Shown: piece by piece, positions 1 to 64,000 of the stretch
Position numbering within the stretch: position 1 is the first letter of the stretch
How the letters are laid out: each line of letters starts with the position of its first letter
The notes under the pieces: model-generated
The model's input: only the letters and a program-made list of their open reading frames with translations
Databases searched by the model: none
Told to the model about the DNA's origin: nothing
Assembly (NCBI RefSeq): GCF_036014015.1
Contig: NZ_CP107905.1
Span: 2,294,001 to 2,358,000, forward strand
DNA from: Streptomyces sp. NBC_00457
GTDB lineage: Bacteria > Actinomycetota > Actinomycetes > Streptomycetales > Streptomycetaceae
DNA: 64,000 bases
Direction of reading: 5' to 3'
Made by a program: the position numbers and the translations under genes

Positions 1-434
1 AGGAACCCGTCTCCTCCGACGACCTGACCGGCCTGCGCCTGGTCCGCGACGCGCTGGTCAGCGACGTGACCGCCGGCGAATACGGTTACGACCTGCCGTA
101 CTTCGCCCGCATGATCGCCGCCGGCGCGGTCGACTGCCTCCAGGTCGACGCGACCCGCTGCGGCGGCCTCACGGAGTTCCTTCGCGCCGCCGCACTGGCT
201 CACGCCCACGGCCTGGAGGTCTCCACCCACTGCGCCCCGCACGCCCACGCCGCCGCGGCCGCCGCGATCCCCAACCTCCGCCACATCGAGTGGTTCCACG
301 ACCACGTCCGCATCGAGGACATGTTCTTCGACGGCGCGCTGGACCCGACGGGCGGCTCCGTACGACCGCTCCGCGGGGTGGGCCACGGCTTGACGCTGCG
401 GACGGACGAGGTGGCGGAGTTCAGGGTCGCCTGA
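1..434 (+). CDS. Enolase-superfamily enzyme, C-terminal part (mandelate racemase/muconate lactonizing type)
   Basis: Only the last 143 codons are present; the gene begins before the window and reads in the frame starting at base 3. The fragment covers the second half of the TIM barrel. It has a strand ending in GEYGYD, a VDATRCGG strand of the type that places metal or acid/base residues, and a late STHCAPH segment in the position where this superfamily carries its C-terminal catalytic His. The tail (HIEWFHDHVRIE) resembles sugar-acid dehydratases or mandelate racemase-like proteins. The substrate cannot be told without the capping domain. It converges with the SDR gene on the other strand, and the two stops lie 8 bases apart. 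Confidence 0.8.
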   Translation, partial: EPVSSDDLTGLRLVRDALVSDVTAGEYGYDLPYFARMIAAGAVDCLQVDATRCGGLTEFLRAAALAHAHGLEVSTHCAPHAHAAAAAAIPNLRHIEWFHDHVRIEDMFFDGALDPTGGSVRPLRGVGHGLTLRTDEVAEFRVA

Positions 435-457
435 CGTTCGTTCAGGGTCGCCTGACG
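420..457. repeat. 17-nt direct duplication between convergent stops
   Basis: The 17-mer TTCAGGGTCGCCTGACG occurs at 420-436 and again at 441-457. The first copy holds the stop of the enolase-superfamily gene. The second holds the last codons and stop of the opposing SDR gene. The unit repeats with a 21-bp period, as expected for a small tandem duplication. Confidence 0.85.
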
Positions 458-1488
458 GCGACAAGGCGGGCCAGTCTGCGGGCCGCCAGGATCCCGGCGC
501 CCGCGGTGAGCGCCGTACCGATCCGGCCGCGACGCCTGGAGAGCCATTCCTGCGGGCTGTCCCCGTGGGACTCCGCGTCGAACCGCCCGTGCGCCCCGAA
601 GTCCCGCCCGTGCGGCCCGTCGGCCGGGGTCCACAGGTTGCCGGGGTCGCGGTGCTCGCCCTCGTCCCGCTGCGCGTCGAACCCGCTCCGCGCCAGATAC
701 CGGTCCAGCAGCCCCGGCGCCACCGCGTTGGCGACCAGCGTGGCCACCGTGGAGCCGCCCACCCAGTACTCCCGCCGCCGCCCGTGCCCCGCCGCGTGCA
801 CGATCGCCCGCGCCGCCACCTCCGGCTGATACACGGGCGGCACGGGCCGCGCCCGCCCCGGCATCCGGCTCAACACCCAGTCGAACTGGGGGGTGTTGAC
901 GGCGGGCAACTGCACCATCGTGGTACGGACCCGGCTCCGTTCGTGCAGCAGCTCGCACCGCAGCGACTCGTTGAACCCCTGAATCGCGTGCTTCGCGCCG
1001 CAGTACGCGGACTGCAGCGGAATCCCCCGGTAGGCGAGCGCGGAACCGACCTGCACGATGGTCCCCCGGTTCCGCGGCAGCATGTGCCGCAGCGCCGCGC
1101 GCGTGCCGAACACACAGCCCAGATACGTCACTTCGGTCACCCGCCGGAACTCGTCCGCGGTGATCTCCGTGAACGGCGCGAAGACGCCGGCGAAGGCGTT
1201 GTTGACCCATACGTCGATGCGCCCGAAGGCGTCGACGACCTGCTGGGCGGCGTCCTCCACGGCCTTGGGGTCGGCCATGTCGACGGGCACGACGAGGGCC
1301 TGGCCCCCGGCGCGCTGCACCTCATCGGCCGCCGCGGCCAGGCCCTCGCGTCCCCGGGCCAGCAGGGCGACCCGGTCGCCCCGCGCGGCGAAGGCCAGAG
1401 CCGTGGCCCGGCCCACGCCGCCGCTGGCCCCGGTGACCACGACGGCCCTGCCGCCGTTCGACAGCGGCATCCGCGACGGCGTACGCAT
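442..1488 (-). CDS. SDR family NAD(P)-dependent oxidoreductase
   Basis: Protein of 348 aa. A classical short-chain dehydrogenase fold fills about the first 250 residues. It has the nucleotide-binding loop TGASGGVGRA near the N terminus, the NNAF variant of NNAG, and the YCGAKHA active-site Tyr/Lys pair. The last ~90 residues are an extension ending in a short hydrophobic, Arg-rich tail, which may associate with the membrane. Extended SDRs of this type with a C-terminal tail are common in Streptomyces and their substrates are unknown. ATG 1488 is used; MPLSNGG at 1470 is an alternative start. The start lies 6 bases after the stop of the upstream holin-like gene, so the two are probably co-transcribed. 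Confidence 0.85.
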   Translation of the reverse strand: MRTPSRMPLSNGGRAVVVTGASGGVGRATALAFAARGDRVALLARGREGLAAAADEVQRAGGQALVVPVDMADPKAVEDAAQQVVDAFGRIDVWVNNAFAGVFAPFTEITADEFRRVTEVTYLGCVFGTRAALRHMLPRNRGTIVQVGSALAYRGIPLQSAYCGAKHAIQGFNESLRCELLHERSRVRTTMVQLPAVNTPQFDWVLSRMPGRARPVPPVYQPEVAARAIVHAAGHGRRREYWVGGSTVATLVANAVAPGLLDRYLARSGFDAQRDEGEHRDPGNLWTPADGPHGRDFGAHGRFDAESHGDSPQEWLSRRRGRIGTALTAGAGILAARRLARLVAVRRP

Positions 1489-1494
1489 CGCGCA

Positions 1495-2025
1495 TCACGC
1501 CCGGTGGTGCGGCTGCTCGGGGTCGATGTCCTCGGGGCGCGGCGCGGCGGGCGGTATGCCGGCGCCCGGCACGCCGGTCGCCGGTGCTCCGGCCGCCCCG
1601 CCGAGCGTGCCCGGCGTGGCGGGCGGCACCGGCGGATAGGGCGGCGCGCCCGGGGTGCCCTGCGGCATGCCGCCGAGGGCGCGTTCACGTTCCGCGGCGA
1701 GTTCGGCCTCGCGCTCCGGCGTCGGCCGGGCCGCGGACGGCCGGGCGGAGCCACGCAGCACGTAGGCCACGATGCCCAGGATCACCGCGGTGATCAGCGC
1801 GGCGGCCCAGTCGGGCAGTCCGATGGCGAGGGCCAGGCCCACAGCGAGCGCGAGGGCCGCGCCCGCGTAGAGGGCGACGGCGCCGGACGCGGCGTACAGG
1901 ACGGCCGTGCGGCGCTGCTTGCGGGTCTGCTGACGCAGTTCGTCGCGTACGGTCTCGCGCGCCACCTGCGCCAGCTCGTCGACCAGCGCCTTGTCCAAGT
2001 GCTCCAGATGATCCAAGCGGTCCAT
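1495..2025 (-). CDS. Holin-like (phage holin superfamily III type) membrane protein
   Basis: Protein of 176 aa. A charged, helical N terminus (about residues 1-45, MDRLDHLEHLDKALVDELAQVARET) precedes two membrane helices at roughly 45-70 and 75-95. A long Pro/Gly/Ala-rich, likely disordered C-terminal tail ends in His-His-Arg. This layout matches the actinobacterial phage-holin-family or DUF1469-like proteins, which in chromosomes are housekeeping membrane proteins rather than lysis genes. The start was placed at ATG 2025, where the amphipathic N terminus begins. The SDR gene follows directly. Confidence 0.6.
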   Translation of the reverse strand: MDRLDHLEHLDKALVDELAQVARETVRDELRQQTRKQRRTAVLYAASGAVALYAGAALALAVGLALAIGLPDWAAALITAVILGIVAYVLRGSARPSAARPTPEREAELAAERERALGGMPQGTPGAPPYPPVPPATPGTLGGAAGAPATGVPGAGIPPAAPRPEDIDPEQPHHRA

Positions 2026-2131
2026 GGCCGCCGGGTACCCGCGGGCCCGTGCGCGTAACGCCCAGGGCGTCGGGTACCCGTCCGGCCCGCACCCTTCCAC
2101 AGGCGCAAGCCGGCAGGAGGAAGTCAAGAGG

Positions 2132-2680
2132 ATGACCGAACGTACCGACGTGGTGGAGCTGCTCAAGGAGCAGCACACACGGATCCGGGAACTGTTCGAC
2201 GAGGTGGCGGCCCGCAAGGGCGAGGAGCGGAAGCAGAGCTTCCATGATCTCGTCCGGCTTCTCGCGGTGCACGAGACCGCCGAGGAAGAGGTCGTCCACC
2301 CCTTTGCCCGCAAGAACATCGACGGCGGCGAACTCGTCGTCAAGGACCGTATCGAGGAGGAGGAGCAGGCCAAGCGTGCCCTGTCCCGCCTCGACGACAT
2401 GGACCCGGACTCGCCGGAGTTCCTCGACCTGTTCGCGGCCCTGCGCCAGGACGTGCTGGCGCACGCCGAGAACGAGGAGCGGTACGAGTTCGCCCACTTC
2501 CACCGGACCGCCGACCGCGACCGGCTGGAGACCCTGGCCCGCGCCGTGCAGGCGGCCGAGGCCCTCGCTCCCACACGTCCCCACCCGGGCACCGACACGG
2601 CCCTGAAGAACGTGGCCGTCGGCCCGGTCGCGGCCGTCGTCGACCGCACCCGGGACGCCGTACGCAAGGCCATGGGCTGA
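2132..2680 (+). CDS. Hemerythrin (HHE) domain protein
   Basis: Protein of 182 aa. The ATG at 2132 follows an AGGAGG ribosome site at 2115-2120. The first ~125 residues are a four-helix HHE domain. Metal-ligand motifs are visible: HTRIRELF in helix 1, HETAEEEVVHP in helix 2, and HAENEERYEFAHF in helix 4. These fit a di-iron site of the kind used for O2, NO or redox sensing and handling. The C-terminal ~50 residues form an amphipathic tail. The gene stands alone and is followed by a perfect 17-bp-stem hairpin. Confidence 0.85.
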   Translation: MTERTDVVELLKEQHTRIRELFDEVAARKGEERKQSFHDLVRLLAVHETAEEEVVHPFARKNIDGGELVVKDRIEEEEQAKRALSRLDDMDPDSPEFLDLFAALRQDVLAHAENEERYEFAHFHRTADRDRLETLARAVQAAEALAPTRPHPGTDTALKNVAVGPVAAVVDRTRDAVRKAMG

Positions 2681-2687
2681 CTTGGTG

Positions 2688-2728
2688 CCGGGGCGGGGAG
2701 ATCGGGCGAAACGATCTCCCCGCCCCGG
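2688..2728 (+). terminator. Perfect 17-bp-stem hairpin after hemerythrin gene
   Basis: Left arm 2688-2704 and right arm 2712-2728 are exactly complementary (17 bp, begins CCGGGGCGGGG), with a 7-nt loop GGCGAAA. It lies 8 bases after the hemerythrin stop. There is no U-tract, as is usual for Streptomyces hairpin terminators. Confidence 0.8.
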
Positions 2729-2751
2729 CCGTGCCAACTAGGCTCGTGCGC

Positions 2752-3099
2752 ATGGACATTCTGGGAGCCACGCTGCGCGTCTGCGTCGACGACCTGGAGA
2801 CCGCGGTCCCCTTCTACGAACGCCTCGCGGGCGGCAGAGCCCTCCGTTTCGAGCGCGGCGGCGTCCAGGTGGCCGCCGTCGGCTGCTTCCTGCTGATGAG
2901 CGGGCCGGAGTCGGAGCTGGAGGTGCTGCGCAAGGTCGCCGCGACGATCGCCGTCACGGACGTCGACGAGGCCCACAAGGTCCTCACCGACCTGGGCGCC
3001 CACATCGTCGCCGGCCCGGTGACGACACCGGTGGGCCGCAACATGATCGTGATGCATCCGGACGGCGCGATCTACGAGTACGTGGACCGCCGCGCCTGA
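2752..3099 (+). CDS. VOC (glyoxalase/bleomycin resistance-like) family protein
   Basis: Protein of 115 aa, the usual size for one VOC module. It carries the paired beta-alpha-beta-beta-beta halves, opening with ATLRVCVDDLETAVPFYERLAGG and ending with MHPDGAIYEYVDR, where the late Glu is a typical metal-ligand position. The substrate is unknown. The ATG at 2752 has no ribosome site. A TAGGCT -10-like hexamer at 2739-2744 ends seven bases before the ATG, which suggests a leaderless mRNA. A GTG at 2731 is in frame but lies inside this promoter-like stretch. Confidence 0.75.
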   Translation: MDILGATLRVCVDDLETAVPFYERLAGGRALRFERGGVQVAAVGCFLLMSGPESELEVLRKVAATIAVTDVDEAHKVLTDLGAHIVAGPVTTPVGRNMIVMHPDGAIYEYVDRRA

Positions 3100-3118
3100 C
3101 GCCGCACGCTGCCGAAGG

Positions 3119-3670
3119 TCAACCGGATGCCCGCATCTCGGCGGTGATGGCCCAGCGCTCGTGGTCCCGCCAGGCGCCGTCGATGTAGAGGAAGTCCGGC
3201 GAGAAGCCCTCCCGGCGGAAGCCGCAGGCGCGGGCCAGGGCGATGGACGCGGTGTTGGCGGGCTGGACGTTGATCTCGAGCCGGTGCAGCCGCATCGGGC
3301 CGAAGGCATGGCCGACGACGAGGTCGAGGCCTTCGCGCATGAGCCCGTGCCCGGCCGCGTGCGCGAAGGCGCCGTAGCCGAGGGCGCCGCTCAGGAAGGC
3401 GCCCTGGACGATGTTGTTGATGTTGATGAATCCGGCGATGGCCCCGCCGTCCCTCTCGCAGACCAGGAAGCCCGCCTTGGTGGGGTCCTCGATCAGCCGG
3501 CCCGCATAGGCGGTGTACGCCTGTGGGCTGTCCGGTGGGAAGAGCCACGGATGGTGCAGGTCCTTGCTCTCCCGCGCGCGGGCGCTGAACTCGGCGGCGT
3601 CGTCGTAGGTGAAGTGGCGTATGCCCACACGAGGGCCTTCGGCGAGATAGCGGGATGCGGTGTGCGGCAT
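3119..3670 (-). CDS. GNAT family N-acetyltransferase (RimJ/RimL-like)
   Basis: Protein of 183 aa, convergent with the VOC gene. It shows the RimL-type layout: an N-terminal strand VGIRHFTYDDAAEF, a FININNIVQGAFLSGALGYG core, an acetyl-CoA-binding region around AHAAGHGLMREGLDLVVGHAFG, and the late motif LHRLEINVQPANTASIALARACGFRREGFS. These proteins acetylate alpha-amino groups of ribosomal proteins or small amines; the substrate here is not predictable. Confidence 0.85.
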   Translation of the reverse strand: MPHTASRYLAEGPRVGIRHFTYDDAAEFSARARESKDLHHPWLFPPDSPQAYTAYAGRLIEDPTKAGFLVCERDGGAIAGFININNIVQGAFLSGALGYGAFAHAAGHGLMREGLDLVVGHAFGPMRLHRLEINVQPANTASIALARACGFRREGFSPDFLYIDGAWRDHERWAITAEMRASG

Positions 3671-3719
3671 CCCGCCACCCTATGACGGGCCCCCCTGTCG
3701 CCGGGCTACTGTCGCCGCT

Positions 3720-5513
3720 TCATGAGCCACCCGCCACCGGCAGCTCCAGCACCCCCGTGTCGTGAGGCGCGCTGACCACGGTCACCGGCTTGATCCCCCG
3801 GTTCCCGAAGTACGCGTCGTCGCTCGCCGCGATCACGAACCGCAGCCGGTGCCCCTTCTCGTACCGGTGCACGATCCCGGGCAGCGTCACGGTGAAACTC
3901 TTGGTGACGTCGGGAACACGGACCGGCGCGACCAGCCGGTGGACCAGCGTCTTGGTGCCGTCGGGCGCGACGTCGTACAGCTTGGCGAACAGGACGAGCT
4001 TGTCGGCGGCGTTGCCCGAATCCTGCGTCCGCTCGGTCTTCGGGGAGACCACTTTGAGCGTGGCCCTCGGCGCCCCCACGACATCGACCGTCCGGGTCAG
4101 CGGCTCGCTGGTCCATCCCAGGTAGGTGCCCGGTGTGTCGTACGGCGCCGGATCGGGCAGCCCGATGATCCCGGTCAGTGAACTCTCCGAATGGCTCGTG
4201 GAGATCAGCCAGTTGGTGTACGTACGGCTGCCGCGCGCCACCTTCTTGCGGTTGTCGACGAGCTTGCCGTCGCCGGAGAGGTACATCTTCCGGCCCGGCG
4301 CGGGCACTTGGTCCGCCGTGGCGTACGTACGGCCGGGGTCGGTGATCCAGTCGCGGTAGTAGGCGAAGGCCGGGCCCGTGTCGACGGTGCGCTGGTTGTG
4401 TAGGTAGCGGTCGAACCAGGCGAGGATGCGCTTGCCGACGTAGGAGGAGTCCAGGTTGCCCTGGCTCAGGTTGAGTTCGCCGGACGCCGGATCGGTGAGG
4501 CCGCCGCTGTGCCCCCAGGACTGCCAGATCATCTTGGTGGGGGTGCCCTGCGCCTTGAGCGCCTTGTACGTCGCCGTCGCCTCGTTGAGGTTGAACAGGC
4601 TGTCGGCCTGCCCCTGGACCAGCAGCGTGGGCGCCTCGACGCGGCTGAGGTACGACACCGGGGACACGCTGTGCGCGTAGGCGAGCATGTCGGCGGTCTT
4701 GTCGGCCGGGTAGCTGCCGGAGTTGAGGGTGCGGACGGTGTCGCAGGCCTTGGTGACGAAGTGCAGACAGGCGAGGGAGTTGATCCGGGACGGGTCGAGG
4801 CTGGGCTCCAGCAGGGGCTGGCCCTCTCCTATGAGGTAGAAGCCGTTGGTCCACTGCCATTTGAAGACGCCGGGGACGCTGCCGCTGCCGAGGACGTTGT
4901 TCGGGTCGAGGGAGTAGGCGAGGTTGTTCCAGGTGATCATCGGGACGAGCGCGTCGACCCGGTGGTCCACGGCGGCCGTCGCCAGCTGGATGGCGCCGCC
5001 GTAGGAGCCGCCGATCATGCCGACCCGGGGATCGCCGGGGCCGTCCTGGGTCACGAAGTCGGCATTCGTGCCGTCGTCGGCGGCCCGCTTACCGGCCAGG
5101 AAGTCGACGAGCCGCGAGGCCGCCTCACCGTCGATGGCCGGGTCGTCCAGCGAGATGAGACAGCCGCTCCGGCCGAAGCCGAGCCCCGAGTAGACCAGGG
5201 AGACATAGCCGCGCTCGGCGAACGCCTTGCCGATGGCGTCGGTCGAGCCGTCGTTCTTGCTGCCGCCGAAGCCGTTGGTGGCGAGCACGGCGGGTGCGGG
5301 GTGGGCGGCGTCCACGCCGGCGGGCCGGTACAGGTCGGCGTCGACGGTGCAGGTGCGGCCACCGGCCTGGACGGTGAACTTCAGTGCGGTGACGGTGTAT
5401 TGGCCGTAGCGGCCGGTCGCGGTGGCGGGTGAGGTGAGTGCGAGGGGTGCGGTGAGGGCGGCGCCGAGAGCGAGGACGAGCGGGACGCGGGATCTGGGCA
5501 CACGTCGGGACAC
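3720..5513 (-). CDS. Secreted CocE/NonD-family X-Pro dipeptidyl-peptidase-like hydrolase
   Basis: Protein of 597 aa from GTG 5513, chosen because GGAGG stands five bases upstream. GTG 5525 gives a 601-aa version. A Sec signal peptide occupies about residues 1-35, ending in an AxA site (PATATG). The alpha/beta-hydrolase domain has the nucleophile elbow GGSYGGA and an Asp in VQGQADSLFNLNEA, followed by a His in SWGHSGG. The C-terminal ~200 residues form the jelly-roll domain of X-Pro dipeptidyl peptidases and cocaine esterase. Secretion suggests peptide or ester hydrolysis outside the cell. A perfect inverted repeat 31 bases upstream points to TetR-type control. Confidence 0.85.
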   Translation of the reverse strand: MSRRVPRSRVPLVLALGAALTAPLALTSPATATGRYGQYTVTALKFTVQAGGRTCTVDADLYRPAGVDAAHPAPAVLATNGFGGSKNDGSTDAIGKAFAERGYVSLVYSGLGFGRSGCLISLDDPAIDGEAASRLVDFLAGKRAADDGTNADFVTQDGPGDPRVGMIGGSYGGAIQLATAAVDHRVDALVPMITWNNLAYSLDPNNVLGSGSVPGVFKWQWTNGFYLIGEGQPLLEPSLDPSRINSLACLHFVTKACDTVRTLNSGSYPADKTADMLAYAHSVSPVSYLSRVEAPTLLVQGQADSLFNLNEATATYKALKAQGTPTKMIWQSWGHSGGLTDPASGELNLSQGNLDSSYVGKRILAWFDRYLHNQRTVDTGPAFAYYRDWITDPGRTYATADQVPAPGRKMYLSGDGKLVDNRKKVARGSRTYTNWLISTSHSESSLTGIIGLPDPAPYDTPGTYLGWTSEPLTRTVDVVGAPRATLKVVSPKTERTQDSGNAADKLVLFAKLYDVAPDGTKTLVHRLVAPVRVPDVTKSFTVTLPGIVHRYEKGHRLRFVIAASDDAYFGNRGIKPVTVVSAPHDTGVLELPVAGGS

Positions 5514-5543
5514 GGAGACCTCCACACTGAGGACAACCCGGGA

Positions 5544-5569
5544 TACCGACCAGTAGGTACTGGTCGGTA
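5544..5569 (-). promoter_or_regulatory. Perfect 12+2+12 palindrome, TetR-type operator candidate
   Basis: TACCGACCAGTA at 5544-5555 and its exact complement TACTGGTCGGTA at 5558-5569 are separated by GG. It sits 31 bases upstream of the secreted hydrolase start, where promoter binding would repress. The half-site resembles TetR-family operators of the TACCGACC/GGTCGGTA kind. No TetR gene is adjacent; the only one in the window is 25 kb away. Confidence 0.75.
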
Positions 5570-5647
5570 ATCATGGTGTGGCACGTGTCAGGCGCAGGTC
5601 AATCGCTGTGACGGGTGATCCTTGACGGAGATTCAGTAGCGGTTGGC

Positions 5648-6571
5648 TCAGCGCAGCGCGGGTTGGTCGAACGTCAACGTGCCGGTGTCGGCGTCGAGTT
5701 CGGCCTCCAGTCCGAAGGGGATGGTCAACGCCCCGTCACAGTGGCCGAACCCGAACTCCTCCATGACCGGGATGCCCAGTCCGCCGAGCCGGTCGGCGAA
5801 CACGGCGCGCAGTGCGTCGTAAGCACCGCATTCGCTCCACGAGCCGAGCGCGATCCCGGTGACGCCGTCGAGCCGTTCCGCGCGCAGGAGTTGGGTCAGC
5901 ATCCGGTCGATCCGGTACGGCTGTTCGCCGACGTCCTCGATCATCAGCAGCCCGCCGCGAGTGTCTGTGCGGGCGTGGGGTGAGCCGAGGTCGGACACTA
6001 GGAGGCAGAGGCAGCCTCCGTAGGTGACGCCCCGGGCCCGCCCGGGGACCAGAGCGCTGCCCCGCGACTCGATGGTGCGGACCGTCTCGGGGGCGAGGAG
6101 GGTCGCCCTCAGGTGCTCCTGGGCCCGGGCGTTCTTGGTGAAGTCGGCGCCCGCGGCCGTCGGCCCGTACAGCGTGACCAGCCCCAGCCGCGTGGCGAAC
6201 GCCTCGTGCAGCGCGGTGATGTCGCTGAAGCCCACGAACACCTTCGGCCCGGCCGCGCGCATCGCGTCCCAGTCCAGCAGATCGACCATCCGCAGCGCGC
6301 CGTAGCCGCCGCGGGCGCACAGCACGGCGTCGACGGACGGATCGCACCAGGCGTTCTGCAGATCGGCGGCCCGCTGCGCGTCGGTGCCCGCGAGGTAGTC
6401 CAACTCGCCGTGTCGGCCGAGGACATGGGGTGCGACGACCGGCTCGAGGTCCCAGCCGCGCAACAGGTCGAGTCCGGCCTGCAGTCGTTCCTCGGCCACG
6501 GGTCCGCTGGGCGCGACGACGGCCACGCGGGCGCCGGGGGCCAGCCGGGACGGACGTACCAACTGCTTCAC
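5648..6571 (-). CDS. ldcA: LD-carboxypeptidase (muramoyltetrapeptide carboxypeptidase)
   Basis: Protein of 307 aa, family S66, the expected length. It removes the terminal D-Ala from murein tetrapeptides in the cytoplasm. Visible catalytic elements are the Ser in VGFSDITAL, the Glu in LLMIEDVGE, and the His in GHCDGALTIPFG. CARGGYGALR is the conserved first-domain loop. The GTG start at 6571 overlaps the TGA of the upstream S9 peptidase gene by four bases (GTGA), so translation is probably coupled. It is the last gene of a four-gene peptidase operon. Confidence 0.88.
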   Translation of the reverse strand: MKQLVRPSRLAPGARVAVVAPSGPVAEERLQAGLDLLRGWDLEPVVAPHVLGRHGELDYLAGTDAQRAADLQNAWCDPSVDAVLCARGGYGALRMVDLLDWDAMRAAGPKVFVGFSDITALHEAFATRLGLVTLYGPTAAGADFTKNARAQEHLRATLLAPETVRTIESRGSALVPGRARGVTYGGCLCLLVSDLGSPHARTDTRGGLLMIEDVGEQPYRIDRMLTQLLRAERLDGVTGIALGSWSECGAYDALRAVFADRLGGLGIPVMEEFGFGHCDGALTIPFGLEAELDADTGTLTFDQPALR

Positions 6572-8487
6572 TTGGTCAGCTCCAGGGTGTCGATGCCGGG
6601 CGGGTGCAGGCCGAAGACCTGTGCGTACAGGGAGAGTTCGGCCTCCAGGGCGCGGATCATGGTGTCGGCCCGGCGGAATCCGTGTCCCTCCCCTTCGAAG
6701 GTGATGTACGCGTGCGGCACGCGCCGGCCCTCCATGCGGGCCAGGAAGCGCTCGCACTGCGTGGGCGGGCAGATCACGTCGTCCAGGCCCTGCAACAGCA
6801 GGAAGGGCGCGGTGATCCGGTCGGCGTGCTCGGCGGGCGAGCGCTCCACGTACCGCGCGGGCACCTCGGCGAGCGGCCCGACGAGCGACTCCAGGTACTG
6901 GGACTCGAAGTCGTGGGTCTCCCCCGCTCCCCAGCCGGTCAGGTCGAGAACCGGGTAGATGATCGTGCCGCAGGCGTAGACATCGGTCGTGGCCAGCGAC
7001 GCGGCGGCCGTCCAGCCGCCCGCGCTGCCGCCCCGGACGGCGAGCCGGTCACGGTCCGCGGTGCCCTCGTCGGCGAGGGCCAGCGCGACGGCCGCGCAGT
7101 CCTCGACGTCGACCACGCCCCACTGCTCACGCAGCCGGTCCCGGTACGCCCGTCCGTATCCGGTGGAGCCGCCGTAGTTGACCTCGGCGACTCCGATGCC
7201 GCGCGAGGTGAAGTAGGCGATCGCCAGGTCGAGCACGAGCGGCGCCCTGCTGGTGGGCCCGCCGTGCGCCCAGACGACGTACGGCGGCAACTCGTCGCAT
7301 GGTGCGCCGCAGGCGGGGTGGTGGGGCGGGTAGAGGTGCGCGTGGATCTCGCGTCCGGCCGGGCCGGTGAAGGTGCGGATGTGCGGTTCGGGGCAGTAGG
7401 CGGGGTCGACCGCGTCCTGGTGCGCGGCGCCGATCACCTGGGCGCGGCCGGTCCGGGCGTCCAGTTCCACCACCTCGTACGCGGTGCGCGGGCTCGCCCC
7501 GACGGCGACGACCCGCTCGCCGTGCGCCGCGAGCGCCGGCGCGAACTCGGTCCAGGGGCCGGCGGCGTCGACGACCTCGCCGGTCTCCGGGTCGAGGATG
7601 CCGAGCGTGGTGGCGCCCCGGCCGTGCACGACGGCGATCAGTCCGCTCTCCAACGGGGCGAACCAGCGCTGGCCGAGCTTCCACAGCGGACCGCCGAACT
7701 CCTCCTCGCGCGGGCAGAGCGGTCGGCCGTCGCTGTAGAGGTTCCACCAGCCGGAGCGGTCGCTCGCGTACAGCAGGGAGCCGTCGGGCGCCCAGTCCAC
7801 CTGCGCGATGGACTCCCCGGGGCCGCCGGCGACGGTGCGCGCCGCACGGAAGACACCGTCCACCTCCGCGACGACGAGTTCCGTGCCGTCCCACGGCATC
7901 CGCGGATGGTCCCAGGCGAGCCAGGCCGCACGCCGCCCGTCGGGCGAGATCCTCGGCCCGGTCACGAACCGGTGCCGGTCGTCGGTCAGTTCGCGTACGG
8001 CGTCCCGGTCCTCGGCCGCCGAGCCGTCCAGCGGCACCGCGGCGAGCACGCGGCGTACGTCGGTGGGCGCCTCGCCGGTGAACTCCTCCATCACGCACCA
8101 CACTTCACCGACGTCCAGGCGCACCTGCGGCTCGGCCCAGCGCGGTCCGGCCGGCGTCAGCGGACGCGGCTCGCTGCCCGGCTCGTACCGGTACAGCCGC
8201 TGGTCGGCGAAGTTCACGAACACGACGAGCGGTCCGGCGACACCGGCCCAGGGCTGTCCGCCGTACTCGATGACGCGACTGCGCACGTTCCACGGCGCGG
8301 GCAGCATGGACTCCTCGGTGCCGTCGGTACGACGCCTCACGAGCGTGCGCCGTCCGCCCTCCGTGGGCCGTGGCTCGGTCCACCAGGCCTCGTCGCCGAC
8401 GAAGCCGACATACTCGGGGTGCCCGTCGTGCGCGGCGGCGAGGGCCGCGTCGATCGGGGACGGCCATGAGCCGAAGGCCAGCTCCAT
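6568..8487 (-). CDS. S9 family prolyl oligopeptidase-like peptidase
   Basis: Protein of 639 aa. The N-terminal ~380 residues carry repeated WxxDG/SPDG blades of a beta-propeller (APDGSLLYASDRSGWWNLY). The C-terminal alpha/beta-hydrolase domain has the nucleophile Ser near residue 487 (GGSAGGW), Asp near 567 (GLDDVICPP) and His near 601 (GEGHGF). There is no signal peptide, so it acts on short peptides in the cytoplasm. The ATG at 8487 was chosen because it lies 4 bases after the M20 stop; 8529 would extend into that gene. It sits between the M20 and LdcA genes in one transcription unit. Confidence 0.88.
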   Translation of the reverse strand: MELAFGSWPSPIDAALAAAHDGHPEYVGFVGDEAWWTEPRPTEGGRRTLVRRRTDGTEESMLPAPWNVRSRVIEYGGQPWAGVAGPLVVFVNFADQRLYRYEPGSEPRPLTPAGPRWAEPQVRLDVGEVWCVMEEFTGEAPTDVRRVLAAVPLDGSAAEDRDAVRELTDDRHRFVTGPRISPDGRRAAWLAWDHPRMPWDGTELVVAEVDGVFRAARTVAGGPGESIAQVDWAPDGSLLYASDRSGWWNLYSDGRPLCPREEEFGGPLWKLGQRWFAPLESGLIAVVHGRGATTLGILDPETGEVVDAAGPWTEFAPALAAHGERVVAVGASPRTAYEVVELDARTGRAQVIGAAHQDAVDPAYCPEPHIRTFTGPAGREIHAHLYPPHHPACGAPCDELPPYVVWAHGGPTSRAPLVLDLAIAYFTSRGIGVAEVNYGGSTGYGRAYRDRLREQWGVVDVEDCAAVALALADEGTADRDRLAVRGGSAGGWTAAASLATTDVYACGTIIYPVLDLTGWGAGETHDFESQYLESLVGPLAEVPARYVERSPAEHADRITAPFLLLQGLDDVICPPTQCERFLARMEGRRVPHAYITFEGEGHGFRRADTMIRALEAELSLYAQVFGLHPPGIDTLELTK

Positions 8488-8491
8488 GCCG

Positions 8492-9796
8492 CTAGGCCGT
8501 CCGCAGGAAGCGGTCCAGGACGTGGACACCGAAGTGCAGCGCCTCGACGGGGACCCGCTCGTCGACTCCGTGGAAGAGGGCCTGGTAGTCGAAGCCTTCG
8601 GGGAGCTTCAGCGGGGTGAAGCCGTAGCCGGTGATGCCGAGCCGGGAGAACTGCTTGGCGTCCGTGCCGCCGGACATGCAGTACGGCACCACATGCCCCT
8701 CGGGCGCGAACTCCTCGACCGCGGCACGCATCCGCGCGTACGTCGGCGAGTCGACCGGCGCCTGGAGGGCGACCTCGCGATGGTGGAACTCCCAGTCCAC
8801 GTCCGGTCCGGTGAGCCGGTCGAGGGTCGCGCGGAACTCGTCCTCGGCGCCGAAGAGATACCGCCCGTCCACGTACGCGACGGCCTCCCCCGGGATCACA
8901 TTGACCTTGTAACCGGCGTCCAGCATCGTCGGGTTGGCGCTGTTGCGTACGGTGGACTCGACCAGCTTGGCCACCGGGCCGAGCTTCTGCAGCAGCCCGT
9001 CCACGTCGTCGAGGTCGGCCTCGATGCCGTAGAGGGCGGCGAGTTCGGTGAGGGCCGCGCTGACCGTCGGGGTCAGCCGGAGCGGCCACTCGTGGTCGCC
9101 GATCCGGGCGATGGCGGCGGCGAGGCGGGTCACCGCGTTCTCCCGGTTCACCTTGGAGCCGTGTCCGGCCCGTCCGCGCGCGGTGAGCTTCAGCCAGCCG
9201 GTACCGCGCTCACCTGCGGCGATGGGGTAGATCTGGCGCCCGCCGCCGTCGTGGAAGGTGAACGCCCCCGACTCGCTGACGCCCTCGGTGCAGCCCTCGA
9301 AGAGTCCCGGGTGCTGGTCGGCGAGGAACCCGGACCCGTCCTCCGCGCTCGCCTCCTCGTCGGCGGTGAACGCGATGACGAGGTCCCGTCGGGGCCGTAC
9401 GCCCTCGCGCGCCCAGGCGCGCACGACCGCGAGGATCATCGCGTCCATGTTCTTCATGTCGACCGCGCCGCGCCCCCAGACGACGCCGTCGCGGATCTCC
9501 CCGGAGAAAGGGTGCACGCTCCAGTCGGCGGCTTCGGCGGGTACGACGTCCAGATGACCGTGGACGAGGAGCGCGTCCGCGGACGGGTCCGTGCCCTCGA
9601 TCCGGGCGACGACGTTCGTACGGCCCCGGGTGCGCTCCAGCAGCGTCGGCTCCAGGCCCGCCCCGGCCAGCCGCTCCGCCGCGTACTCGGCGGCGGGCCG
9701 CTCCCGGCAGTCGCCGCCCCCGCGGTTGGTGGTGTCGATGCGGATGAGGTCGGACGTGAACCGGACCACCTCGTCCAGCGCCTGCTGGTCAGCCAT
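8492..9796 (-). CDS. M20 family metallopeptidase
   Basis: Protein of 434 aa. It has the dinuclear-metal ligands of M20 enzymes: the His and Asp of LLVHGHLDVVP, the Asp of GRGAVDMKNMD, and the catalytic Glu pair in FTADEEASAEDG. A lid/dimerization domain fills the middle, and a late conserved His comes near GGTDAK. M20 enzymes remove acyl groups or single residues from peptides and N-acyl amino acids. The start at ATG 9796 overlaps the end of the upstream D-aminopeptidase gene by 8 bases. Confidence 0.88.
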   Translation of the reverse strand: MADQQALDEVVRFTSDLIRIDTTNRGGGDCRERPAAEYAAERLAGAGLEPTLLERTRGRTNVVARIEGTDPSADALLVHGHLDVVPAEAADWSVHPFSGEIRDGVVWGRGAVDMKNMDAMILAVVRAWAREGVRPRRDLVIAFTADEEASAEDGSGFLADQHPGLFEGCTEGVSESGAFTFHDGGGRQIYPIAAGERGTGWLKLTARGRAGHGSKVNRENAVTRLAAAIARIGDHEWPLRLTPTVSAALTELAALYGIEADLDDVDGLLQKLGPVAKLVESTVRNSANPTMLDAGYKVNVIPGEAVAYVDGRYLFGAEDEFRATLDRLTGPDVDWEFHHREVALQAPVDSPTYARMRAAVEEFAPEGHVVPYCMSGGTDAKQFSRLGITGYGFTPLKLPEGFDYQALFHGVDERVPVEALHFGVHVLDRFLRTA

Positions 9797-10622
9797 ACTG
9801 CTCCTCCACCGCGGCCGAGACGATCGTGGTGACCGCCTTGAAGGTACGGATCCCCTCATACATGGTGTCGCTGGTGTACGCCACCTTCCGCTCCCCGATC
9901 CGCTCCACCCCCGGCACGACGGTCGCGGCCATCGCCAGATGCTCGGCGTCAAACTCCAGGGCGACGGTGAACGGTCCCCCGGCGACGGGCTCGTGCCGCA
10001 CCGCCAGCGCCGCCGCCTCCTTGGCCGCGGCCCGGATGTCGGAGGCGGCCCTGGCCGGCGTACGGCACACGGCCGCGTACCGCGACACATGGTCCTTGAC
10101 GGCGACCTTCAGCGCCTCGGGCGCGTACCCGAGCGCGTCCTCGCAGGCCACGTCGTCACCCGTGACGAGGACGACGGGCACCCCGTACTCGGCGACCACG
10201 TGCGCGTTGAGCAGCCCCTCGCTCGCCCGTACGTCGTTGACCCACACCCCCGTGATGGAGTTGGCGAGGTAGGTGTGGGCGAGGACGCCCTCCATGCCGG
10301 CGCCCGCGTGATAGCCGACGAACGCGATGCCGTCCACGTCGCCGTGCTGCACGCCCTCCACCATGGAGAGGGACTTGTGCCGCCCGGTGAGCATCTGGGC
10401 CCGCTCGTCGAGCCGTTCGAGGAGCAGATTGCGCATCGTCCAGTGCGCTTCGTTGATGAGCACGTCGTCCGCGCCGCCGTCGTAGAAGCCCAGCACGGCC
10501 GCGTTCACATCCGAGGTGAACATCGACCGGCACCGCTCCCACTGCGGTGTCCCCGGCAGCACATCGGCCGGCCAGGTGACGCCCGTCGCGCCCTCCATGT
10601 CGGCGCTGATGAGGATCTTCAT
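9789..10622 (-). CDS. M55 family D-aminopeptidase (DppA-like)
   Basis: Protein of 277 aa, the standard M55 length. The zinc-binding SADMEG motif is at the N terminus (residues 6-11). Further conserved stretches are INEAHWTMRN, VGYHAGAGMEGVLAHT and HVVAEYGVPVVLVTGDD. DppA of Bacillus hydrolyses D-Ala-containing di- and tripeptides and belongs to a dipeptide-use operon. Here it is the first gene of an operon with M20, S9 and LD-carboxypeptidase genes, which supports a role in recycling D-amino-acid-containing cell-wall peptides. This role is inferred. Confidence 0.87.
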   Translation of the reverse strand: MKILISADMEGATGVTWPADVLPGTPQWERCRSMFTSDVNAAVLGFYDGGADDVLINEAHWTMRNLLLERLDERAQMLTGRHKSLSMVEGVQHGDVDGIAFVGYHAGAGMEGVLAHTYLANSITGVWVNDVRASEGLLNAHVVAEYGVPVVLVTGDDVACEDALGYAPEALKVAVKDHVSRYAAVCRTPARAASDIRAAAKEAAALAVRHEPVAGGPFTVALEFDAEHLAMAATVVPGVERIGERKVAYTSDTMYEGIRTFKAVTTIVSAAVEEQYG

Positions 10623-10745
10623 ACCGCCTCACGTTACGCGCCGGCGAGGCGACTTCCTACGAGGCTGCCCTGGCACACTTGTCGCCAGACGGCGAGCGGT
10701 ACTTGACCACCATGCGTGCGCACGTGTCGATGACATGGCGGCGGA

Positions 10746-10967
10746 TCATGCCCCATCGGGTGCCGATTCCTGGAGCTCGGCCAGGGTCAGGACGTGGCCG
10801 CCGATGCCCCAGCCGCCGTCGGGGACCTCCTCGACCAGGACCAGGGTGGTGGCGCGGGCACGCTCACCGTAGATCTCGACGTACAACTCGGTGACACGGG
10901 TGACGATCTGCTCCTTCTGCTTCTCGTCGAGGGTGCCGGCGGGGACCTTGAAGTTGGCGAACGGCAT
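10746..10967 (-). CDS. Tautomerase family protein (4-oxalocrotonate tautomerase-like)
   Basis: Protein of 73 aa, the size of one tautomerase subunit. Removal of the initiator Met exposes Pro-1 (MPFANF), the general base of this superfamily. A single beta-alpha-beta unit follows, with the typical LVLVEEVPDGGWGIGGH segment. The substrate is unknown. It is divergent from the MmyB-type regulator gene at 11107, about 140 bases away. Confidence 0.85.
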   Translation of the reverse strand: MPFANFKVPAGTLDEKQKEQIVTRVTELYVEIYGERARATTLVLVEEVPDGGWGIGGHVLTLAELQESAPDGA

Positions 10968-11106
10968 GGTGATTCACGCTCCGGTCGGTGGTGACGGGTG
11001 CTGTCCCCTCCACCCTGTGCCGGAACGACGACGACACCCAGGGCTGCGCCCACCCTGGGGTCGGCGCCCCCTGGATACGGACGGGCGCGCGGGTGAGGAT
11101 GGGAGC

Positions 11107-11961
11107 GTGCCCCGTCCCGAACTCTCCGCGTTCCTGAAGTCCCGCCGTGATCGTGTCCGGCCGGCCGATGTGGGCCTGACCGCCGGGCCCCGGCGGCGGG
11201 TGCCCGGTCTGCGCCGGGAGGAGGTCGCGCAGCTCGCGGGCCTGTCGGCGGACTACTACACGGAGTTGGAGCGGGGCCGGGGTGCCCAGCCCTCGGCCCA
11301 GGTCGTGGCCGCCCTCGCCCGCGCCCTCAGGCTGAACGACGACGAGCGCGACCACCTGTTCCACCTCGCCGACCGCCCGGTGCCCCCGGCGGCGCACGGC
11401 CCGACCGCGCACGTCCAGCCCGCCCTGCTCGGTCTGCTGGACCGGCTCACGACCACACCGGCCCAGATCATCACCGACCTGCACGAGACCCTCGTGCAGA
11501 ACGAACTGGCCGTCGCCCTGGTCGGTCGGGCCGCCGAGGTGCGCGGTCCGCGGGCGAGTCTCGTGTACCGCTGGTTCACCGACCCGGACGCCCGCACGCT
11601 CTATCCGGTCGAGGACCACCCGCACCATTCCCGCGTCTTCGTGGCCGACCTCCAGGCGGTGGCGGCCCGGCGGGGCCGGGACGGCGAGGTGCAGCGGATG
11701 GTGGCCGCGCTGCGGCGGCACAGCGCGGAGTTCGCCGCCTTGTGGGACACCCACGACGTGGCCCTGCGCAGGGCCGACCACAAGCGCATCGTCCACCCCG
11801 CCCTCGGCGTCATCGAGCTGGACTGCCACAGCCTGTTCAGCGAGGACGGCCACCAGCGTCTGCTGTGGTTCTCGGCCCCGCCCGGCACCGAGGGCGCCGC
11901 CCGACTGGAGCTGCTGTCCGTCATCGGCACCCAGGACATGGCCGCCGACACAAGCGGCTGA
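11107..11961 (+). CDS. Helix-turn-helix regulator with MmyB-like ligand-binding domain
   Basis: Protein of 284 aa from GTG 11107, preceded by GAGGATGGGAG. An XRE-type HTH lies at about residues 35-80 (LRREEVAQLAGLSADYYTELERGRG). A ~180-residue MmyB-like domain follows, ending with LLWFSAPPGTEGAARLELLSVIGTQ. MmyB-like domains are PAS-like and can bind fatty-acid-type ligands. Such genes usually lie next to an oxidoreductase they control; here the divergent neighbour is the tautomerase. Most of the ~140-base gap between the two starts is available for shared promoters. Confidence 0.87.
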   Translation: MPRPELSAFLKSRRDRVRPADVGLTAGPRRRVPGLRREEVAQLAGLSADYYTELERGRGAQPSAQVVAALARALRLNDDERDHLFHLADRPVPPAAHGPTAHVQPALLGLLDRLTTTPAQIITDLHETLVQNELAVALVGRAAEVRGPRASLVYRWFTDPDARTLYPVEDHPHHSRVFVADLQAVAARRGRDGEVQRMVAALRRHSAEFAALWDTHDVALRRADHKRIVHPALGVIELDCHSLFSEDGHQRLLWFSAPPGTEGAARLELLSVIGTQDMAADTSG

Positions 11962-11973
11962 GCCGGGCGCCCG

Positions 11974-14307
11974 TCACTCCGCCCGCAACGCCCCCGCCAC
12001 CCGCGTCCGCGCCGCCCACCCCGCCGGCAGCAGTGCCCCGGCGACGGCGATCAGCACGCCGGAAAGCGCCAGCAGGGTCAGATCGGGGACGTCGTACACA
12101 TCGATGAGTTCCGACGGGAAGCGCACCCCCACGGCCCGCCCCATCTCCGGCATGACGTACCCGTGCAGCGCCACCCCGAGCGGGACGCCGATCGCCCCGG
12201 CGGCCAGGCCGATGCCGGCCACGGCGGTGAGGACCTGGGCGACGGTCTGGCGCGGTGTCATGCCGAGGGCCTTGAAGATGCCGAGGTCGCGGGTCCGGTC
12301 GCGGGTGTCGAGCACGACCGTGTTGAGGACGCCGAGGCAGGCGACCGTCACCAGCATGGCGGTGAGCATCGCGATCAGCGCCCGCATGGCCCGGATCACG
12401 GTCGACTCGCCCTGCTCGGTGAGGGCCGCCTCCCCGCCGGTCGCCTCGAGATCCGCGTTCAAGGAGTCGACATAACTCCGCGCATCCGCACCGGACTTGA
12501 GCCGCACACTGAAATCGCTCGGCAGGTAGTCGATGTCGAGCGGCGCCAGTGCCGAGAACGAGGTCCGGACGGTCATCCCCTCCTCGCTCAGGTCGAAGAC
12601 CTCCCCCACGATCCGCAACCGGACGGTCCGGCCCTGCTCGCTCAACGTCACCGTGTCCCCGACCTTCACACCCGTCACCGTCAGGAAGCGCGAACCGGCG
12701 ACCGCCTCGCCGCTCGTGTCGAACCAGCGGCCGGACACCATGCTGTGCCGGCTGTGCGCCGCGTCCCCGTCGTACGCCACCACCGGCACCCCGCCCTTCA
12801 GGCCCGCCACACGCACCTCGGACCGGGCGGTGCGGTAGGACGAGGCCGTCTCCGGCCGGGACTTGATCGCGGCCGCCACCACGTCCGGATCCACCGGGCC
12901 GCCGGGCGCCGCCCCGGGTTGCGGCGGCGACATCGTGCGTACGGTCACCTCGCCCGCCGCCAGGTCGGGTTCGCCGTCCCGCTGGATCGCGAAGAGCGTG
13001 CTGCCCAGCCCGACCGCGAACGTCACCGCCAGCGCCCCGAACGCCACCGCCGCGGCCATCGTGCCCGAGCGGGCGGGCCGGGCGAACGGACCCGCCAGGC
13101 CCAGGGTCACCGGGCGCGGCAGCGGCAGCCGGCCCAGCAGCTGCCGAACTCCGCGTCCCCGGGCGGCGGTTGCTGCGCGACCGACCCCGAGCACCGAGGC
13201 GGTGCGCAGCCGGGCCGCCCGCAGTGCGGGGCCGAACGCGGTGAGGGCGACCACCGCGAGGACGCCGGCCGGCACCACCAGGTTCACCCACAGCGGGATC
13301 AGCAGCATGCCCGTCCCGTAGGCCGCCGCCAGCTCCGCCATCAGCGGCACGGCGAGCAGACCGCCCAGTGCCACACCCAGCGCGGCGCCCACCGCCGCCG
13401 GGATCAACGCCTGCGCCACATAGGCCCGCCCCACCTGGAGCGGGGTGAGCCCGAGGGACTTCAGGATGCCGATGCGCCGGGTCGCGGCACTCACCGCGCC
13501 GCTCACCACGATGCCGATCACCAGCACCGACATGGCCAGGCCCAGCAGGGCGAAGGCGGTCACGAAGGGGATGTACGCGGCCGTGGTGGCCTCGGCGGCC
13601 TGCTTGACGTCCAGATAGGACTGCGTGCCGGTGAGCGTGCGGGCGGGCACGGCGGCGGCGATCGCGTCACGTCCGGCGGCGATATCGGCGCGGCTGTCCG
13701 CGTCGGTGAAGCGGTAGAGCATCTGGTACGACGGCTGCGCGTCCAGAGCCGTCAACTGCGCCGGTACGACCCACGCGTCGGCGCTCTCGCCCACGGACTC
13801 GGCGATGCCGACCACGGTCAGCTCCACGTCCCCGGCGTAGACGGTGCTGCCGGGCCCCATGCCGGGGTTGCCGGATCCCGCCTCCAGCACGATCTCGCCG
13901 GGCTCTTTCGCCCATCGGCCCGTGACCAGTCCGAGGTCGTCCACGGCGGCGTCGGCCGAGGCCCGTCCGGCCACGGTGAGGGGCGGCGGGGTGATGCCGG
14001 GCGGGCCCCCGTGGGCGGGGCTGAGACGGACGGAGGTCACGGCGAACGGGCCCGCGGCGGCCTTTACGCCGTCGGCGGAAGCGGTCTGCGCGAGCTTCCC
14101 CGGCGCCACTGAGGCGAACTCCGCCGTCAGATGCGCCCCGTGCTGCCGCGCGAAGGCCCGGTCGAACGGTGCCTGCGACGCCACCAGCAGCCCCACCGCC
14201 AGCACGGACGCGGCCACAGACAGCAGCGTCGTCAGCACGATCACCGCGGTCTGCACCCGGCGCCTGCCGACACCGGCCCGTACGACCCTCCCCAGCGCCC
14301 CGCTCAT
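11974..14307 (-). CDS. ABC transporter permease, FtsX/MacB type
   Basis: Protein of 777 aa. It has an N-terminal membrane helix, a large extracellular domain (about 45-260), three helices forming the first FtsX domain (about 260-390), then a second helix, extracellular domain and FtsX domain (650-775). The motif [22 protein letters not shown] is the typical cytoplasmic loop, and [18 protein letters not shown] is its first copy. Such permeases move lipids or peptides, or act in envelope defence, and do not import nutrients. ATG 14307 overlaps the ATPase stop by four bases (ATGA). The two-component system next door is the likely controller. Confidence 0.88.
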
Positions 14308-14993
14308 GACGCCACCGCCGCCACATCGCTCGCGATCCTGCCGTCGACCAGCTCGATCGTCCGCGTCGCGCACGACTCGGCCAGCGCCAGGTCGTGGGTG
14401 ACGAGGACGACCGTCTGCCCGTCCCCGTTCAGTTCACGCAGCAGCTCCCGCACCTCTGCGCCCGAGGCGGTGTCCAGCGCGCCCGTCGGCTCGTCGGCGA
14501 GCAGCAGCGGTGGGCGGTTCATCAACGCCCGGGCCACGGCGACCCGTTGCCGTTCGCCGCCGGAGAGCCGCCCGGGGTAGGCGCGGGCGTGCCGGTCGAT
14601 GCCGAGGTAGGTGAGGAGTTCGGCGGCCCGGGCGGCGGCCTTCGCGCGGGGCACGCCGGAGAGCTGGGCCGGCAGCAGCACATTGTCGGCGACCGTCAGA
14701 TCGTCGAGGAGATTGAAGAACTGGAACACCATGCCGATGCGTGCGCGCCGGTAGCGGGCCGAGGCGCTCTCGCTCAGCTTGTCGATCCTGAGCCCGTCGA
14801 CGGTGACACCGCCCGCGCTCGGCCGGTCGAGTCCGGCGATCAGATTGAGCAGCGTGGACTTGCCGCTGCCGGACGGCCCCAGCACCGCGAGCGCCTCCCC
14901 GGCCCGCACCTGAAGCGTCAGCCCGGCCAGCGCGGGCGGGCCCTGGTCGTACTCCTTGCGCACGTCACGCAGGTCGATCAGCGGATCGGTCAT
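14304..14993 (-). CDS. ABC transporter ATP-binding protein (MacB/LolD type)
   Basis: Protein of 229 aa. It has Walker [10 protein letters not shown], the Q-loop [16 protein letters not shown] typical of MacB/LolD proteins, signature [15 protein letters not shown], Walker [13 protein letters not shown], and the switch His in LVTHDL. It energizes the FtsX-type permease encoded directly downstream with a four-base overlap. About 200 bases separate it from the divergent histidine kinase gene. That gap holds GTAC-rich partial repeats near 15121-15160 but no operator I can define. Confidence 0.9.
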
Positions 14994-15194
14994 GGCTCGC
15001 CCCTCATGGATCGGTGTGGTCCGGCCCGAAGCTAGGCGCGAACTTCAGGCGCGCACGTCGGCCGCGATGGGGAAGGCCCGTACCGTGCTCGGTGGAGCCG
15101 GGGCCGGGTCATCCCCGCGATGTACACCCCAGGCGTACGCACCTGCGTCGTACGACGGATCCCGCCGGCCCGGTCGGCTTGACACACTTGCCCG

Positions 15195-16514
15195 GTGGAC
15201 GGTGCCGCGGCGATACCGCTGAGAAAACCGGCCTCGTGGCTGCGTGCGGCGGCCCGGGGTGTCGCCGGTGTGCCCCCGCGGCTGTCCCGTTGGGCGTGGG
15301 CGGCGGACGCGGTGCTCGCCCTGGTGCTGGCGGTGGGGACCGTCAGCGCCGACCTGGACCGGTCCTATGTGCAGGACGCGTCCGAGGAGATGCTCAAGCA
15401 CGAGGGGCGCCTGCCGGACCGGGGGCTGGTGCCCGTCCCGCCGGCCCCACCGGGCACCGTCTTCCCGGTCGTCGAGCACTCCCTGGGTCCCCTCCCCTGG
15501 TGGGCGGTGGTGCTGGCGGTCCTCACCGCCGTCCCGCTGGCCTGGCGCAGGCACCGTCCGCTGGCCGCGTTCTGGGCGGTGCTCTTGGCCACGGCACTGT
15601 TCCATCTGAGCGAGGTCAACCAGAACGCCACGGCGGCCACGTTCGCGTCGGTGCTGATCGCGGCGTACAGCGCGGCCATGTACAGCCCGCACCGCAAGGC
15701 GGCCGGGGCGAGCCTGGCGGCGGGCGCGGCGCTGCTCGCGGTCGGCAAGCTGGTCCCGGACGTCGACCGCACGCTGATCCCGCTGCTGGTGCTGGCGCCG
15801 GTCGCGCTGGCCGCCAACGGCCTGCACGCCTGGCGGCACCGGGTCAAGGCCCTGCGGGCCGAGCAGGAGGCGGCGACCCGGCGGGCGGTGGACGAGGAGC
15901 GGCGGCGCATCGCCCGCGAACTGCACGACGTGGTCACCCACAACGTGAGCATGATGACGATCCAGGCCGGCGCGGCCCGCAAGGTGCTGGACGTCTCCGC
16001 CGACCAGGCCCGTGAGGCGATGCTGGCGGTGGAGGCGGCCGGGCGCACCGCGATGTCGGAGCTGCGGCAGGTGATGGGCCTGCTCACGATGGCCGCGGAC
16101 GGCTCACCGGAGAACCTGGACCTGGCACCGCAACCCGGCCTGGACCGGCTGGCGGAGCTGGTGGACCGGGTCCGCGGTACGGGAGTCCCGGTGGAGCTGA
16201 CCGTCACGGGCACCCCGCGCGAGCTGCCCGCCGGCGTGGACCTGGCCGCCTACCGTGTCGTACAGGAGGGGCTGACGAACGCCGTGAAGCACGCCTCGGG
16301 GGCGAGCGTGACCGTCACCGTCGCGTACGCGCCCGGCGAACTGCGGGTGGACGTCCAGGACTCCGGCGGTGTACCGACGCCCGCCGAGGGCAACGGCCGC
16401 GGCCTCATCGGGCTGCGCGAACGGCTCGCGGTGTACGGCGGTACGCTCCACAACGGCAGGCGCCCGCGCGGGGGTTACCGGATCCGAGCCGTGATCCCGA
16501 TGGAGGCGATGTGA
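15195..16514 (+). CDS. Sensor histidine kinase, NarL/DesK (HisKA_3) type
   Basis: Protein of 439 aa from GTG 15195. The N-terminal ~215 residues contain about five or six membrane helices with one larger loop (about 50-95). The phosphoacceptor region reads RRRIARELHDVVTHNVSMM, with the His near residue 243. A HATPase_c domain follows, with the N box around YRVVQEGLTNAVKHA and the G boxes DSGG and GRGLIGLRERL. It probably senses an envelope signal and phosphorylates the regulator encoded next, whose GTG start overlaps its stop by four bases. A divergent ABC exporter is the likely target. Confidence 0.9.
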   Translation: MDGAAAIPLRKPASWLRAAARGVAGVPPRLSRWAWAADAVLALVLAVGTVSADLDRSYVQDASEEMLKHEGRLPDRGLVPVPPAPPGTVFPVVEHSLGPLPWWAVVLAVLTAVPLAWRRHRPLAAFWAVLLATALFHLSEVNQNATAATFASVLIAAYSAAMYSPHRKAAGASLAAGAALLAVGKLVPDVDRTLIPLLVLAPVALAANGLHAWRHRVKALRAEQEAATRRAVDEERRRIARELHDVVTHNVSMMTIQAGAARKVLDVSADQAREAMLAVEAAGRTAMSELRQVMGLLTMAADGSPENLDLAPQPGLDRLAELVDRVRGTGVPVELTVTGTPRELPAGVDLAAYRVVQEGLTNAVKHASGASVTVTVAYAPGELRVDVQDSGGVPTPAEGNGRGLIGLRERLAVYGGTLHNGRRPRGGYRIRAVIPMEAM

Positions 16515-17191
16515 CCGAGGCGCCCCGGGTGGTGATCGTCGACGACCAGGCCCTGGTCCGCACCGGCTTCCGGATGATCCTCGCCGCCGACGGCATCGAC
16601 GTGGTCGCGGAGGCCGCCGACGGTGACGAGGCCGTCGCGGCGGTACGGCGCACCCTCCCGGACGTCGTCCTCATGGACGTCCGGATGCCGGGCACCGACG
16701 GGCTGGAGGCGACGCGCCGGATCCTCGACGGCGCCCAGAGCCCGCCGCCCCGCGTCATCATCCTCACCACCTACGACCTCGACCAGTACGTCTACGCCGC
16801 CCTGACCGCGGGCGCCAGCGGCTTCCTGCTCAAGGACGTCACCCCGGAGCATCTCGCCGCCGCCGTACGCCTGGTCCGCTCCGGCGACGCCCTGCTGGCC
16901 CCCGCCATCACCCGCCGCCTGGTGGAGCGCTTCGCGACCGCCGACACCCGTACGGCGTCCCTGCACCGCGATCTGTCCGCGCTCACCCCGCGCGAACTTC
17001 AGGTGCTCGAAGCGCTGGCCCGCGGACACAGCAACGCGGAACTGGCCGGACGCTTCCAGCTGAGCGAGGCCACGGTGAAGACACACGTGGCCCGCATCCT
17101 CTCCAAACTCCGCCTCCGCGACCGCGCCCAGGCGGTGATCGCCGCCTATGAGACGGGACTGATCAGTCCGGGTGCCGGGCAGGACGGCTGA
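16511..17191 (+). CDS. Response regulator, NarL/LuxR type
   Basis: Protein of 226 aa. The receiver domain (1-~120) has the acidic pair VDDQ at the N terminus, the phospho-acceptor Asp in LMDVRMPG, the switch Thr in ILTTYD and the Lys in LKDV. The LuxR-type HTH (about 158-215) reads LTPRELQVLEALARGHSNAELA then SEATVKTHVARILSKL. It is translated by overlap with the histidine kinase gene (GTGA). It converges with the methyltransferase gene, with 7 bases between the stops. Confidence 0.92.
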   Translation: MTEAPRVVIVDDQALVRTGFRMILAADGIDVVAEAADGDEAVAAVRRTLPDVVLMDVRMPGTDGLEATRRILDGAQSPPPRVIILTTYDLDQYVYAALTAGASGFLLKDVTPEHLAAAVRLVRSGDALLAPAITRRLVERFATADTRTASLHRDLSALTPRELQVLEALARGHSNAELAGRFQLSEATVKTHVARILSKLRLRDRAQAVIAAYETGLISPGAGQDG

Positions 17192-17198
17192 CCGTCCG

Positions 17199-17924
17199 TC
17201 AGGCGGTGCGCCCCGCCAGCAGCCACCTCGACGGCAGTTCGATCCGGGTGCCGTCGGAGGCGAACTCCGTGGTGATCAGCGACAGTTCACCACTGGCGAG
17301 GACCGTGAGCCCGGCCGCGTTCAGATACACGGGCACCGCTTCGTCGGCGACCTCGCCGGGCGCGATGCCGTGCCGGAAGACGGGTGCCAGCTTGGGCGGC
17401 GGACCCGCGGGGCTCTGGGCGAGGCCCATCAGGACGGGCCGTGCGGCCTCGGAGAGTTCGACGAGGAAAGCCCGGCCGCGTTCCCCGACGAGCGCGGCGA
17501 TACCGTCGACGAGGGTCTGCCGGTCCTCGGGTTCGGCCTGGTGGAGCACGCCGCGCAGATAGACGTTGGTGTCGCCGAGTTCCGCGTGCAGCGCCTGAGC
17601 CTCGGTCTTCTCGCACGCGTCCAGCACCCGGTAGGTCGCCTGCCCGGCGGGGTCGGCGCGGCGGGCGTGGTCGATGGCCGCCTCGGACAGGTCGGCGCCG
17701 ATGACGTGCGGGAAGCGGTCGGCGAGGAAGCGGGTCTGGCTGCCGTTGCCGCAGCCGAGGTCCACCATCGGCAGGTTGGGGTCGGGCAACTGCGGCTCGA
17801 AGATCGCCAGATGGACCCCCACCGTCAGCGTGGGCTCCGCGTCCCAGAACACGGCGCCCTGCTCCTCAGGAGCTTCCCGCCAGAAGCCCTCCCAGGCCTC
17901 CCGATACCGACTCGTCACGCTCAT
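17199..17924 (-). CDS. Class I SAM-dependent methyltransferase
   Basis: Protein of 241 aa. Motif I is MVDLGCGNGSQTRFLA at about residue 53, followed by VIGADLSEAAIDHAR (motif II acidic residue) and YRVLDACE. The N-terminal ~45 residues (YREAWEGFWREAP) are helical. No substrate-specific feature is recognisable. It is monocistronic by appearance. Its 5' side borders a 205-base stretch that holds a dispersed repeat copy belonging to the end of the phosphatase gene. Confidence 0.85.
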   Translation of the reverse strand: MSVTSRYREAWEGFWREAPEEQGAVFWDAEPTLTVGVHLAIFEPQLPDPNLPMVDLGCGNGSQTRFLADRFPHVIGADLSEAAIDHARRADPAGQATYRVLDACEKTEAQALHAELGDTNVYLRGVLHQAEPEDRQTLVDGIAALVGERGRAFLVELSEAARPVLMGLAQSPAGPPPKLAPVFRHGIAPGEVADEAVPVYLNAAGLTVLASGELSLITTEFASDGTRIELPSRWLLAGRTA

Positions 17925-18072
17925 GCCGAACTCCCCAGGGTGCGACGGCCGCCCATCGCGAGTGACGGGCGACTACGGTCTATCGTGCACTGGTCACGGC
18001 ATCAAGCGCGTGGCGCATACCTTCACGCCGCATTCGAGAGTCGCAAGCCCGTACACACCCCGTGCGCCCCTA

Positions 18073-18124
18073 GCGCCCCAAAGGGGCGCGGGGAACTGCG
18101 CGACCAGCCCCCACCGACCCGCAG
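18073..18124. repeat. Dispersed 3'-end repeat, copy 1
   Basis: The element begins GCGCCCCAAAGGGGCGCGGG, a GCGCCCC/GGGGCGC hairpin. It continues with AACTGCGCGACCAGCC and ends ACCGACCCGCAG. It lies 5 bases after the stop of the SpoIIE phosphatase gene. The rest of the 205-base gap shows nothing further. Confidence 0.85.
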
Positions 18125-18129
18125 GCGAA

Positions 18130-20601
18130 TTACCGCGCCCCCCGCGGAGCGCGCGGCAGCGTCAGTTCGAACCAGACCGTCTTGCCGGCCTTCGTCCGAC
18201 TCGTGCCCCACTCCCGCGCGAGCGTGCTGACCACCCGCAGACCACGCCCGAACTCGTCGCCGGGGCCCGTGCTCAGCAGGGTCGGCAGTTCGTGGTCGTC
18301 GTCGTCCACCTCGCACAGCAGCGTGTCCCCGCGCACCAGCCGCAGCTCGATCGGACGGCTGTGGGAGTGCCGTACGGCATTGGTGATCAGCTCACTGACC
18401 ATCAGCGCCGCGCCGTCGGCGAGCTTGGCGAGCCCCCAGTCGTGGAGCTGTTCGCGGACCGCGGCACGCGCCCGGCCGACCTCGAGCGGATCGAGGGGGA
18501 GCCGCCATTCGGCGACGTCGTCGGGCTCGATGCCGTTCAGGCGGGCCATCAGCAGGGCCACGTCGTCCTTGCGGCCACCGCGGGTGTTGAGGGCGCGGAT
18601 GATGGTGTCGCAGGCGTCGTCCATGGAGGCGGCCGGGTGGGCGGCCGACTCGCACAGGGTCGCCAGTCCCACGCCGATGTCCTCGCCGCGCACCTCGACC
18701 AGGCCGTCGGTGCACATCACCAGCCGGTCGCCGGGCTCCACGCGCACGCGTACCGCCTCGAAGGGCACCCCGCCGACGCCGATCGGCGCACCGGTCGGCA
18801 GGTCGAGCAGTTCGCTGTGCCCGTCCTCGGCGCGGACCAGCACCGGCGGGATGTGGCCCGCGTTGGCGATGTGCAGTTCGCTCGCGATCGGGTCGTAGAC
18901 GGCGTACAGACAGGTGGCGAGGTAGGTGTCGCCGAGCCGCTGGGCGAGGTCGTCGAGGTTGCGCAGCAGCTGCGCGGGCGGCAGGTCGAGCGCGGCCATG
19001 GTCTGGACGGCCGTACGCAACTGGCCCATCATCGCGGCCGAGTTGAGGCCGTGGCCCATGACGTCGCCGACGACGAGCGCGGTGCGGGCACCGGGCAGTT
19101 TCACGGAGTCGAACCAGTCGCCGCCGACCCGGCCGAGCAGGGTGCCCGGCAGATAGCGGGTGGCGATGTCGCAGCCCGCCATGCGCGGCGGGATGTGCGG
19201 CAGCATGCTGTCCTGGAGGGTCTCTGCGACGCTCTCCTGGTACGTGTACATGCGCGCGTTGTCGAGCACGAGGCCCGCGCGGGCGGCGAGTTCGGCGCCG
19301 GTGACCCGGTCCATGTCGTTGAACTCGACGCGCTCGGGGTGGCGCAGCAGGATCATGAAGCCGAGGACCACATTGCGCGCCTTCAGCGGCACGACCAGCA
19401 TGGAGCGGCCCGTGATCAGCGGCCGGATGTCGCGCTTCTCGAACTGCGAGGCGATGGCGTGCCCCATCTGCTCGCTGATGCGCGGCACGAGGACGGGCTC
19501 ACCGGTGGTCATGCACTGGAAGAACGGCGTGTGCGCCGGGAACGGCATGGCCTCGCCGACCGGCACGACATCGTCCCAGCGGCCGGGTTCGTCGGTGTGT
19601 TCGAGGGCGACCCGGTGCCACATGGTCGTCGTGTCGGGCACGCCGTCCGGGAACCCCTCGCCTGCGACGACCTGTTCCCGCAGATAGGTGCCGGCGACGT
19701 CGGTGAAGCGGGGGACGACGGCCCGGCTGACCTCGACGATGGTCTTCGCCAGGTCGAGCGAGGTGCCGATGCAGCCGCTGACCTCGTTGAGGAACTCCAG
19801 CCGCTCGCGTACGGCGGTGTACTCGAGGTCCTCGCTCTCGTCGGCGAACTCCCGCGGCACCGGCAGACCTTCGGCCCGCGCCCGTGCCGCCCGCTCGCGA
19901 CGCGCCTTGCGCTCGGCCCGCCGGGGCACTCCCCAGTCGGGGGTGACGGGCACCCGGTCGTTCTGGCTGAACTCCAGGACGGGGTAGCCCAGTTCGAGGA
20001 TCTGCGCGACGATCCGGGCGCCCTCGCCGACGCTCATGCTCGGCAGGATCTCGGGGAGGCGGCGGGCGAGTTCCTCGGCGCCGGGGAAGTCGGTGTGCAG
20101 GGCGAAGCCGGGGGCGATCCGCTCGAAGACCGCGTCCTCGTCGTCGTGGCGCAATCCCGCCGCGTCGGCCGCCAGCACCAGCAGCTTCTCCCGTCCCGGG
20201 CCCACCAGCGGGTACGCCCACCACAGGACGTCCGCCCGCTCGTCCGCGGCCACCGCGAGGCGGGCGCGGCCCGCGGCGGGGTAGGACAGCCGCCCGCCGA
20301 GGGAGGATTCGAGATCGGGTCCGAGTCCGTCGTAGGCCGCCGCGTAGATCCCGTACAGGGTGACGTCGTCCTCCTCGGGGAGGGCGCCGGAGACGGGGAG
20401 CAGGTCGAGGGCGGGACGGCCGATCGCGTCCTCCTTGGCGGCGCCGAACAGCCGCCGTGCGCCGGTGCTCCAGTGCGACACCAGACCGTCGCGGTCCACG
20501 ACGACCACGGCCAGGGGGATACGTCCGACAGCGGCGGACTCCGCCGCGCCGTCCTCAGCTCCGCGGCTGGGAGGTACGTCCCTCTCGGTGCCACGGTCCA
20601 T
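18130..20601 (-). CDS. SpoIIE-type PP2C phosphatase with PAS/GAF sensor and ATP-binding domain
   Basis: Protein of 823 aa. A PAS-like domain (about 25-125, VVVVDRDGLVSHWSTGARRLFGA) is followed by a linker, then a GAF domain (about 290-440). The SpoIIE/PP2C domain spans about 460-680, with VGGDWFD and VVGDVMGHG metal-site motifs and a later Asp in CTDGLVE. An anti-sigma-factor type HATPase_c domain closes it (about 690-820, LMVSELITNAVRHS and GRGLRVVS). Proteins of this layout act in partner-switching control of alternative sigma factors, dephosphorylating an anti-anti-sigma factor and, through the kinase-like domain, opposing that. The gene stands alone, so its partners are elsewhere. Confidence 0.9.
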   Translation of the reverse strand: MDRGTERDVPPSRGAEDGAAESAAVGRIPLAVVVVDRDGLVSHWSTGARRLFGAAKEDAIGRPALDLLPVSGALPEEDDVTLYGIYAAAYDGLGPDLESSLGGRLSYPAAGRARLAVAADERADVLWWAYPLVGPGREKLLVLAADAAGLRHDDEDAVFERIAPGFALHTDFPGAEELARRLPEILPSMSVGEGARIVAQILELGYPVLEFSQNDRVPVTPDWGVPRRAERKARRERAARARAEGLPVPREFADESEDLEYTAVRERLEFLNEVSGCIGTSLDLAKTIVEVSRAVVPRFTDVAGTYLREQVVAGEGFPDGVPDTTTMWHRVALEHTDEPGRWDDVVPVGEAMPFPAHTPFFQCMTTGEPVLVPRISEQMGHAIASQFEKRDIRPLITGRSMLVVPLKARNVVLGFMILLRHPERVEFNDMDRVTGAELAARAGLVLDNARMYTYQESVAETLQDSMLPHIPPRMAGCDIATRYLPGTLLGRVGGDWFDSVKLPGARTALVVGDVMGHGLNSAAMMGQLRTAVQTMAALDLPPAQLLRNLDDLAQRLGDTYLATCLYAVYDPIASELHIANAGHIPPVLVRAEDGHSELLDLPTGAPIGVGGVPFEAVRVRVEPGDRLVMCTDGLVEVRGEDIGVGLATLCESAAHPAASMDDACDTIIRALNTRGGRKDDVALLMARLNGIEPDDVAEWRLPLDPLEVGRARAAVREQLHDWGLAKLADGAALMVSELITNAVRHSHSRPIELRLVRGDTLLCEVDDDDHELPTLLSTGPGDEFGRGLRVVSTLAREWGTSRTKAGKTVWFELTLPRAPRGAR

Positions 20602-20745
20602 GTCCCCGGCCCTCTCTCCCCACGGCTCCGCAAGATCTGTGCCGCCGTCACCACGGTACGGCGGTGACCGCTCACGATGTGCCGCAATACGGGAATTGAC
20701 GCAACCGGAGCGCCCCGGCGCACGGGCCCGCGCCCGTCGGGCGTT

Positions 20746-23136
20746 TCAGTCCTCGTGCCCCAGCTGGAGGTCACGCTCCGTCCGTCCCCCGCCCGCCACT
20801 TGGAGCACGGTGGCCACGGGCGGATACCCGGCGGCGATGACGGTGTACTCGCCGCTCGCCAGGTCCACGAACCGGAACGTTCCGTCGGCTCCGGTCGTCA
20901 GCGTGTCCACGACGTTGCCCGCCGCGTCGAGCAGCGTCACGCGCGCGTCGTCGACGGGACGCCCGCCGCTCGCGCGCACGGTGCCGCGCAGCACGGCACC
21001 GCCGGCGAGTTCGATGTCCTGGCGGGTCTCGCGGGCGGCCTGGACGGTGACGGGCAGCGCGGTGGGCCGGAAGGCGGGCGCGCTGGCGGCGAGGGTGTAC
21101 TCCCCGGCGACCAGTTCGCCGATGACGTAGCCACCCTCGCGTCCGCTGCGGGTGCTGGCGACCACCTCGCCGTGCACGTTGGTCAGCGTGACGGTGGCTT
21201 CCCGCACCGGCGTGCCGTCGGCGGTGAGCACGCTCCCGGCGAGCCGTCCGGCGCCGCCGAGGACGACGTCCAGGTCGACGGGGCGTTCGCCGACGGTCAC
21301 GGAGACGGCCTGCGGCTGATGCCCGCCCGCCGCCGCGATCAGGACGTACGACCCCGGCCCGGGCGTGGACAGCGCGTACCGCCCGTCCTCACCGCTCGCG
21401 CCCCGCCCGATCTGCTGTCCGGTGACATCGATGAGCGTGAGCGCCGCGCGCGGGACGACGGTCCCGTCGGGATGCTGCACCGTGCCGCAGACGGGGATTC
21501 CGGCGGCGTACGGGGAACGGGCCTGCGGGACGGTGGCGTGCACGTACGGGGGCTCCGTCTCGGTGGCGGGTGCGTTGTGGGACACCAGGGGTTTCTCCTT
21601 GAGAAAGAGGGCGATGAGCAGGCCCAGCACGAGCACCGGCACCAGATAGACGAAGATCCGCGGCATGGCGTCGGCGTAGGCCCGGATGTACGCGTCGCGC
21701 AGCTCCGGTGGCAGCGCGTGAACGAGCTGCGGAGTGATCGACTCGGGGTCGGGCAGCCCGGCTCCCGCATGTGCGGGGAGGCGGTCGGCCAGGGCGTCGG
21801 TGAGCCGGTCGGCGAAGAGGGTGCCGAAGACGGCGGCGCCGACGCTGCCGCCGATCTGCCGGAAGTAGTTGTGGGCGCTGGTGGCGGTGCCGAGGTCGGC
21901 AGGGCGCACGGAGTTCTGCACGGCGAGGATCAGGACGGGCATCACCATGCCGATGCCGGCTCCGAGGACCGCCATCCAGATGCTGTAGTGCAGTCGGGGT
22001 GTGTCGATGTCGAGCCCGGACAGCAGCCACATGCCGACGACGGAGAGGGCGCTGCCTAGGACCGGGTGGATCTTGTAGCGGCCGGTGTGGCTGATGAGTT
22101 GTCCGGAGACGATCGAGGCGATGACGATGCCGCCCATCATGGGCAGCATCAGCAGCCCGGACTCGGTGGCGCTCGCCCCGTCGACCATCTGCAGGAAGGT
22201 CGGCAGATAACTGGCGGCGCCGAACAGCGCGACACCGATCACGAGGCCTACCAGACCGGTGATGTTGAAGACGGAGTCCTTGAACAGCCGCAGCGGGATG
22301 AGGGGTTCGGGCGCGAAGTGCTCGGCGACCAGGAAGAGCAGGGAGGCGACCGCGGCGCCCGCACCCAGGCCGAGGACGACGCGGGAGTCCCAGGCGTACT
22401 CGGTGCCGCCCCAACTGGTCAGCAGCACAAGGCAGGTGGAGGCGGCGGCGAGCAGCAGCGAGCCGAGGATGTCGAGCCGGGGCTTGGCCTGGGGCTTCGG
22501 CAGCTTCAGTACGACGGCGACGACGGCGAGCGTGACCAGTCCGAAGGGCACGTTGATGTAGAAGCACCAGCGCCAGGAGAGATGGTCGGTGAAGTAGCCG
22601 CCCAGCAGCGGCCCGGCGACGGAGGCGAGGCCGAACGCGGCGCCGATCAGGCCCATGAAGCGGCCGCGCTGCCGGGGCGGCACGATGTCGGCGATGATCG
22701 CCTGGACGCCGATCATGAGCCCGCCCGCGCCTACTCCCTGGACGCCGCGGCAGGCGATCAGCTGGTCCATGGTCTGGGCCCGGCCCGCGAGCGCGGAGCC
22801 GACGACGAAGACGACGATCGCGAACTGGAAGACGCTCTTGCGGCCGAGCAGGTCGCCGAGCTTGCCGTAGATCGGCAGTCCGACGGTCGAGGTGAGCAGA
22901 TAGGCGGTGATCGCCCAGGACATCCTGTCCAGGCCGTGCAGCTCACCGACGATCTTCGGGAGCGCGGTGGCGACGATCATCTGCTCCAGGGCGGCCAGCA
23001 GCAGAGCCAGCAGCAGAGCGAGGAAGACCAACCGCACCCGGCGGGGGCTGAGTTCGACCGGCTGGGGCGGTGGCGGTGCGGGGGTTCGCGGGGGTGCCAG
23101 TGCCGGTTCGTCCCGCACCGGAGTCGTCCCGCCCAC
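20746..23136 (-). CDS. MFS DHA2-type drug efflux pump with C-terminal carboxypeptidase-regulatory-like repeats
   Basis: Protein of 796 aa from GTG 23136, which has GAGGGGAG upstream. Residues ~35-520 are a 14-helix EmrB/QacA transporter with the motif A loop [13 protein letters not shown] and the motif C-like [25 protein letters not shown]. The last ~250 residues hold three tandem beta-sandwich repeats (each ~80 aa, patterns such as [26 protein letters not shown] and [14 protein letters not shown]) of the carboxypeptidase-regulatory/Cna-B-like type. A signal-free pump with such an appended tail is unusual. By helix count the tail lies on the same side as the N terminus, if all 14 helices insert. 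Confidence 0.88.
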
Positions 23137-23287
23137 GTGCCGCTCCCCTCGTCGCGCTGCCGCACAATTCCCGCGTAAAAGCGACAACTACGAGCAAGCG
23201 CGACGAGTTACGGCATCATGCCGGTCGGCCAGGAGTTCCACTCGAACCGGTGAGACGTCAACGGCCTTTGCAGGCCCGCGCCTTGAG

Positions 23288-23731
23288 CTACTTCTCGACC
23301 TCTGCGGCGAGCTTGGCGAGCACCGCGTCGTAGATCCGGCCGAGGCCCTTGGGCGCGAAGGTCTTCTCGAAGAAGCCGCCGATACCGCCGGCGCCCTTCC
23401 AGGTGGTGTGCACGACGACCCGGGAGTTGCCCTCGCCGGCCGGGGTGACCCGCCAGGTGGTGACCATCGTGGAGTTGCGGTCCTTCTCGACGAGCTCGCC
23501 GTCGGTGGGCTCGCTGACCTCCAGGAGGCAGTCGCGCACCCGCTTGCTGGTGGCCTGGAGCTTCCAGTGCACGAGGGTGCCCTCGCCGTCGCCGCCCTCG
23601 CGCACCTCGTACTCGCTGAAGTGCTCGGGCAGCAGCTTCGCGCGGGTGCCGCTGTAGTCGGCGAGGGCGTCGAACACCTTCTCCGCGTCCGCCGCGACGA
23701 CCCGCTCCGTAGTGGCCTCGACCTGCGCCAT
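23288..23731 (-). CDS. SRPBCC family protein (polyketide cyclase/START-like)
   Basis: Protein of 147 aa; ATG 23731 follows AGGAAG. One SRPBCC fold: the first strand VEATTERVVAADAEKVFDALADYS, a middle antiparallel sheet (TLVHWKLQ, TTWRVTPAGEGNSRVVVHTTW), and a long C-terminal helix (LGRIYDAVLAKLAAEVEK). Members bind hydrophobic ligands or help cyclize polyketides; nothing here defines the ligand. It is divergent from the radical SAM gene, about 170 bases away. Confidence 0.82.
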   Translation of the reverse strand: MAQVEATTERVVAADAEKVFDALADYSGTRAKLLPEHFSEYEVREGGDGEGTLVHWKLQATSKRVRDCLLEVSEPTDGELVEKDRNSTMVTTWRVTPAGEGNSRVVVHTTWKGAGGIGGFFEKTFAPKGLGRIYDAVLAKLAAEVEK

Positions 23732-23848
23732 TGACTTCCTCCAGGACCTGGTTTTTCGGGGGCGGGGGCAAGCCAACCACCCCGCTCCCCGGCGGCCCAA
23801 ATCGGGGTGGCCCCGGGCGTCCGAAGCGATCAGAAACTGCCCTTGCCC

Positions 23849-23870
23849 GATAATTCGAACACGTGTTTCA
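23849..23870 (+). promoter_or_regulatory. Promoter -10 with overlapping SOS-box-like palindrome
   Basis: GATAAT at 23849-23854 is a good -10 hexamer. It abuts TCGAAC-ACGT-GTTTCA at 23855-23870, which matches the actinobacterial LexA core GAAC-N4-GTTC at seven of eight positions. It lies 30 bases before the radical SAM start. LexA binding here would block initiation. Confidence 0.5.
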
Positions 23871-23900
23871 ATCGGGACGCACCGCTACCGAGGAGGCGTC

Positions 23901-24938
23901 ATGCGCTGGGAGAACCTCACAGTGAAGTCCGGCGGCAGCCAGACCGATGCCGCGCTGTTCGGCGCGGACTCTGTGGTCACCCGCACCTTCGACACGCCCG
24001 AGTTCCGCGGGATCACCTTCCACGAGGTGCGGGCCCGCTCGATCATCAACCGGGTGCCGGGGGTCTCCCGCATGTCCTTCGACTGGACGGTCAACCCCTA
24101 TCGGGGCTGCACGCACGCGTGCGTGTACTGCTTCGCCCGCAAGACGCACACCTATCTCGACCTCGACACCGGGATCGACTTCGACTCCCAGATCGTGGTC
24201 AAGGTGAACGCCCCGGAGCTGCTGCGCCGTCAGCTCGGCTCACGCCGCTGGCAGGGCGAACACATCGCGATGGGCACGAACGTCGACTGCTATCAGCGTG
24301 CTGAGGGACGGTACGGCCTGATGCCGGGCATCCTCACCGCCCTGCGCGACCACGCGAACCCCTTCTCGATCCTGACCAAGGGCACGCTGATCCTGCGCGA
24401 CCTCGAACTGCTCAAGCAGGCGTCCCGGGTGACGGACGTCGGTATCTCCGTCTCGGTCGGCTTCACCGACCCCGAGCTGTGGCGCACCGTCGAGCCGGGC
24501 ACGCCCGCACCGGAGCGCCGGCTGGACGTCGTACGGACCCTGGGCGAGCACGGCATCGGGTGCGGGGTCCTGATGGCGCCGGTGCTTCCGTTCCTGAGCG
24601 ACCATCCGGACCGGCTCCGGGCGACCGTGCGGGCGATCGCGGCCGCCGGGGCCACCTCGGTCACGCCGCTGGTGCTGCATCTGCGCCCCGGCGCACGCGA
24701 GTGGTTCATGGCCTGGCTGGGCCAACACCACCCTTATCTGGTGCGTCGTTACGAGCGGCTGTACGCGGCCGGCGCCTATGCGCCGAAGTGGTACCAGCGC
24801 CGGATCACCCGTCAGGTCCATGAACTGGCCCAGGAGTACGGCATCGGCCCCGCGGACGGGGGCATGCCGCGACGGGTCCGGGAACCTGACCCCGTAGGAC
24901 CGGACTTGTCCGAACCGACCCAACTTTCGCTGATTTAG
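23901..24938 (+). CDS. Rv2578c-family radical SAM protein (SplB-like)
   Basis: Protein of 345 aa; ATG 23901 has GAGGAGG-type spacing upstream. The [4Fe-4S] cluster motif CTHACVYC (CxxxCxxC) is near residue 72 within NPYRGCTHACVYCFARKTH. This form is shared with the SplB/COG1533 group that includes spore photoproduct lyases. SAM-binding barrel segments follow (HIAMGTNVDCYQRAEG, ISVSVGFTDPELWRTVEPGTP). The protein family is widespread in actinobacteria and its reaction is not established. An SOS-box-like site at its promoter suggests a role in DNA damage, which is inference. Confidence 0.88.
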   Translation: MRWENLTVKSGGSQTDAALFGADSVVTRTFDTPEFRGITFHEVRARSIINRVPGVSRMSFDWTVNPYRGCTHACVYCFARKTHTYLDLDTGIDFDSQIVVKVNAPELLRRQLGSRRWQGEHIAMGTNVDCYQRAEGRYGLMPGILTALRDHANPFSILTKGTLILRDLELLKQASRVTDVGISVSVGFTDPELWRTVEPGTPAPERRLDVVRTLGEHGIGCGVLMAPVLPFLSDHPDRLRATVRAIAAAGATSVTPLVLHLRPGAREWFMAWLGQHHPYLVRRYERLYAAGAYAPKWYQRRITRQVHELAQEYGIGPADGGMPRRVREPDPVGPDLSEPTQLSLI

Positions 24939-24942
24939 GAGC

Positions 24943-24988
24943 GTTCTGGCGCATCTCGCGACCCGATTGGGTCAAGTCTTGCCAGAAC
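24943..24988. terminator. Nested inverted repeat after radical SAM gene
   Basis: GTTCTGGC (24943-24950) pairs with GCCAGAAC (24981-24988). Inside it, GACCC (24960-24964) pairs with GGGTC (24969-24973) over a GATT loop. It starts four bases after the stop codon and may terminate or stabilise the transcript. No U-tract is present. Confidence 0.5.
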
Positions 24989-25074
24989 ATGCTCTTCCGG
25001 GGGCGCTTTCCGGGACGATGCGGCGTGGACCGTGACCCTCGCGGTCCGAAACCCCTCCGTCCTGGGAGGACTCC

Positions 25075-26643
25075 ATGAGAAAACGCGCAGCCGTGCTGTG
25101 CGGCGCCGCCGTGCTGGCCGGGACCGTCACGGCCGTCCCCGCCGACGCGAGCGCCCCGCAGGCCACGGACACCGCACTCGCCGCGAAACTCACCTGGAAG
25201 AAGTGCGGCACCACCGACTATCCGACGCTCCAGTGCGCGTCCCTCAAGGTGCCGCTCGACCATGCGAAGCCGCACGGGCGGCAGATCACCCTCGCCCTGT
25301 CCCGCGTCCCGCACACCGCGAAGAAGTACCAGGGCCCGCTCCTTGTCAACCCCGGCGGCCCCGGCGGCAGCGGTCTGACACTCGCCGGATTCGTCGCCTC
25401 CACACTGCCCAAGACGGTCGCCGCCCAGTACGACGTCATAGGCTTCGACCCGCGCGGGGTGGGCGCGAGCAAGCCCGCCCTCGACTGCTCGCCCGGCTAC
25501 TTCAACCCGGTGCGACCGGACTCCGTACCCAGCACACCGGCGATCGAGAAGGCCAACCTCGTCCGCGCCAAGTCCTTCGCCAAGGCCTGCGGCCAGAAGT
25601 ACGCGGATGTGCTGCCGTACATCAACACGGTCAGCGCCGTGCGGGACATGGACGCGATCCGGAAGGCCCTGGGCGCGAAGAAGATCAACTACTTCGGCTA
25701 CTCGTACGGCACCTATCTGGGCGCGGTCTACGGCAAGCTCTACCCGGAGCGCGTACGGCGTCTGGTCCTGGACTCGATCGTCGACCCCACGGGCGTCTGG
25801 TACGAGAACAACCTCGACCAGGACTACGCCTTCAACGACCGTCACCGCGCCTTCATGGCGTGGGTCGCCAAGTACGACTCGACGTACAAGCTCGGCACCG
25901 ACCCGGCCAGGATCGAGGCCAAGTGGTACGCGATGCGGGCGGCGCTGGCCAAGAAGCCGGCCGGCGGGAAGGTGGGCGCCTCCGAGCTGGAGGACACCTT
26001 CCTCCCGGGCGGCTACTACAACGGCTACTGGCCCTACCTCGCCGAGGCGTTCGCGGCCTATGTGAACGACAAGAACGCAGACCCGCTGGTCGAGGCGTAC
26101 GAGAACTTCGCGGCCATCGACCCCGCGGGGGACAACGGCTACAGCATCTACGCGTCGGTGGAGTGCCGGGACGCGGAGTGGCCGCGTGACTGGAGCCAGT
26201 GGCGCAAGGACAACTGGGCGGTGCACGCGAAGGCGCCATTCATGACCTGGAGCAACGCCTGGTACAACGCGCCGTGCGCGTTCTGGCCGACGGACTCGCT
26301 GGACCCCGTGGACGTCAGCAACGGCAAGCTGCCGCCGGCGCTGCTGTTCCAGGCGACCGACGACGCGGCCACTCCGTACGAAGGCGGCGTGACCGTCAAC
26401 CGGTTGCTGCGCGGCTCCAGCCTGGTGGTCGAGCAGGGCGGCGGAAACCACGGCATCTCGCTGAGCGGCAACGCCTGTCTGGACAAGCATCTGGCGGCGT
26501 ATCTGACCGACGGCACGGTGCCGCGCGGTGGCGGTGAGGCCGACGCGGTGTGCGCCGCGCTGCCCGATCCGGAGCCGCTGAGCTCGGAGTCGACCGCGTC
26601 CCGCGGCGCGACACTCCACGGCATGCTCGGCTTCCGCGGCTGA
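25075..26643 (+). CDS. Secreted tripeptidyl aminopeptidase-like serine hydrolase (TAP/SlpD family)
   Basis: Protein of 522 aa; ATG 25075 follows GGGAGGA. An N-terminal Sec signal peptide (MRKRAAVLCGAAVLAGTVTA, cleavage near ADASA) leads to an alpha/beta hydrolase. The oxyanion-side motif is VNPGGPGGSG, and the nucleophile is in FGYSYGTYLGA. The C-terminal TAP-like domain (from about residue 400) has the Asp of FQATDDAATPYEGG and the His of GGGNHGISL. The family removes N-terminal tripeptides or prodipeptides outside the cell. It is likely monocistronic. Confidence 0.9.
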   Translation: MRKRAAVLCGAAVLAGTVTAVPADASAPQATDTALAAKLTWKKCGTTDYPTLQCASLKVPLDHAKPHGRQITLALSRVPHTAKKYQGPLLVNPGGPGGSGLTLAGFVASTLPKTVAAQYDVIGFDPRGVGASKPALDCSPGYFNPVRPDSVPSTPAIEKANLVRAKSFAKACGQKYADVLPYINTVSAVRDMDAIRKALGAKKINYFGYSYGTYLGAVYGKLYPERVRRLVLDSIVDPTGVWYENNLDQDYAFNDRHRAFMAWVAKYDSTYKLGTDPARIEAKWYAMRAALAKKPAGGKVGASELEDTFLPGGYYNGYWPYLAEAFAAYVNDKNADPLVEAYENFAAIDPAGDNGYSIYASVECRDAEWPRDWSQWRKDNWAVHAKAPFMTWSNAWYNAPCAFWPTDSLDPVDVSNGKLPPALLFQATDDAATPYEGGVTVNRLLRGSSLVVEQGGGNHGISLSGNACLDKHLAAYLTDGTVPRGGGEADAVCAALPDPEPLSSESTASRGATLHGMLGFRG

Positions 26644-26693
26644 GCGGACCGTCGGGGGCGGGCGTTGTCAGACCCATGGTCCACCATGGACCC

Positions 26694-26794
26694 ATGACCG
26701 AGCTGACCAGGACCCCCGCCCCCGACGGAGTCGCCCCCGCCAGGGCGCCATATTCCTGCTGGAGATCGAGGCGTTCGCGGTGATACCCGCGTGA
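26694..26794 (+). pseudogene. RidA-family remnant with large internal deletion
   Basis: The ATG at 26694 opens MTELTRTPAPDGVAPARAPY, which looks like the N terminus of Streptomyces RidA/YjgF proteins. In a shifted frame the next bases encode IFLLEIEAFAVIPA and a stop, which looks like the C terminus of the same family. The ~100 codons between are missing and the join is out of frame, so reading from the ATG ends after ~29 codons at 26783. The C-terminal stop (26792-26794) overlaps the GTG of the following GNAT gene, so the two were once translationally coupled. The family assignment rests on recall of RidA termini. Confidence 0.6.
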
Positions 26795-27315
26795 CCGACG
26801 TGCGGATTCGGGAGATGACACCCGCCGACTGCGACCGCGTGGCGGAGATCCGCGTCCGCGGCTGGCAGACCGCGTACCGGGGACTGCTGCCCCAGTCGTA
26901 CCTCGACGGCCTGAGTGTGGAGCAGGACGCCGAGCGCCGTCGCACGTTCTTCGCACAGAGCGACGGCAGCGTGGTCGACCTGGTTGCCGAGCAGAGGGGC
27001 GAGATCACCGGCTGGGCCTGCCACGGCCCGTACCGCGACGGCGAAGTCCGCACCGAGGACGCCGAGTTGTACGCGATCTACGTGGACTCCGGATCTTTCG
27101 GCAACGGCATCGGGCAGGCTCTGCTCCGGGAGTCGGTGCGGCGATGCACAGCCGCCGGGCACCGGCGCATGCTCCTCTGGGTCCTCGAGGGCAACGTCCG
27201 CGCCCGGCGGTTCTACGAGCGGGCGGGATTTCGTGTCGACGGCGCCGAGGAGCCCTTCGAGGTGGACGGTGTCGCGGTTCCCGAAGTGCGGTATGTGAAG
27301 GGGCTTGCGGGCTGA
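26791..27315 (+). CDS. GNAT family N-acetyltransferase
   Basis: Protein of 174 aa from GTG 26791. It has an N-terminal VRIREMTPADCDRVAEIRVRGWQTAYRG, typical of the RimI-like group. The pyrophosphate-binding region is GSFGNGIGQALLRESVRR, followed by MLLWVLEGNVRARRFYERAGFRVDG. The substrate is unknown. The start overlaps the end of the RidA remnant, and no independent ribosome site is obvious. Loss of the upstream gene may have weakened its expression. Confidence 0.85.
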   Translation: MTDVRIREMTPADCDRVAEIRVRGWQTAYRGLLPQSYLDGLSVEQDAERRRTFFAQSDGSVVDLVAEQRGEITGWACHGPYRDGEVRTEDAELYAIYVDSGSFGNGIGQALLRESVRRCTAAGHRRMLLWVLEGNVRARRFYERAGFRVDGAEEPFEVDGVAVPEVRYVKGLAG

Positions 27316-27319
27316 CGGC

Positions 27320-27895
27320 TCACCCCTCCTCGGGGATCCGGGCCAGTGCGCGTACCGCTGCCTCCGCGAGGGCGGGATGGGCGAGGGCTTCTTTGAGGAC
27401 GGGTCTTGCGCGGGGGTCGCCGAGGGTGCCGAGGCCGTCCACGCAGGCGAGGGCGACTTTGCGGTAGGGGTCGTGGGGGCGGAGGCGGCGTTCCAGCGTG
27501 GTGATGAGGGCGGGGACGGATTCGGGGGCGCCGAGGTCGGTGAGGAGGCGTACCGGGTGGAGGGCGTAGGCGACGCGGAGTTCGTTGGTGGCGAGGGCGG
27601 CTGCCGCCCGGGCGGTGCGGGGGTCGCCGAGGCGGGCCAGGGCGTGGGCGGCGGAGGCGCAGCGCTGCGGGTCGCGGTGGTTGAGGAAGAGGACGAGAGC
27701 CTCGAAGGCACGGCGGTCACCGGCAAGACCCAGCCGGAAGGCGGCCAACTCCCTGGCCCACAGCGGCTGTCCGGGCGCGGTGAGCACATCGGCCAGTTCG
27801 TCGTGGTCGCCGGTCGCCACAAGGTGCTCGAACGCCGCCGATGCCGCCGACTCCTGCCGTAAGCGCTCCGTGACTGATCGCAACTCTTCGTCCAT
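27320..27895 (-). CDS. HEAT-repeat domain protein
   Basis: Protein of 191 aa. Built from helical pairs with HEAT-like spacing, for example LWARELAAFRLGLAGDRRAFEALVLFL, RCASAAHALARLGDPRTARAAAALA and RKVALACVDGLGTLGDPRARPVLKEAL. The fold normally serves protein binding, and no catalytic motif is seen. It converges with the GNAT gene (4 bases between stops). It is transcribed away from the 371-base region in front of the 3-hydroxybutyryl-CoA dehydrogenase gene. Confidence 0.75.
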   Translation of the reverse strand: MDEELRSVTERLRQESAASAAFEHLVATGDHDELADVLTAPGQPLWARELAAFRLGLAGDRRAFEALVLFLNHRDPQRCASAAHALARLGDPRTARAAAALATNELRVAYALHPVRLLTDLGAPESVPALITTLERRLRPHDPYRKVALACVDGLGTLGDPRARPVLKEALAHPALAEAAVRALARIPEEG

Positions 27896-27964
27896 GAGGC
27901 CGAGCGTAGACGCGCCGCCGTCGCGTCGGGACCTACATCACAAACTCGGGGGCTGGCGGGCTCG

Positions 27965-28006
27965 TTACCCGCGGGTTAAGCTCAGACGAGCGAGTTACCC
28001 ACTCGC
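27965..28006 (+). promoter_or_regulatory. Two palindromes 30 bp apart in the hbd upstream region
   Basis: TTACCCGCGGGTTAA (27965-27979) has the perfect core ACCCGCGGGT. GCGAGT-TACCC-ACTCGC (27990-28006) is a perfect 6-bp inverted repeat. Both contain TTACCC, 30 bp apart, which places them on one face of the helix. They lie about 260 bases before the 3-hydroxybutyryl-CoA dehydrogenase ATG, inside a 371-base gap (27896-28266). The remainder of the gap is GC-rich, has no convincing reading frame, and ends with GGAG at the ribosome site. Confidence 0.5.
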
Positions 28007-28266
28007 GGAATTGCTTATGACGGCCTGGTGACGCAGCCGTCGTGAGTGCTGGTCGGTTCGGTACATCGCGTACCTCAGCAGGACCCGGCTCCGGGACAGG
28101 GCCGGTCGATCCGCCGCTCCCGGGCGTGTGCACGCCCGCGGTGCCGGCACCGGGCGTGTGCGCTCCGCAGCCCGGCCACACCCGCACTCCTCAACCGGCA
28201 ACCGGCGTGCGCCTCTTGGCGCACCCGGTCGCGCTCCCAGTCGTCACCCTCACCTGGAGTCCCGCG

Positions 28267-30072
28267 ATGGCCACTCCCCAGTCCGACACCCCTCTGTCCC
28301 CGCTCAAGACCATTGCCGTCGTCGGCCTCGGCACGATGGGCACCGGCATCGCCGAGGTCCTCGCCAAGGCCGGCCGCGAGGTCCTCGGCATCGACATCAG
28401 CGAGGCCGCGGCCGCCCGGTCCGTCGCCGCCCTGGAGTCCTCGACCGCCCGCGCGGTGGAGCGCGGCCGGCTGACCGAGCAGGAGCGCGCGGACATCCTC
28501 GCCCGCGTCCGCACCTCGACCGACCTGCGGTCCGCGGCCGACGCGGATCTCGTCATCGAGGTGGCTCCGGAGTCGTACGAGATCAAGCAGCAGATCTTCC
28601 GTGAGCTCGACGGGATCGTCCGGCCCGGGACGATCCTGGCGACCGGCACCAACGCCCTCTCCGTCACCCGGCTGGCCGCCGACTCGGCCCACCCGGAGCG
28701 CGTGCTGGGCCTGCACTTCTTCAACCCGGCCCCGGCGATGCGCCTGGTCGAGGTCGTCTCGTCCGTGCTGACCGCGCCCACTGCCGTCGACGCGGTCACC
28801 AACCTCGCCCTGGACCTCGGCAAGGAGCCCGTCGCGGTCGGCGACCGTCCCGGATTCGTCGCGGACGGGCTGCTGTTCGGCTATCTCAACCAGGCCGCCG
28901 CGATGTACGAGGCCAAGTACGCCTCCCGCGAGGACATCGACGCCGCGATGAAGCTCGGCTGCGGTCTGCCGATGGGCCCGCTCGCGCTGCTGGACCTGAT
29001 CGGCGTGGACACGGCCCGTACGGTCCTGGAGGCCATGTACGCCGCCTCCCACGACCGCCTGCACGCCCCCGCCCCGATCCTCAGGCAGCTCAGCGAGGCG
29101 GGCCTGACCGGCCGCAAGTCGGGCCGCGGCTTCTACACCTACGAGGCTCCGGGCAGCGCGACCGTCGTGCGCGACGCGCTCACCCCGCTGACCGGAGGCC
29201 TGGACACCCCCGGCCGACCCGTCCGCTCCGTCGGTGTGGCGGGCTCCGGCACCATGGCGTCCGGGATCGCCGAGGTCTTCGCCAAGGCCGGGTACGAGGT
29301 CGTCCTCGCCGCCCGCAGCGAGGAGAAGGCGCAGGCCGCCAAGGCCCGTATCGGCAAGTCGCTTTCGCGCTCTGTCGACAAGGGCCGGATGACCGCGGAG
29401 GCCGCCGCGCAGACCCTGGACCGGATCGCCCCGGCGGGCTCGTACGACTCCTTCGCCGATGTCGATCTGGCCGTGGAGGCGGTCGCCGAGGACCTGGAGA
29501 TCAAGCAGCAGCTGTTCGCGACGCTGGACAAGGTCTGCAAGCCGGGCGCGGTCCTCGCGACGACGACCTCCTCGCTGCCGGTCGTCGCCTGCGCCCGCGC
29601 GACCTCGCGCCCGCAGGACGTGATCGGCATGCACTTCTTCAACCCGGCACCGGCGATGAAGCTGGTCGAGGTGGTCCGTACGGTACTCACGGCCGAGGAC
29701 GCTCACTCGACGGTTCACGAGGTCTGCGTCAAGATCAAGAAGCATGCGGTGGACTGCGGCGACCGGGCCGGCTTCATCGTCAACGCGTTGCTTTTCCCGT
29801 ACCTCAACAACGCGATCAAGATGGTGCAGGAGCACTACGCGTCGCTGGACGACATCGACGCGGCGATGAAGCTCGGCGGCGGCTACCCGATGGGCCCCTT
29901 CGAGCTGCTGGACGTCGTCGGCCTCGATGTCTCGCTGGCCATCGAGAAGGTCCTGCACCGCGAGTTCCGCGACCCGGGCCTCGCTCCGGCGCCGCTCCTG
30001 GAGCACCTGGTGGCCGCGGGCTGCCTCGGCCGCAAGACGGGCCGCGGCTTCCGCGAATATGCCCGGCGCTGA
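28267..30072 (+). CDS. 3-hydroxybutyryl-CoA dehydrogenase, tandem-duplicated two-unit form
   Basis: Protein of 601 aa; ATG 28267 is preceded by GGAG at proper spacing. It oxidises 3-hydroxyacyl-CoA to acetoacyl-CoA or runs in reverse. It contains two complete HAD units, at about 14-300 and 314-600. Each begins with a Rossmann motif (GLGTMGTGIAEV; GSGTMASGIAEV) and each has HFFNPAPAM with its catalytic His and the LVEV Glu. The second unit keeps TSSLPV and GFIVNALL. The first has TNALSV and GFVADGLL at the same places and so lacks the usual Ser and Asn. It is encoded just upstream of the TetR-ccr cluster and would supply or draw on the crotonyl-CoA node. Confidence 0.88.
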   Translation: MATPQSDTPLSPLKTIAVVGLGTMGTGIAEVLAKAGREVLGIDISEAAAARSVAALESSTARAVERGRLTEQERADILARVRTSTDLRSAADADLVIEVAPESYEIKQQIFRELDGIVRPGTILATGTNALSVTRLAADSAHPERVLGLHFFNPAPAMRLVEVVSSVLTAPTAVDAVTNLALDLGKEPVAVGDRPGFVADGLLFGYLNQAAAMYEAKYASREDIDAAMKLGCGLPMGPLALLDLIGVDTARTVLEAMYAASHDRLHAPAPILRQLSEAGLTGRKSGRGFYTYEAPGSATVVRDALTPLTGGLDTPGRPVRSVGVAGSGTMASGIAEVFAKAGYEVVLAARSEEKAQAAKARIGKSLSRSVDKGRMTAEAAAQTLDRIAPAGSYDSFADVDLAVEAVAEDLEIKQQLFATLDKVCKPGAVLATTTSSLPVVACARATSRPQDVIGMHFFNPAPAMKLVEVVRTVLTAEDAHSTVHEVCVKIKKHAVDCGDRAGFIVNALLFPYLNNAIKMVQEHYASLDDIDAAMKLGGGYPMGPFELLDVVGLDVSLAIEKVLHREFRDPGLAPAPLLEHLVAAGCLGRKTGRGFREYARR

Positions 30073-30194
30073 TCGTCCCGGCGACTGGTTCAGGGACGCC
30101 GAGGACTGGGGCGGCCTGCTCGATCCGACCGCGGTTCCCCCGCTCGTCCAGGGCGGGGGGCCGCAGGGCCGGGCGGACGGGGGCAGCCGGGGAC

Positions 30195-30214
30195 GTGCGC
30201 ATCAAGCTGCGCAC
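30195..30214 (+). promoter_or_regulatory. Inverted repeat in front of the TetR gene (operator candidate)
   Basis: GTGCGC (30195-30200) and GCGCAC (30209-30214) flank ATCAAGCT. The site ends immediately before the first possible ATG (30215) and 18 bases before the preferred ATG (30233), a usual place for TetR autoregulation. Confidence 0.4.
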
Positions 30215-30232
30215 ATGCAGTACGTTCGGGTC

Positions 30233-31045
30233 ATGCCCCAGCCCGCCAAGTCCTCACGTACACCAGCCACGCCGCCCGACGCGCCGGAGAGTGCCGCGGG
30301 CAGCCGTGCCGCGGCCCAGCGGCTCAAGATGCGCCGGGAACTGGCGGCCGCGGCGATGGAGCTGTTCGCGACGAAGGGGTACGAGGCGACCACCGTCGAC
30401 GAGATCGCGGCCCGGGCCGGGGTCGCCCGCCGTACGTTCTTCCGGCACTTCCGCTCCAAGGAAGAGGCGATCTTCCCGGATCACGACGACACGCTGATCC
30501 GCGCCGAGGCGGTCCTCAATGCCGCGCCGGCACATGAGCACCCGCTCGACACGGTGTGCAACGGCATCAAGGAAGTCATGCGGATGTACGCGGCCCGGCC
30601 GGAGATCTCGGTCGCCCGTTACAAGCTCACGCGCGAGGTGCCCACCCTGCGGGAGGCGGAGATCGCCTCGGTGGCCCGCTACGAGCGTCTGTTCACCCGC
30701 TATCTCCTGGGCCACTTCGACGAGCACGCACACGACGACGACGCCAACGACGATCCCCTGCTGGCGGAGGTCGCCGCGTCCGCCGTCGTCACCGCCCACA
30801 ACCATGTGCTGCGGCGCTGGCTGCGGGCCGGGGGCCAGGGCGACGTCGAGGCACAGCTGGACCACGCCTTCGCGATCGTACGCAGGACGTTCGGCACGGG
30901 CATCGGCGCCGGGCGCACCGCGACCCCGAAGCCCGCCGCCGCAACGGTGTCCACGCAGGGCGAGGTGCTGGTGACGGTCGCCCGCACGGACGCGCCGCTG
31001 GACGAAGTCATGCGCACCATCGAGCAGGCCCTCAAGGAGCGCTGA
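30233..31045 (+). CDS. TetR family transcriptional regulator of the ccr cluster
   Basis: Protein of 270 aa from ATG 30233 (ATG 30215 would add six residues). The N-terminal HTH lies at about residues 35-85 (MELFATKGYEATTVDEIAARAGVARRTFFRHFRSKEEAIF), followed by a helical ligand/dimer domain with the acidic patch EHAHDDDANDDP. A ~50-residue C-terminal extension ends in MRTIEQALKER. It sits between the 3-hydroxybutyryl-CoA dehydrogenase gene and ccr on the same strand, so control of the ethylmalonyl-CoA genes is the natural inference. A strong hairpin terminator separates it from ccr. Confidence 0.87.
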   Translation: MPQPAKSSRTPATPPDAPESAAGSRAAAQRLKMRRELAAAAMELFATKGYEATTVDEIAARAGVARRTFFRHFRSKEEAIFPDHDDTLIRAEAVLNAAPAHEHPLDTVCNGIKEVMRMYAARPEISVARYKLTREVPTLREAEIASVARYERLFTRYLLGHFDEHAHDDDANDDPLLAEVAASAVVTAHNHVLRRWLRAGGQGDVEAQLDHAFAIVRRTFGTGIGAGRTATPKPAAATVSTQGEVLVTVARTDAPLDEVMRTIEQALKER

Positions 31046-31065
31046 GCCCCTTCGCCACCGTGACG

Positions 31066-31092
31066 ACGGCCACCCCACGGGGTGGCCGTTTT
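31066..31092 (+). terminator. Rho-independent-type terminator after the TetR gene
   Basis: ACGGCCACC (31066-31074) pairs with GGTGGCCGT (31081-31089) over a 6-base loop, and TTTT follows at 31089-31092. It begins 21 bases after the TetR stop and separates that unit from the ccr promoter. Confidence 0.85.
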
Positions 31093-31187
31093 GGCATGTC
31101 AGAGCCCCTTTTCGAGCAGATTTCAGGGGCCGTTCGATCGATCATCGCTCATTTGTTACGTAAAGATTTCACCTGAGAGCAACTTCT

Positions 31188-31229
31188 GGCACTCAGTGCC
31201 TTGCGAGGTGACACGCGGTGTCATACGTT
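31188..31229 (+). promoter_or_regulatory. ccr promoter with two palindromic operator candidates
   Basis: -35 TTGCGA (31201-31206), a 17-base spacer, then -10 TACGTT (31224-31229). The spacer contains the perfect palindrome TGACAC-GCG-GTGTCA (31209-31223). A second perfect palindrome, GGCACT-C-AGTGCC (31188-31200), abuts the -35 on its upstream side. The two centres are 22 bp apart, about two helical turns. A TTACGTAA palindrome lies further up at 31156-31163. A repressor bound in the spacer would exclude RNA polymerase. Confidence 0.65.
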
Positions 31230-31235
31230 GAAGTT

Positions 31236-31454
31236 GTCCGGGCGGCCGGCGTGCAGAGACCATTCGTACGCCGGCTGTCCCCGCAAGCCCCTCCGGCCTG
31301 CGCGCCCGGACGCCTGCGTCACAGGCAACCTCCCGCGCCACAAAGCGCTGCCGAAGCACCACCGCCGAACCGACGGCACCGACCAAAACCCTCAGCAGCA
31401 CCGACGTAACCCTCAGCGTCCCTCCCTCAGGACGCGTACCGCCGGAGGCAAACC
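31236..31454 (+). other. Predicted ~220-base 5' leader of ccr
   Basis: If transcription starts about 7 bases after the -10, the mRNA has a leader of about 219 bases before the GTG at 31455. I see no known riboswitch motif or convincing small reading frame in it. The last part reads GCCGGAGGCAAACC and supplies the ribosome site. With the promoter and the terminator it accounts for the 409 bases between the TetR gene and ccr. Confidence 0.4.
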
Positions 31455-32798
31455 GTGACCGTGAAGGACATCCTGGAAGCGATCCAGTCGCCGGACTCGA
31501 CCCCGGCCGACTTCGCCGCTCTGCCGCTCCCCGAGTCGTACCGCGCGATCACCGTGCACAAGGACGAGACGGAGATGTTCGCCGGGCTCACCACCCGCGA
31601 CAAGGACCCCCGCAAGTCGATCCACCTGGACGACGTCCCGGTGCCGGAACTCGGCCCGGGTGAGGCCCTGGTGGCCGTGATGGCCTCCTCGGTCAACTAC
31701 AACTCGGTGTGGACCTCGATCTTCGAGCCCCTGTCGACCTTCGGGTTCCTGGAGCGCTACGGCCGGCTCAGCGAGCTCACCAAGCGCCACGACCTGCCGT
31801 ACCACATCATCGGCTCCGACCTCGCGGGCGTCGTCCTGCGCACCGGCCCGGGCGTCAACGCCTGGCAGCCCGGTGACGAGGTCGTCGCGCACTGCCTGTC
31901 GGTCGAGCTGGAGTCCTCCGACGGCCACAACGACACGATGCTCGACCCCGAGCAGCGCATCTGGGGCTTCGAGACCAACTTCGGCGGGCTGGCAGAGATC
32001 GCGCTCGTCAAGTCCAACCAGCTGATGCCGAAGCCGGATCACCTCAGCTGGGAGGAGGCCGCCGCTCCCGGACTGGTCAACTCCACCGCGTACCGGCAGC
32101 TCGTCTCCCGCAACGGCGCCGGCATGAAGCAGGGCGACAACGTCCTGATCTGGGGCGCGAGCGGCGGACTCGGCTCGTACGCCACGCAGTTCGCGCTCGC
32201 GGGCGGCGCCAACCCGATCTGTGTCGTCTCCAGCGAGCAGAAGGCCGACATCTGCCGGGCCATGGGCGCCGAGGCGATCATCGACCGCACCGCCGAGGAC
32301 TACAAGTTCTGGAAGGACGAGCACAACCAGGACCCGAAGGAATGGAAGCGCTTCGGCAAGCGCATCCGTGAACTCACCGGCGGCGAGGACGTCGACATCG
32401 TCTTCGAGCACCCGGGCCGTGAGACCTTCGGCGCCTCCGTGTACGTCACCCGCAAGGGCGGCACGATCGTCACCTGCGCCTCGACCTCGGGCTACAACCA
32501 CGAGTACGACAACCGCTACCTGTGGATGTCCCTGAAGCGCATCATCGGCTCGCACTTCGCCAACTACCGCGAGGCCTGGGAGGCCAACCGGCTCATCGCG
32601 AAGGGCAAGATCCACCCCACGCTGTCCAAGGTGTACTCACTGGAGGACACCGGGCAGGCCGCCTACGACGTGCACCGCAACCTCCACCAGGGCAAGGTCG
32701 GTGTGCTGTGCCTGGCGCCCGAGGAGGGTCTCGGCGTGCGCGACGCGGAGAAGCGCGCGAAGCACGTCGACGCCATCAACCGCTTCCGCAACATCTGA
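31455..32798 (+). CDS. ccr: Crotonyl-CoA carboxylase/reductase
   Basis: Protein of 447 aa from GTG 31455 with GGAGG upstream. It reduces crotonyl-CoA with NADPH while adding CO2 to make (2S)-ethylmalonyl-CoA, the committed step of the ethylmalonyl-CoA pathway and a source of polyketide extender units. It is an MDR-fold enzyme with nucleotide site GASGGLGSYATQFA. The CO2-pocket residues known for this family have counterparts here: Asn in SSVNYNSVW, Phe-Glu in WGFETNFGG, and His in IGSHFANY. The length is typical. It leads an operon with ecm, the lyase, hydratase and dehydrogenase genes. Confidence 0.95.
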   Translation: MTVKDILEAIQSPDSTPADFAALPLPESYRAITVHKDETEMFAGLTTRDKDPRKSIHLDDVPVPELGPGEALVAVMASSVNYNSVWTSIFEPLSTFGFLERYGRLSELTKRHDLPYHIIGSDLAGVVLRTGPGVNAWQPGDEVVAHCLSVELESSDGHNDTMLDPEQRIWGFETNFGGLAEIALVKSNQLMPKPDHLSWEEAAAPGLVNSTAYRQLVSRNGAGMKQGDNVLIWGASGGLGSYATQFALAGGANPICVVSSEQKADICRAMGAEAIIDRTAEDYKFWKDEHNQDPKEWKRFGKRIRELTGGEDVDIVFEHPGRETFGASVYVTRKGGTIVTCASTSGYNHEYDNRYLWMSLKRIIGSHFANYREAWEANRLIAKGKIHPTLSKVYSLEDTGQAAYDVHRNLHQGKVGVLCLAPEEGLGVRDAEKRAKHVDAINRFRNI

Positions 32799-32807
32799 GG
32801 TTGGCAC

Positions 32808-34835
32808 ATGACTGAGCGTCAGAAAGACCGGCCGTGGCTGATGCGGACCTACGCCGGTCACTCCACGGCCGAGGCGTCCAACGAGTTGTACCGGCGCAAC
32901 CTCGCCAAGGGCCAGACCGGGCTGTCGGTGGCGTTCGACCTGCCGACGCAGACCGGCTACGACCCGGACCACATCCTCGCCCGCGGCGAGGTCGGCCGGG
33001 TCGGGGTCCCGGTGTCGCACGTCGGTGACATGCGCCGGCTGTTCCAGGACATCCCCATGGAGCAGATGAACACCTCGATGACGATCAACGCCACGGCCAT
33101 GTGGCTGCTGGCGCTCTATCAGGTCGTCGCGGAGGAGCACGGCGCCGACATCACCCAGCTCCAGGGGACGACCCAGAACGACATCGTCAAGGAGTACCTG
33201 TCGCGGGGGACGCATGTGTTCCCGCCGGGGCCGTCGCTCCGTCTGACGACGGACATGATCGCGTACACGGTCTCCCACATGCCCAAGTGGAACCCGATCA
33301 ACATCTGCAGCTACCACCTGCAGGAGGCGGGCGCCACGCCGGTGCAGGAGATCGCGTACGCGATGTCCACCGCCATCGCCGTGCTCGACGCCGTGCGCGA
33401 CAGCGGCCAGGTGCCGCAGGAACGCATGGGCGATGTCGTCGCCCGTATCTCCTTCTTCGTGAACGCGGGCGTCCGCTTCATCGAGGAGATGTGCAAGATG
33501 CGGGCGTTCGGCCGGATCTGGGACGAGATCACGCGCGAGCGGTACGGCATCGAGAACCCCAAGCAGCGCCGTTTCCGGTACGGCGTCCAGGTCAACTCCC
33601 TCGGACTGACCGAGGCGCAGCCGGAGAACAACGTCCAGCGGATCGTGCTGGAGATGCTGGCAGTGACCCTCTCGAAGGACGCACGCGCGCGTGCCGTCCA
33701 ACTCCCCGCCTGGAACGAGGCGTTGGGGCTCCCCCGCCCCTGGGACCAGCAGTGGTCGCTGCGCATCCAGCAGGTGCTCGCCCATGAGAGCGACCTGCTG
33801 GAGTACGCGGACATCTTCGAGGGCTCGCACGTCATCGAGGCGAAGGTCGCGCAGCTCGTCGAGGAGTCCCTCGCGGAGATCGACCGGATCCAGGAGATGG
33901 GCGGCGCGATGGCCGCCGTCGAGTCGGGCTATCTCAAGTCGCAGCTCGTGGCGTCCCACGCCGAGCGCCGGGCGCGGATCGAGTCCGGCCAGGAGAAGAT
34001 CGTCGGCGTCAACATCTACGAGTCGACCGAGCCGAACCCGCTCACGGCCGACCTGGACGCCGCGATCCAGACGGTCGACCCGGCGGTCGAGGCGCGCGTC
34101 GTGCACGCCCTGGAGCGCTGGCGTGAGACTCGCTACCAGCCGCCGTTCAACCACCCGCGCCCCTGCAAGGCGCTGGAGAGGCTGAAGGAGGCCGCGAAGG
34201 GCACCGCGAACCTCATGGAGGCCACCCTGGAGTGCGCCCGCGCCGGGGTCACGACCGGTGAGTGGGCCGGGGCCCTGCGCGAGGTGTTCGGTGAGTTCCG
34301 GGCGCCGACGGGCGTGTCCTCCGCGCCGGTCGCGGTGACCGCCGAGGAGGGCACCGCGATGGCGCTCGTCCGCCGCCGGGTGGACGAGACCGCCCGTGAC
34401 CTCGGCGTCGGCAAGCTTCGCTTCCTGGTCGGCAAGCCGGGCCTGGACGGGCACTCCAACGGGGCCGAGCAGATCGCCGTACGCGCGCGTGACGCCGGCT
34501 TCGAGGTGGTCTACCAGGGCATCCGGCTCACCCCGGAGCAGATCGTGGACGCGGCCATCGCCGAGGACGTGCACGCGGTGGGCCTGTCGATCCTCTCCGG
34601 GTCGCACGCCCAGCTGGTGCCGGACGTGCTGGAACGCCTCCATGTGGCCGGTGCCACAGAGATACCTGTCATCGCCGGTGGGATCATCCCCAATGGCGAC
34701 GCCGAGCAGCTGAAGGCCGCGGGTGTGGCCGCCGTCTTCACCCCGAAGGACTTCGACATCACCGGAATCATCGGCCGCATCGTCGACGAGATCCGGAAAG
34801 CGAACAAGCTCGACCCCCTGGAGGTCCCCGCATGA
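32808..34835 (+). CDS. ecm: Ethylmalonyl-CoA mutase (coenzyme B12-dependent)
   Basis: Protein of 675 aa, once called MeaA. It converts ethylmalonyl-CoA to methylsuccinyl-CoA by radical rearrangement. The N-terminal TIM barrel (about 1-510) opens with [42 protein letters not shown]. The C-terminal cobalamin domain (about 540-665) has the DxHxxG motif in GLDGHSNG, with Ser and Gly loops in LSILSGSH and AGGI. It starts 9 bases after ccr, and its stop overlaps the lyase start by four bases (ATGA). It is shorter than methylmalonyl-CoA mutase large subunits (~730 aa), as expected. Confidence 0.93.
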   Translation: MTERQKDRPWLMRTYAGHSTAEASNELYRRNLAKGQTGLSVAFDLPTQTGYDPDHILARGEVGRVGVPVSHVGDMRRLFQDIPMEQMNTSMTINATAMWLLALYQVVAEEHGADITQLQGTTQNDIVKEYLSRGTHVFPPGPSLRLTTDMIAYTVSHMPKWNPINICSYHLQEAGATPVQEIAYAMSTAIAVLDAVRDSGQVPQERMGDVVARISFFVNAGVRFIEEMCKMRAFGRIWDEITRERYGIENPKQRRFRYGVQVNSLGLTEAQPENNVQRIVLEMLAVTLSKDARARAVQLPAWNEALGLPRPWDQQWSLRIQQVLAHESDLLEYADIFEGSHVIEAKVAQLVEESLAEIDRIQEMGGAMAAVESGYLKSQLVASHAERRARIESGQEKIVGVNIYESTEPNPLTADLDAAIQTVDPAVEARVVHALERWRETRYQPPFNHPRPCKALERLKEAAKGTANLMEATLECARAGVTTGEWAGALREVFGEFRAPTGVSSAPVAVTAEEGTAMALVRRRVDETARDLGVGKLRFLVGKPGLDGHSNGAEQIAVRARDAGFEVVYQGIRLTPEQIVDAAIAEDVHAVGLSILSGSHAQLVPDVLERLHVAGATEIPVIAGGIIPNGDAEQLKAAGVAAVFTPKDFDITGIIGRIVDEIRKANKLDPLEVPA

Positions 34836-35794
34836 CGACCGTCAACCGCCTTCGCCCGCGGCGCTCCTGCCTGGCCGTACCGGGCTCGAACCCGCGTTTC
34901 CTGGAGAAGGCGCAGGGCCTCCCCGCCGACCAGGTCTTCCTCGACCTCGAGGACGCGTGCGCGCCGCTCGCCAAGCCCGAGGCGCGGCACACCATCGTCA
35001 AGTTCCTCAACGAGGGCGACTGGACGGGCAAGACGCGGGTCGTGCGCGTCAACGACTGGACGACGGAGTGGACGTACCGCGATGTCGTGACGGTGGTCGA
35101 AGGCGCGGGCCCGAACCTGGACTGCATCATGCTGCCGAAGGTCCAGGACGCCCAGCAGATCGTCGCCCTGGACCTGCTGCTGACGCAGATCGAGAAGACG
35201 ATGGGCTTCGAGGTCGGCAAGATCGGCATCGAGGCGCAGATCGAGAACGCGCAGGGCCTGAACAACGTCAACGAGATCGCGCAGGCCTCCCCGCGCGTCG
35301 AGACGATCATCTTCGGCCCGGCCGACTTCATGGCGTCGATCAACATGAAGTCGCTGGTCGTGGGCGAGCAGCCGCCCGGCTACCCGGCGGACGCCTACCA
35401 CTACATCCTGATGAAGATCCTGATGGCCGCCCGCGCCAACAACCTCCAGGCGATCGACGGCCCCTACCTCCAGATCCGCAACATCGACGGCTACCGCGAG
35501 GTCGCCGGGCGCGCCGCCGCCCTCGGTTTCGACGGCAAGTGGGTGCTGCACCCGGGCCAGGTCGAGGCGTCCAACGAGATCTTCTCGCCCTCGCAGGAGG
35601 ACTACGACCACGCCGAGCTGATCCTGGACGCGTACGACTACTACACGTCCGAGGCGGGCGGCAAGAAGGGCTCCGCGATGCTCGGCGACGAGATGATCGA
35701 CGAGGCCAGCCGCAAGATGGCGCTGGTCATCTCCGGCAAGGGCCGTGCGGCCGGCATGCAGCGCACCAGCAAGTTCGAGATCCCGGAGGCCTGA
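34832..35794 (+). CDS. HpcH/HpaI-family lyase, L-malyl-CoA/beta-methylmalyl-CoA lyase
   Basis: Protein of 320 aa. It cleaves beta-methylmalyl-CoA to glyoxylate and propionyl-CoA, and malyl-CoA to glyoxylate and acetyl-CoA. The CitE-like barrel has VPGSNPRFLEKA, the metal ligands Glu in GIEAQIENAQGL and Asp in FGPADFMAS, and the CoA-side FLDLEDACAP. The C-terminal lid includes WVLHPGQVEASNE. Its ATG is inside the ecm stop region (ATGA). The assignment within the CitE family rests on its place between ecm and the mesaconyl-CoA hydratase gene. Confidence 0.88.
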   Translation: MTTVNRLRPRRSCLAVPGSNPRFLEKAQGLPADQVFLDLEDACAPLAKPEARHTIVKFLNEGDWTGKTRVVRVNDWTTEWTYRDVVTVVEGAGPNLDCIMLPKVQDAQQIVALDLLLTQIEKTMGFEVGKIGIEAQIENAQGLNNVNEIAQASPRVETIIFGPADFMASINMKSLVVGEQPPGYPADAYHYILMKILMAARANNLQAIDGPYLQIRNIDGYREVAGRAAALGFDGKWVLHPGQVEASNEIFSPSQEDYDHAELILDAYDYYTSEAGGKKGSAMLGDEMIDEASRKMALVISGKGRAAGMQRTSKFEIPEA

Positions 35795-35799
35795 GCGCG

Positions 35800-36312
35800 A
35801 TGCAGTTCGGACGCACCTACGAGGAGTTCGAGGTCGGGGCGACGTACAAGCACTGGCCGGGAAAGACGGTCACGGAGTACGACGACCACCTGTTCTGTCT
35901 CCTCACCATGAACCACCACCCGCTCCACATGGACGCCAACTACGCCGAGAACACGACGGACTTCGGCAAGAACGTGGTGGTCGGGAACTACATCTACTCC
36001 CTCCTGCTCGGCATGTCCGTGCCGGACATCTCCGGCAAGGCGATCGCCAACCTGGAGATCGAGTCGCTCAAGCACGTGGCGCCGACCTTCCACGGCGACA
36101 CGATCTACGGCCAGACGACCGTGCTGGACAAGTGGCCGTCCAAGTCGAAGAACGACCGCGGCATCGTCCACGTCGAGACCAAGGGCTACAAGCAGGACGG
36201 CACGCTGGTCTGCGTGTTCCGCCGCAAGGTCATGGTGCCGACCGAGACGTACATCAAGGAGCGCGGCGGCGAGCAGCCGGGCCGCCCCCAGCTCAAGGAG
36301 CAGGAGAAGTAG
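35800..36312 (+). CDS. MaoC-family dehydratase, mesaconyl-CoA hydratase
   Basis: Protein of 170 aa, a single hot-dog domain. It would hydrate mesaconyl-C1-CoA to beta-methylmalyl-CoA. The motif region reads LLTMNHHPLHMDANYAE, where the family usually has GDxNPxH. The His and Pro are kept, but the position of the catalytic Asp holds Asn. The Asp pair DD in TEYDDHLF just before it may compensate. Later strands (VVVGNYIYSLLLG; IANLEIESLKHVAPTFHGDTI) are standard. It starts 5 bases after the lyase stop and is followed 2 bases on by the dehydrogenase gene. Confidence 0.85.
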   Translation: MQFGRTYEEFEVGATYKHWPGKTVTEYDDHLFCLLTMNHHPLHMDANYAENTTDFGKNVVVGNYIYSLLLGMSVPDISGKAIANLEIESLKHVAPTFHGDTIYGQTTVLDKWPSKSKNDRGIVHVETKGYKQDGTLVCVFRRKVMVPTETYIKERGGEQPGRPQLKEQEK

Positions 36313-36314
36313 CC

Positions 36315-37520
36315 ATGGCGCGACTCGCCCAGACCGCCGGTCTGACGGACATCCAGCAGGAGATCCTGTCCACGGTCCGCGACTTCGTGGACAAGGAGAT
36401 CATCCCGGTCGCGACCGAGCTGGAGCACCGCGACGAGTACCCGCAGCAGATCGTCGACGGCCTCAAGGAGTTGGGCCTGTTCGGCCTGATGATCCCGGAG
36501 GAGTACGGCGGCCTGGGCGAGTCCCTTCTGACGTACGCCCTGTGCGTCGAGGAGATCGCCCGCGGCTGGATGTCGGTGTCCGGCATCATCAACACGCACT
36601 TCATCGTGGCGTACATGCTCAAGCAGCACGGCACCGACGAGCAGCGGGACTACTTCCTGCCGAAGATGGCGGCCGGTGACATCCGGGGCGCCTTCTCGAT
36701 GTCGGAGCCGGCGCTGGGTTCCGATGTGTCGGCCATCACGTCGAAGGCGGTCAAGGACGGCGACGAGTACGTCCTGAACGGCCAGAAGATGTGGCTGACG
36801 AACGGCGGTACGTCGACTCTCGTGGCCGTCCTCGTGAAGAGTGACGAAGGACACCCCGAGGGCACCGCCCCCCACAAGTCGATGACGACCTTCCTCGTCG
36901 AGAAGGAGCCCGGCTTCGGAGAGGTCCGTCCGGGCCTCACCATCCCCGGGAAGATCGACAAGATGGGGTACAAGGGCGTCGACACCACCGAGCTCATCAT
37001 GGATGGCCTGCGGATTCCGGCCGACCGCGTGCTCGGCGGCCAGACCGGCCGGGGTTTCTACCAGATGATGGACGGCGTGGAGGTCGGCCGCGTCAACGTG
37101 GCGGCGCGTGGTTGCGGGGTCGCTCAGCGTGCGTTCGAGCTCGGTGTCCAGTACGCCCAGCAGCGTCACACTTTCGGCAAGCCGATCGCCCAGCACCAGG
37201 CGATCCAGTTCAAGCTGGCCGAGATGGCCACCAAGGTCGAAGCCGCGCATGCGATGATGGTGAACGCGGCACGCAAAAAGGACTCCGGAGAACGAAACGA
37301 CCTTGAGGCTGGGATGGCGAAGTACCTCGCCTCCGAGTACTGCAAGGAGGTCGTCGAGGACTCTTTCCGGATCCACGGCGGCTACGGCTTCTCCAAGGAG
37401 TACGAGATCGAGCGCCTCTACCGAGAGGCTCCGATGCTGCTGATCGGTGAAGGTACCGCCGAGATCCAGAAAATGATCATCGGTCGCAGGCTGCTCGAAG
37501 AGTATCGACTCCAGGGCTAG
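36315..37520 (+). CDS. Acyl-CoA dehydrogenase, probable (2S)-methylsuccinyl-CoA dehydrogenase
   Basis: Protein of 401 aa with the three acyl-CoA dehydrogenase domains: the N-terminal helices, the middle barrel (AFSMSEPALGSDVSAITSKA, WLTNGG for FAD), and the C-terminal helices (FGKPIAQHQAIQFKLAEMATKVEAA; RIHGGYGFSKEYEIERLYREA). The C-terminal LLIGEGTAEIQKMIIGR is where many members place the catalytic Glu, and a Glu is visible there (GEGTAE). In the ethylmalonyl-CoA pathway this step makes mesaconyl-CoA. The specific substrate is inferred from the operon; the family is certain. Confidence 0.88.
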   Translation: MARLAQTAGLTDIQQEILSTVRDFVDKEIIPVATELEHRDEYPQQIVDGLKELGLFGLMIPEEYGGLGESLLTYALCVEEIARGWMSVSGIINTHFIVAYMLKQHGTDEQRDYFLPKMAAGDIRGAFSMSEPALGSDVSAITSKAVKDGDEYVLNGQKMWLTNGGTSTLVAVLVKSDEGHPEGTAPHKSMTTFLVEKEPGFGEVRPGLTIPGKIDKMGYKGVDTTELIMDGLRIPADRVLGGQTGRGFYQMMDGVEVGRVNVAARGCGVAQRAFELGVQYAQQRHTFGKPIAQHQAIQFKLAEMATKVEAAHAMMVNAARKKDSGERNDLEAGMAKYLASEYCKEVVEDSFRIHGGYGFSKEYEIERLYREAPMLLIGEGTAEIQKMIIGRRLLEEYRLQG

Positions 37521-37532
37521 ATGTCCGGGTTG

Positions 37533-37565
37533 GGGGTGTTTTCTTCGCGAAGAAGATCACACCCC
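37533..37565 (+). terminator. Hairpin after the ethylmalonyl-CoA operon
   Basis: GGGGTGT (37533-37539) pairs with ACACCCC (37559-37565). Between them lies the 14-base palindrome TTCTTCGCGAAGAA (37541-37554). It lies 12 bases after the dehydrogenase stop and probably ends the ccr operon before psd. Confidence 0.7.
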
Positions 37566-37691
37566 GTCAACACTCTTCGGCTGCCGACTCGGCTTCCTGG
37601 CTTGCCCAGTTGTAGCCCGCGACCGGTACGATCGCGTGAAAGCCGCCGTCCCCCTCACGCAGCGCGGCATCATCCGCTACGAAGGTCATCC

Positions 37692-38348
37692 ATGCCCCAC
37701 AGCCAAACCTCTGCACCACGCGACAGCCTGGCAGGCGTACGCCTGGCGCGCGGAGCATCGCCGTGGCTTCTCCCGACCGTCGCCACCGCAGCCCTCAGCC
37801 TGGTCCGCGCGCGCCGCTCCGGCGCCGCCAGAGCCGTGGCCGTACCCGCCACCGCGCTCGCGGCGGGCATGCTGTGGTTCTTCCGCGACCCCGAGCGCGA
37901 GATCGCCACGGGCCGGGTCATCTCGCCGGCCGACGGTGTGGTGCAGAGCATCATGCCGTGGAAGGACGGGCGTACCCGCGTCGCGATCTTCATGAGCCCG
38001 CTCAACGTCCACGTCAACCGTGCTCCGCTCGCCGGTACCGTGGCGTCGGTCGAGCACATCCCCGGCGGGTTCGTTCCGGCGTTCAACAAGGAGAGCGAGA
38101 ACAACGAGCGCGTAGTCTGGCACTTCGACACCGAACTCGGCGACATCGAGATGATCCAGATCGCCGGCGCGGTCGCCCGTCGCATCGTGCCGTACGTACC
38201 GCAGGGCACGAAGGTCGAGCAGGGTGACCGGATCGGTCTGATCCGCTTCGGCTCGCGTGTCGACATCTACCTGCCCGAGGGCGTGGAGGTCGCGGTCGAG
38301 GTCGGGCAGAAGACCGTGGCTGGGGTGACTCGCATTGACCGTGATTGA
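37692..38348 (+). CDS. psd: Phosphatidylserine decarboxylase
   Basis: Protein of 218 aa, the short (type II) bacterial form. It makes phosphatidylethanolamine from phosphatidylserine at the membrane. A membrane-associated N terminus (about 20-60, ATAALSLVRARR and TALAAGMLWFFRDPER) precedes the core: ISPADGVVQSI, FMSPLNVHVNRAP and NNERVVWHF. The self-cleavage site that generates the pyruvoyl group is the Gly-Ser of RFGSRVDIYLP near residue 190. The start at ATG 37692 gives the expected length. It overlaps pssA by 14 bases. Confidence 0.93.
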   Translation: MPHSQTSAPRDSLAGVRLARGASPWLLPTVATAALSLVRARRSGAARAVAVPATALAAGMLWFFRDPEREIATGRVISPADGVVQSIMPWKDGRTRVAIFMSPLNVHVNRAPLAGTVASVEHIPGGFVPAFNKESENNERVVWHFDTELGDIEMIQIAGAVARRIVPYVPQGTKVEQGDRIGLIRFGSRVDIYLPEGVEVAVEVGQKTVAGVTRIDRD

Positions 38349-39192
38349 TCCTGAGACTCAGGCGGGCTGGGTGCCGGAGGCCGACGAGGTGGTGGACGAA
38401 GAGGAGGAGATGCCTCTTTCTCTCCGCCTCTCGATAGCGGACACCCTCACCCTCGGCAACGCCACGTGCGGCTTCATGGCGGTGTACTTCACCACCACCG
38501 GCATCCTGATCCCGCACCTCACCGACAGCCAGGAAACCGGCATGGCCCGCAACAGCGCGGCCACGGCGGTCATCCTGATGCTGTGCGCGGCGGTCTTCGA
38601 CCTGTTCGACGGCCTGGTGGCGCGCAAGCTGCGCTCCTCCCCCATGGGCGCCGAGCTGGACAACCTCTCGGACCTGGTCAGCTTCGGTCTGGCCCCGGCG
38701 TACTTCGTCCTGGTCTACGGCATGGTCGCGGACGACGCGTACCAGAAGGTGGCCGCGGTCGGAGCGGTCGTGGTGCTTCTGGCGGTGGTGCTGCGGCTTG
38801 CCCGCTTCTCGTGCGTGACACCGCCGAACGGCATGTTCCAGGGCATGCCGAGCCCCTTCGGGGCGCTGACGGTGGTCTCGATCGTGCTCCTGGAGCTGCC
38901 CTTCGTGGCGACGCTCCTGGCGATCCTCGGCACCGCGTGGCTCATGGTCAGCCGGGTCGAGTACCCGAAGCCGCGGGGCCGTCTCGCGGTCGCGATGCTC
39001 ACCTGGATCGTCCTGGGGATGGGCCTCCTCGCGGCCTGGGCGTTCGGCGCTCCCGGCGGACAGCTCCTCCTCCAGACAGGCTGTGCTCTGCAGCTGGTCA
39101 TGGGCGCGGTGATCCCCCTGTTCGCCACGGCCCGCCGGGTGAACAACTTCCGCGACAACCGGCGTGAGGCACGGGCGGCGCAGCTGCCGTAA
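38335..39192 (+). CDS. pssA: CDP-diacylglycerol-serine O-phosphatidyltransferase
   Basis: Protein of 285 aa. It makes phosphatidylserine, the substrate of Psd. The CDP-alcohol phosphotransferase signature is complete: DLFDG, then AR two residues on, then G, then DNLSD. About eight membrane helices follow a ~30-residue acidic N terminus. Translation probably starts at TTG 38335 inside the psd end; GTG 38341 is a near alternative. Either gives translational coupling. A 15-bp-stem hairpin ends the unit. Confidence 0.92.
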   Translation: MTVIDPETQAGWVPEADEVVDEEEEMPLSLRLSIADTLTLGNATCGFMAVYFTTTGILIPHLTDSQETGMARNSAATAVILMLCAAVFDLFDGLVARKLRSSPMGAELDNLSDLVSFGLAPAYFVLVYGMVADDAYQKVAAVGAVVVLLAVVLRLARFSCVTPPNGMFQGMPSPFGALTVVSIVLLELPFVATLLAILGTAWLMVSRVEYPKPRGRLAVAMLTWIVLGMGLLAAWAFGAPGGQLLLQTGCALQLVMGAVIPLFATARRVNNFRDNRREARAAQLP

Positions 39193-39204
39193 CACCTGAC
39201 AGCA

Positions 39205-39238
39205 CAGAGGGCCCGAACCGCAAGGTTCGGGCCCTCTG
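39205..39238. terminator. Perfect 15-bp-stem hairpin between pssA and the ABC operon
   Basis: CAGAGGGCCCGAACC (39205-39219) and its exact complement (39224-39238) enclose a GCAA tetraloop. It lies 12 bases after the pssA stop and 12 bases before the end of the convergent substrate-binding protein gene, so it can serve both strands. Confidence 0.9.
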
Positions 39239-39250
39239 CGTTGCGCTCGT

Positions 39251-40513
39251 TCAGGCACCCGGCGTGTACGCCTCGGCGACCGACGACGCCTCTGCCTCCC
39301 GTACGACCTTCATGCCGCCCGTCACGCCCTTGTCCGGCTGCAGGATGACGCTCTGCCGGGACGACGGGGCCTTCGGGTCGGTGAAGTCCTGCGGGATGCC
39401 GAAGCCGACGTCGAACGCGTCGATCGTCAGCAGCGCCTTGTCGACGCCCGCGCGCGTGAGGTCCTTGCTCGCGCAGGCCTTCTTCAGGGCCTCGCCGAAG
39501 ACGGAGACCGCCGTCCAGCCGGCCACCACGCCGTTGTCCAGCGCGTCCTTCGGATACGCCGCCCGGTAGTCCGCCACGAGCTGCTTCGCCTCCGGGGTGT
39601 CGGCGCCGATGGGCAGCGACGGGGAGGCCACCCAGTAGTTCTTCGACAGGGCGGGGCCCGCCTGGGTGGCGAGCAGCTGCGGGGCGAAGGCGGAGTTGTT
39701 GCCGATGACCGGGACGCCGAAGCCGCTCGCCGCCGCGACGCCGACGAGGGAGGCCGCCTGGCGCGGCCCCGCGCTGATCACGACGGCCTTGACGCCCGCT
39801 TTCTTCAGAGCGGCGACCTGTGCGGTCATGTCGTTGTCCGTCGGCTTGATCTTCTGCTCGACGACCGTCAGCCCGGATTCCTCCGCCATGTGCTTTGCAC
39901 CGACCAGGGCGCTCTCACCGTAGTCGCCCTCGAAGTACACGTGCCCGATCTTGTCGCCCTTCTTGATCCCCTTCTCCTTCATCAGGAAGTCGATGGCGTT
40001 GATCGTCTCGATGTCGTACGTCGATCCGATGACGCGGATGTACGGGCTGCCGAGCAGCGAGTGCGCCCATGCCTGCGGCAGCACCAGGCCCTTGTCCTGG
40101 CCGTCCACGCGCTGCTTGACCGCGGCGACGAACGGCGAGCCGATGAACTGGGTGAAGCCCAGCACCTTCGGCGCCAGCTCCGTGTACCCGGACACGGCCT
40201 TCTGCGGGTCGTAGCCGTGGTCGCGGACGGAGAGGGACACCTGGTAGCCGCAGACGCCGCCCTTGGCGTTCAGCTGCTTCACATACAGCTGCTGCGCCTG
40301 GGTGACGCTCTTGCCGAGGGTCGCGTAGACGCCGGTCATGTCCGTGAGCACCCCGAGCGTGATCGTCTTGCCGGAGATCCCCTCACCGGTCTTGACGCCA
40401 CCCGCGGTGTCCTGGCTGTCGCCGTCGTCCTTGGCCTTGGAGCTGCAGCCGGCCAGCACGAGCAGCGCGGCGAGCGCGCCCGCCGCGACTCTGGCCGCAT
40501 AGGTCGTGGTCAT
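39251..40513 (-). CDS. Branched-chain amino acid-type ABC transporter substrate-binding lipoprotein
   Basis: Protein of 420 aa. A lipoprotein signal peptide ends in the lipobox LAGC near residue 22, with a Lys/Asp-rich linker after it. The mature part is a type I periplasmic-binding fold (ISGKTITLGVLTDMTGVYATLGKSVTQAQQLYVKQLNAKGG at its start) as in LivJ/AmiC-like proteins. The ligand could be branched-chain amino acids, amides, urea or aromatic acids. ATG 40513 overlaps the LivM-type gene stop by four bases. It is the last gene of the operon. Confidence 0.9.
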   Translation of the reverse strand: MTTTYAARVAAGALAALLVLAGCSSKAKDDGDSQDTAGGVKTGEGISGKTITLGVLTDMTGVYATLGKSVTQAQQLYVKQLNAKGGVCGYQVSLSVRDHGYDPQKAVSGYTELAPKVLGFTQFIGSPFVAAVKQRVDGQDKGLVLPQAWAHSLLGSPYIRVIGSTYDIETINAIDFLMKEKGIKKGDKIGHVYFEGDYGESALVGAKHMAEESGLTVVEQKIKPTDNDMTAQVAALKKAGVKAVVISAGPRQAASLVGVAAASGFGVPVIGNNSAFAPQLLATQAGPALSKNYWVASPSLPIGADTPEAKQLVADYRAAYPKDALDNGVVAGWTAVSVFGEALKKACASKDLTRAGVDKALLTIDAFDVGFGIPQDFTDPKAPSSRQSVILQPDKGVTGGMKVVREAEASSVAEAYTPGA

Positions 40514-41601
40514 CGTTCCTCCCCTGGATTGCGTACGACGCGGTTCCGGGCGGCCAGCCTGACCAGGCCGCCCGGCAGAAAGAGCACCACCGCCACGACG
40601 GCGGCGCCGTACAGGTACCGGGACGCCTCGCCCGGTGCGATCCCGCCCGTGCCCGGGTCGGAGACCAGCGGGAGCGCGTCGCTGTAGCGGGTCAGCAGCT
40701 GGGGCAGCAGCGAGACGAACGCCGCCCCGAGCACCGCTCCCCGGACCGAGCCGAGCCCGCCGATGACGATCATGGCGAGGTACTCCAGCGAGAGCGTGAT
40801 CCCGAAGTAGTCGGGCACCGTCCGCTGGAAGACCAGCGCGAGCAGCACTCCGGCGAGGCCCGCGTACATCGAGGACAGGACGAAGACGGCGGCCCGGTAG
40901 CGGGCGACCGGCACGCCGATCACCCCGGCCGCGATGCGGTGGTCGCGGATCGCGTTCATGGCCCGGCCCGGCCTGCCGCGCAGCACCCCGCGGGCGAACA
41001 GCGCACAGCCGAGCAGGACGACGAGTCCGGCGTACCAGAGCTTCTCGGCGGAGCCGAACGGCACGTTGGCGACGAGGAGTTCGCGGTCGTCGAAGGTGAG
41101 GCCGAAGAGGTTGAGGGCGGGTACGTCGCGGCCGTTGAAGCCGCCGGTGAGGTCGCGGGCGTTGAACAGCACATGCTGGCCGATGAAGATCAGCGCGAGG
41201 GTCGCGATGCCGAGGTAGGCGCCGCGCAGCCGGCCCGCGATGGGGCTGAAGAGGCCTCCGGCGGCTCCGGCGACCAGGGTGGCGAGGACGGCGGCGAGCC
41301 AGGTCGGCAGGGAGAGCCCGGTCAGGCCGTCGCGCCCGTCGCCGGCGAACACGCAGTAGCCGTAGGCGCCGACGGCCAGGAAGAAGGCGTGGCCCATGGA
41401 GAGCTGGCCGGTGGCGCCGGTGAGCAGGTTGATGCCGATGGCGCCGATCGCGGCTGCCATGGCGAACAGACCCGCCTGGAGCCAGAAGCGGTCCAGGTAG
41501 AAGGGCAGGGCGAGCAGCAGGACGGTGCCGCCGCCCCAGACGTACGTACGGGTGCGGGTGAACCACATCGGCCGGGTGCCGCCCGCGATGGCTTCAGACA
41601 C
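40510..41601 (-). CDS. Branched-chain amino acid-type ABC transporter permease, LivM-like
   Basis: Protein of 363 aa with about ten membrane helices. The signature region reads NAIRDHRIAAGVIGVPVARYRAAVFVLSSMYAGLAGVLLAL and is followed by MIVIGGLGSVRGAVLGAAFV, both typical of LivM. LLTGATGQLSMGHAFFLAVGAYGY is the conserved N-terminal loop. Its start overlaps the LivH-like gene by 8 bases. Confidence 0.92.
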   Translation of the reverse strand: MSEAIAGGTRPMWFTRTRTYVWGGGTVLLLALPFYLDRFWLQAGLFAMAAAIGAIGINLLTGATGQLSMGHAFFLAVGAYGYCVFAGDGRDGLTGLSLPTWLAAVLATLVAGAAGGLFSPIAGRLRGAYLGIATLALIFIGQHVLFNARDLTGGFNGRDVPALNLFGLTFDDRELLVANVPFGSAEKLWYAGLVVLLGCALFARGVLRGRPGRAMNAIRDHRIAAGVIGVPVARYRAAVFVLSSMYAGLAGVLLALVFQRTVPDYFGITLSLEYLAMIVIGGLGSVRGAVLGAAFVSLLPQLLTRYSDALPLVSDPGTGGIAPGEASRYLYGAAVVAVVLFLPGGLVRLAARNRVVRNPGEER

Positions 41602-42484
41602 GGGCGAGCTCCTTCGTGCCGAACAGCCCGGCGGGCCGGATGAGCAGGATCGCGAGCATGACGAGGTAGGGCGCCAGGTCGCCGAGCCCCCGGCCCAGGA
41701 AGGTCAGGTCGCTCTGGTAGCCGGTGGCGAGGGACTCGGTCACGCCGATGATCAGTCCGCCGACCAGGGCACCCGTCGTCGAGTCGAGGCCGCCGAGGAT
41801 CGCCGCCGGGAAGGCCTTGAGGGCGGCGAGGGAGGTGGCCCGTTCCAGGCCGGGCGTCGGGAAGACGGTGAGGAAGAGGGCGGCCACGGCGGCGAGTCCG
41901 CCCGCCACGGCCCAGGCGCCGAGGGACACCCGGCCGAGCCTGACTCCCATCAGGGCGGCGGTCTCCGGGCTCTCGGCCGCCGCGCGCATCGCCACGCCCC
42001 ATGTGGTGTAGCGGAAGGCGAGCAGGAACGCGGTGATGAGCAGGGCGGCGGCGACGAAGGCGGCGATCCGGGTGTGGGCGAGGGAGATCGGGCCGAGGGT
42101 GAGGACGGCGTCGCCCCAGGGGTCGCCCAGCGGCAGGACGTCCGTGCCGATGCGCCGGGTGAGTTCGGTGGTGAGCAGGATGTCGACGCCGATGGTCACG
42201 ATGGCCAGCACGCTCTGGTCGCTGCCCCGGTAGCGGCGCATCACCAGGAACTCGACGGCCGCTCCGACCAGCGCGGCGCCCGCGATGCCGGCCAGCAGCG
42301 CGGGCCAGAACCCGATGTCGTCGTGGAGGACCGCGGTGACGTATCCGCCGGCCAGCAGCAGTGAGGCGTGCGCGAAGTTGACGACCTCCGTGGCCCGGAA
42401 GATCACCACGAACCCGAGGGCGATCAGCGCGTAGACGGAGCCCAACGAGACGCCGTTGAGGAAGAGTTCGGCGAAGGTGCTCAC
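41594..42484 (-). CDS. Branched-chain amino acid-type ABC transporter permease, LivH-like
   Basis: Protein of 296 aa from GTG 42484. Eight helices; the N terminus LFLNGVSLGSVYALIALGFVVIFRATEVVNFAHASLLLAGGYV is diagnostic of LivH, and FPAAILGGLDSTTGALVGGLIIGV is the conserved late loop. It forms the membrane channel with the LivM-like protein. The GTG overlaps the LivG-like stop by four bases (GTGA). Confidence 0.92.
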   Translation of the reverse strand: MSTFAELFLNGVSLGSVYALIALGFVVIFRATEVVNFAHASLLLAGGYVTAVLHDDIGFWPALLAGIAGAALVGAAVEFLVMRRYRGSDQSVLAIVTIGVDILLTTELTRRIGTDVLPLGDPWGDAVLTLGPISLAHTRIAAFVAAALLITAFLLAFRYTTWGVAMRAAAESPETAALMGVRLGRVSLGAWAVAGGLAAVAALFLTVFPTPGLERATSLAALKAFPAAILGGLDSTTGALVGGLIIGVTESLATGYQSDLTFLGRGLGDLAPYLVMLAILLIRPAGLFGTKELARV

Positions 42485-43251
42485 GACGCGGCCTCCTCAC
42501 CGAGGTAGGCACGCACGACGGCCGGATCGTTCTGTACGTCGGCCGGAGCGCCGTCCGCGATCAGCCGCCCGAAGTCGAGCACGGTCACCGTGTCCGCGAG
42601 CCTCATCACCACCCCCATGTCGTGCTCGACCAGGACGATGGAGATCCCGAGGCTGTCGCGGACCCCGGCGATGACGCCCGCGACCCGGCGCCGCTCGTCG
42701 GCCGTCATGCCGGCCACCGGTTCGTCGAGGAGCAGCAGCCGGGGTTCCATGCACAGCGCGCGGGCCAGCTCGGCGAGCTTCTGCTGCCCGTACGGCAGGG
42801 AGCCCGCCGGCCGGCCGAGGTGGTCCTCGAGGCCCACGAACGCGGCGATCTCCCGGACGCGTGCCCGGTGCTTGCGTTCCTCGCGCCCCGCCGACGGCAG
42901 CCGCAGCCCGGCGGCGACGAAGCCGGACCTGGTCAGCCGGTGCCGGCCCAGCAGCAGGCTGTCCTCGACGGTCGCGTGCGGCGGCAGGGCGAGGTTCTGG
43001 AAGATGCGGGCGACGCCGAGCGCGGCGATGCGGTGCGCGGGCATGCCGGTCAGCTCGTGGCCGCCGAAGCGGACACTGCCCGAGGTGGCCCGGTAGACCC
43101 CCGACAGGACGTTGAAGCAGGTCGACTTGCCTGCCCCGTTGGGTCCGATCAGGGCGTGGACGGTGCCGGGGCGCACGGTGAAGGTGACGTCGTCCAGGGC
43201 GAGGAGGCCCGCGAAACGGACGGTGAGGTGGTCCACGTGCAGGGTCTCCAT
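42481..43251 (-). CDS. Branched-chain-type ABC transporter ATP-binding protein, LivG-like
   Basis: Protein of 256 aa from ATG 43251, 1 base after the LivF-like stop. Walker A GPNGAGKST, Q-loop FQNLALPPHATV, signature LPYGQQKLAELARAL (the LivG variant of LSGGQ), Walker B LLLLDEPVAGM, and switch His in LVEHDMGVVM. The C terminus GRLIADGAPADVQNDPAVVRAYLGEE is typical for LivG. Confidence 0.93.
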   Translation of the reverse strand: METLHVDHLTVRFAGLLALDDVTFTVRPGTVHALIGPNGAGKSTCFNVLSGVYRATSGSVRFGGHELTGMPAHRIAALGVARIFQNLALPPHATVEDSLLLGRHRLTRSGFVAAGLRLPSAGREERKHRARVREIAAFVGLEDHLGRPAGSLPYGQQKLAELARALCMEPRLLLLDEPVAGMTADERRRVAGVIAGVRDSLGISIVLVEHDMGVVMRLADTVTVLDFGRLIADGAPADVQNDPAVVRAYLGEEAAS

Positions 43252-43252
43252 G

Positions 43253-44059
43253 TCAGCCCTCCCATCGGGGCAGCGCAGGGTGGGATCGCGTGGCGCCCGC
43301 CGCGTCGGCGGCCGCGTCCTCGTCGACCACGCCCAGGTAGCGGCGGCGCACCTCGTCGGAGGCGGCCAGTTCGGCGGTCGGACCGGAGAGCGTGACCTCG
43401 CCGACCTCCAGGACGTGGGCATGGGTGGCGAGGCGCAGGGCGAGCGCCGCGTTCTGCTCGACCAGCAGGACGGAGGTGCCCTGTTCGTTGATCTCGCGCA
43501 CGGTCTCGGCGATCCGCGCGGCCATCAGCGGGGCCAGGCCCAGCGACGGCTCGTCGAGCAGCAGCACCTTCGGTACGGCCATCAGGGCGCGGGCGACGGC
43601 GAGCATCTGCTGCTCACCGCCCGACAGCAGCCCGGCCCGCTGCTGGGCCCGCTCGGCGAGGACGGGGAAGAGTTCGTGGACGCGGCGCAGGGCGGCGGCC
43701 CGGTCGGTGCGACCGCCGGCCGCGCCGAGCGCCCCGGCCCGCAGGTTGTCCGCGACGGTCATCCGGGCGAACACCCGCCGCCCCTCCGGCACTTGGGACA
43801 CCCCGACAGCCACCACCCGGTCGGGCGCGAGCCCATCGATACGGCGTCCGCCGAGCGTCACGGTGCCGCCGGTCGTCGCCCCGCCGTGGAAGGAGAGCGT
43901 GCGGCTGACCGCCCGCAACAGCGTCGACTTGCCCGCACCGTTCCCGCCGAGGACCGTCACCACGGCCGCCTCCGGCACCTCCAGCGACACCCGGCGCAGA
44001 GCGCGCACCGGGCCGTACCCCACCGACAGATCCCGTACGACCAGATCGGAGCCCCCCAT
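43253..44059 (-). CDS. Branched-chain-type ABC transporter ATP-binding protein, LivF-like
   Basis: Protein of 268 aa. Walker A GGNGAGKST, Q-loop-side VPEGRRVFARMTV, signature LSGGEQQMLAVARAL, Walker B LLLDEPSLGLAP, and LVEQNAALAL for the switch region. A ~25-residue C-terminal tail after YLGVV is longer than usual. It is the first gene of a five-gene operon (F, G, H, M, binding protein) driven from the region shared with the divergent PucR-type gene. Confidence 0.93.
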   Translation of the reverse strand: MGGSDLVVRDLSVGYGPVRALRRVSLEVPEAAVVTVLGGNGAGKSTLLRAVSRTLSFHGGATTGGTVTLGGRRIDGLAPDRVVAVGVSQVPEGRRVFARMTVADNLRAGALGAAGGRTDRAAALRRVHELFPVLAERAQQRAGLLSGGEQQMLAVARALMAVPKVLLLDEPSLGLAPLMAARIAETVREINEQGTSVLLVEQNAALALRLATHAHVLEVGEVTLSGPTAELAASDEVRRRYLGVVDEDAAADAAGATRSHPALPRWEG

Positions 44060-44143
44060 GGCACCGCCCCCTTCCTCCGCCCTGTGTGGCGCTCACCCCA
44101 GCACCGGGTGGGGTGTCCGTCCACGGGTCGCGGCCGAAACGCT

Positions 44144-44188
44144 GCTGGTGACCAGCGAATACGGCCGCCCGTTGTGCACGCGCACAAC
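44144..44188. promoter_or_regulatory. Palindromes between the liv-type operon and the PucR-type gene
   Basis: GTTGTGC-ACGC-GCACAAC (44171-44188) is a perfect 7-bp inverted repeat. GCTGGT-G-ACCAGC (44144-44156) is a perfect 6-bp one, 30 bp upstream by centre. Both lie in the 181-base gap between divergent starts, so one bound regulator could control both directions. Confidence 0.55.
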
Positions 44189-44240
44189 ACTGCGTGTCGG
44201 GGGCCTGCCCAAGCCGGGCGGCCGGTGGCATCCTCCGGCC

Positions 44241-45461
44241 ATGGGAGCGCGCAGAAGGCGTACCGGTCATGACTGGAAAGTGCTCGCGGAGTCCTGCACG
44301 GCGCTCCTGGAGCGGCTGCCGGAGCTGGTCGACGAGCATCTGCGGCTGCTGGCGGAGCACTCCTCCGTCTACGACCAGGTCCTGCCGTACGACCAGCAGT
44401 GGCGGGAGGCGGAGGAAGCGATGCGCATCGGCATCGAGACCATCTCCGCACCCCGCGACTCACCGCGCCGCGACCTGAAGTACGCGGAGGAGGCGGGGCA
44501 GCGACGCGCCCAGCAGGGGCTGCCGCTGGAGCTGCTGGTGCACGCGTACCGGAGCGCCGGCTATCTGGTGTGGGACGCCCTGTTGGAGGGCACCGGGGGC
44601 CAGGAGCCCGAGCGGCTCGGGGTGCTGATGCGCTCGGCGACGCTCGTGTGGGCGGCGATCGACGCCCAGACCGCCGTGGCGTCGGAGGCGTACCGGGCGA
44701 CCGAGATGGAACTGCGCCGTCGAACCGACGAACAGCTGCACGCGCTGCTGGACGCGCTCCTGGAGGGTCAGGAGACGCCGGGCCTCGCCGCCAGGGCCGC
44801 GGCGGGGCTCGATCTGCCGGAGCGGGGCGCGTACGCCGTGGTGGTACTGCGGACCGAGCGCCGCGACGCGCGGGAGGCCTTCCACCGGCCACTGCCGGCC
44901 GCCGGGTACCGGTTCGTCTGGCGGATGCGGGCCGACCGCGAGGTGGGCGTGGTGCTGCTGGGCCCCGGCCAGGACCTGGACGCGGTGGCGCGGCTGCTGA
45001 GCGGGCGGTGCTCGGGCCCCGGCGGGATCAGTCCCGTCGTACCCGGTCTGGCCGAGCTGGGCCGGGCGCGACGCCTCGCCGAGCTGGCGCTGCGCACCTG
45101 TCCACCGGACGCCCACGAGGTCGTACGCCTCGACCAGCGCATGCCCACCGCCCTCGTCGTGAGCCAGCCGGAACTCGCGGGCCGACTGGTCGCGGACGTC
45201 TTCGGCGCACTGATCAGCCTGGAACCCCCCGACCGCGCCGTCCTGCTGGAGACCCTGGACGCATGGCTGGCCTGCGAGGGCTCAGCGGGCCGCGCCGCCG
45301 GCCGCCTGTACTGCCACCGCAACACGGTCTTCAACCGACTGCGCCGCCTGGAACAGCTGACGTCCAGGTCACTGGCCCGCCCGAGGGACCTGATCGAACT
45401 GACGCTGGCACTGGACGCGTACAGGCTGTCGGGCACGACGGCTGCGGACCGACTGACCTGA
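44241..45461 (+). CDS. PucR-like helix-turn-helix regulator
   Basis: Protein of 406 aa. An N-terminal helical domain (RsbRD-N/GGDEF-like regions as in many PucR-type proteins) covers about 10-170, and a central domain about 180-310. The C-terminal PucR HTH (HTH_30) reads LDAWLACEGSAGRAAGRLYCHRNTVFNRLRRLEQLTSRSL at about 345-385. PucR-type regulators commonly respond to a nitrogen or carbon metabolite. The divergent ABC importer is the obvious target. The ATG at 44241 lacks a ribosome site, so the exact start is less sure. Confidence 0.85.
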   Translation: MGARRRRTGHDWKVLAESCTALLERLPELVDEHLRLLAEHSSVYDQVLPYDQQWREAEEAMRIGIETISAPRDSPRRDLKYAEEAGQRRAQQGLPLELLVHAYRSAGYLVWDALLEGTGGQEPERLGVLMRSATLVWAAIDAQTAVASEAYRATEMELRRRTDEQLHALLDALLEGQETPGLAARAAAGLDLPERGAYAVVVLRTERRDAREAFHRPLPAAGYRFVWRMRADREVGVVLLGPGQDLDAVARLLSGRCSGPGGISPVVPGLAELGRARRLAELALRTCPPDAHEVVRLDQRMPTALVVSQPELAGRLVADVFGALISLEPPDRAVLLETLDAWLACEGSAGRAAGRLYCHRNTVFNRLRRLEQLTSRSLARPRDLIELTLALDAYRLSGTTAADRLT

Positions 45462-45467
45462 GCAGAA

Positions 45468-45520
45468 GCGCCCCCGAAGGGGCGCGGGGAACTGCGCGAC
45501 CAGCCACAACAGACCCGCAG
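45468..45520. repeat. Dispersed 3'-end repeat, copy 2
   Basis: Begins GCGCCCCCGAAGGGGCGCGG, continues AACTGCGCGACCAGCC, and ends ACAACAGACCCGCAG. It fills the gap between the convergent stops of the PucR-type gene (45461) and the glycerate kinase gene (45537). Confidence 0.85.
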
Positions 45521-45536
45521 CCGACCGACGACCCAC

Positions 45537-46688
45537 TTAGCTCAGGAAATCCCGGCCGATATTCTCAGCGACCCGCTCCAGAATCGGCCCCGCATCCGCG
45601 ATGCACTTAGCCACATCCGGCTCGACCTCCGTCAGCGCATACGCCCGCCGGATCCCGGCCCGCCCCAGCGCCTCCGGCGGCAGCGCGAGACGCCCGCACA
45701 CCGCGACGACCTCCTTGCCCTGAGCCCGGGCCGCCGCGGCGACCCCCGCCGGGGCCTTGCCGTGCAGCGTCTGCTCGTCGAGAGAACCTTCGCCGGTGAT
45801 CACCAGATCGGCGCGGTCCAACGCCGGTGCAAAACCGAGGACGTCCAGCATGACGTCGATGCCGGGACGGAACGCCGCGCCGACGATCAGCGCGCCGTAG
45901 CCGATGCCTCCGGCCGCGCCCGCGCCGGGCGACGCGGCGTACTCGGCCGCCTTAGGGCCGATCGCCGCCTCCAGGGTCTTGGCGTAGTGCGCGAGGGCCT
46001 CGTCCAGCGTCTGTACGTCGTCCGGGGAGGCGCCCTTCTGCGGGCCGTACACCGCCGGGGCCCCCTTCGGCCCGGTGAGCGGGTTGTCGACGTCGCTGGC
46101 GAGCACCAGCTCGACCTCGCCGAGCCGCGGATCCAGGTCGGACAGGTCGGCCGACGCCAGGTCGGCCAGTCCGCCGCCGCCCGGAGACACCGGCTCCCCG
46201 TCCGCCGCCAGGAAGCGCGCGCCGAGCGCGGACAGCATGCCGGCGCCCCCGTCCGTGGTCGCGCTGCCGCCGACGCCGAACACGATCGTGCGGGCGCCCG
46301 CGTCCAGCGCGGCCCGCAGCAGCTCGCCTGAGCCGTACGTCGATGCCGTGAGCGGCGCGAAGACTCCGGCCGGCAGCCGCTGCAGCCCGCTGGCCTCCGC
46401 CATCTCCACGACCGCGGTGTCACCGCGCAGCGCGAACGCGGCCGTCACCTCGTTGCCGAGAGGGCCCGCGACCCGTACCTCTCGCCGCTCGAACCCGGCC
46501 GCGACCGCCGCGTCGACCGTTCCGTCGCCGCCGTCGGCGACCGGCAGCGCCTCGACCTGGAGGCCCGGCACGACCGTGCGCAGCCCGGCCGTCACCCGCT
46601 CGGCGACCTCGACGGCCGTCAGTGACCCCTTGAACTTGTCCGCGGCGATGAGGACCCTCTGGGCCCCCCTGCCTGCAGCGTTCGCCAC
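45537..46688 (-). CDS. Glycerate kinase (GlxK/GarK family)
   Basis: Protein of 383 aa from GTG 46688, chosen because AAGGGGA lies 8 bases upstream. It phosphorylates glycerate, normally to 2-phosphoglycerate in this family. Conserved segments: IAADKFKGSLTAVEVAERV, LPVADGGDGTVDA, GVGGSATTDGGAGMLSALGARF, SDVDNPLTGPKGAPAVYGPQKGA, and ITGEGSLDEQTLHGKAP. The kinase could help dispose of glyoxylate made by the ethylmalonyl-CoA pathway through the glycerate route. That link is inference; the gene is 7 kb away from that operon. Confidence 0.92.
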   Translation of the reverse strand: MANAAGRGAQRVLIAADKFKGSLTAVEVAERVTAGLRTVVPGLQVEALPVADGGDGTVDAAVAAGFERREVRVAGPLGNEVTAAFALRGDTAVVEMAEASGLQRLPAGVFAPLTASTYGSGELLRAALDAGARTIVFGVGGSATTDGGAGMLSALGARFLAADGEPVSPGGGGLADLASADLSDLDPRLGEVELVLASDVDNPLTGPKGAPAVYGPQKGASPDDVQTLDEALAHYAKTLEAAIGPKAAEYAASPGAGAAGGIGYGALIVGAAFRPGIDVMLDVLGFAPALDRADLVITGEGSLDEQTLHGKAPAGVAAAARAQGKEVVAVCGRLALPPEALGRAGIRRAYALTEVEPDVAKCIADAGPILERVAENIGRDFLS

Positions 46689-46816
46689 TTTTGCATCCCC
46701 TTGCTCTACGGGCCCCGCACTTGTCAAGGCCAGTCGCGCCGCTGTGACCTTAACCGGAGGACCCCCCGGCCGTCATGCCCCGAGCGGCCGCGCCCGGAAT
46801 CGGGTAGACCGGTCCT

Positions 46817-47887
46817 ATGACCCCTGTGGGCACTGAGCACGAGCTCGCGGACCGCATCCTCGGGGGCTGGCTGGGCCGGATCGCGGGCAACATGCTCGGC
46901 AAGCCGGTCGAGCAGGGCGATCTGTGGACGCGGGACCGTATCGACCGATATCTGCGGCAGGCCGCCGCCCTGCCCCTCACCGACTATCTGCCCGAGCCGG
47001 TCGACGAGAGCGACGGCTTCGAGCTGCGGCCCGAGTGGCGCCAGTGCGTCCGGGGCCGTATCCACGGCAGCTGCCGTGACGACGACGTCGACTACGCGAT
47101 CCTCGGCCTCGACCTGCTGGAGACCCACGGCTTCGGCTTCAGCACCGAGCAGGTCGGCGACCTGTGGCTGCTGCGGATGCCGTATCTGCAGACGTTCACG
47201 GCCGAGCGGGCGGCGTACCGGAACCTCGCCAACGGGCTGAAGCCGCCCGTGACCGCCACCGTCGACAATCCGTACCAGGAGTGGATCGGCGCCCTCATCC
47301 GCGCCGACATCTACGGCTGGACCTGCCCCGGCGTCCCCCGCCGCGCCGCCTCCCTCGCCCGCCGGGACGCGGTGCTGTCCCACACAGGCAACGGCGTGTA
47401 CGGCGCGATGTGGGCGGCCGCGCTGATCGCGGCGGCGTTCACCGCGCCCACGGTGCGGCACGCCGTGGACGAGGCGCTGGCCGTGATCCCGGCGAGCAGC
47501 CGCATGGCCCGCACCGTGCGCCGTGTCGTCTCGCTGCACGACACCCGGATGACCTGGGAGGACACGCTCACCACCGTGTCCGAGGAGACCGCCGGGCTGG
47601 GCTGGATCCACACCGTCCCGAACGCGGCCGTGCTCACCGCCGGGCTCCTGTACGGCGACGGCGACTTCACCCGCACCATCACCCTCACCGTCCGCGGCGG
47701 CCTGGACACCGACTCCAACGGCGCGACCGCGGGCTCGGTGGCCGGTGTGCTGACCGGTGCGGACGCGATTCCGGAACAGTGGAAGGACCCGCTGGAGGAC
47801 ACGGTCCGCAGTGCGGTGTTCGGCTTCGACGGGGTACGGATCAGCGAACTGGCGGAGCGGACGGTGCGGTTGGCCGACGGCGAGTGA
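46817..47887 (+). CDS. ADP-ribosylglycohydrolase (ARH/DraG-like) family protein
   Basis: Protein of 356 aa. Metal-site motifs of the fold are present: the early LGGWLGRIAGNMLGKPVE, then DDDVDYAILGLDLL, and the late GLDTDSNGATAGSVAG with its Asp ligands. These enzymes cleave ADP-ribose from proteins or small molecules; several Streptomyces paralogs act on unknown nucleosides. It is divergent from the glycerate kinase gene (128-base gap). A TAGACC hexamer ends seven bases before the ATG, which would fit a leaderless message. The Nudix gene follows 35 bases on. Confidence 0.88.
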   Translation: MTPVGTEHELADRILGGWLGRIAGNMLGKPVEQGDLWTRDRIDRYLRQAAALPLTDYLPEPVDESDGFELRPEWRQCVRGRIHGSCRDDDVDYAILGLDLLETHGFGFSTEQVGDLWLLRMPYLQTFTAERAAYRNLANGLKPPVTATVDNPYQEWIGALIRADIYGWTCPGVPRRAASLARRDAVLSHTGNGVYGAMWAAALIAAAFTAPTVRHAVDEALAVIPASSRMARTVRRVVSLHDTRMTWEDTLTTVSEETAGLGWIHTVPNAAVLTAGLLYGDGDFTRTITLTVRGGLDTDSNGATAGSVAGVLTGADAIPEQWKDPLEDTVRSAVFGFDGVRISELAERTVRLADGE

Positions 47888-47922
47888 GGATCACCGGCTG
47901 GGCGGCTGGTTACCCTTCCTGC

Positions 47923-48414
47923 GTGACCACTCCAGACTTCGCCACGTACATCGCGGGCCTGCCCCGTGTCCTCGCCGGGGCCGCCGCTCTCTTCCGTGAC
48001 GCCGAGGGCCGGGTGCTGCTCGTCGAGCCGAACTACCGTGAGGGCTGGGCACTTCCGGGCGGCACGATCGAGTCCGACGACGGGGAGACCCCACGGCAGG
48101 GCGCGCGCCGCGAGACCGCCGAGGAGATCGGCCTCGACGTCGAACTCGGCCGCCTGCTCGCGGTGGACTGGGTGCACGGCACGGCCCGCCCGCCGATCGT
48201 GGCCTACCTCTACGACGGCGGCGTCCTCGGCGAGGACGACTTCAAGTCCATCCGCCTGCAAGAAGAGGAACTCCTGTCCTGGCGCCTCGTCCCCCGCGAG
48301 GAACTCCCCGCCCACCTGCCGGGCGCCCTGGGCCGCCGCGTCCTGACCGCCCTGGACGTCCTGGCGGACGGCTCGGGCCCGGCGGAACTGGAGAACGGCC
48401 ACCGCGTGAGCTGA
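47923..48414 (+). CDS. Nudix hydrolase
   Basis: Protein of 163 aa from GTG 47923. The Nudix box reads GGTIESDDGETPRQGARRETAEEIGLD. The core Ex7REUxEExGU is intact, while the Gly-to-Glu spacing before it is two residues longer than consensus. Nudix enzymes hydrolyse nucleoside diphosphate derivatives. An ADP-ribose-type substrate would fit the neighbouring ADP-ribosylglycohydrolase and SIR2 genes, but nothing in the sequence proves it. Confidence 0.87.
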   Translation: MTTPDFATYIAGLPRVLAGAAALFRDAEGRVLLVEPNYREGWALPGGTIESDDGETPRQGARRETAEEIGLDVELGRLLAVDWVHGTARPPIVAYLYDGGVLGEDDFKSIRLQEEELLSWRLVPREELPAHLPGALGRRVLTALDVLADGSGPAELENGHRVS

Positions 48415-48436
48415 CGGAACCGGCCGATCCCGGCGC

Positions 48437-48570
48437 TCAGCCCTCGACGTCCCGCCCTCGATGTAGTCACGCACCACAAGCTCAACGGCGGCCTGCGGAT
48501 CACCGACGCCCGCGAGCACCATCCCATCGACGACGAGCTCGGCATCGAGCGAGACGGTCACCTCGGCCAT
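48437..48570 (-). pseudogene. Small antitoxin-like protein gene with frameshift
   Basis: From ATG 48570 the reading gives MAEVTVSLDAELVVDGMVLA followed by GVGDPQAAVELVVRDYIEGG, which resembles short VapB-type or DUF2191-like antitoxin N termini. In this frame it then runs antisense into the Nudix gene with no natural end. One base off, the sequence reads GRDVEG and a stop at 48437-48439. A single-base loss near 48455 would explain this, giving an original product of about 44 aa. No toxin gene is adjacent. It could also be a sequencing error. Confidence 0.45.
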
Positions 48571-48629
48571 ACGCGGCCCCCCGAATACCCGGTCGCCGTC
48601 GCCGGCTCCCCCGTCCTACGCTCGGTGAC

Positions 48630-49355
48630 ATGACCAAGCCCCTCGTCGCCGTCCTCAGTGGCGCCGGTATCTCCACCGACTCGGGAATCCCTGACTATCG
48701 CGGCCCCAACGGGCTGTGGCGGCGGGATCCGGAGGCCGAGAAGCTCGTGACGTACGAGTACTACATGGGCGACCCGGAGATCCGGCGCCGTTCGTGGCAG
48801 ATGCGGCGCAAGAACCGGACGCTGCAGGCCGGGCCCAACGCGGCGCACCGGGCGGTGGCCGAGCTGGAGAAGTCCGGAGTGCCGGTCAGGGTCATCACGC
48901 AGAACGTGGACGGGCTCCACCAGCTCGCCGGAATGCCCGCCCGCAAGGTGCTCGAACTCCATGGCAGCGCGCGCGGTTTCGTGTGCACCGGATGCCAGGC
49001 ACGGGGCCCGATGGAGGACGCGATCGCCCGTGTCGAGGCCGGCGAAGAGGACCCGCCGTGCCTGGAGTGCGGCTCCATCCTCAAGTCGGCCACCGTCATG
49101 TTCGGCGAGCGGCTCGACCCGGCCGTCCTCGGCGAGGCCCTCGCCATCACCAAGGCCTGCCAGGTCTTCATCGCCGTCGGCACCAGCCTCCAGGTACAGC
49201 CCGCGGCAGGCCTCGCCGGCGTCGCCGCCGATCACGGCGCACGGCTCGTCATCGTCAACGCCGAGCCGACGCCGTACGACGAACGCGCCGACGAGGTCAT
49301 CCGCGAGCCGATCGGCACCGCGCTGCCTGAGCTGCTGCGCACCATCGGCGGCTAG
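48630..49355 (+). CDS. NAD-dependent protein deacylase, SIR2 family
   Basis: Protein of 241 aa. The Rossmann loop is LSGAGISTDSGIPDYRG, then TQNVDGLH and the catalytic His in LELHGSARGF. The Zn-binding Cys are in VCTGC and CLEC. VGTSLQVQPAAGLA and VIVNAEPTPYD complete the NAD site. It corresponds to the CobB-like deacetylase that I recall near pssA in S. coelicolor. A TACGCT -10-like hexamer at 48617-48622 ends seven bases before the ATG, suggesting leaderless translation. Its stop overlaps the opposing ogt stop in one CTAG. Confidence 0.92.
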   Translation: MTKPLVAVLSGAGISTDSGIPDYRGPNGLWRRDPEAEKLVTYEYYMGDPEIRRRSWQMRRKNRTLQAGPNAAHRAVAELEKSGVPVRVITQNVDGLHQLAGMPARKVLELHGSARGFVCTGCQARGPMEDAIARVEAGEEDPPCLECGSILKSATVMFGERLDPAVLGEALAITKACQVFIAVGTSLQVQPAAGLAGVAADHGARLVIVNAEPTPYDERADEVIREPIGTALPELLRTIGG

Positions 49356-49834
49356 AACAGCGCCGCCCCGCCCTCGAACTCCAGCAGTCGCCGCTTGCGT
49401 TCCAAGCCGCCGCCGTAGCCGGTGAGGCTGCCACCCGCGCCTACGACGCGGTGGCAGGGGACGATGATGCCGATGGGGTTCTTGCCGTTGGCGAGGCCGA
49501 CGGCGCGGGAGGCGCCGGGGTTGCCGAGGGCGTCGGCGAGGTCGCCGTAGGAGCGGGTCTCGCCGTAGGGGATCTTGCGGAGCTGGTCCCAGACGGTGCG
49601 TTGGAACGGGGGGCCGTGCAGGCGGAGTTCGAGGGTGAACTCCTTCAGCTCGCCTGCGAAAAACGCCTCCAGTTGGTCCTCGGCCTCGGAGAACAGGGTG
49701 TCTTCTCGTGGGCCGAAGGACTCCTCCGGCGGGCGGTGGCGCTGTTCCGTCATGTAGAGGCCGCACAGGACGCCGTCGTCGGCGACGAGGGTCAGGGGGC
49801 CGTACGGGCTGTCGATCACGGTGTGCTGTTTCAC
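49352..49834 (-). CDS. ogt: Methylated-DNA-protein-cysteine methyltransferase
   Basis: Protein of 160 aa from GTG 49834. It transfers O6-alkyl groups from guanine to its own Cys. The active site is IIVPCHRVVGAGGSLTGYGGG, and the DNA-binding region is FQRTVWDQLRKIPYGETRSYGDLA. The N-terminal half is the usual RNase H-like domain. It lies 26 bases after the Ada-AlkA gene on the same strand, forming a two-gene alkylation-repair unit. Confidence 0.93.
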   Translation of the reverse strand: MKQHTVIDSPYGPLTLVADDGVLCGLYMTEQRHRPPEESFGPREDTLFSEAEDQLEAFFAGELKEFTLELRLHGPPFQRTVWDQLRKIPYGETRSYGDLADALGNPGASRAVGLANGKNPIGIIVPCHRVVGAGGSLTGYGGGLERKRRLLEFEGGAALF

Positions 49835-49860
49835 TGCGAAGTCCCTCAACAGGAAAGTCC

Positions 49861-51333
49861 CTAGACAGGAAGGAAATTGATCGGGTGGCTGTCGGTCGCC
49901 CACAGGTACTGGACCGCGTACGCCCGCCACGGCGCCCATGCCGCCGCCCGTGCCGTGAGGGCCGCGGGAGTGGACGGCAGGCCCAACTCCTGGGCGGCGC
50001 GGCGGATTCCGAGGTCCGTGGGGAGGAACGCGTCGGGGTCGCCGAGGGCGCGCATGGCGATGACGTCGACCGTCCAGGGGCCGAAGCCCGGCAGGGACAG
50101 CAGGCGGGAACGGGTTTCCGTCCAGTCGTTGTCCACGCCCAAGTGCACATTGCCGTCGGCTAGTTCGCGGACCAGCGTCGTGAACGTCGTACGGCGGGTG
50201 CGCGGCATCGCCAGCGACTCCGGGTCCAGCGCGGCCAGTGCCTCAGGCGACGGGAACAGGTGCGTCAGGCCGCCCTCCGGGTCGTCCACCTGCTCGCCGT
50301 GGGCGGTGACGATGCGGGCCGCGTGCGTGCGGGCCGCCGCCGTGGAGACCTGTTGGCCGAGGACCGCGCGGATCGCGAACTCGGCCTCGTCCACGGTGCG
50401 CGGGACGCGGCGGCCGGGGGCCTTGTCGACGAGGGGCGTCAGGACCGGGTCCGCGCGAAGCTGCTCGTCCACCGCGACCGGGTCGGCGTCCAGGTCCAGC
50501 ATGCGGCGGCACCGGCTGATCGCGACGGGCAGGTCACGCAGGTCGCTGAGGGTGAGGCGGCAGGCGATGTGGTCCGGTTCGGGAGTCAGGGAGACGATGC
50601 CATGGCCGTACGGCAGTCTGAGCGTCCGGCGGTACGCGCCGTCCCGCCACTCCTCCACCCCGGGTACGGCGGTGGCCGCGAGGTGGCCGAAGAGGTTGTC
50701 GGGGTTGAGGGGGGCGCGGAAGGGGAGGCGGAGGGTCAGCACGCCCGGCGTGCCCTGAGCGCCGCGGGACAGGGGCACGCGGGTGCGCAGCTCGCTCGGG
50801 GAGAGGGCGAAGACCTCGCGCACGGTGTCGTTGAAGGTGCGGATGGAGGAGAAGCCTGCCGCGAAGGCGATCTCCGCCATCGGCAGCGGGGTCGTCTCGA
50901 TCAACAGCCTTGCCGTCTGGGCGCGTTGGGCGCGGGCCAGGGCGAGCGGGCCCGCGCCCAGTTCGGCGAGGAGCTGGCGTTCGACCTGGCGGGTGCTGTA
51001 GCCGAGGCGGGCGGCGAGGCCGGGGACGCCCTCGCGGTCCACCACACCGTCGGCGATCAGCCGCATCGCGCGGGCCACGAGGTCGGCGCGCTGGTTCCAC
51101 TCCGGTGAGCCGGGGCTGGTGTCGGGCCGGCAGCGCTTGCAGGCCCGGAAGCCGGCCTGCTGGCAGGCGGCGGCGCTGGGGTAGAAGGTCATGTTCTCCG
51201 GCTTGGGCGGCACGACGGGGCAGCTGGGCCGGCAGTAGATACGGGTGGTGACGACGGCCGTGAAGAACCAGCCGTCGAAACGCGCGTCCTTGGACTGGAC
51301 GGCGCGCACGCACCGCTCCCAGTCGGTGTGCAT
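49861..51333 (-). CDS. Ada-AlkA fusion: regulator and 3-methyladenine DNA glycosylase
   Basis: Protein of 490 aa from ATG 51333, 12 bases after GGAGG (ATG 51345 is too close to it). Order: Ada zinc domain (about 1-80) with Cys pairs CRPSC and CKRC, where the first Cys is the methylphosphotriester acceptor. Then an AraC-type HTH (about 85-185, IAFAAGFSSIRTFNDTVREVF). Then the AlkA N-terminal domain and the HhH glycosylase core (LLSLPGFGPWTVDVIAMRALGDPDAFLPTDLGIRRAA, with the catalytic Asp in TDLG). It senses alkylation and excises alkylated bases; it probably activates its own operon with ogt. Confidence 0.92.
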   Translation of the reverse strand: MHTDWERCVRAVQSKDARFDGWFFTAVVTTRIYCRPSCPVVPPKPENMTFYPSAAACQQAGFRACKRCRPDTSPGSPEWNQRADLVARAMRLIADGVVDREGVPGLAARLGYSTRQVERQLLAELGAGPLALARAQRAQTARLLIETTPLPMAEIAFAAGFSSIRTFNDTVREVFALSPSELRTRVPLSRGAQGTPGVLTLRLPFRAPLNPDNLFGHLAATAVPGVEEWRDGAYRRTLRLPYGHGIVSLTPEPDHIACRLTLSDLRDLPVAISRCRRMLDLDADPVAVDEQLRADPVLTPLVDKAPGRRVPRTVDEAEFAIRAVLGQQVSTAAARTHAARIVTAHGEQVDDPEGGLTHLFPSPEALAALDPESLAMPRTRRTTFTTLVRELADGNVHLGVDNDWTETRSRLLSLPGFGPWTVDVIAMRALGDPDAFLPTDLGIRRAAQELGLPSTPAALTARAAAWAPWRAYAVQYLWATDSHPINFLPV

Positions 51334-51475
51334 CGCGTTCTGCATGCCTCCAGCATGGGTCACCGCCCGGCCCCGTGGCTGGCGAGAATCCGACATGGAC
51401 CTCGCGTGCCCTGGGGCCGGGCGGATCACCGCACGCGGGAACTGAGATCGCCGGGCTGCGCGTCGTACGAGTTCT

Positions 51476-52420
51476 ATGAACCCTGTGAGTCCGGCGAGAG
51501 CCGCCCTGAGCACCTGGTTCCGCCCGCGCGGCGCGTGGATCGCGAGCGTGCTCATCGCCTGCATGCTGACCCTTCACGCCCTCGTACCGAACCGGGTCGG
51601 CCGGCTGGGCAGTCTGCTGGAGACCTTCCTGCCCTGGCTCGGTCTGGCCGTCCCGGTCCTGGCGGGCGTGGCGCTGCTGCGGCGGTCACCTGTCGCGCTC
51701 GCGGCGGTGTTGCCGCCGCTGGCGGCCTGGCTGGCTCTCTTCGGCGGGCTGCTGCTCCCCCGGTCGGACGGGGCGTACGACCTCACGGCCGTGCAGCACA
51801 ACGTCAGCGACGTGAACCCGGACCCCGCCGGAACCGCCCGCACCCTGCTGCGGGCGGACGCCGACCTGATCGCCCTGGAAGAGGTGACGCCGCCCCACGC
51901 AAGGGAGTTCACGGCGGCCCTCGACTACCCACACCACGCCGTGGTGGGCACGGTCGGCCTGTGGTCCAGGTACCCGCTCACCGACGTCCGCGCCGTCGAC
52001 ATCAGGCCGACCGGCGTGGGCACGGACTGGAACCGCGGACTGCGGGCCACCGCCGCGACCCCGTCGGGCGAGCTCGCGGTCTACGTCGCGCACCTCCCCT
52101 CCGTCCGCCTCGGCGCCGGATTCGACACCGCCCTCCGCGACGAGAGCGCGGCCCTGCTCGGCCGCGCACTGGACGCCGAGCCACTGCCGGACCTGCTCCT
52201 GCTCGGCGACCTCAACAGCACGGTCGACGACCGCGGTTTGGACCCGGTGCGCGCCCACGTGAGCGCCCCGCGCAGAGGCCTCGCCTTCAGCTGGCCCGCG
52301 TCCTTCCCCCTGGCCAGGATCGACCAGATCCTGGCCAGAGACGCGACGGTCACCAGCATCTGGACGCTGCCGGATACGAGCAGCGACCATGTGCCGATCG
52401 CCGCCCGCATCCGGCTATAA
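51476..52420 (+). CDS. Endonuclease/exonuclease/phosphatase family membrane protein
   Basis: Protein of 314 aa. Three membrane helices (about 20-105) precede an EEP domain. Its motifs are VQHNVSDVNPD, the Glu of LIALEEVTP, VAHLPSV, LGDLNSTVDD, IDQILA and the final SDHVPIAARI, which carries the catalytic His. The domain faces outward if the N-terminal helices insert as expected. Secreted or membrane EEP proteins act as nucleases, phosphatases or sphingomyelinases; the substrate is not evident. Confidence 0.85.
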   Translation: MNPVSPARAALSTWFRPRGAWIASVLIACMLTLHALVPNRVGRLGSLLETFLPWLGLAVPVLAGVALLRRSPVALAAVLPPLAAWLALFGGLLLPRSDGAYDLTAVQHNVSDVNPDPAGTARTLLRADADLIALEEVTPPHAREFTAALDYPHHAVVGTVGLWSRYPLTDVRAVDIRPTGVGTDWNRGLRATAATPSGELAVYVAHLPSVRLGAGFDTALRDESAALLGRALDAEPLPDLLLLGDLNSTVDDRGLDPVRAHVSAPRRGLAFSWPASFPLARIDQILARDATVTSIWTLPDTSSDHVPIAARIRL

Positions 52421-52431
52421 GGGCTGCTACC

Positions 52432-52484
52432 GCGCCCCGCAGGGGCGCGGGGAACTGCGCGACCAGCCCCCACCGACCCGCAGC
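52432..52484. repeat. Dispersed 3'-end repeat, copy 3
   Basis: Begins GCGCCCCGCAGGGGCGCGGG, continues AACTGCGCGACCAGCC, and ends CCCACCGACCCGCAG. It lies between the convergent stops of the EEP gene (52420) and the GH2 gene (52513). Confidence 0.85.
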
Positions 52485-52512
52485 CGAACGAACCGCCCAC
52501 CCAGCGGCGCGC

Positions 52513-56439
<3,927 letters not shown>

Positions 56440-56471
56440 CTACTGGGTGCTTGCGTCGGATCCTGTCCATA

Positions 56472-56500
56472 TCACTAGGTTCCGAACGCCTCAGAAGCAA
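56472..56500 (-). promoter_or_regulatory. Candidate promoter of the GH2 gene
   Basis: On the minus strand TTGCTT (56500-56495) and TAGTGA (56477-56472) are spaced by exactly 17 bases, about 70 bases ahead of the start. The -10 match is modest. This lies within the 407-base gap to cbiM; the stretch 56501-56607 shows nothing else I recognise. Confidence 0.35.
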
Positions 56501-56607
56501 CATTCCTGTCGGACTTTGTTGAGTCCTGATCGTGTGGCCATGTGCAACCGTCCGCACGCCCCCATGCGCGGCTTGTCACCACCCCACACCGCGCACTACT
56601 GTCACCA

Positions 56608-56769
56608 CGCCTTGGTGAACGGGAAATCGGTGCGATACCGGTGCGGCCCTCGCCACTGTGAATCGGGAAGTCCGGCTCCGGCCCTCACGGGCAGCCACTG
56701 GGTCCTCCAGGACCCGGGAAGGCGGAGCACGGGCGGTGGTACCCGTCAGCCAGGAGACCGGCCAAGGCG
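56608..56769 (+). ncRNA. Cobalamin (B12) riboswitch
   Basis: The closing stem P1 is perfect: CGCCTTGG (56608-56615) with CCAAGGCG (56762-56769). Inside are the conserved pieces GGGAAATCGGTGCGATACCG, then GCCACTGTGAATCGGGAAGTC, then GCCACTGGGTCC, and GGGAAGGCG. The B12 box AGCCAGGAGACCGGCC lies at 56748-56763. It stands 41 bases before cbiM, so coenzyme B12 would shut off the cobalt transporter, most likely by hiding the GGAGAGGG ribosome site at 56792-56799. Confidence 0.95.
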
Positions 56770-56810
56770 CGTCAACCATCCACGAGGTGCTGGAGAGGGT
56801 CTGCTGAGCC

Positions 56811-57503
56811 ATGCACATTGCCGAGGGTTTCCTTCCTCCGGCGCACGCGGTCGCCTGGGGCGTCGCGTCCGCGCCGTTCGTCGTCCACGGAGCCCGGTCA
56901 CTCACCCGTGAAGTCAGGGAGCACCCGGAGAGCACCCTGCTCCTCGGCGCCTCCGGAGCCTTCACGTTCGTCCTGTCGGCCCTCAAACTGCCGTCGGTGA
57001 CCGGGAGTTGCTCCCACCCCACCGGCACCGGACTGGGCGCCATCCTGTTCCGGCCGCCGGTGATGGCGGTGCTGGGCACCATCACCCTGCTCTTCCAGGC
57101 GCTGCTGCTGGCCCACGGCGGCCTGACCACGCTCGGCGCCAACGTGTTCTCGATGGCGATCGTCGGGCCCTGGGCCGGATACGGGATCTACCGGTTGCTC
57201 CGGCGGTACGACGTGCCGCTGATGGTCGCCGTCTTCTTCGGCGCGTTCGTCGCCGACCTGTCCACCTACTGCGTCACCAGCGTCCAGCTGGCGCTCGCGT
57301 TTCCCGACCCGAGCAGTGGATTCCTGGGCGCGCTGGGCAAGTTCGGGTCCATCTTCGCCGTGACGCAGATCCCGCTCGCGGTGAGCGAGGGACTGCTCAC
57401 GGTGCTGGTGATGCGGCTGCTCGTGCAGTCGAGCAAGGGCGAGCTGACCCGGCTCGGCGTGCTGCTCACCAGGAAGGCGAGCACCGAGGCGGTGGCCCGA
57501 TGA
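56811..57503 (+). CDS. cbiM: Cobalt ECF transporter S component
   Basis: Protein of 230 aa. It starts [17 protein letters not shown]; the extreme N terminus with His-2 forms the cobalt site in this family. Further conserved parts are [50 protein letters not shown] and [18 protein letters not shown]. Seven or so helices. It is controlled by the B12 riboswitch upstream and overlaps cbiN by four bases (ATGA). Confidence 0.95.
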
Positions 57504-58204
57504 AGCGGAACACGAAGATCAACCTCCTGCTGCTGCTCGCCGTCGTCGCCCTCGCGGTGCTGCCGCTGGCGCTGGGCCTCGGCGACGACAAGGAGGAGCC
57601 GTTCGCGGGCGCCGACGGTGAGGCGGAGGCGGCGATCACCGAGATCGAGCCGGACTACGAGCCCTGGTTCTCGCCGCTGTACGAGCCCCCCTCCGCCGAG
57701 ATCGAGTCGGGCCTGTTCGCCCTCCAGGCAGCCATCGGCGCCGGCGCCCTCGCCTACTACTTCGGCGTGCGGCGCGGGCGACGGCAGGGTGAGCAGCGGG
57801 CGCTGGCGCGGCAGGGCACCTATGCCGCGGCGGACGAACGGACCGCACGCACCGTGGGCTCCGCGGCCGAGCCCGACGACCAGGCCGTACGCGACGTGGA
57901 CGCCGCCTCCGACGGCCATGCCGCACGCGATGCCGAGGCCGCGACCGGCGACCAGACCGCACCCGGCGGGGAAGCCGCGCGCCGTGACCAAGCCACGCAC
58001 GAACCCGACGTGGACGCCGTGCACCACGACAAGGCCACGCTCCAGCCCGACAGGGCCGCCGCGCGCCGTGACCAAGCCACGCACGAACCCGACGTGGACG
58101 CCGCGCGCCACGACAAGGCCACGCACCAGCCCGACAGGGCCGCCGCGCGCCATGACAAGGCCGCGCACCAGCCCGGTGGCACGCGTGGCGCCGGGCAGGG
58201 CTGA
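57500..58204 (+). CDS. cbiN: Cobalt transporter auxiliary protein with long repetitive C-terminal tail
   Basis: Protein of 234 aa. Residues 1-95 are a normal CbiN: a first helix ([21 protein letters not shown]), an acidic extracellular loop with [37 protein letters not shown], and a second helix (ALAYYFGV). The ~135 residues after RRGRRQGEQ are hydrophilic. Residues 159-228 are five copies of a 14-residue unit ([14 protein letters not shown] type) rich in Ala, Asp, His and Arg. Usual CbiN proteins are about 90-120 aa, so the tail roughly doubles it. His/Asp content could bind metal; this is speculation. It precedes cbiQ by 5 bases. Confidence 0.88.
57974..58184 (+). repeat. 84-bp tandem repeat (42-bp half units) inside cbiN
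   Basis: GCCGCGCGCCGTG starts at 57974 and again at 58058. A near copy (CAT for CGT) starts at 58142, giving an exact 84-bp period. Each period encodes two 14-residue units. The first two 84-bp copies differ at only a few bases, which suggests recent expansion. Confidence 0.9.
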
Positions 58205-58209
58205 CGCGC

Positions 58210-58959
58210 GTGCTGCCCATCGACGCGGCGGCGCACAGCAGCCGCTGGCGCCGCCGCCACCCCGTGGACAAGGCCGTGCTCGGGCTCGGCCTCACCGTGC
58301 TGGCGATCTCGCTGCCGCCGTGGCCGGGCGCGGCCCTGGTGCTGCTGACCGCGCTCGCCGTGCTGCTGGGCCCGGCGGGCGTGCCCGGCCGCAAGCTGTG
58401 GCGGGCCTACCGTGTCCCGCTGGGCTTCTGCGTGACCGGCGCGGCCACCCTGTTGGTGCAGGTCGGCGGCCCGGACGGGTTCCTGACCCTGGCCGACGAG
58501 GGACCTGTGCGCGCCGGGGAACTGCTGCTGCGCACCTCGGCCGCCTCGCTCGGCGTGCTGCTGTTCGCGTTCACCACACCCATGTCCGATTTGCTGCCGC
58601 GTCTGGTGAAGGCCGGGATTCCCGCGCCGGTCGTCGACGTCGCGCTGGTGACGTATCGCATGAGCTTCCTGCTGCTGGACTCGATGCGCCGGATCCGGGA
58701 GGCGCAGGCCGCGCGGCTCGGGCACACCACGCGGGCCGCCGCCTGGCGTTCGCTGGCCGGGCTCGGCGCGACCGCGTTCGTGCGGGCCTTCGACCGGGCG
58801 ACGCGGCTGCAGGCCGGGCTCGCCGGGCGCGGCTACGACGGCACCCTGCGCGTCCTGGTGCCCGAGGCCCGCATCTCCGTCCGCTTCACGGCCGTGAGCG
58901 TGGCACTGCTCGCGACGCTGGCCGCCCTCACCCTCGTACTGGAAAGGCCGCTGACATGA
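58210..58959 (+). CDS. cbiQ: Cobalt ECF transporter T component
   Basis: Protein of 249 aa from GTG 58210. Four to five helices, with the two coupling-helix motifs of the T component: SMRRIREAQAARLG (the A-R-G motif, here AARLG) and RATRLQAGLAGRGYDG (AGRG). It joins CbiM and CbiN to the ATPase. Its stop overlaps the cbiO start by four bases (ATGA). Confidence 0.92.
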   Translation: MLPIDAAAHSSRWRRRHPVDKAVLGLGLTVLAISLPPWPGAALVLLTALAVLLGPAGVPGRKLWRAYRVPLGFCVTGAATLLVQVGGPDGFLTLADEGPVRAGELLLRTSAASLGVLLFAFTTPMSDLLPRLVKAGIPAPVVDVALVTYRMSFLLLDSMRRIREAQAARLGHTTRAAAWRSLAGLGATAFVRAFDRATRLQAGLAGRGYDGTLRVLVPEARISVRFTAVSVALLATLAALTLVLERPLT

Positions 58960-59789
58960 GCGACGCCGCCCTCGTCGCCCTGCGGGGCGCGTCTTTCGCC
59001 TACGAGGACGGTCCGGACGTGCTCGACGGGCTCGACTTCGAGGTGCGTGAGGGGCGTGCGCTCGCGCTGCTCGGGCGCAACGGCACCGGTAAGACGACGC
59101 TGATGCGGCTGCTGAGCGGGGGGCTGCGGCCGCACAGCGGGGAGTTGACGCTCGACGGGAAGCGGGTGACGTACGACCGGAAAGGACTGACGCGGCTGCG
59201 GACCACCGTGCAGCTGGTGGTGCAGGACCCGGACGACCAGCTGTTCGCCGCGTCCGTCGCGCAGGACGTGTCGTTCGGGCCGCTGAACCTCGGGCTGCCC
59301 GATCCGGACGTGCGGGCGCGGGTGGACGAGGCGCTGGCCGCGCTGGACATCGCTGCCCTGGCCGACCGGCCCACGCATCTGCTGTCCTACGGGCAGCGCA
59401 AGCGGACGGCGATCGCGGGCGCGGTCGCGATGCGGCCCCGGGTGCTGATCCTGGACGAGCCGACCGCGGGGCTCGACCCCGACGGCCAGGAACGGCTGCT
59501 CGCCACCCTCGGCGCCCTGCGCACGGGCGGCACCACGGTGGTGATGGCGACGCACGACGTGGACCTCGCCCTGCGCTGGGCCGACGACACGGCCCTGCTC
59601 ACCCCGTCCGGAGTACACACCGGCCCGGCCGCCGAGATCCTGGCCCGCACCGACCTCCTCCAGCAGGCCGGCCTGCGGCTGCCGTGGGGCGTCGCGGCGG
59701 CCCAAGTACTCTGCGCGCACGGCCTGTTGGCCACGACGGCAACGGGCCCGCGCACTCCCGAGGAACTAGCCGCGATGGTGGTGGTCTAA
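58956..59789 (+). CDS. cbiO: Cobalt ECF transporter ATPase
   Basis: Protein of 277 aa. Walker A GRNGTGKTT, Q-loop VVQDPDDQLFAASVAQDVSFGPLNLGLP (the ECF-type Q loop), signature LSYGQRKRTAIAGAVAM, Walker B VLILDEPTAGLD, and switch His in MATHDVDLAL. The C-terminal ~50 residues after the switch region hold LQQAGLRLPWG. It completes cbiMNQO and is followed by a 327-base gap occupied mostly by two repeat copies. Confidence 0.93.
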   Translation: MSDAALVALRGASFAYEDGPDVLDGLDFEVREGRALALLGRNGTGKTTLMRLLSGGLRPHSGELTLDGKRVTYDRKGLTRLRTTVQLVVQDPDDQLFAASVAQDVSFGPLNLGLPDPDVRARVDEALAALDIAALADRPTHLLSYGQRKRTAIAGAVAMRPRVLILDEPTAGLDPDGQERLLATLGALRTGGTTVVMATHDVDLALRWADDTALLTPSGVHTGPAAEILARTDLLQQAGLRLPWGVAAAQVLCAHGLLATTATGPRTPEELAAMVVV

Positions 59790-59802
59790 CCGCACCTGGC
59801 AA

Positions 59803-59896
59803 GCGCCCCGAAGGGGCGCGGGGCTGTATCGATGTGCGGCTCCGCCGCGTGGGCGCGACCAGCCCCCACAGACCCGCACGCGACCGACGGCCCGCG
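59803..59896. repeat. Dispersed 3'-end repeat, copy 4 (long variant)
   Basis: Begins GCGCCCCGAAGGGGCGCGGG and later has GCGCGACCAGCCCCCACAGA. Between them, about 30 extra bases (CTGTATCGATGTGCGGCTCC and on) replace AACT. It ends with a GACCGACGGCCCGCG tail. It starts 14 bases after the cbiO stop. Confidence 0.85.
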
Positions 59897-59939
59897 GGGA
59901 GGTCCAAGCGGACCCGGCGAAGCAAGATGCGGGACAACA

Positions 59940-60030
59940 GCGCCCCGAAGGGGCGCGGGGAACTGCGCGACCAGCCCCCACAGACCCGCACGCGACCGAC
60001 GGCCCGCGCCCCCGCGGCGGAACCGCACAT
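59940..60030. repeat. Dispersed 3'-end repeat, copy 5
   Basis: Standard form at 59940-60008 with the same GACCGACGGCCCGCG tail as copy 4. Then GCGGCGGAACCGCACAT at 60014-60030 is the inverted complement, with one mismatch, of the insert in copy 4 (59832-59848). Copies 4 and 5 could thus fold together. The remaining bases to mutA (60031-60116) hold only a TAGCAT -10-like hexamer at 60104-60109. Confidence 0.8.
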
Positions 60031-60116
60031 GAGGAACCGGTCACAGCAGCGGCGAGGGCAAGGTCACAGCCTGTTGCTCTGCTCCTGTTCAAGGGCTCTC
60101 GCCTAGCATCCCGAGC

Positions 60117-61915
60117 ATGACAGTCCTGCCCAATGACGGGCTCTCGACGGCCGCCGAGTTCCCCGCCGCGACCCATGAGCAGTGGCAACGCCTCGTGGAG
60201 GGCGTCCTGCGCAAGTCTGGCCGGGACGTCACAGGTGCCGCCGCCGAGGACGCCCTCTCCACCGCGCTGGAGGACGGGCTGCGCACCCGGCCCCTGTACA
60301 CCGCGCTCGATGCCGCTCCCGACACCGGTTTCCCGGGTTTTGCCCCGTTCGTCCGGGGTGGTCGCCCGGAGGGGAACACCAAGGGCGGCTGGGACGTACG
60401 GCAGCGGCACGCGACGGCCTCCGGCGACCTCGTCCTCGCCGACCTGGAGAACGGCGTCACCTCCCTCTGGCTGGTCGTCGGTGAAGGCGGCTTCCCGGTC
60501 TCGTCCCTCCCCCAGGTGCTCGAGGGCGTGTACCTGGACCTCGCGCCCGTCGTCCTGGAGGCGGGCCGGGACACAGAGGAGGCAGCAGGCGAACTGCTGA
60601 GGCTGTACGAGGAGCGCGGCGTCGCGCATAACAGCGCACGCGGCAACCTCGGCGCCGACCCGCTCGGGTACGAAGCCCGGAGCGGTCAGCAGCTGGACTT
60701 CGCGCCGGTGGCCGGACTCGCCCGGCGGTGCGCCGAGGAGTACCCGGAGCTGCGGGCGCTGACCGTGGACGCGCTGCCGTACCACGAGGCCGGCGGGTCG
60801 GCGGCGCAGGAGCTGGGCGCCTCGCTCGCGACCGGTGTCGCCTACCTGCGGGAGCTGACCGCGGCCGGGCTCACCGTCGAACGGGCCTGCGCACAGCTGG
60901 AGTTCCGGTACGCGGCCACCGCCGACCAGTTCCTGACCATCGCCAAGCTGCGCGCGGCGCGCCGGCTGTGGGCGCGGGTCGCCGAGGTGAGCGGAGGGCC
61001 CGGCAGGCAGGTGCAGCACGTGGTGACCTCGCCGGTGATGATGTCGCGCCGGGACCCGTGGGTGAACATGTTGCGCACCACGGTCGCCACGCTGGCCGCC
61101 GGGGTCGGCGGCGCCGACTCCGTCACCGTGCTGCCCTTCGATCACGTGCTCGGCCTGCCGGACGCGTTCGCGCGGCGTATCGCCCGCAACACCTCGACGA
61201 TCCTCATCGAGGAGTCGCATCTGGCCCGGGTGATCGACCCGGCGGGCGGCTCCTGGTACGTGGAGCGGCTCACCGACGAACTCGCCCACGCGGGCTGGGA
61301 GTTCTTCCAGTGGCTGGAGCAGGTCGGCGGCCAGGCGGCAGCCCTGCGCTCGGGCCGGCTCGGCGAGAAGCTGGCGGAGACCTGGGAGGCGCGCAGCGCG
61401 AAGCTCGCCAAGCGGCGCGAACCCATCACCGGCGTCAGCGAGTTCCCGAACCTCGCCGAGAAGCCGGTGCAGCGCGCGTCCGCGCCCGAGCCGCCCTCCG
61501 GGGGCCTCCCCCGCGTCCACCGCGACGAGGCGTACGAGGCGCTGCGCGCCCGCTCCGACGCCCACCTCGCCGCGACCGGCACCCGGCCGCGGATCTTCCT
61601 CGCCGCGCTCGGCCCCGCCGCCGCCCACACCGCGCGGCTCACCTTCGCCGCGAACCTCTTCCAGGCGGGCGGCATCGAACCCGTCACGGAGGGCACGTTC
61701 GAGGAGAGCGGCGCCGCCGAGGCCTGCCTCTGCTCCAGCGACACGCTGTACGAGGAGCAGGCGGCGGACACCGCACAGGCCCTGAGGACAGCGGGCGCCA
61801 CGCATGTGTTCCTCGCGGGCAAGCCCGGGCAGTACCCCGTCGACGACCACGTCTTCGCGGGCTGCGACGCCGTAGCCGTACTCTCCGCCACCCTCGACCG
61901 CATGGGAGTGTCCTG

Positions 61916-61916
<1 letters not shown>
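60117..61916 (+). CDS. mutA: Methylmalonyl-CoA mutase small subunit
   Basis: Protein of 599 aa. It pairs with MutB in the heterodimer that interconverts methylmalonyl-CoA and succinyl-CoA. The TIM barrel portion includes [68 protein letters not shown]. The C-terminal domain (about 480-599) resembles a B12 domain but lacks DxHxxG, as expected for the non-catalytic subunit. The -10-like TAGCAT ends seven bases before the ATG and no ribosome site is seen, so the message may be leaderless. Confidence 0.93.

Positions 61917-64000
<2,084 letters not shown>

Follow-up and report, generated by a model that had tools for sequence, protein, structure and literature searches.

Paired palindromes over the ccr promoter of Streptomyces and a neighbouring TetR-family protein as their candidate regulator

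The TetR protein CcrR of Methylobacterium extorquens is reportedly an activator of ccr; the protein that we propose for Streptomyces is a TetR at the ccr of the same pathway, and differs in that it would be a repressor. The closest operators described are those of two other TetR proteins. MftR of Mycolicibacterium smegmatis is a repressor released by long-chain acyl-CoA, and its operator Omft (TGGCACTCGATGCCA / TCCATTCTGGCACTCGATGCCATATAT) was mapped by experiment, according to the sections of that study cited here (PMC8728441). TGGCACTCGATGCCA has the frame of the operator O1 described below and its left half, CTGGCACTC. By contrast MftR has a single site at the mycofactocin cluster, whereas the sites here are paired and lie at acetate-assimilation genes, and the candidate protein falls under the cut-off of the MftR model. 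The operator of SCO3201, a TetR protein of S. coelicolor (TGGCAGATTCTGCCA), was also mapped by experiment; it has the TGGCA-N5-TGCCA frame but other inner bases, and SCO3201 is among the top structural matches of the candidate protein. In the parts of the work cited, SCO3201 was studied at its own promoter and, over-expressed, at fatty-acid genes (PMC7324645; PDB 4cgr, 5efy, 7pt0). RamB of Paracoccus denitrificans brings the ethylmalonyl-CoA pathway into step with the glyoxylate cycle by way of CoA esters; as described in the cited excerpt it differs in being an activator of the ScfR family that uses two boxes with an 18-bp spacer (PMC10370305).

Acetyl-CoA is a hub of central metabolism that also provides building blocks of antibiotics, and the ethylmalonyl-CoA pathway is one route by which polyketide antibiotics obtain ethylmalonyl- and methylmalonyl-CoA. 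The regulators of Streptomyces ccr in the papers retrieved are all wide-ranging ones, i.e. GlnR at the ccr promoter of S. venezuelae and Crp, which raises ccr transcripts in S. cinnamonensis; no dedicated one was found there. The preliminary description of the locus knew of no operator of this form for Streptomyces ccr, and there is none in the open-licence PMC papers searched; nor do these contain any of five site strings, and no TetR or GntR regulator of ccr, aceE or isocitrate lyase in Streptomyces came up in the search listings. While both the protein family and the type of operator have precedents, there appear to be none for the pairing of the sites, the set of targets or the reciprocal layout. 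What is gained is a named protein, operators, and target promoters that can be tested across the genus.

The window, i.e. the whole stretch of DNA analysed, comprises 64,000 nucleotides of Streptomyces sp. NBC_00457 (GCF_036014015.1, NZ_CP107905.1, positions 2,294,001-2,358,000, corresponding to C1:2294001-2358000 of the 10.8-Mb genome G000; G and L numbers denote genomes and loci). Upstream of the ccr operon (Table 1) are genes for a TetR protein and for a double 3-hydroxyacyl-CoA dehydrogenase. The C-terminal part of the acyl-CoA dehydrogenase-containing ORF is a candidate methylsuccinyl-CoA dehydrogenase, and the start of that ORF is putative.

Direct reading of the sequence upstream of ccr gives two palindromes, O1, with its core GGCACTCAGTGCC at 31188-31200, and O2. 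Their centres are 22 bp apart, and O2 fills the 17-bp spacer between TTGCGA and TACGTT. The palindromes, spacer and distance are thus as first described, and the idea of operator-like sites lying over the core promoter on about one helical face is supported. Both sites fit the single consensus TGNCAC-N3-GTGNC; aligned over the same 15 bp, O2 matches TGRCACNNNGTGYCA perfectly and O1 departs from it at one position. The TGGCA-N5-TGCCA palindrome of the MftR-type operator is present in O1 (as TGGCACTCAGTGCC) and, as a TGACA/TGTCA variant, in O2. The -35 and -10 elements were assigned from their conservation and from the HrdB promoter pattern of Streptomyces, and transcription would be expected to start near 31236. 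A generic sigma-70 scan of 31030-31470 reported no promoter, and no terminator either. An RNA element in the ccr leader was considered and rejected, since nothing in Rfam matched at E-values of 1 or below.

We note two other features of this region. A perfect inverted repeat (GGCCACCCC-AC-GGGGTGGCC, 31068-31087) followed by GTTTTG lies 3′ of the TetR stop; it is below the scan threshold, and is possibly a terminator between the TetR gene and ccr. Another conserved stretch (31153-31172, TTGTTACGTAAAGATTTCAC), containing a TTACGTAA palindrome, lies between O1 and the second box listed in Table 1.

Table 1. Features of the ccr region, in coordinates of the window.
Feature	Position	Strand	Basis
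TetR-family regulator P0002, 270 aa	30233..31045	+	PF00440 64.8 bits; candidate binder of O1 and O2
Second conserved box, GATCGATCATCGCTCA	31136..31151	+	conserved in 81-row alignment; common to aceE promoter
Operator O1, TGGCACTCAGTGCCT	31187..31201		direct reading and alignment; core abuts -35
Putative -35, TTGCGA	31201..31206	+	TTG in 81/81 aligned rows
Operator O2, TGACACGCGGTGTCA	31209..31223		direct reading and alignment; inside -35/-10 spacer
Putative -10, TACGTT	31224..31229	+	TA in 81/81 rows, other bases 76-81/81
ccr, crotonyl-CoA carboxylase/reductase	31455..32798	+	TIGR01751 641 bits, cut-off 378.55
B12-dependent acyl-CoA mutase (ethylmalonyl-CoA mutase, meaA-like, by position)	32808..34835	+	PF01642, PF02310
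HpcH/HpaI lyase (malyl-CoA lyase/CitE-like)	34832..35794	+	PF03328
Acyl-CoA dehydrogenase-containing ORF	35745..37520	+	PF00441, PF02771, PF02770 over residues 201-584

A search of orthologous ccr promoters, as the preliminary description had proposed, confirms that the palindromes are real and conserved. O1 and O2 are exactly 22 bp apart in all 80 ccr loci analysed; these were the 80 top-scoring ones among 595 confirmed matches and hence represent close relatives (79 are labelled Streptomyces and one 'Actinobacteria bacterium'). Two sites scoring at least 11/12 are present in every one of the 80, and the reversed motif reaches this score in none. In the 81-row alignment of ccr loci the palindrome arms show little or no variation at most positions, while the third base of the half-site, the 3-bp centres of the palindromes and the four bases separating TTGC from O2 are variable. 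The -35 keeps its TTG, and the -10 region its TACGTTGA, almost without exception.

The exact tandem was found in 277 of 295 evenly drawn Streptomyces genomes, and its reversed pattern in none. Inspected by eye, almost every one of the matches listed shows the signature of ccr (O1, then TTGC or TTGT); those elsewhere are in G036 and G048, with an aceE-type box, and in G010, 5′ of sucC. Eighteen of the 295 genomes are without the exact tandem. In nine of these the ccr pair is present at 22 bp but deviates at one or two positions, in G112 the distance between the two sites is 42 bp, and G008 and G050 have too little sequence 5′ of ccr. No ccr ortholog was found in G037, G113, G135, G156 and G271 (G113 encodes a protein of 39% identity), and the ccr of G186, at 77% identity, is without O1 and O2 sites. 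Outside the genus a ccr match was found in 72 genomes; the 14 of these that were fetched have no site of at least 10/12 in the 1.1-1.5 kb upstream of ccr, nor is a relative of P0002 encoded within these loci, whose flanks reach up to 1.5 kb. By chance 0.0004 exact tandems, 0.023 with one mismatch and 0.61 with two would be expected on the forward strand of the 10.8-Mb genome, where one, one and two places were observed. Taken together with the 80 loci and the 277 genomes, these counts mean that the tandem exceeds chance.

P0002 belongs to the TetR family by its N-terminal helix-turn-helix domain (PF00440, cut-off 24). Its AlphaFold2 model (mean pLDDT 82.6, 10-row alignment) has the all-helical TetR fold, and the leading PDB matches are TetR-type regulators; the nearest solved structures include SCO0337, SCO3201, Thermus thermophilus FadR with acyl-CoA, and MftR. 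The protein lies below the cut-offs of the MftR model TIGR03968 (86.1 bits against 224.9) and of the MftR-type C-terminal domain PF17754 (TetR_C_14; 19.7 bits against 22.7), the latter being reached by the paralogue at L104 with 39.1 bits. The profile search found TetR_N and no ScfRs domain PF09856 in P0002. By tblastn comparison 79 of the 80 loci have a gene of the P0002 type ahead of ccr and in the same orientation, with 77-96% identity; the remaining locus, L070, is truncated. This conserved linkage supports the earlier choice of the neighbouring TetR protein as the likely regulator. The recognition helix AGVARRTFFRHFRSKE is identical in 78 of the 79 TetR proteins beside ccr. From the gene order we take the S. 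coelicolor counterpart to be SCO6474, beside sco6475 and ccr (SCO6473); the passages of one paper that name SCO6474 assign no targets to it.

No such palindrome was seen 5′ of the P0002 gene itself, so that autoregulation is not visible. An inverted repeat at that place had been pointed out previously; it is not conserved, TGCGCA-N6-TGCGCA being found in 9 of 79 loci, and was rejected as a TetR operator.

Operators of this type are linked to this TetR subfamily at further loci. The gene of the closest paralogue of P0002 in its own genome (48% identity) is followed directly by GGGCACTCAGTACC-N8-TGGCACTGAGTGCCATACGCT, with the spacing and promoter shape seen at ccr and TACGCT as -10, and there is a weaker palindrome pair 5′ of the same gene. 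Five paralogue loci from other genomes were compared; pairs 22-23 bp apart lie near the gene in L223, L225 and L226, L224 has pairs somewhere in the locus, and L227 has no pair. Among 13 TetR relatives of the own genome (i.e. 13 of the 14 others, leaving out a duplicate at 10.57 Mb) a site of at least 11/12 is nearby in only three (L104, L108 and L128), and two more have a site at 10/12. The protein of L128 resembles SCO3201 by alignment and is 28% identical to P0002. The paralogous TetR locus L104 (3376-4210; ~745.9-746.7 kb of G000:C1) has paired operators on both sides of its TetR gene.

The reading that we favour, to which we give a probability of about three in four, is that a single TetR protein, P0002, has its paired operator in O1 and O2, represses ccr, is released by acyl-CoA and has wider targets at the acetyl-CoA node. 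P0002 is best read as an acyl-CoA-type TetR repressor of acetate assimilation, SCO6474-like by gene order. Two TetR dimers bound two helical turns apart would cover the ccr promoter from the -35 to the -10 and keep RNA polymerase off the gene. An acyl-CoA signalling the use of acetate or fatty acids would then release the protein, so that the ethylmalonyl-CoA operon is turned on. What suggests that P0002 may respond to acyl-CoA is the structural nearness of its model to FadR and MftR. Tight repression of ccr is a fair inference from the geometry; ccr1 of S. tsukubaensis is below quantification on glucose/dextrin medium, which fits a repressed operon. Counting against this reading are the MftR cut-offs that P0002 misses, the negative result for a palindrome before its own gene, the small share of own-genome TetR relatives with a nearby site, the genomes G135 and G186 described elsewhere in this text, and the reports on GlnR and Crp at ccr. 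The same protein would act at TGRCAC-N3-GTGYCA-like palindromes at aceA (where present), citrate synthase, sucCD and aceE. If this is true, the way in which the acetyl-CoA node is controlled could be put to a direct test with a single deletion strain, and there would be a handle on precursor supply.

The isocitrate lyase gene aceA was found in 56 of the 295 Streptomyces genomes (58 genes; none found in G000). A site of at least 11/12 was found upstream of 54 of the 58 and one of at least 10/12 upstream of 56, where the reversed motif reaches 11/12 in none; at least one of the weaker matches (G168) lies at the gene start and looks like chance. A TTG begins four bases 5′ of the site in 54 of the 58 upstream regions (e.g. 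TTGATGGCACTCAGTGCCAGTGCCAGAGT), so the palindrome would fill the spacer of the aceA promoter as it does at ccr, and we therefore propose repression for aceA too. In 35 of 51 aceA upstream regions that have a further downstream site, the distance is 176-183 bp (most commonly 179); this second palindrome in the leader, ~180 bp downstream (e.g. L235, L239, L241, L234), could allow looping.

The aceA site is shared by ccr-bearing genomes and by four that lack a ccr ortholog. The latter provide a natural experiment, since G037, G113, G156 and G271 have kept the TetR gene and carry an exact palindrome at the isocitrate lyase promoter. A fifth genome, G135, has kept the TetR gene but has no ccr and no exact palindrome, and is not one of the 56 genomes with an aceA match. 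In G271, G113, G037 and G135 the TetR gene is followed directly by the genes for an HpcH/HpaI lyase and phosphatidylserine decarboxylase, i.e. the flanks are the same as in the window, minus the ccr, mutase and dehydrogenase genes between them (G156 was left out of this comparison, its lyase ORF not being in the ORF list). Six genomes together contain nine exact single palindromes, against three in the reversed control, from which it is clear that a lone site can be chance; four of the nine are at aceA, four are intergenic and 3′ of a GntR gene, and one is elsewhere. The loci of G135 (L299) and G186 (L202, L214) are exceptions of two kinds, the first having TetR with neither ccr nor aceA found, and the second ccr without the sites.

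A RamB-type gene is divergent from aceA at the palindrome, and in G156 its product scores 192 bits for the ScfRs domain PF09856. Given that RamB joins the same two pathways in the cited part of the Paracoccus work (PMC10370305), another regulator, most plausibly of this ScfR/RamB type, might bind the palindromes, with TetR a bystander. We regard this as unlikely. The two boxes and 18-bp spacer described in that excerpt for Paracoccus RamB are not a 15-bp palindrome (PMC10370305), while operators of this shape have been mapped for the TetR relatives MftR and SCO3201. Moreover aceA was found in just 56 of the 295 genomes, as against 277 with the tandem.

It is about equally improbable that the TetR protein binds and activates ccr, in the manner reported for CcrR in M. 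extorquens. The position of O1 just upstream of the -35 would suit an activator, but O2 fills the 17-bp spacer of ccr and the aceA site is placed likewise, and this is the geometry of a repressor.

The preliminary description deduced from the differing half-sites that two regulators might act, one at each palindrome; O1 and O2 indeed differ at one base of their half-sites in the window and end in T and A, respectively, in nearly all loci, but the third base of the left half-site overlaps among relatives (G or A in O1; A, G or T in O2), the two share one consensus and one fixed spacing, and the pair recurs at paralogous loci, so that they are variants of one site and separate regulators are rejected as very improbable.

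The preliminary description suggested repression at these operators and named the TetR protein as one to test for binding; the wider set of targets (aceE, aceA, sucC and citrate synthase) and the second box were missed. This box, also written GATCGATSATCGATCA, is 51 bp 5′ of O1. Of 121 Streptomyces genomes 118 contain its pattern GATCGATSATCGMTCA, as a rule once at ccr and once at an aceE-type place, and the reversed control gave none among the matches listed. The tandem scan of G000 also matched the aceE promoter. At aceE there is a full palindrome, TGATCGATSATCGATCA, in overlap with an inferred TTGATC-18-TANNGT promoter, and 43-86 bp before it the TetR pair begins. Thirty box loci were fetched, comprising 21 of aceE, seven of ccr (L250 being counted here), one of a WYL-domain gene (L257) and one other (L270). 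With G000 and G067 the 21 make 23 aceE promoters, all of which have a palindrome pair 22 bp apart upstream of the box that scores at least 9/12, and in 21 of the 23 at least 10/12. The reversed motif gave 0 of 23, and no such pair occurs at 66,241 other positions in the same loci. At L257, where the box is 5′ of the WYL-domain gene, there is no palindrome of at least 9/12 within 140 bp. Box sites in G037, G156, G271, G018 and G186 were rejected as aceE, because the next gene looks like a WYL-domain regulator (tested against Pfam for G037 and G018 only, and read from the ORF list for G186). Palindrome pairs also lie at sucC in three genomes, G000 and G010 (22 bp) and G067 (32 bp), and in G000 and G067 two sites 32 bp apart are found at citrate synthase.

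The second box and the TetR pair therefore swap places between ccr and aceE. At aceE the pair is upstream of the promoter, so repression is not the obvious reading there, and it may activate. Upstream of aceE lies a GntR/FCD gene, which we take to be the counterpart of SCO2182 in S. coelicolor; one paper guessed that SCO2182 acts positively on aceE1. The regulator encoded there is a natural candidate to bind the second box. An extension that we offer tentatively, and think rather less likely than not to be right in full, is that the TetR and GntR/FCD proteins together form a reciprocal switch by which Streptomyces governs its acetyl-CoA node. The core promoter of ccr would be covered by the TetR pair, with the GATCGAT box ~92 bp ahead of the inferred start; aceE would have the opposite arrangement, the box falling on the inferred -35 element and the pair lying ~80-100 bp upstream. 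TetR would repress acetate assimilation (through ccr or aceA) and favour pyruvate dehydrogenase, the SCO2182-like protein would act in reverse, and TetR would be kept where a lineage has the glyoxylate-cycle aceA and no ccr.

A genome-wide scan for single sites with two mismatches gave 876 sites, against 1305 in the reversed control; the window's own O1 and O2 are not among the matches listed. Because the control exceeds the real count, we used only sites that are tandem, exact or conserved. Twenty sites with one mismatch were listed in the own genome; by a crude gene prediction from codon usage seven are inside genes and 13 outside, and for some no neighbouring gene was predicted. Those taken on from the scans were the sites at citrate synthase and at TetR genes (from the single-site scan) and that at sucC (from the tandem scan). 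Exact single palindromes were also seen 5′ of short-chain dehydrogenase genes of the own genome, at L109 (3456-3532) and L108 (3492), and one of these is also beside a TetR relative.
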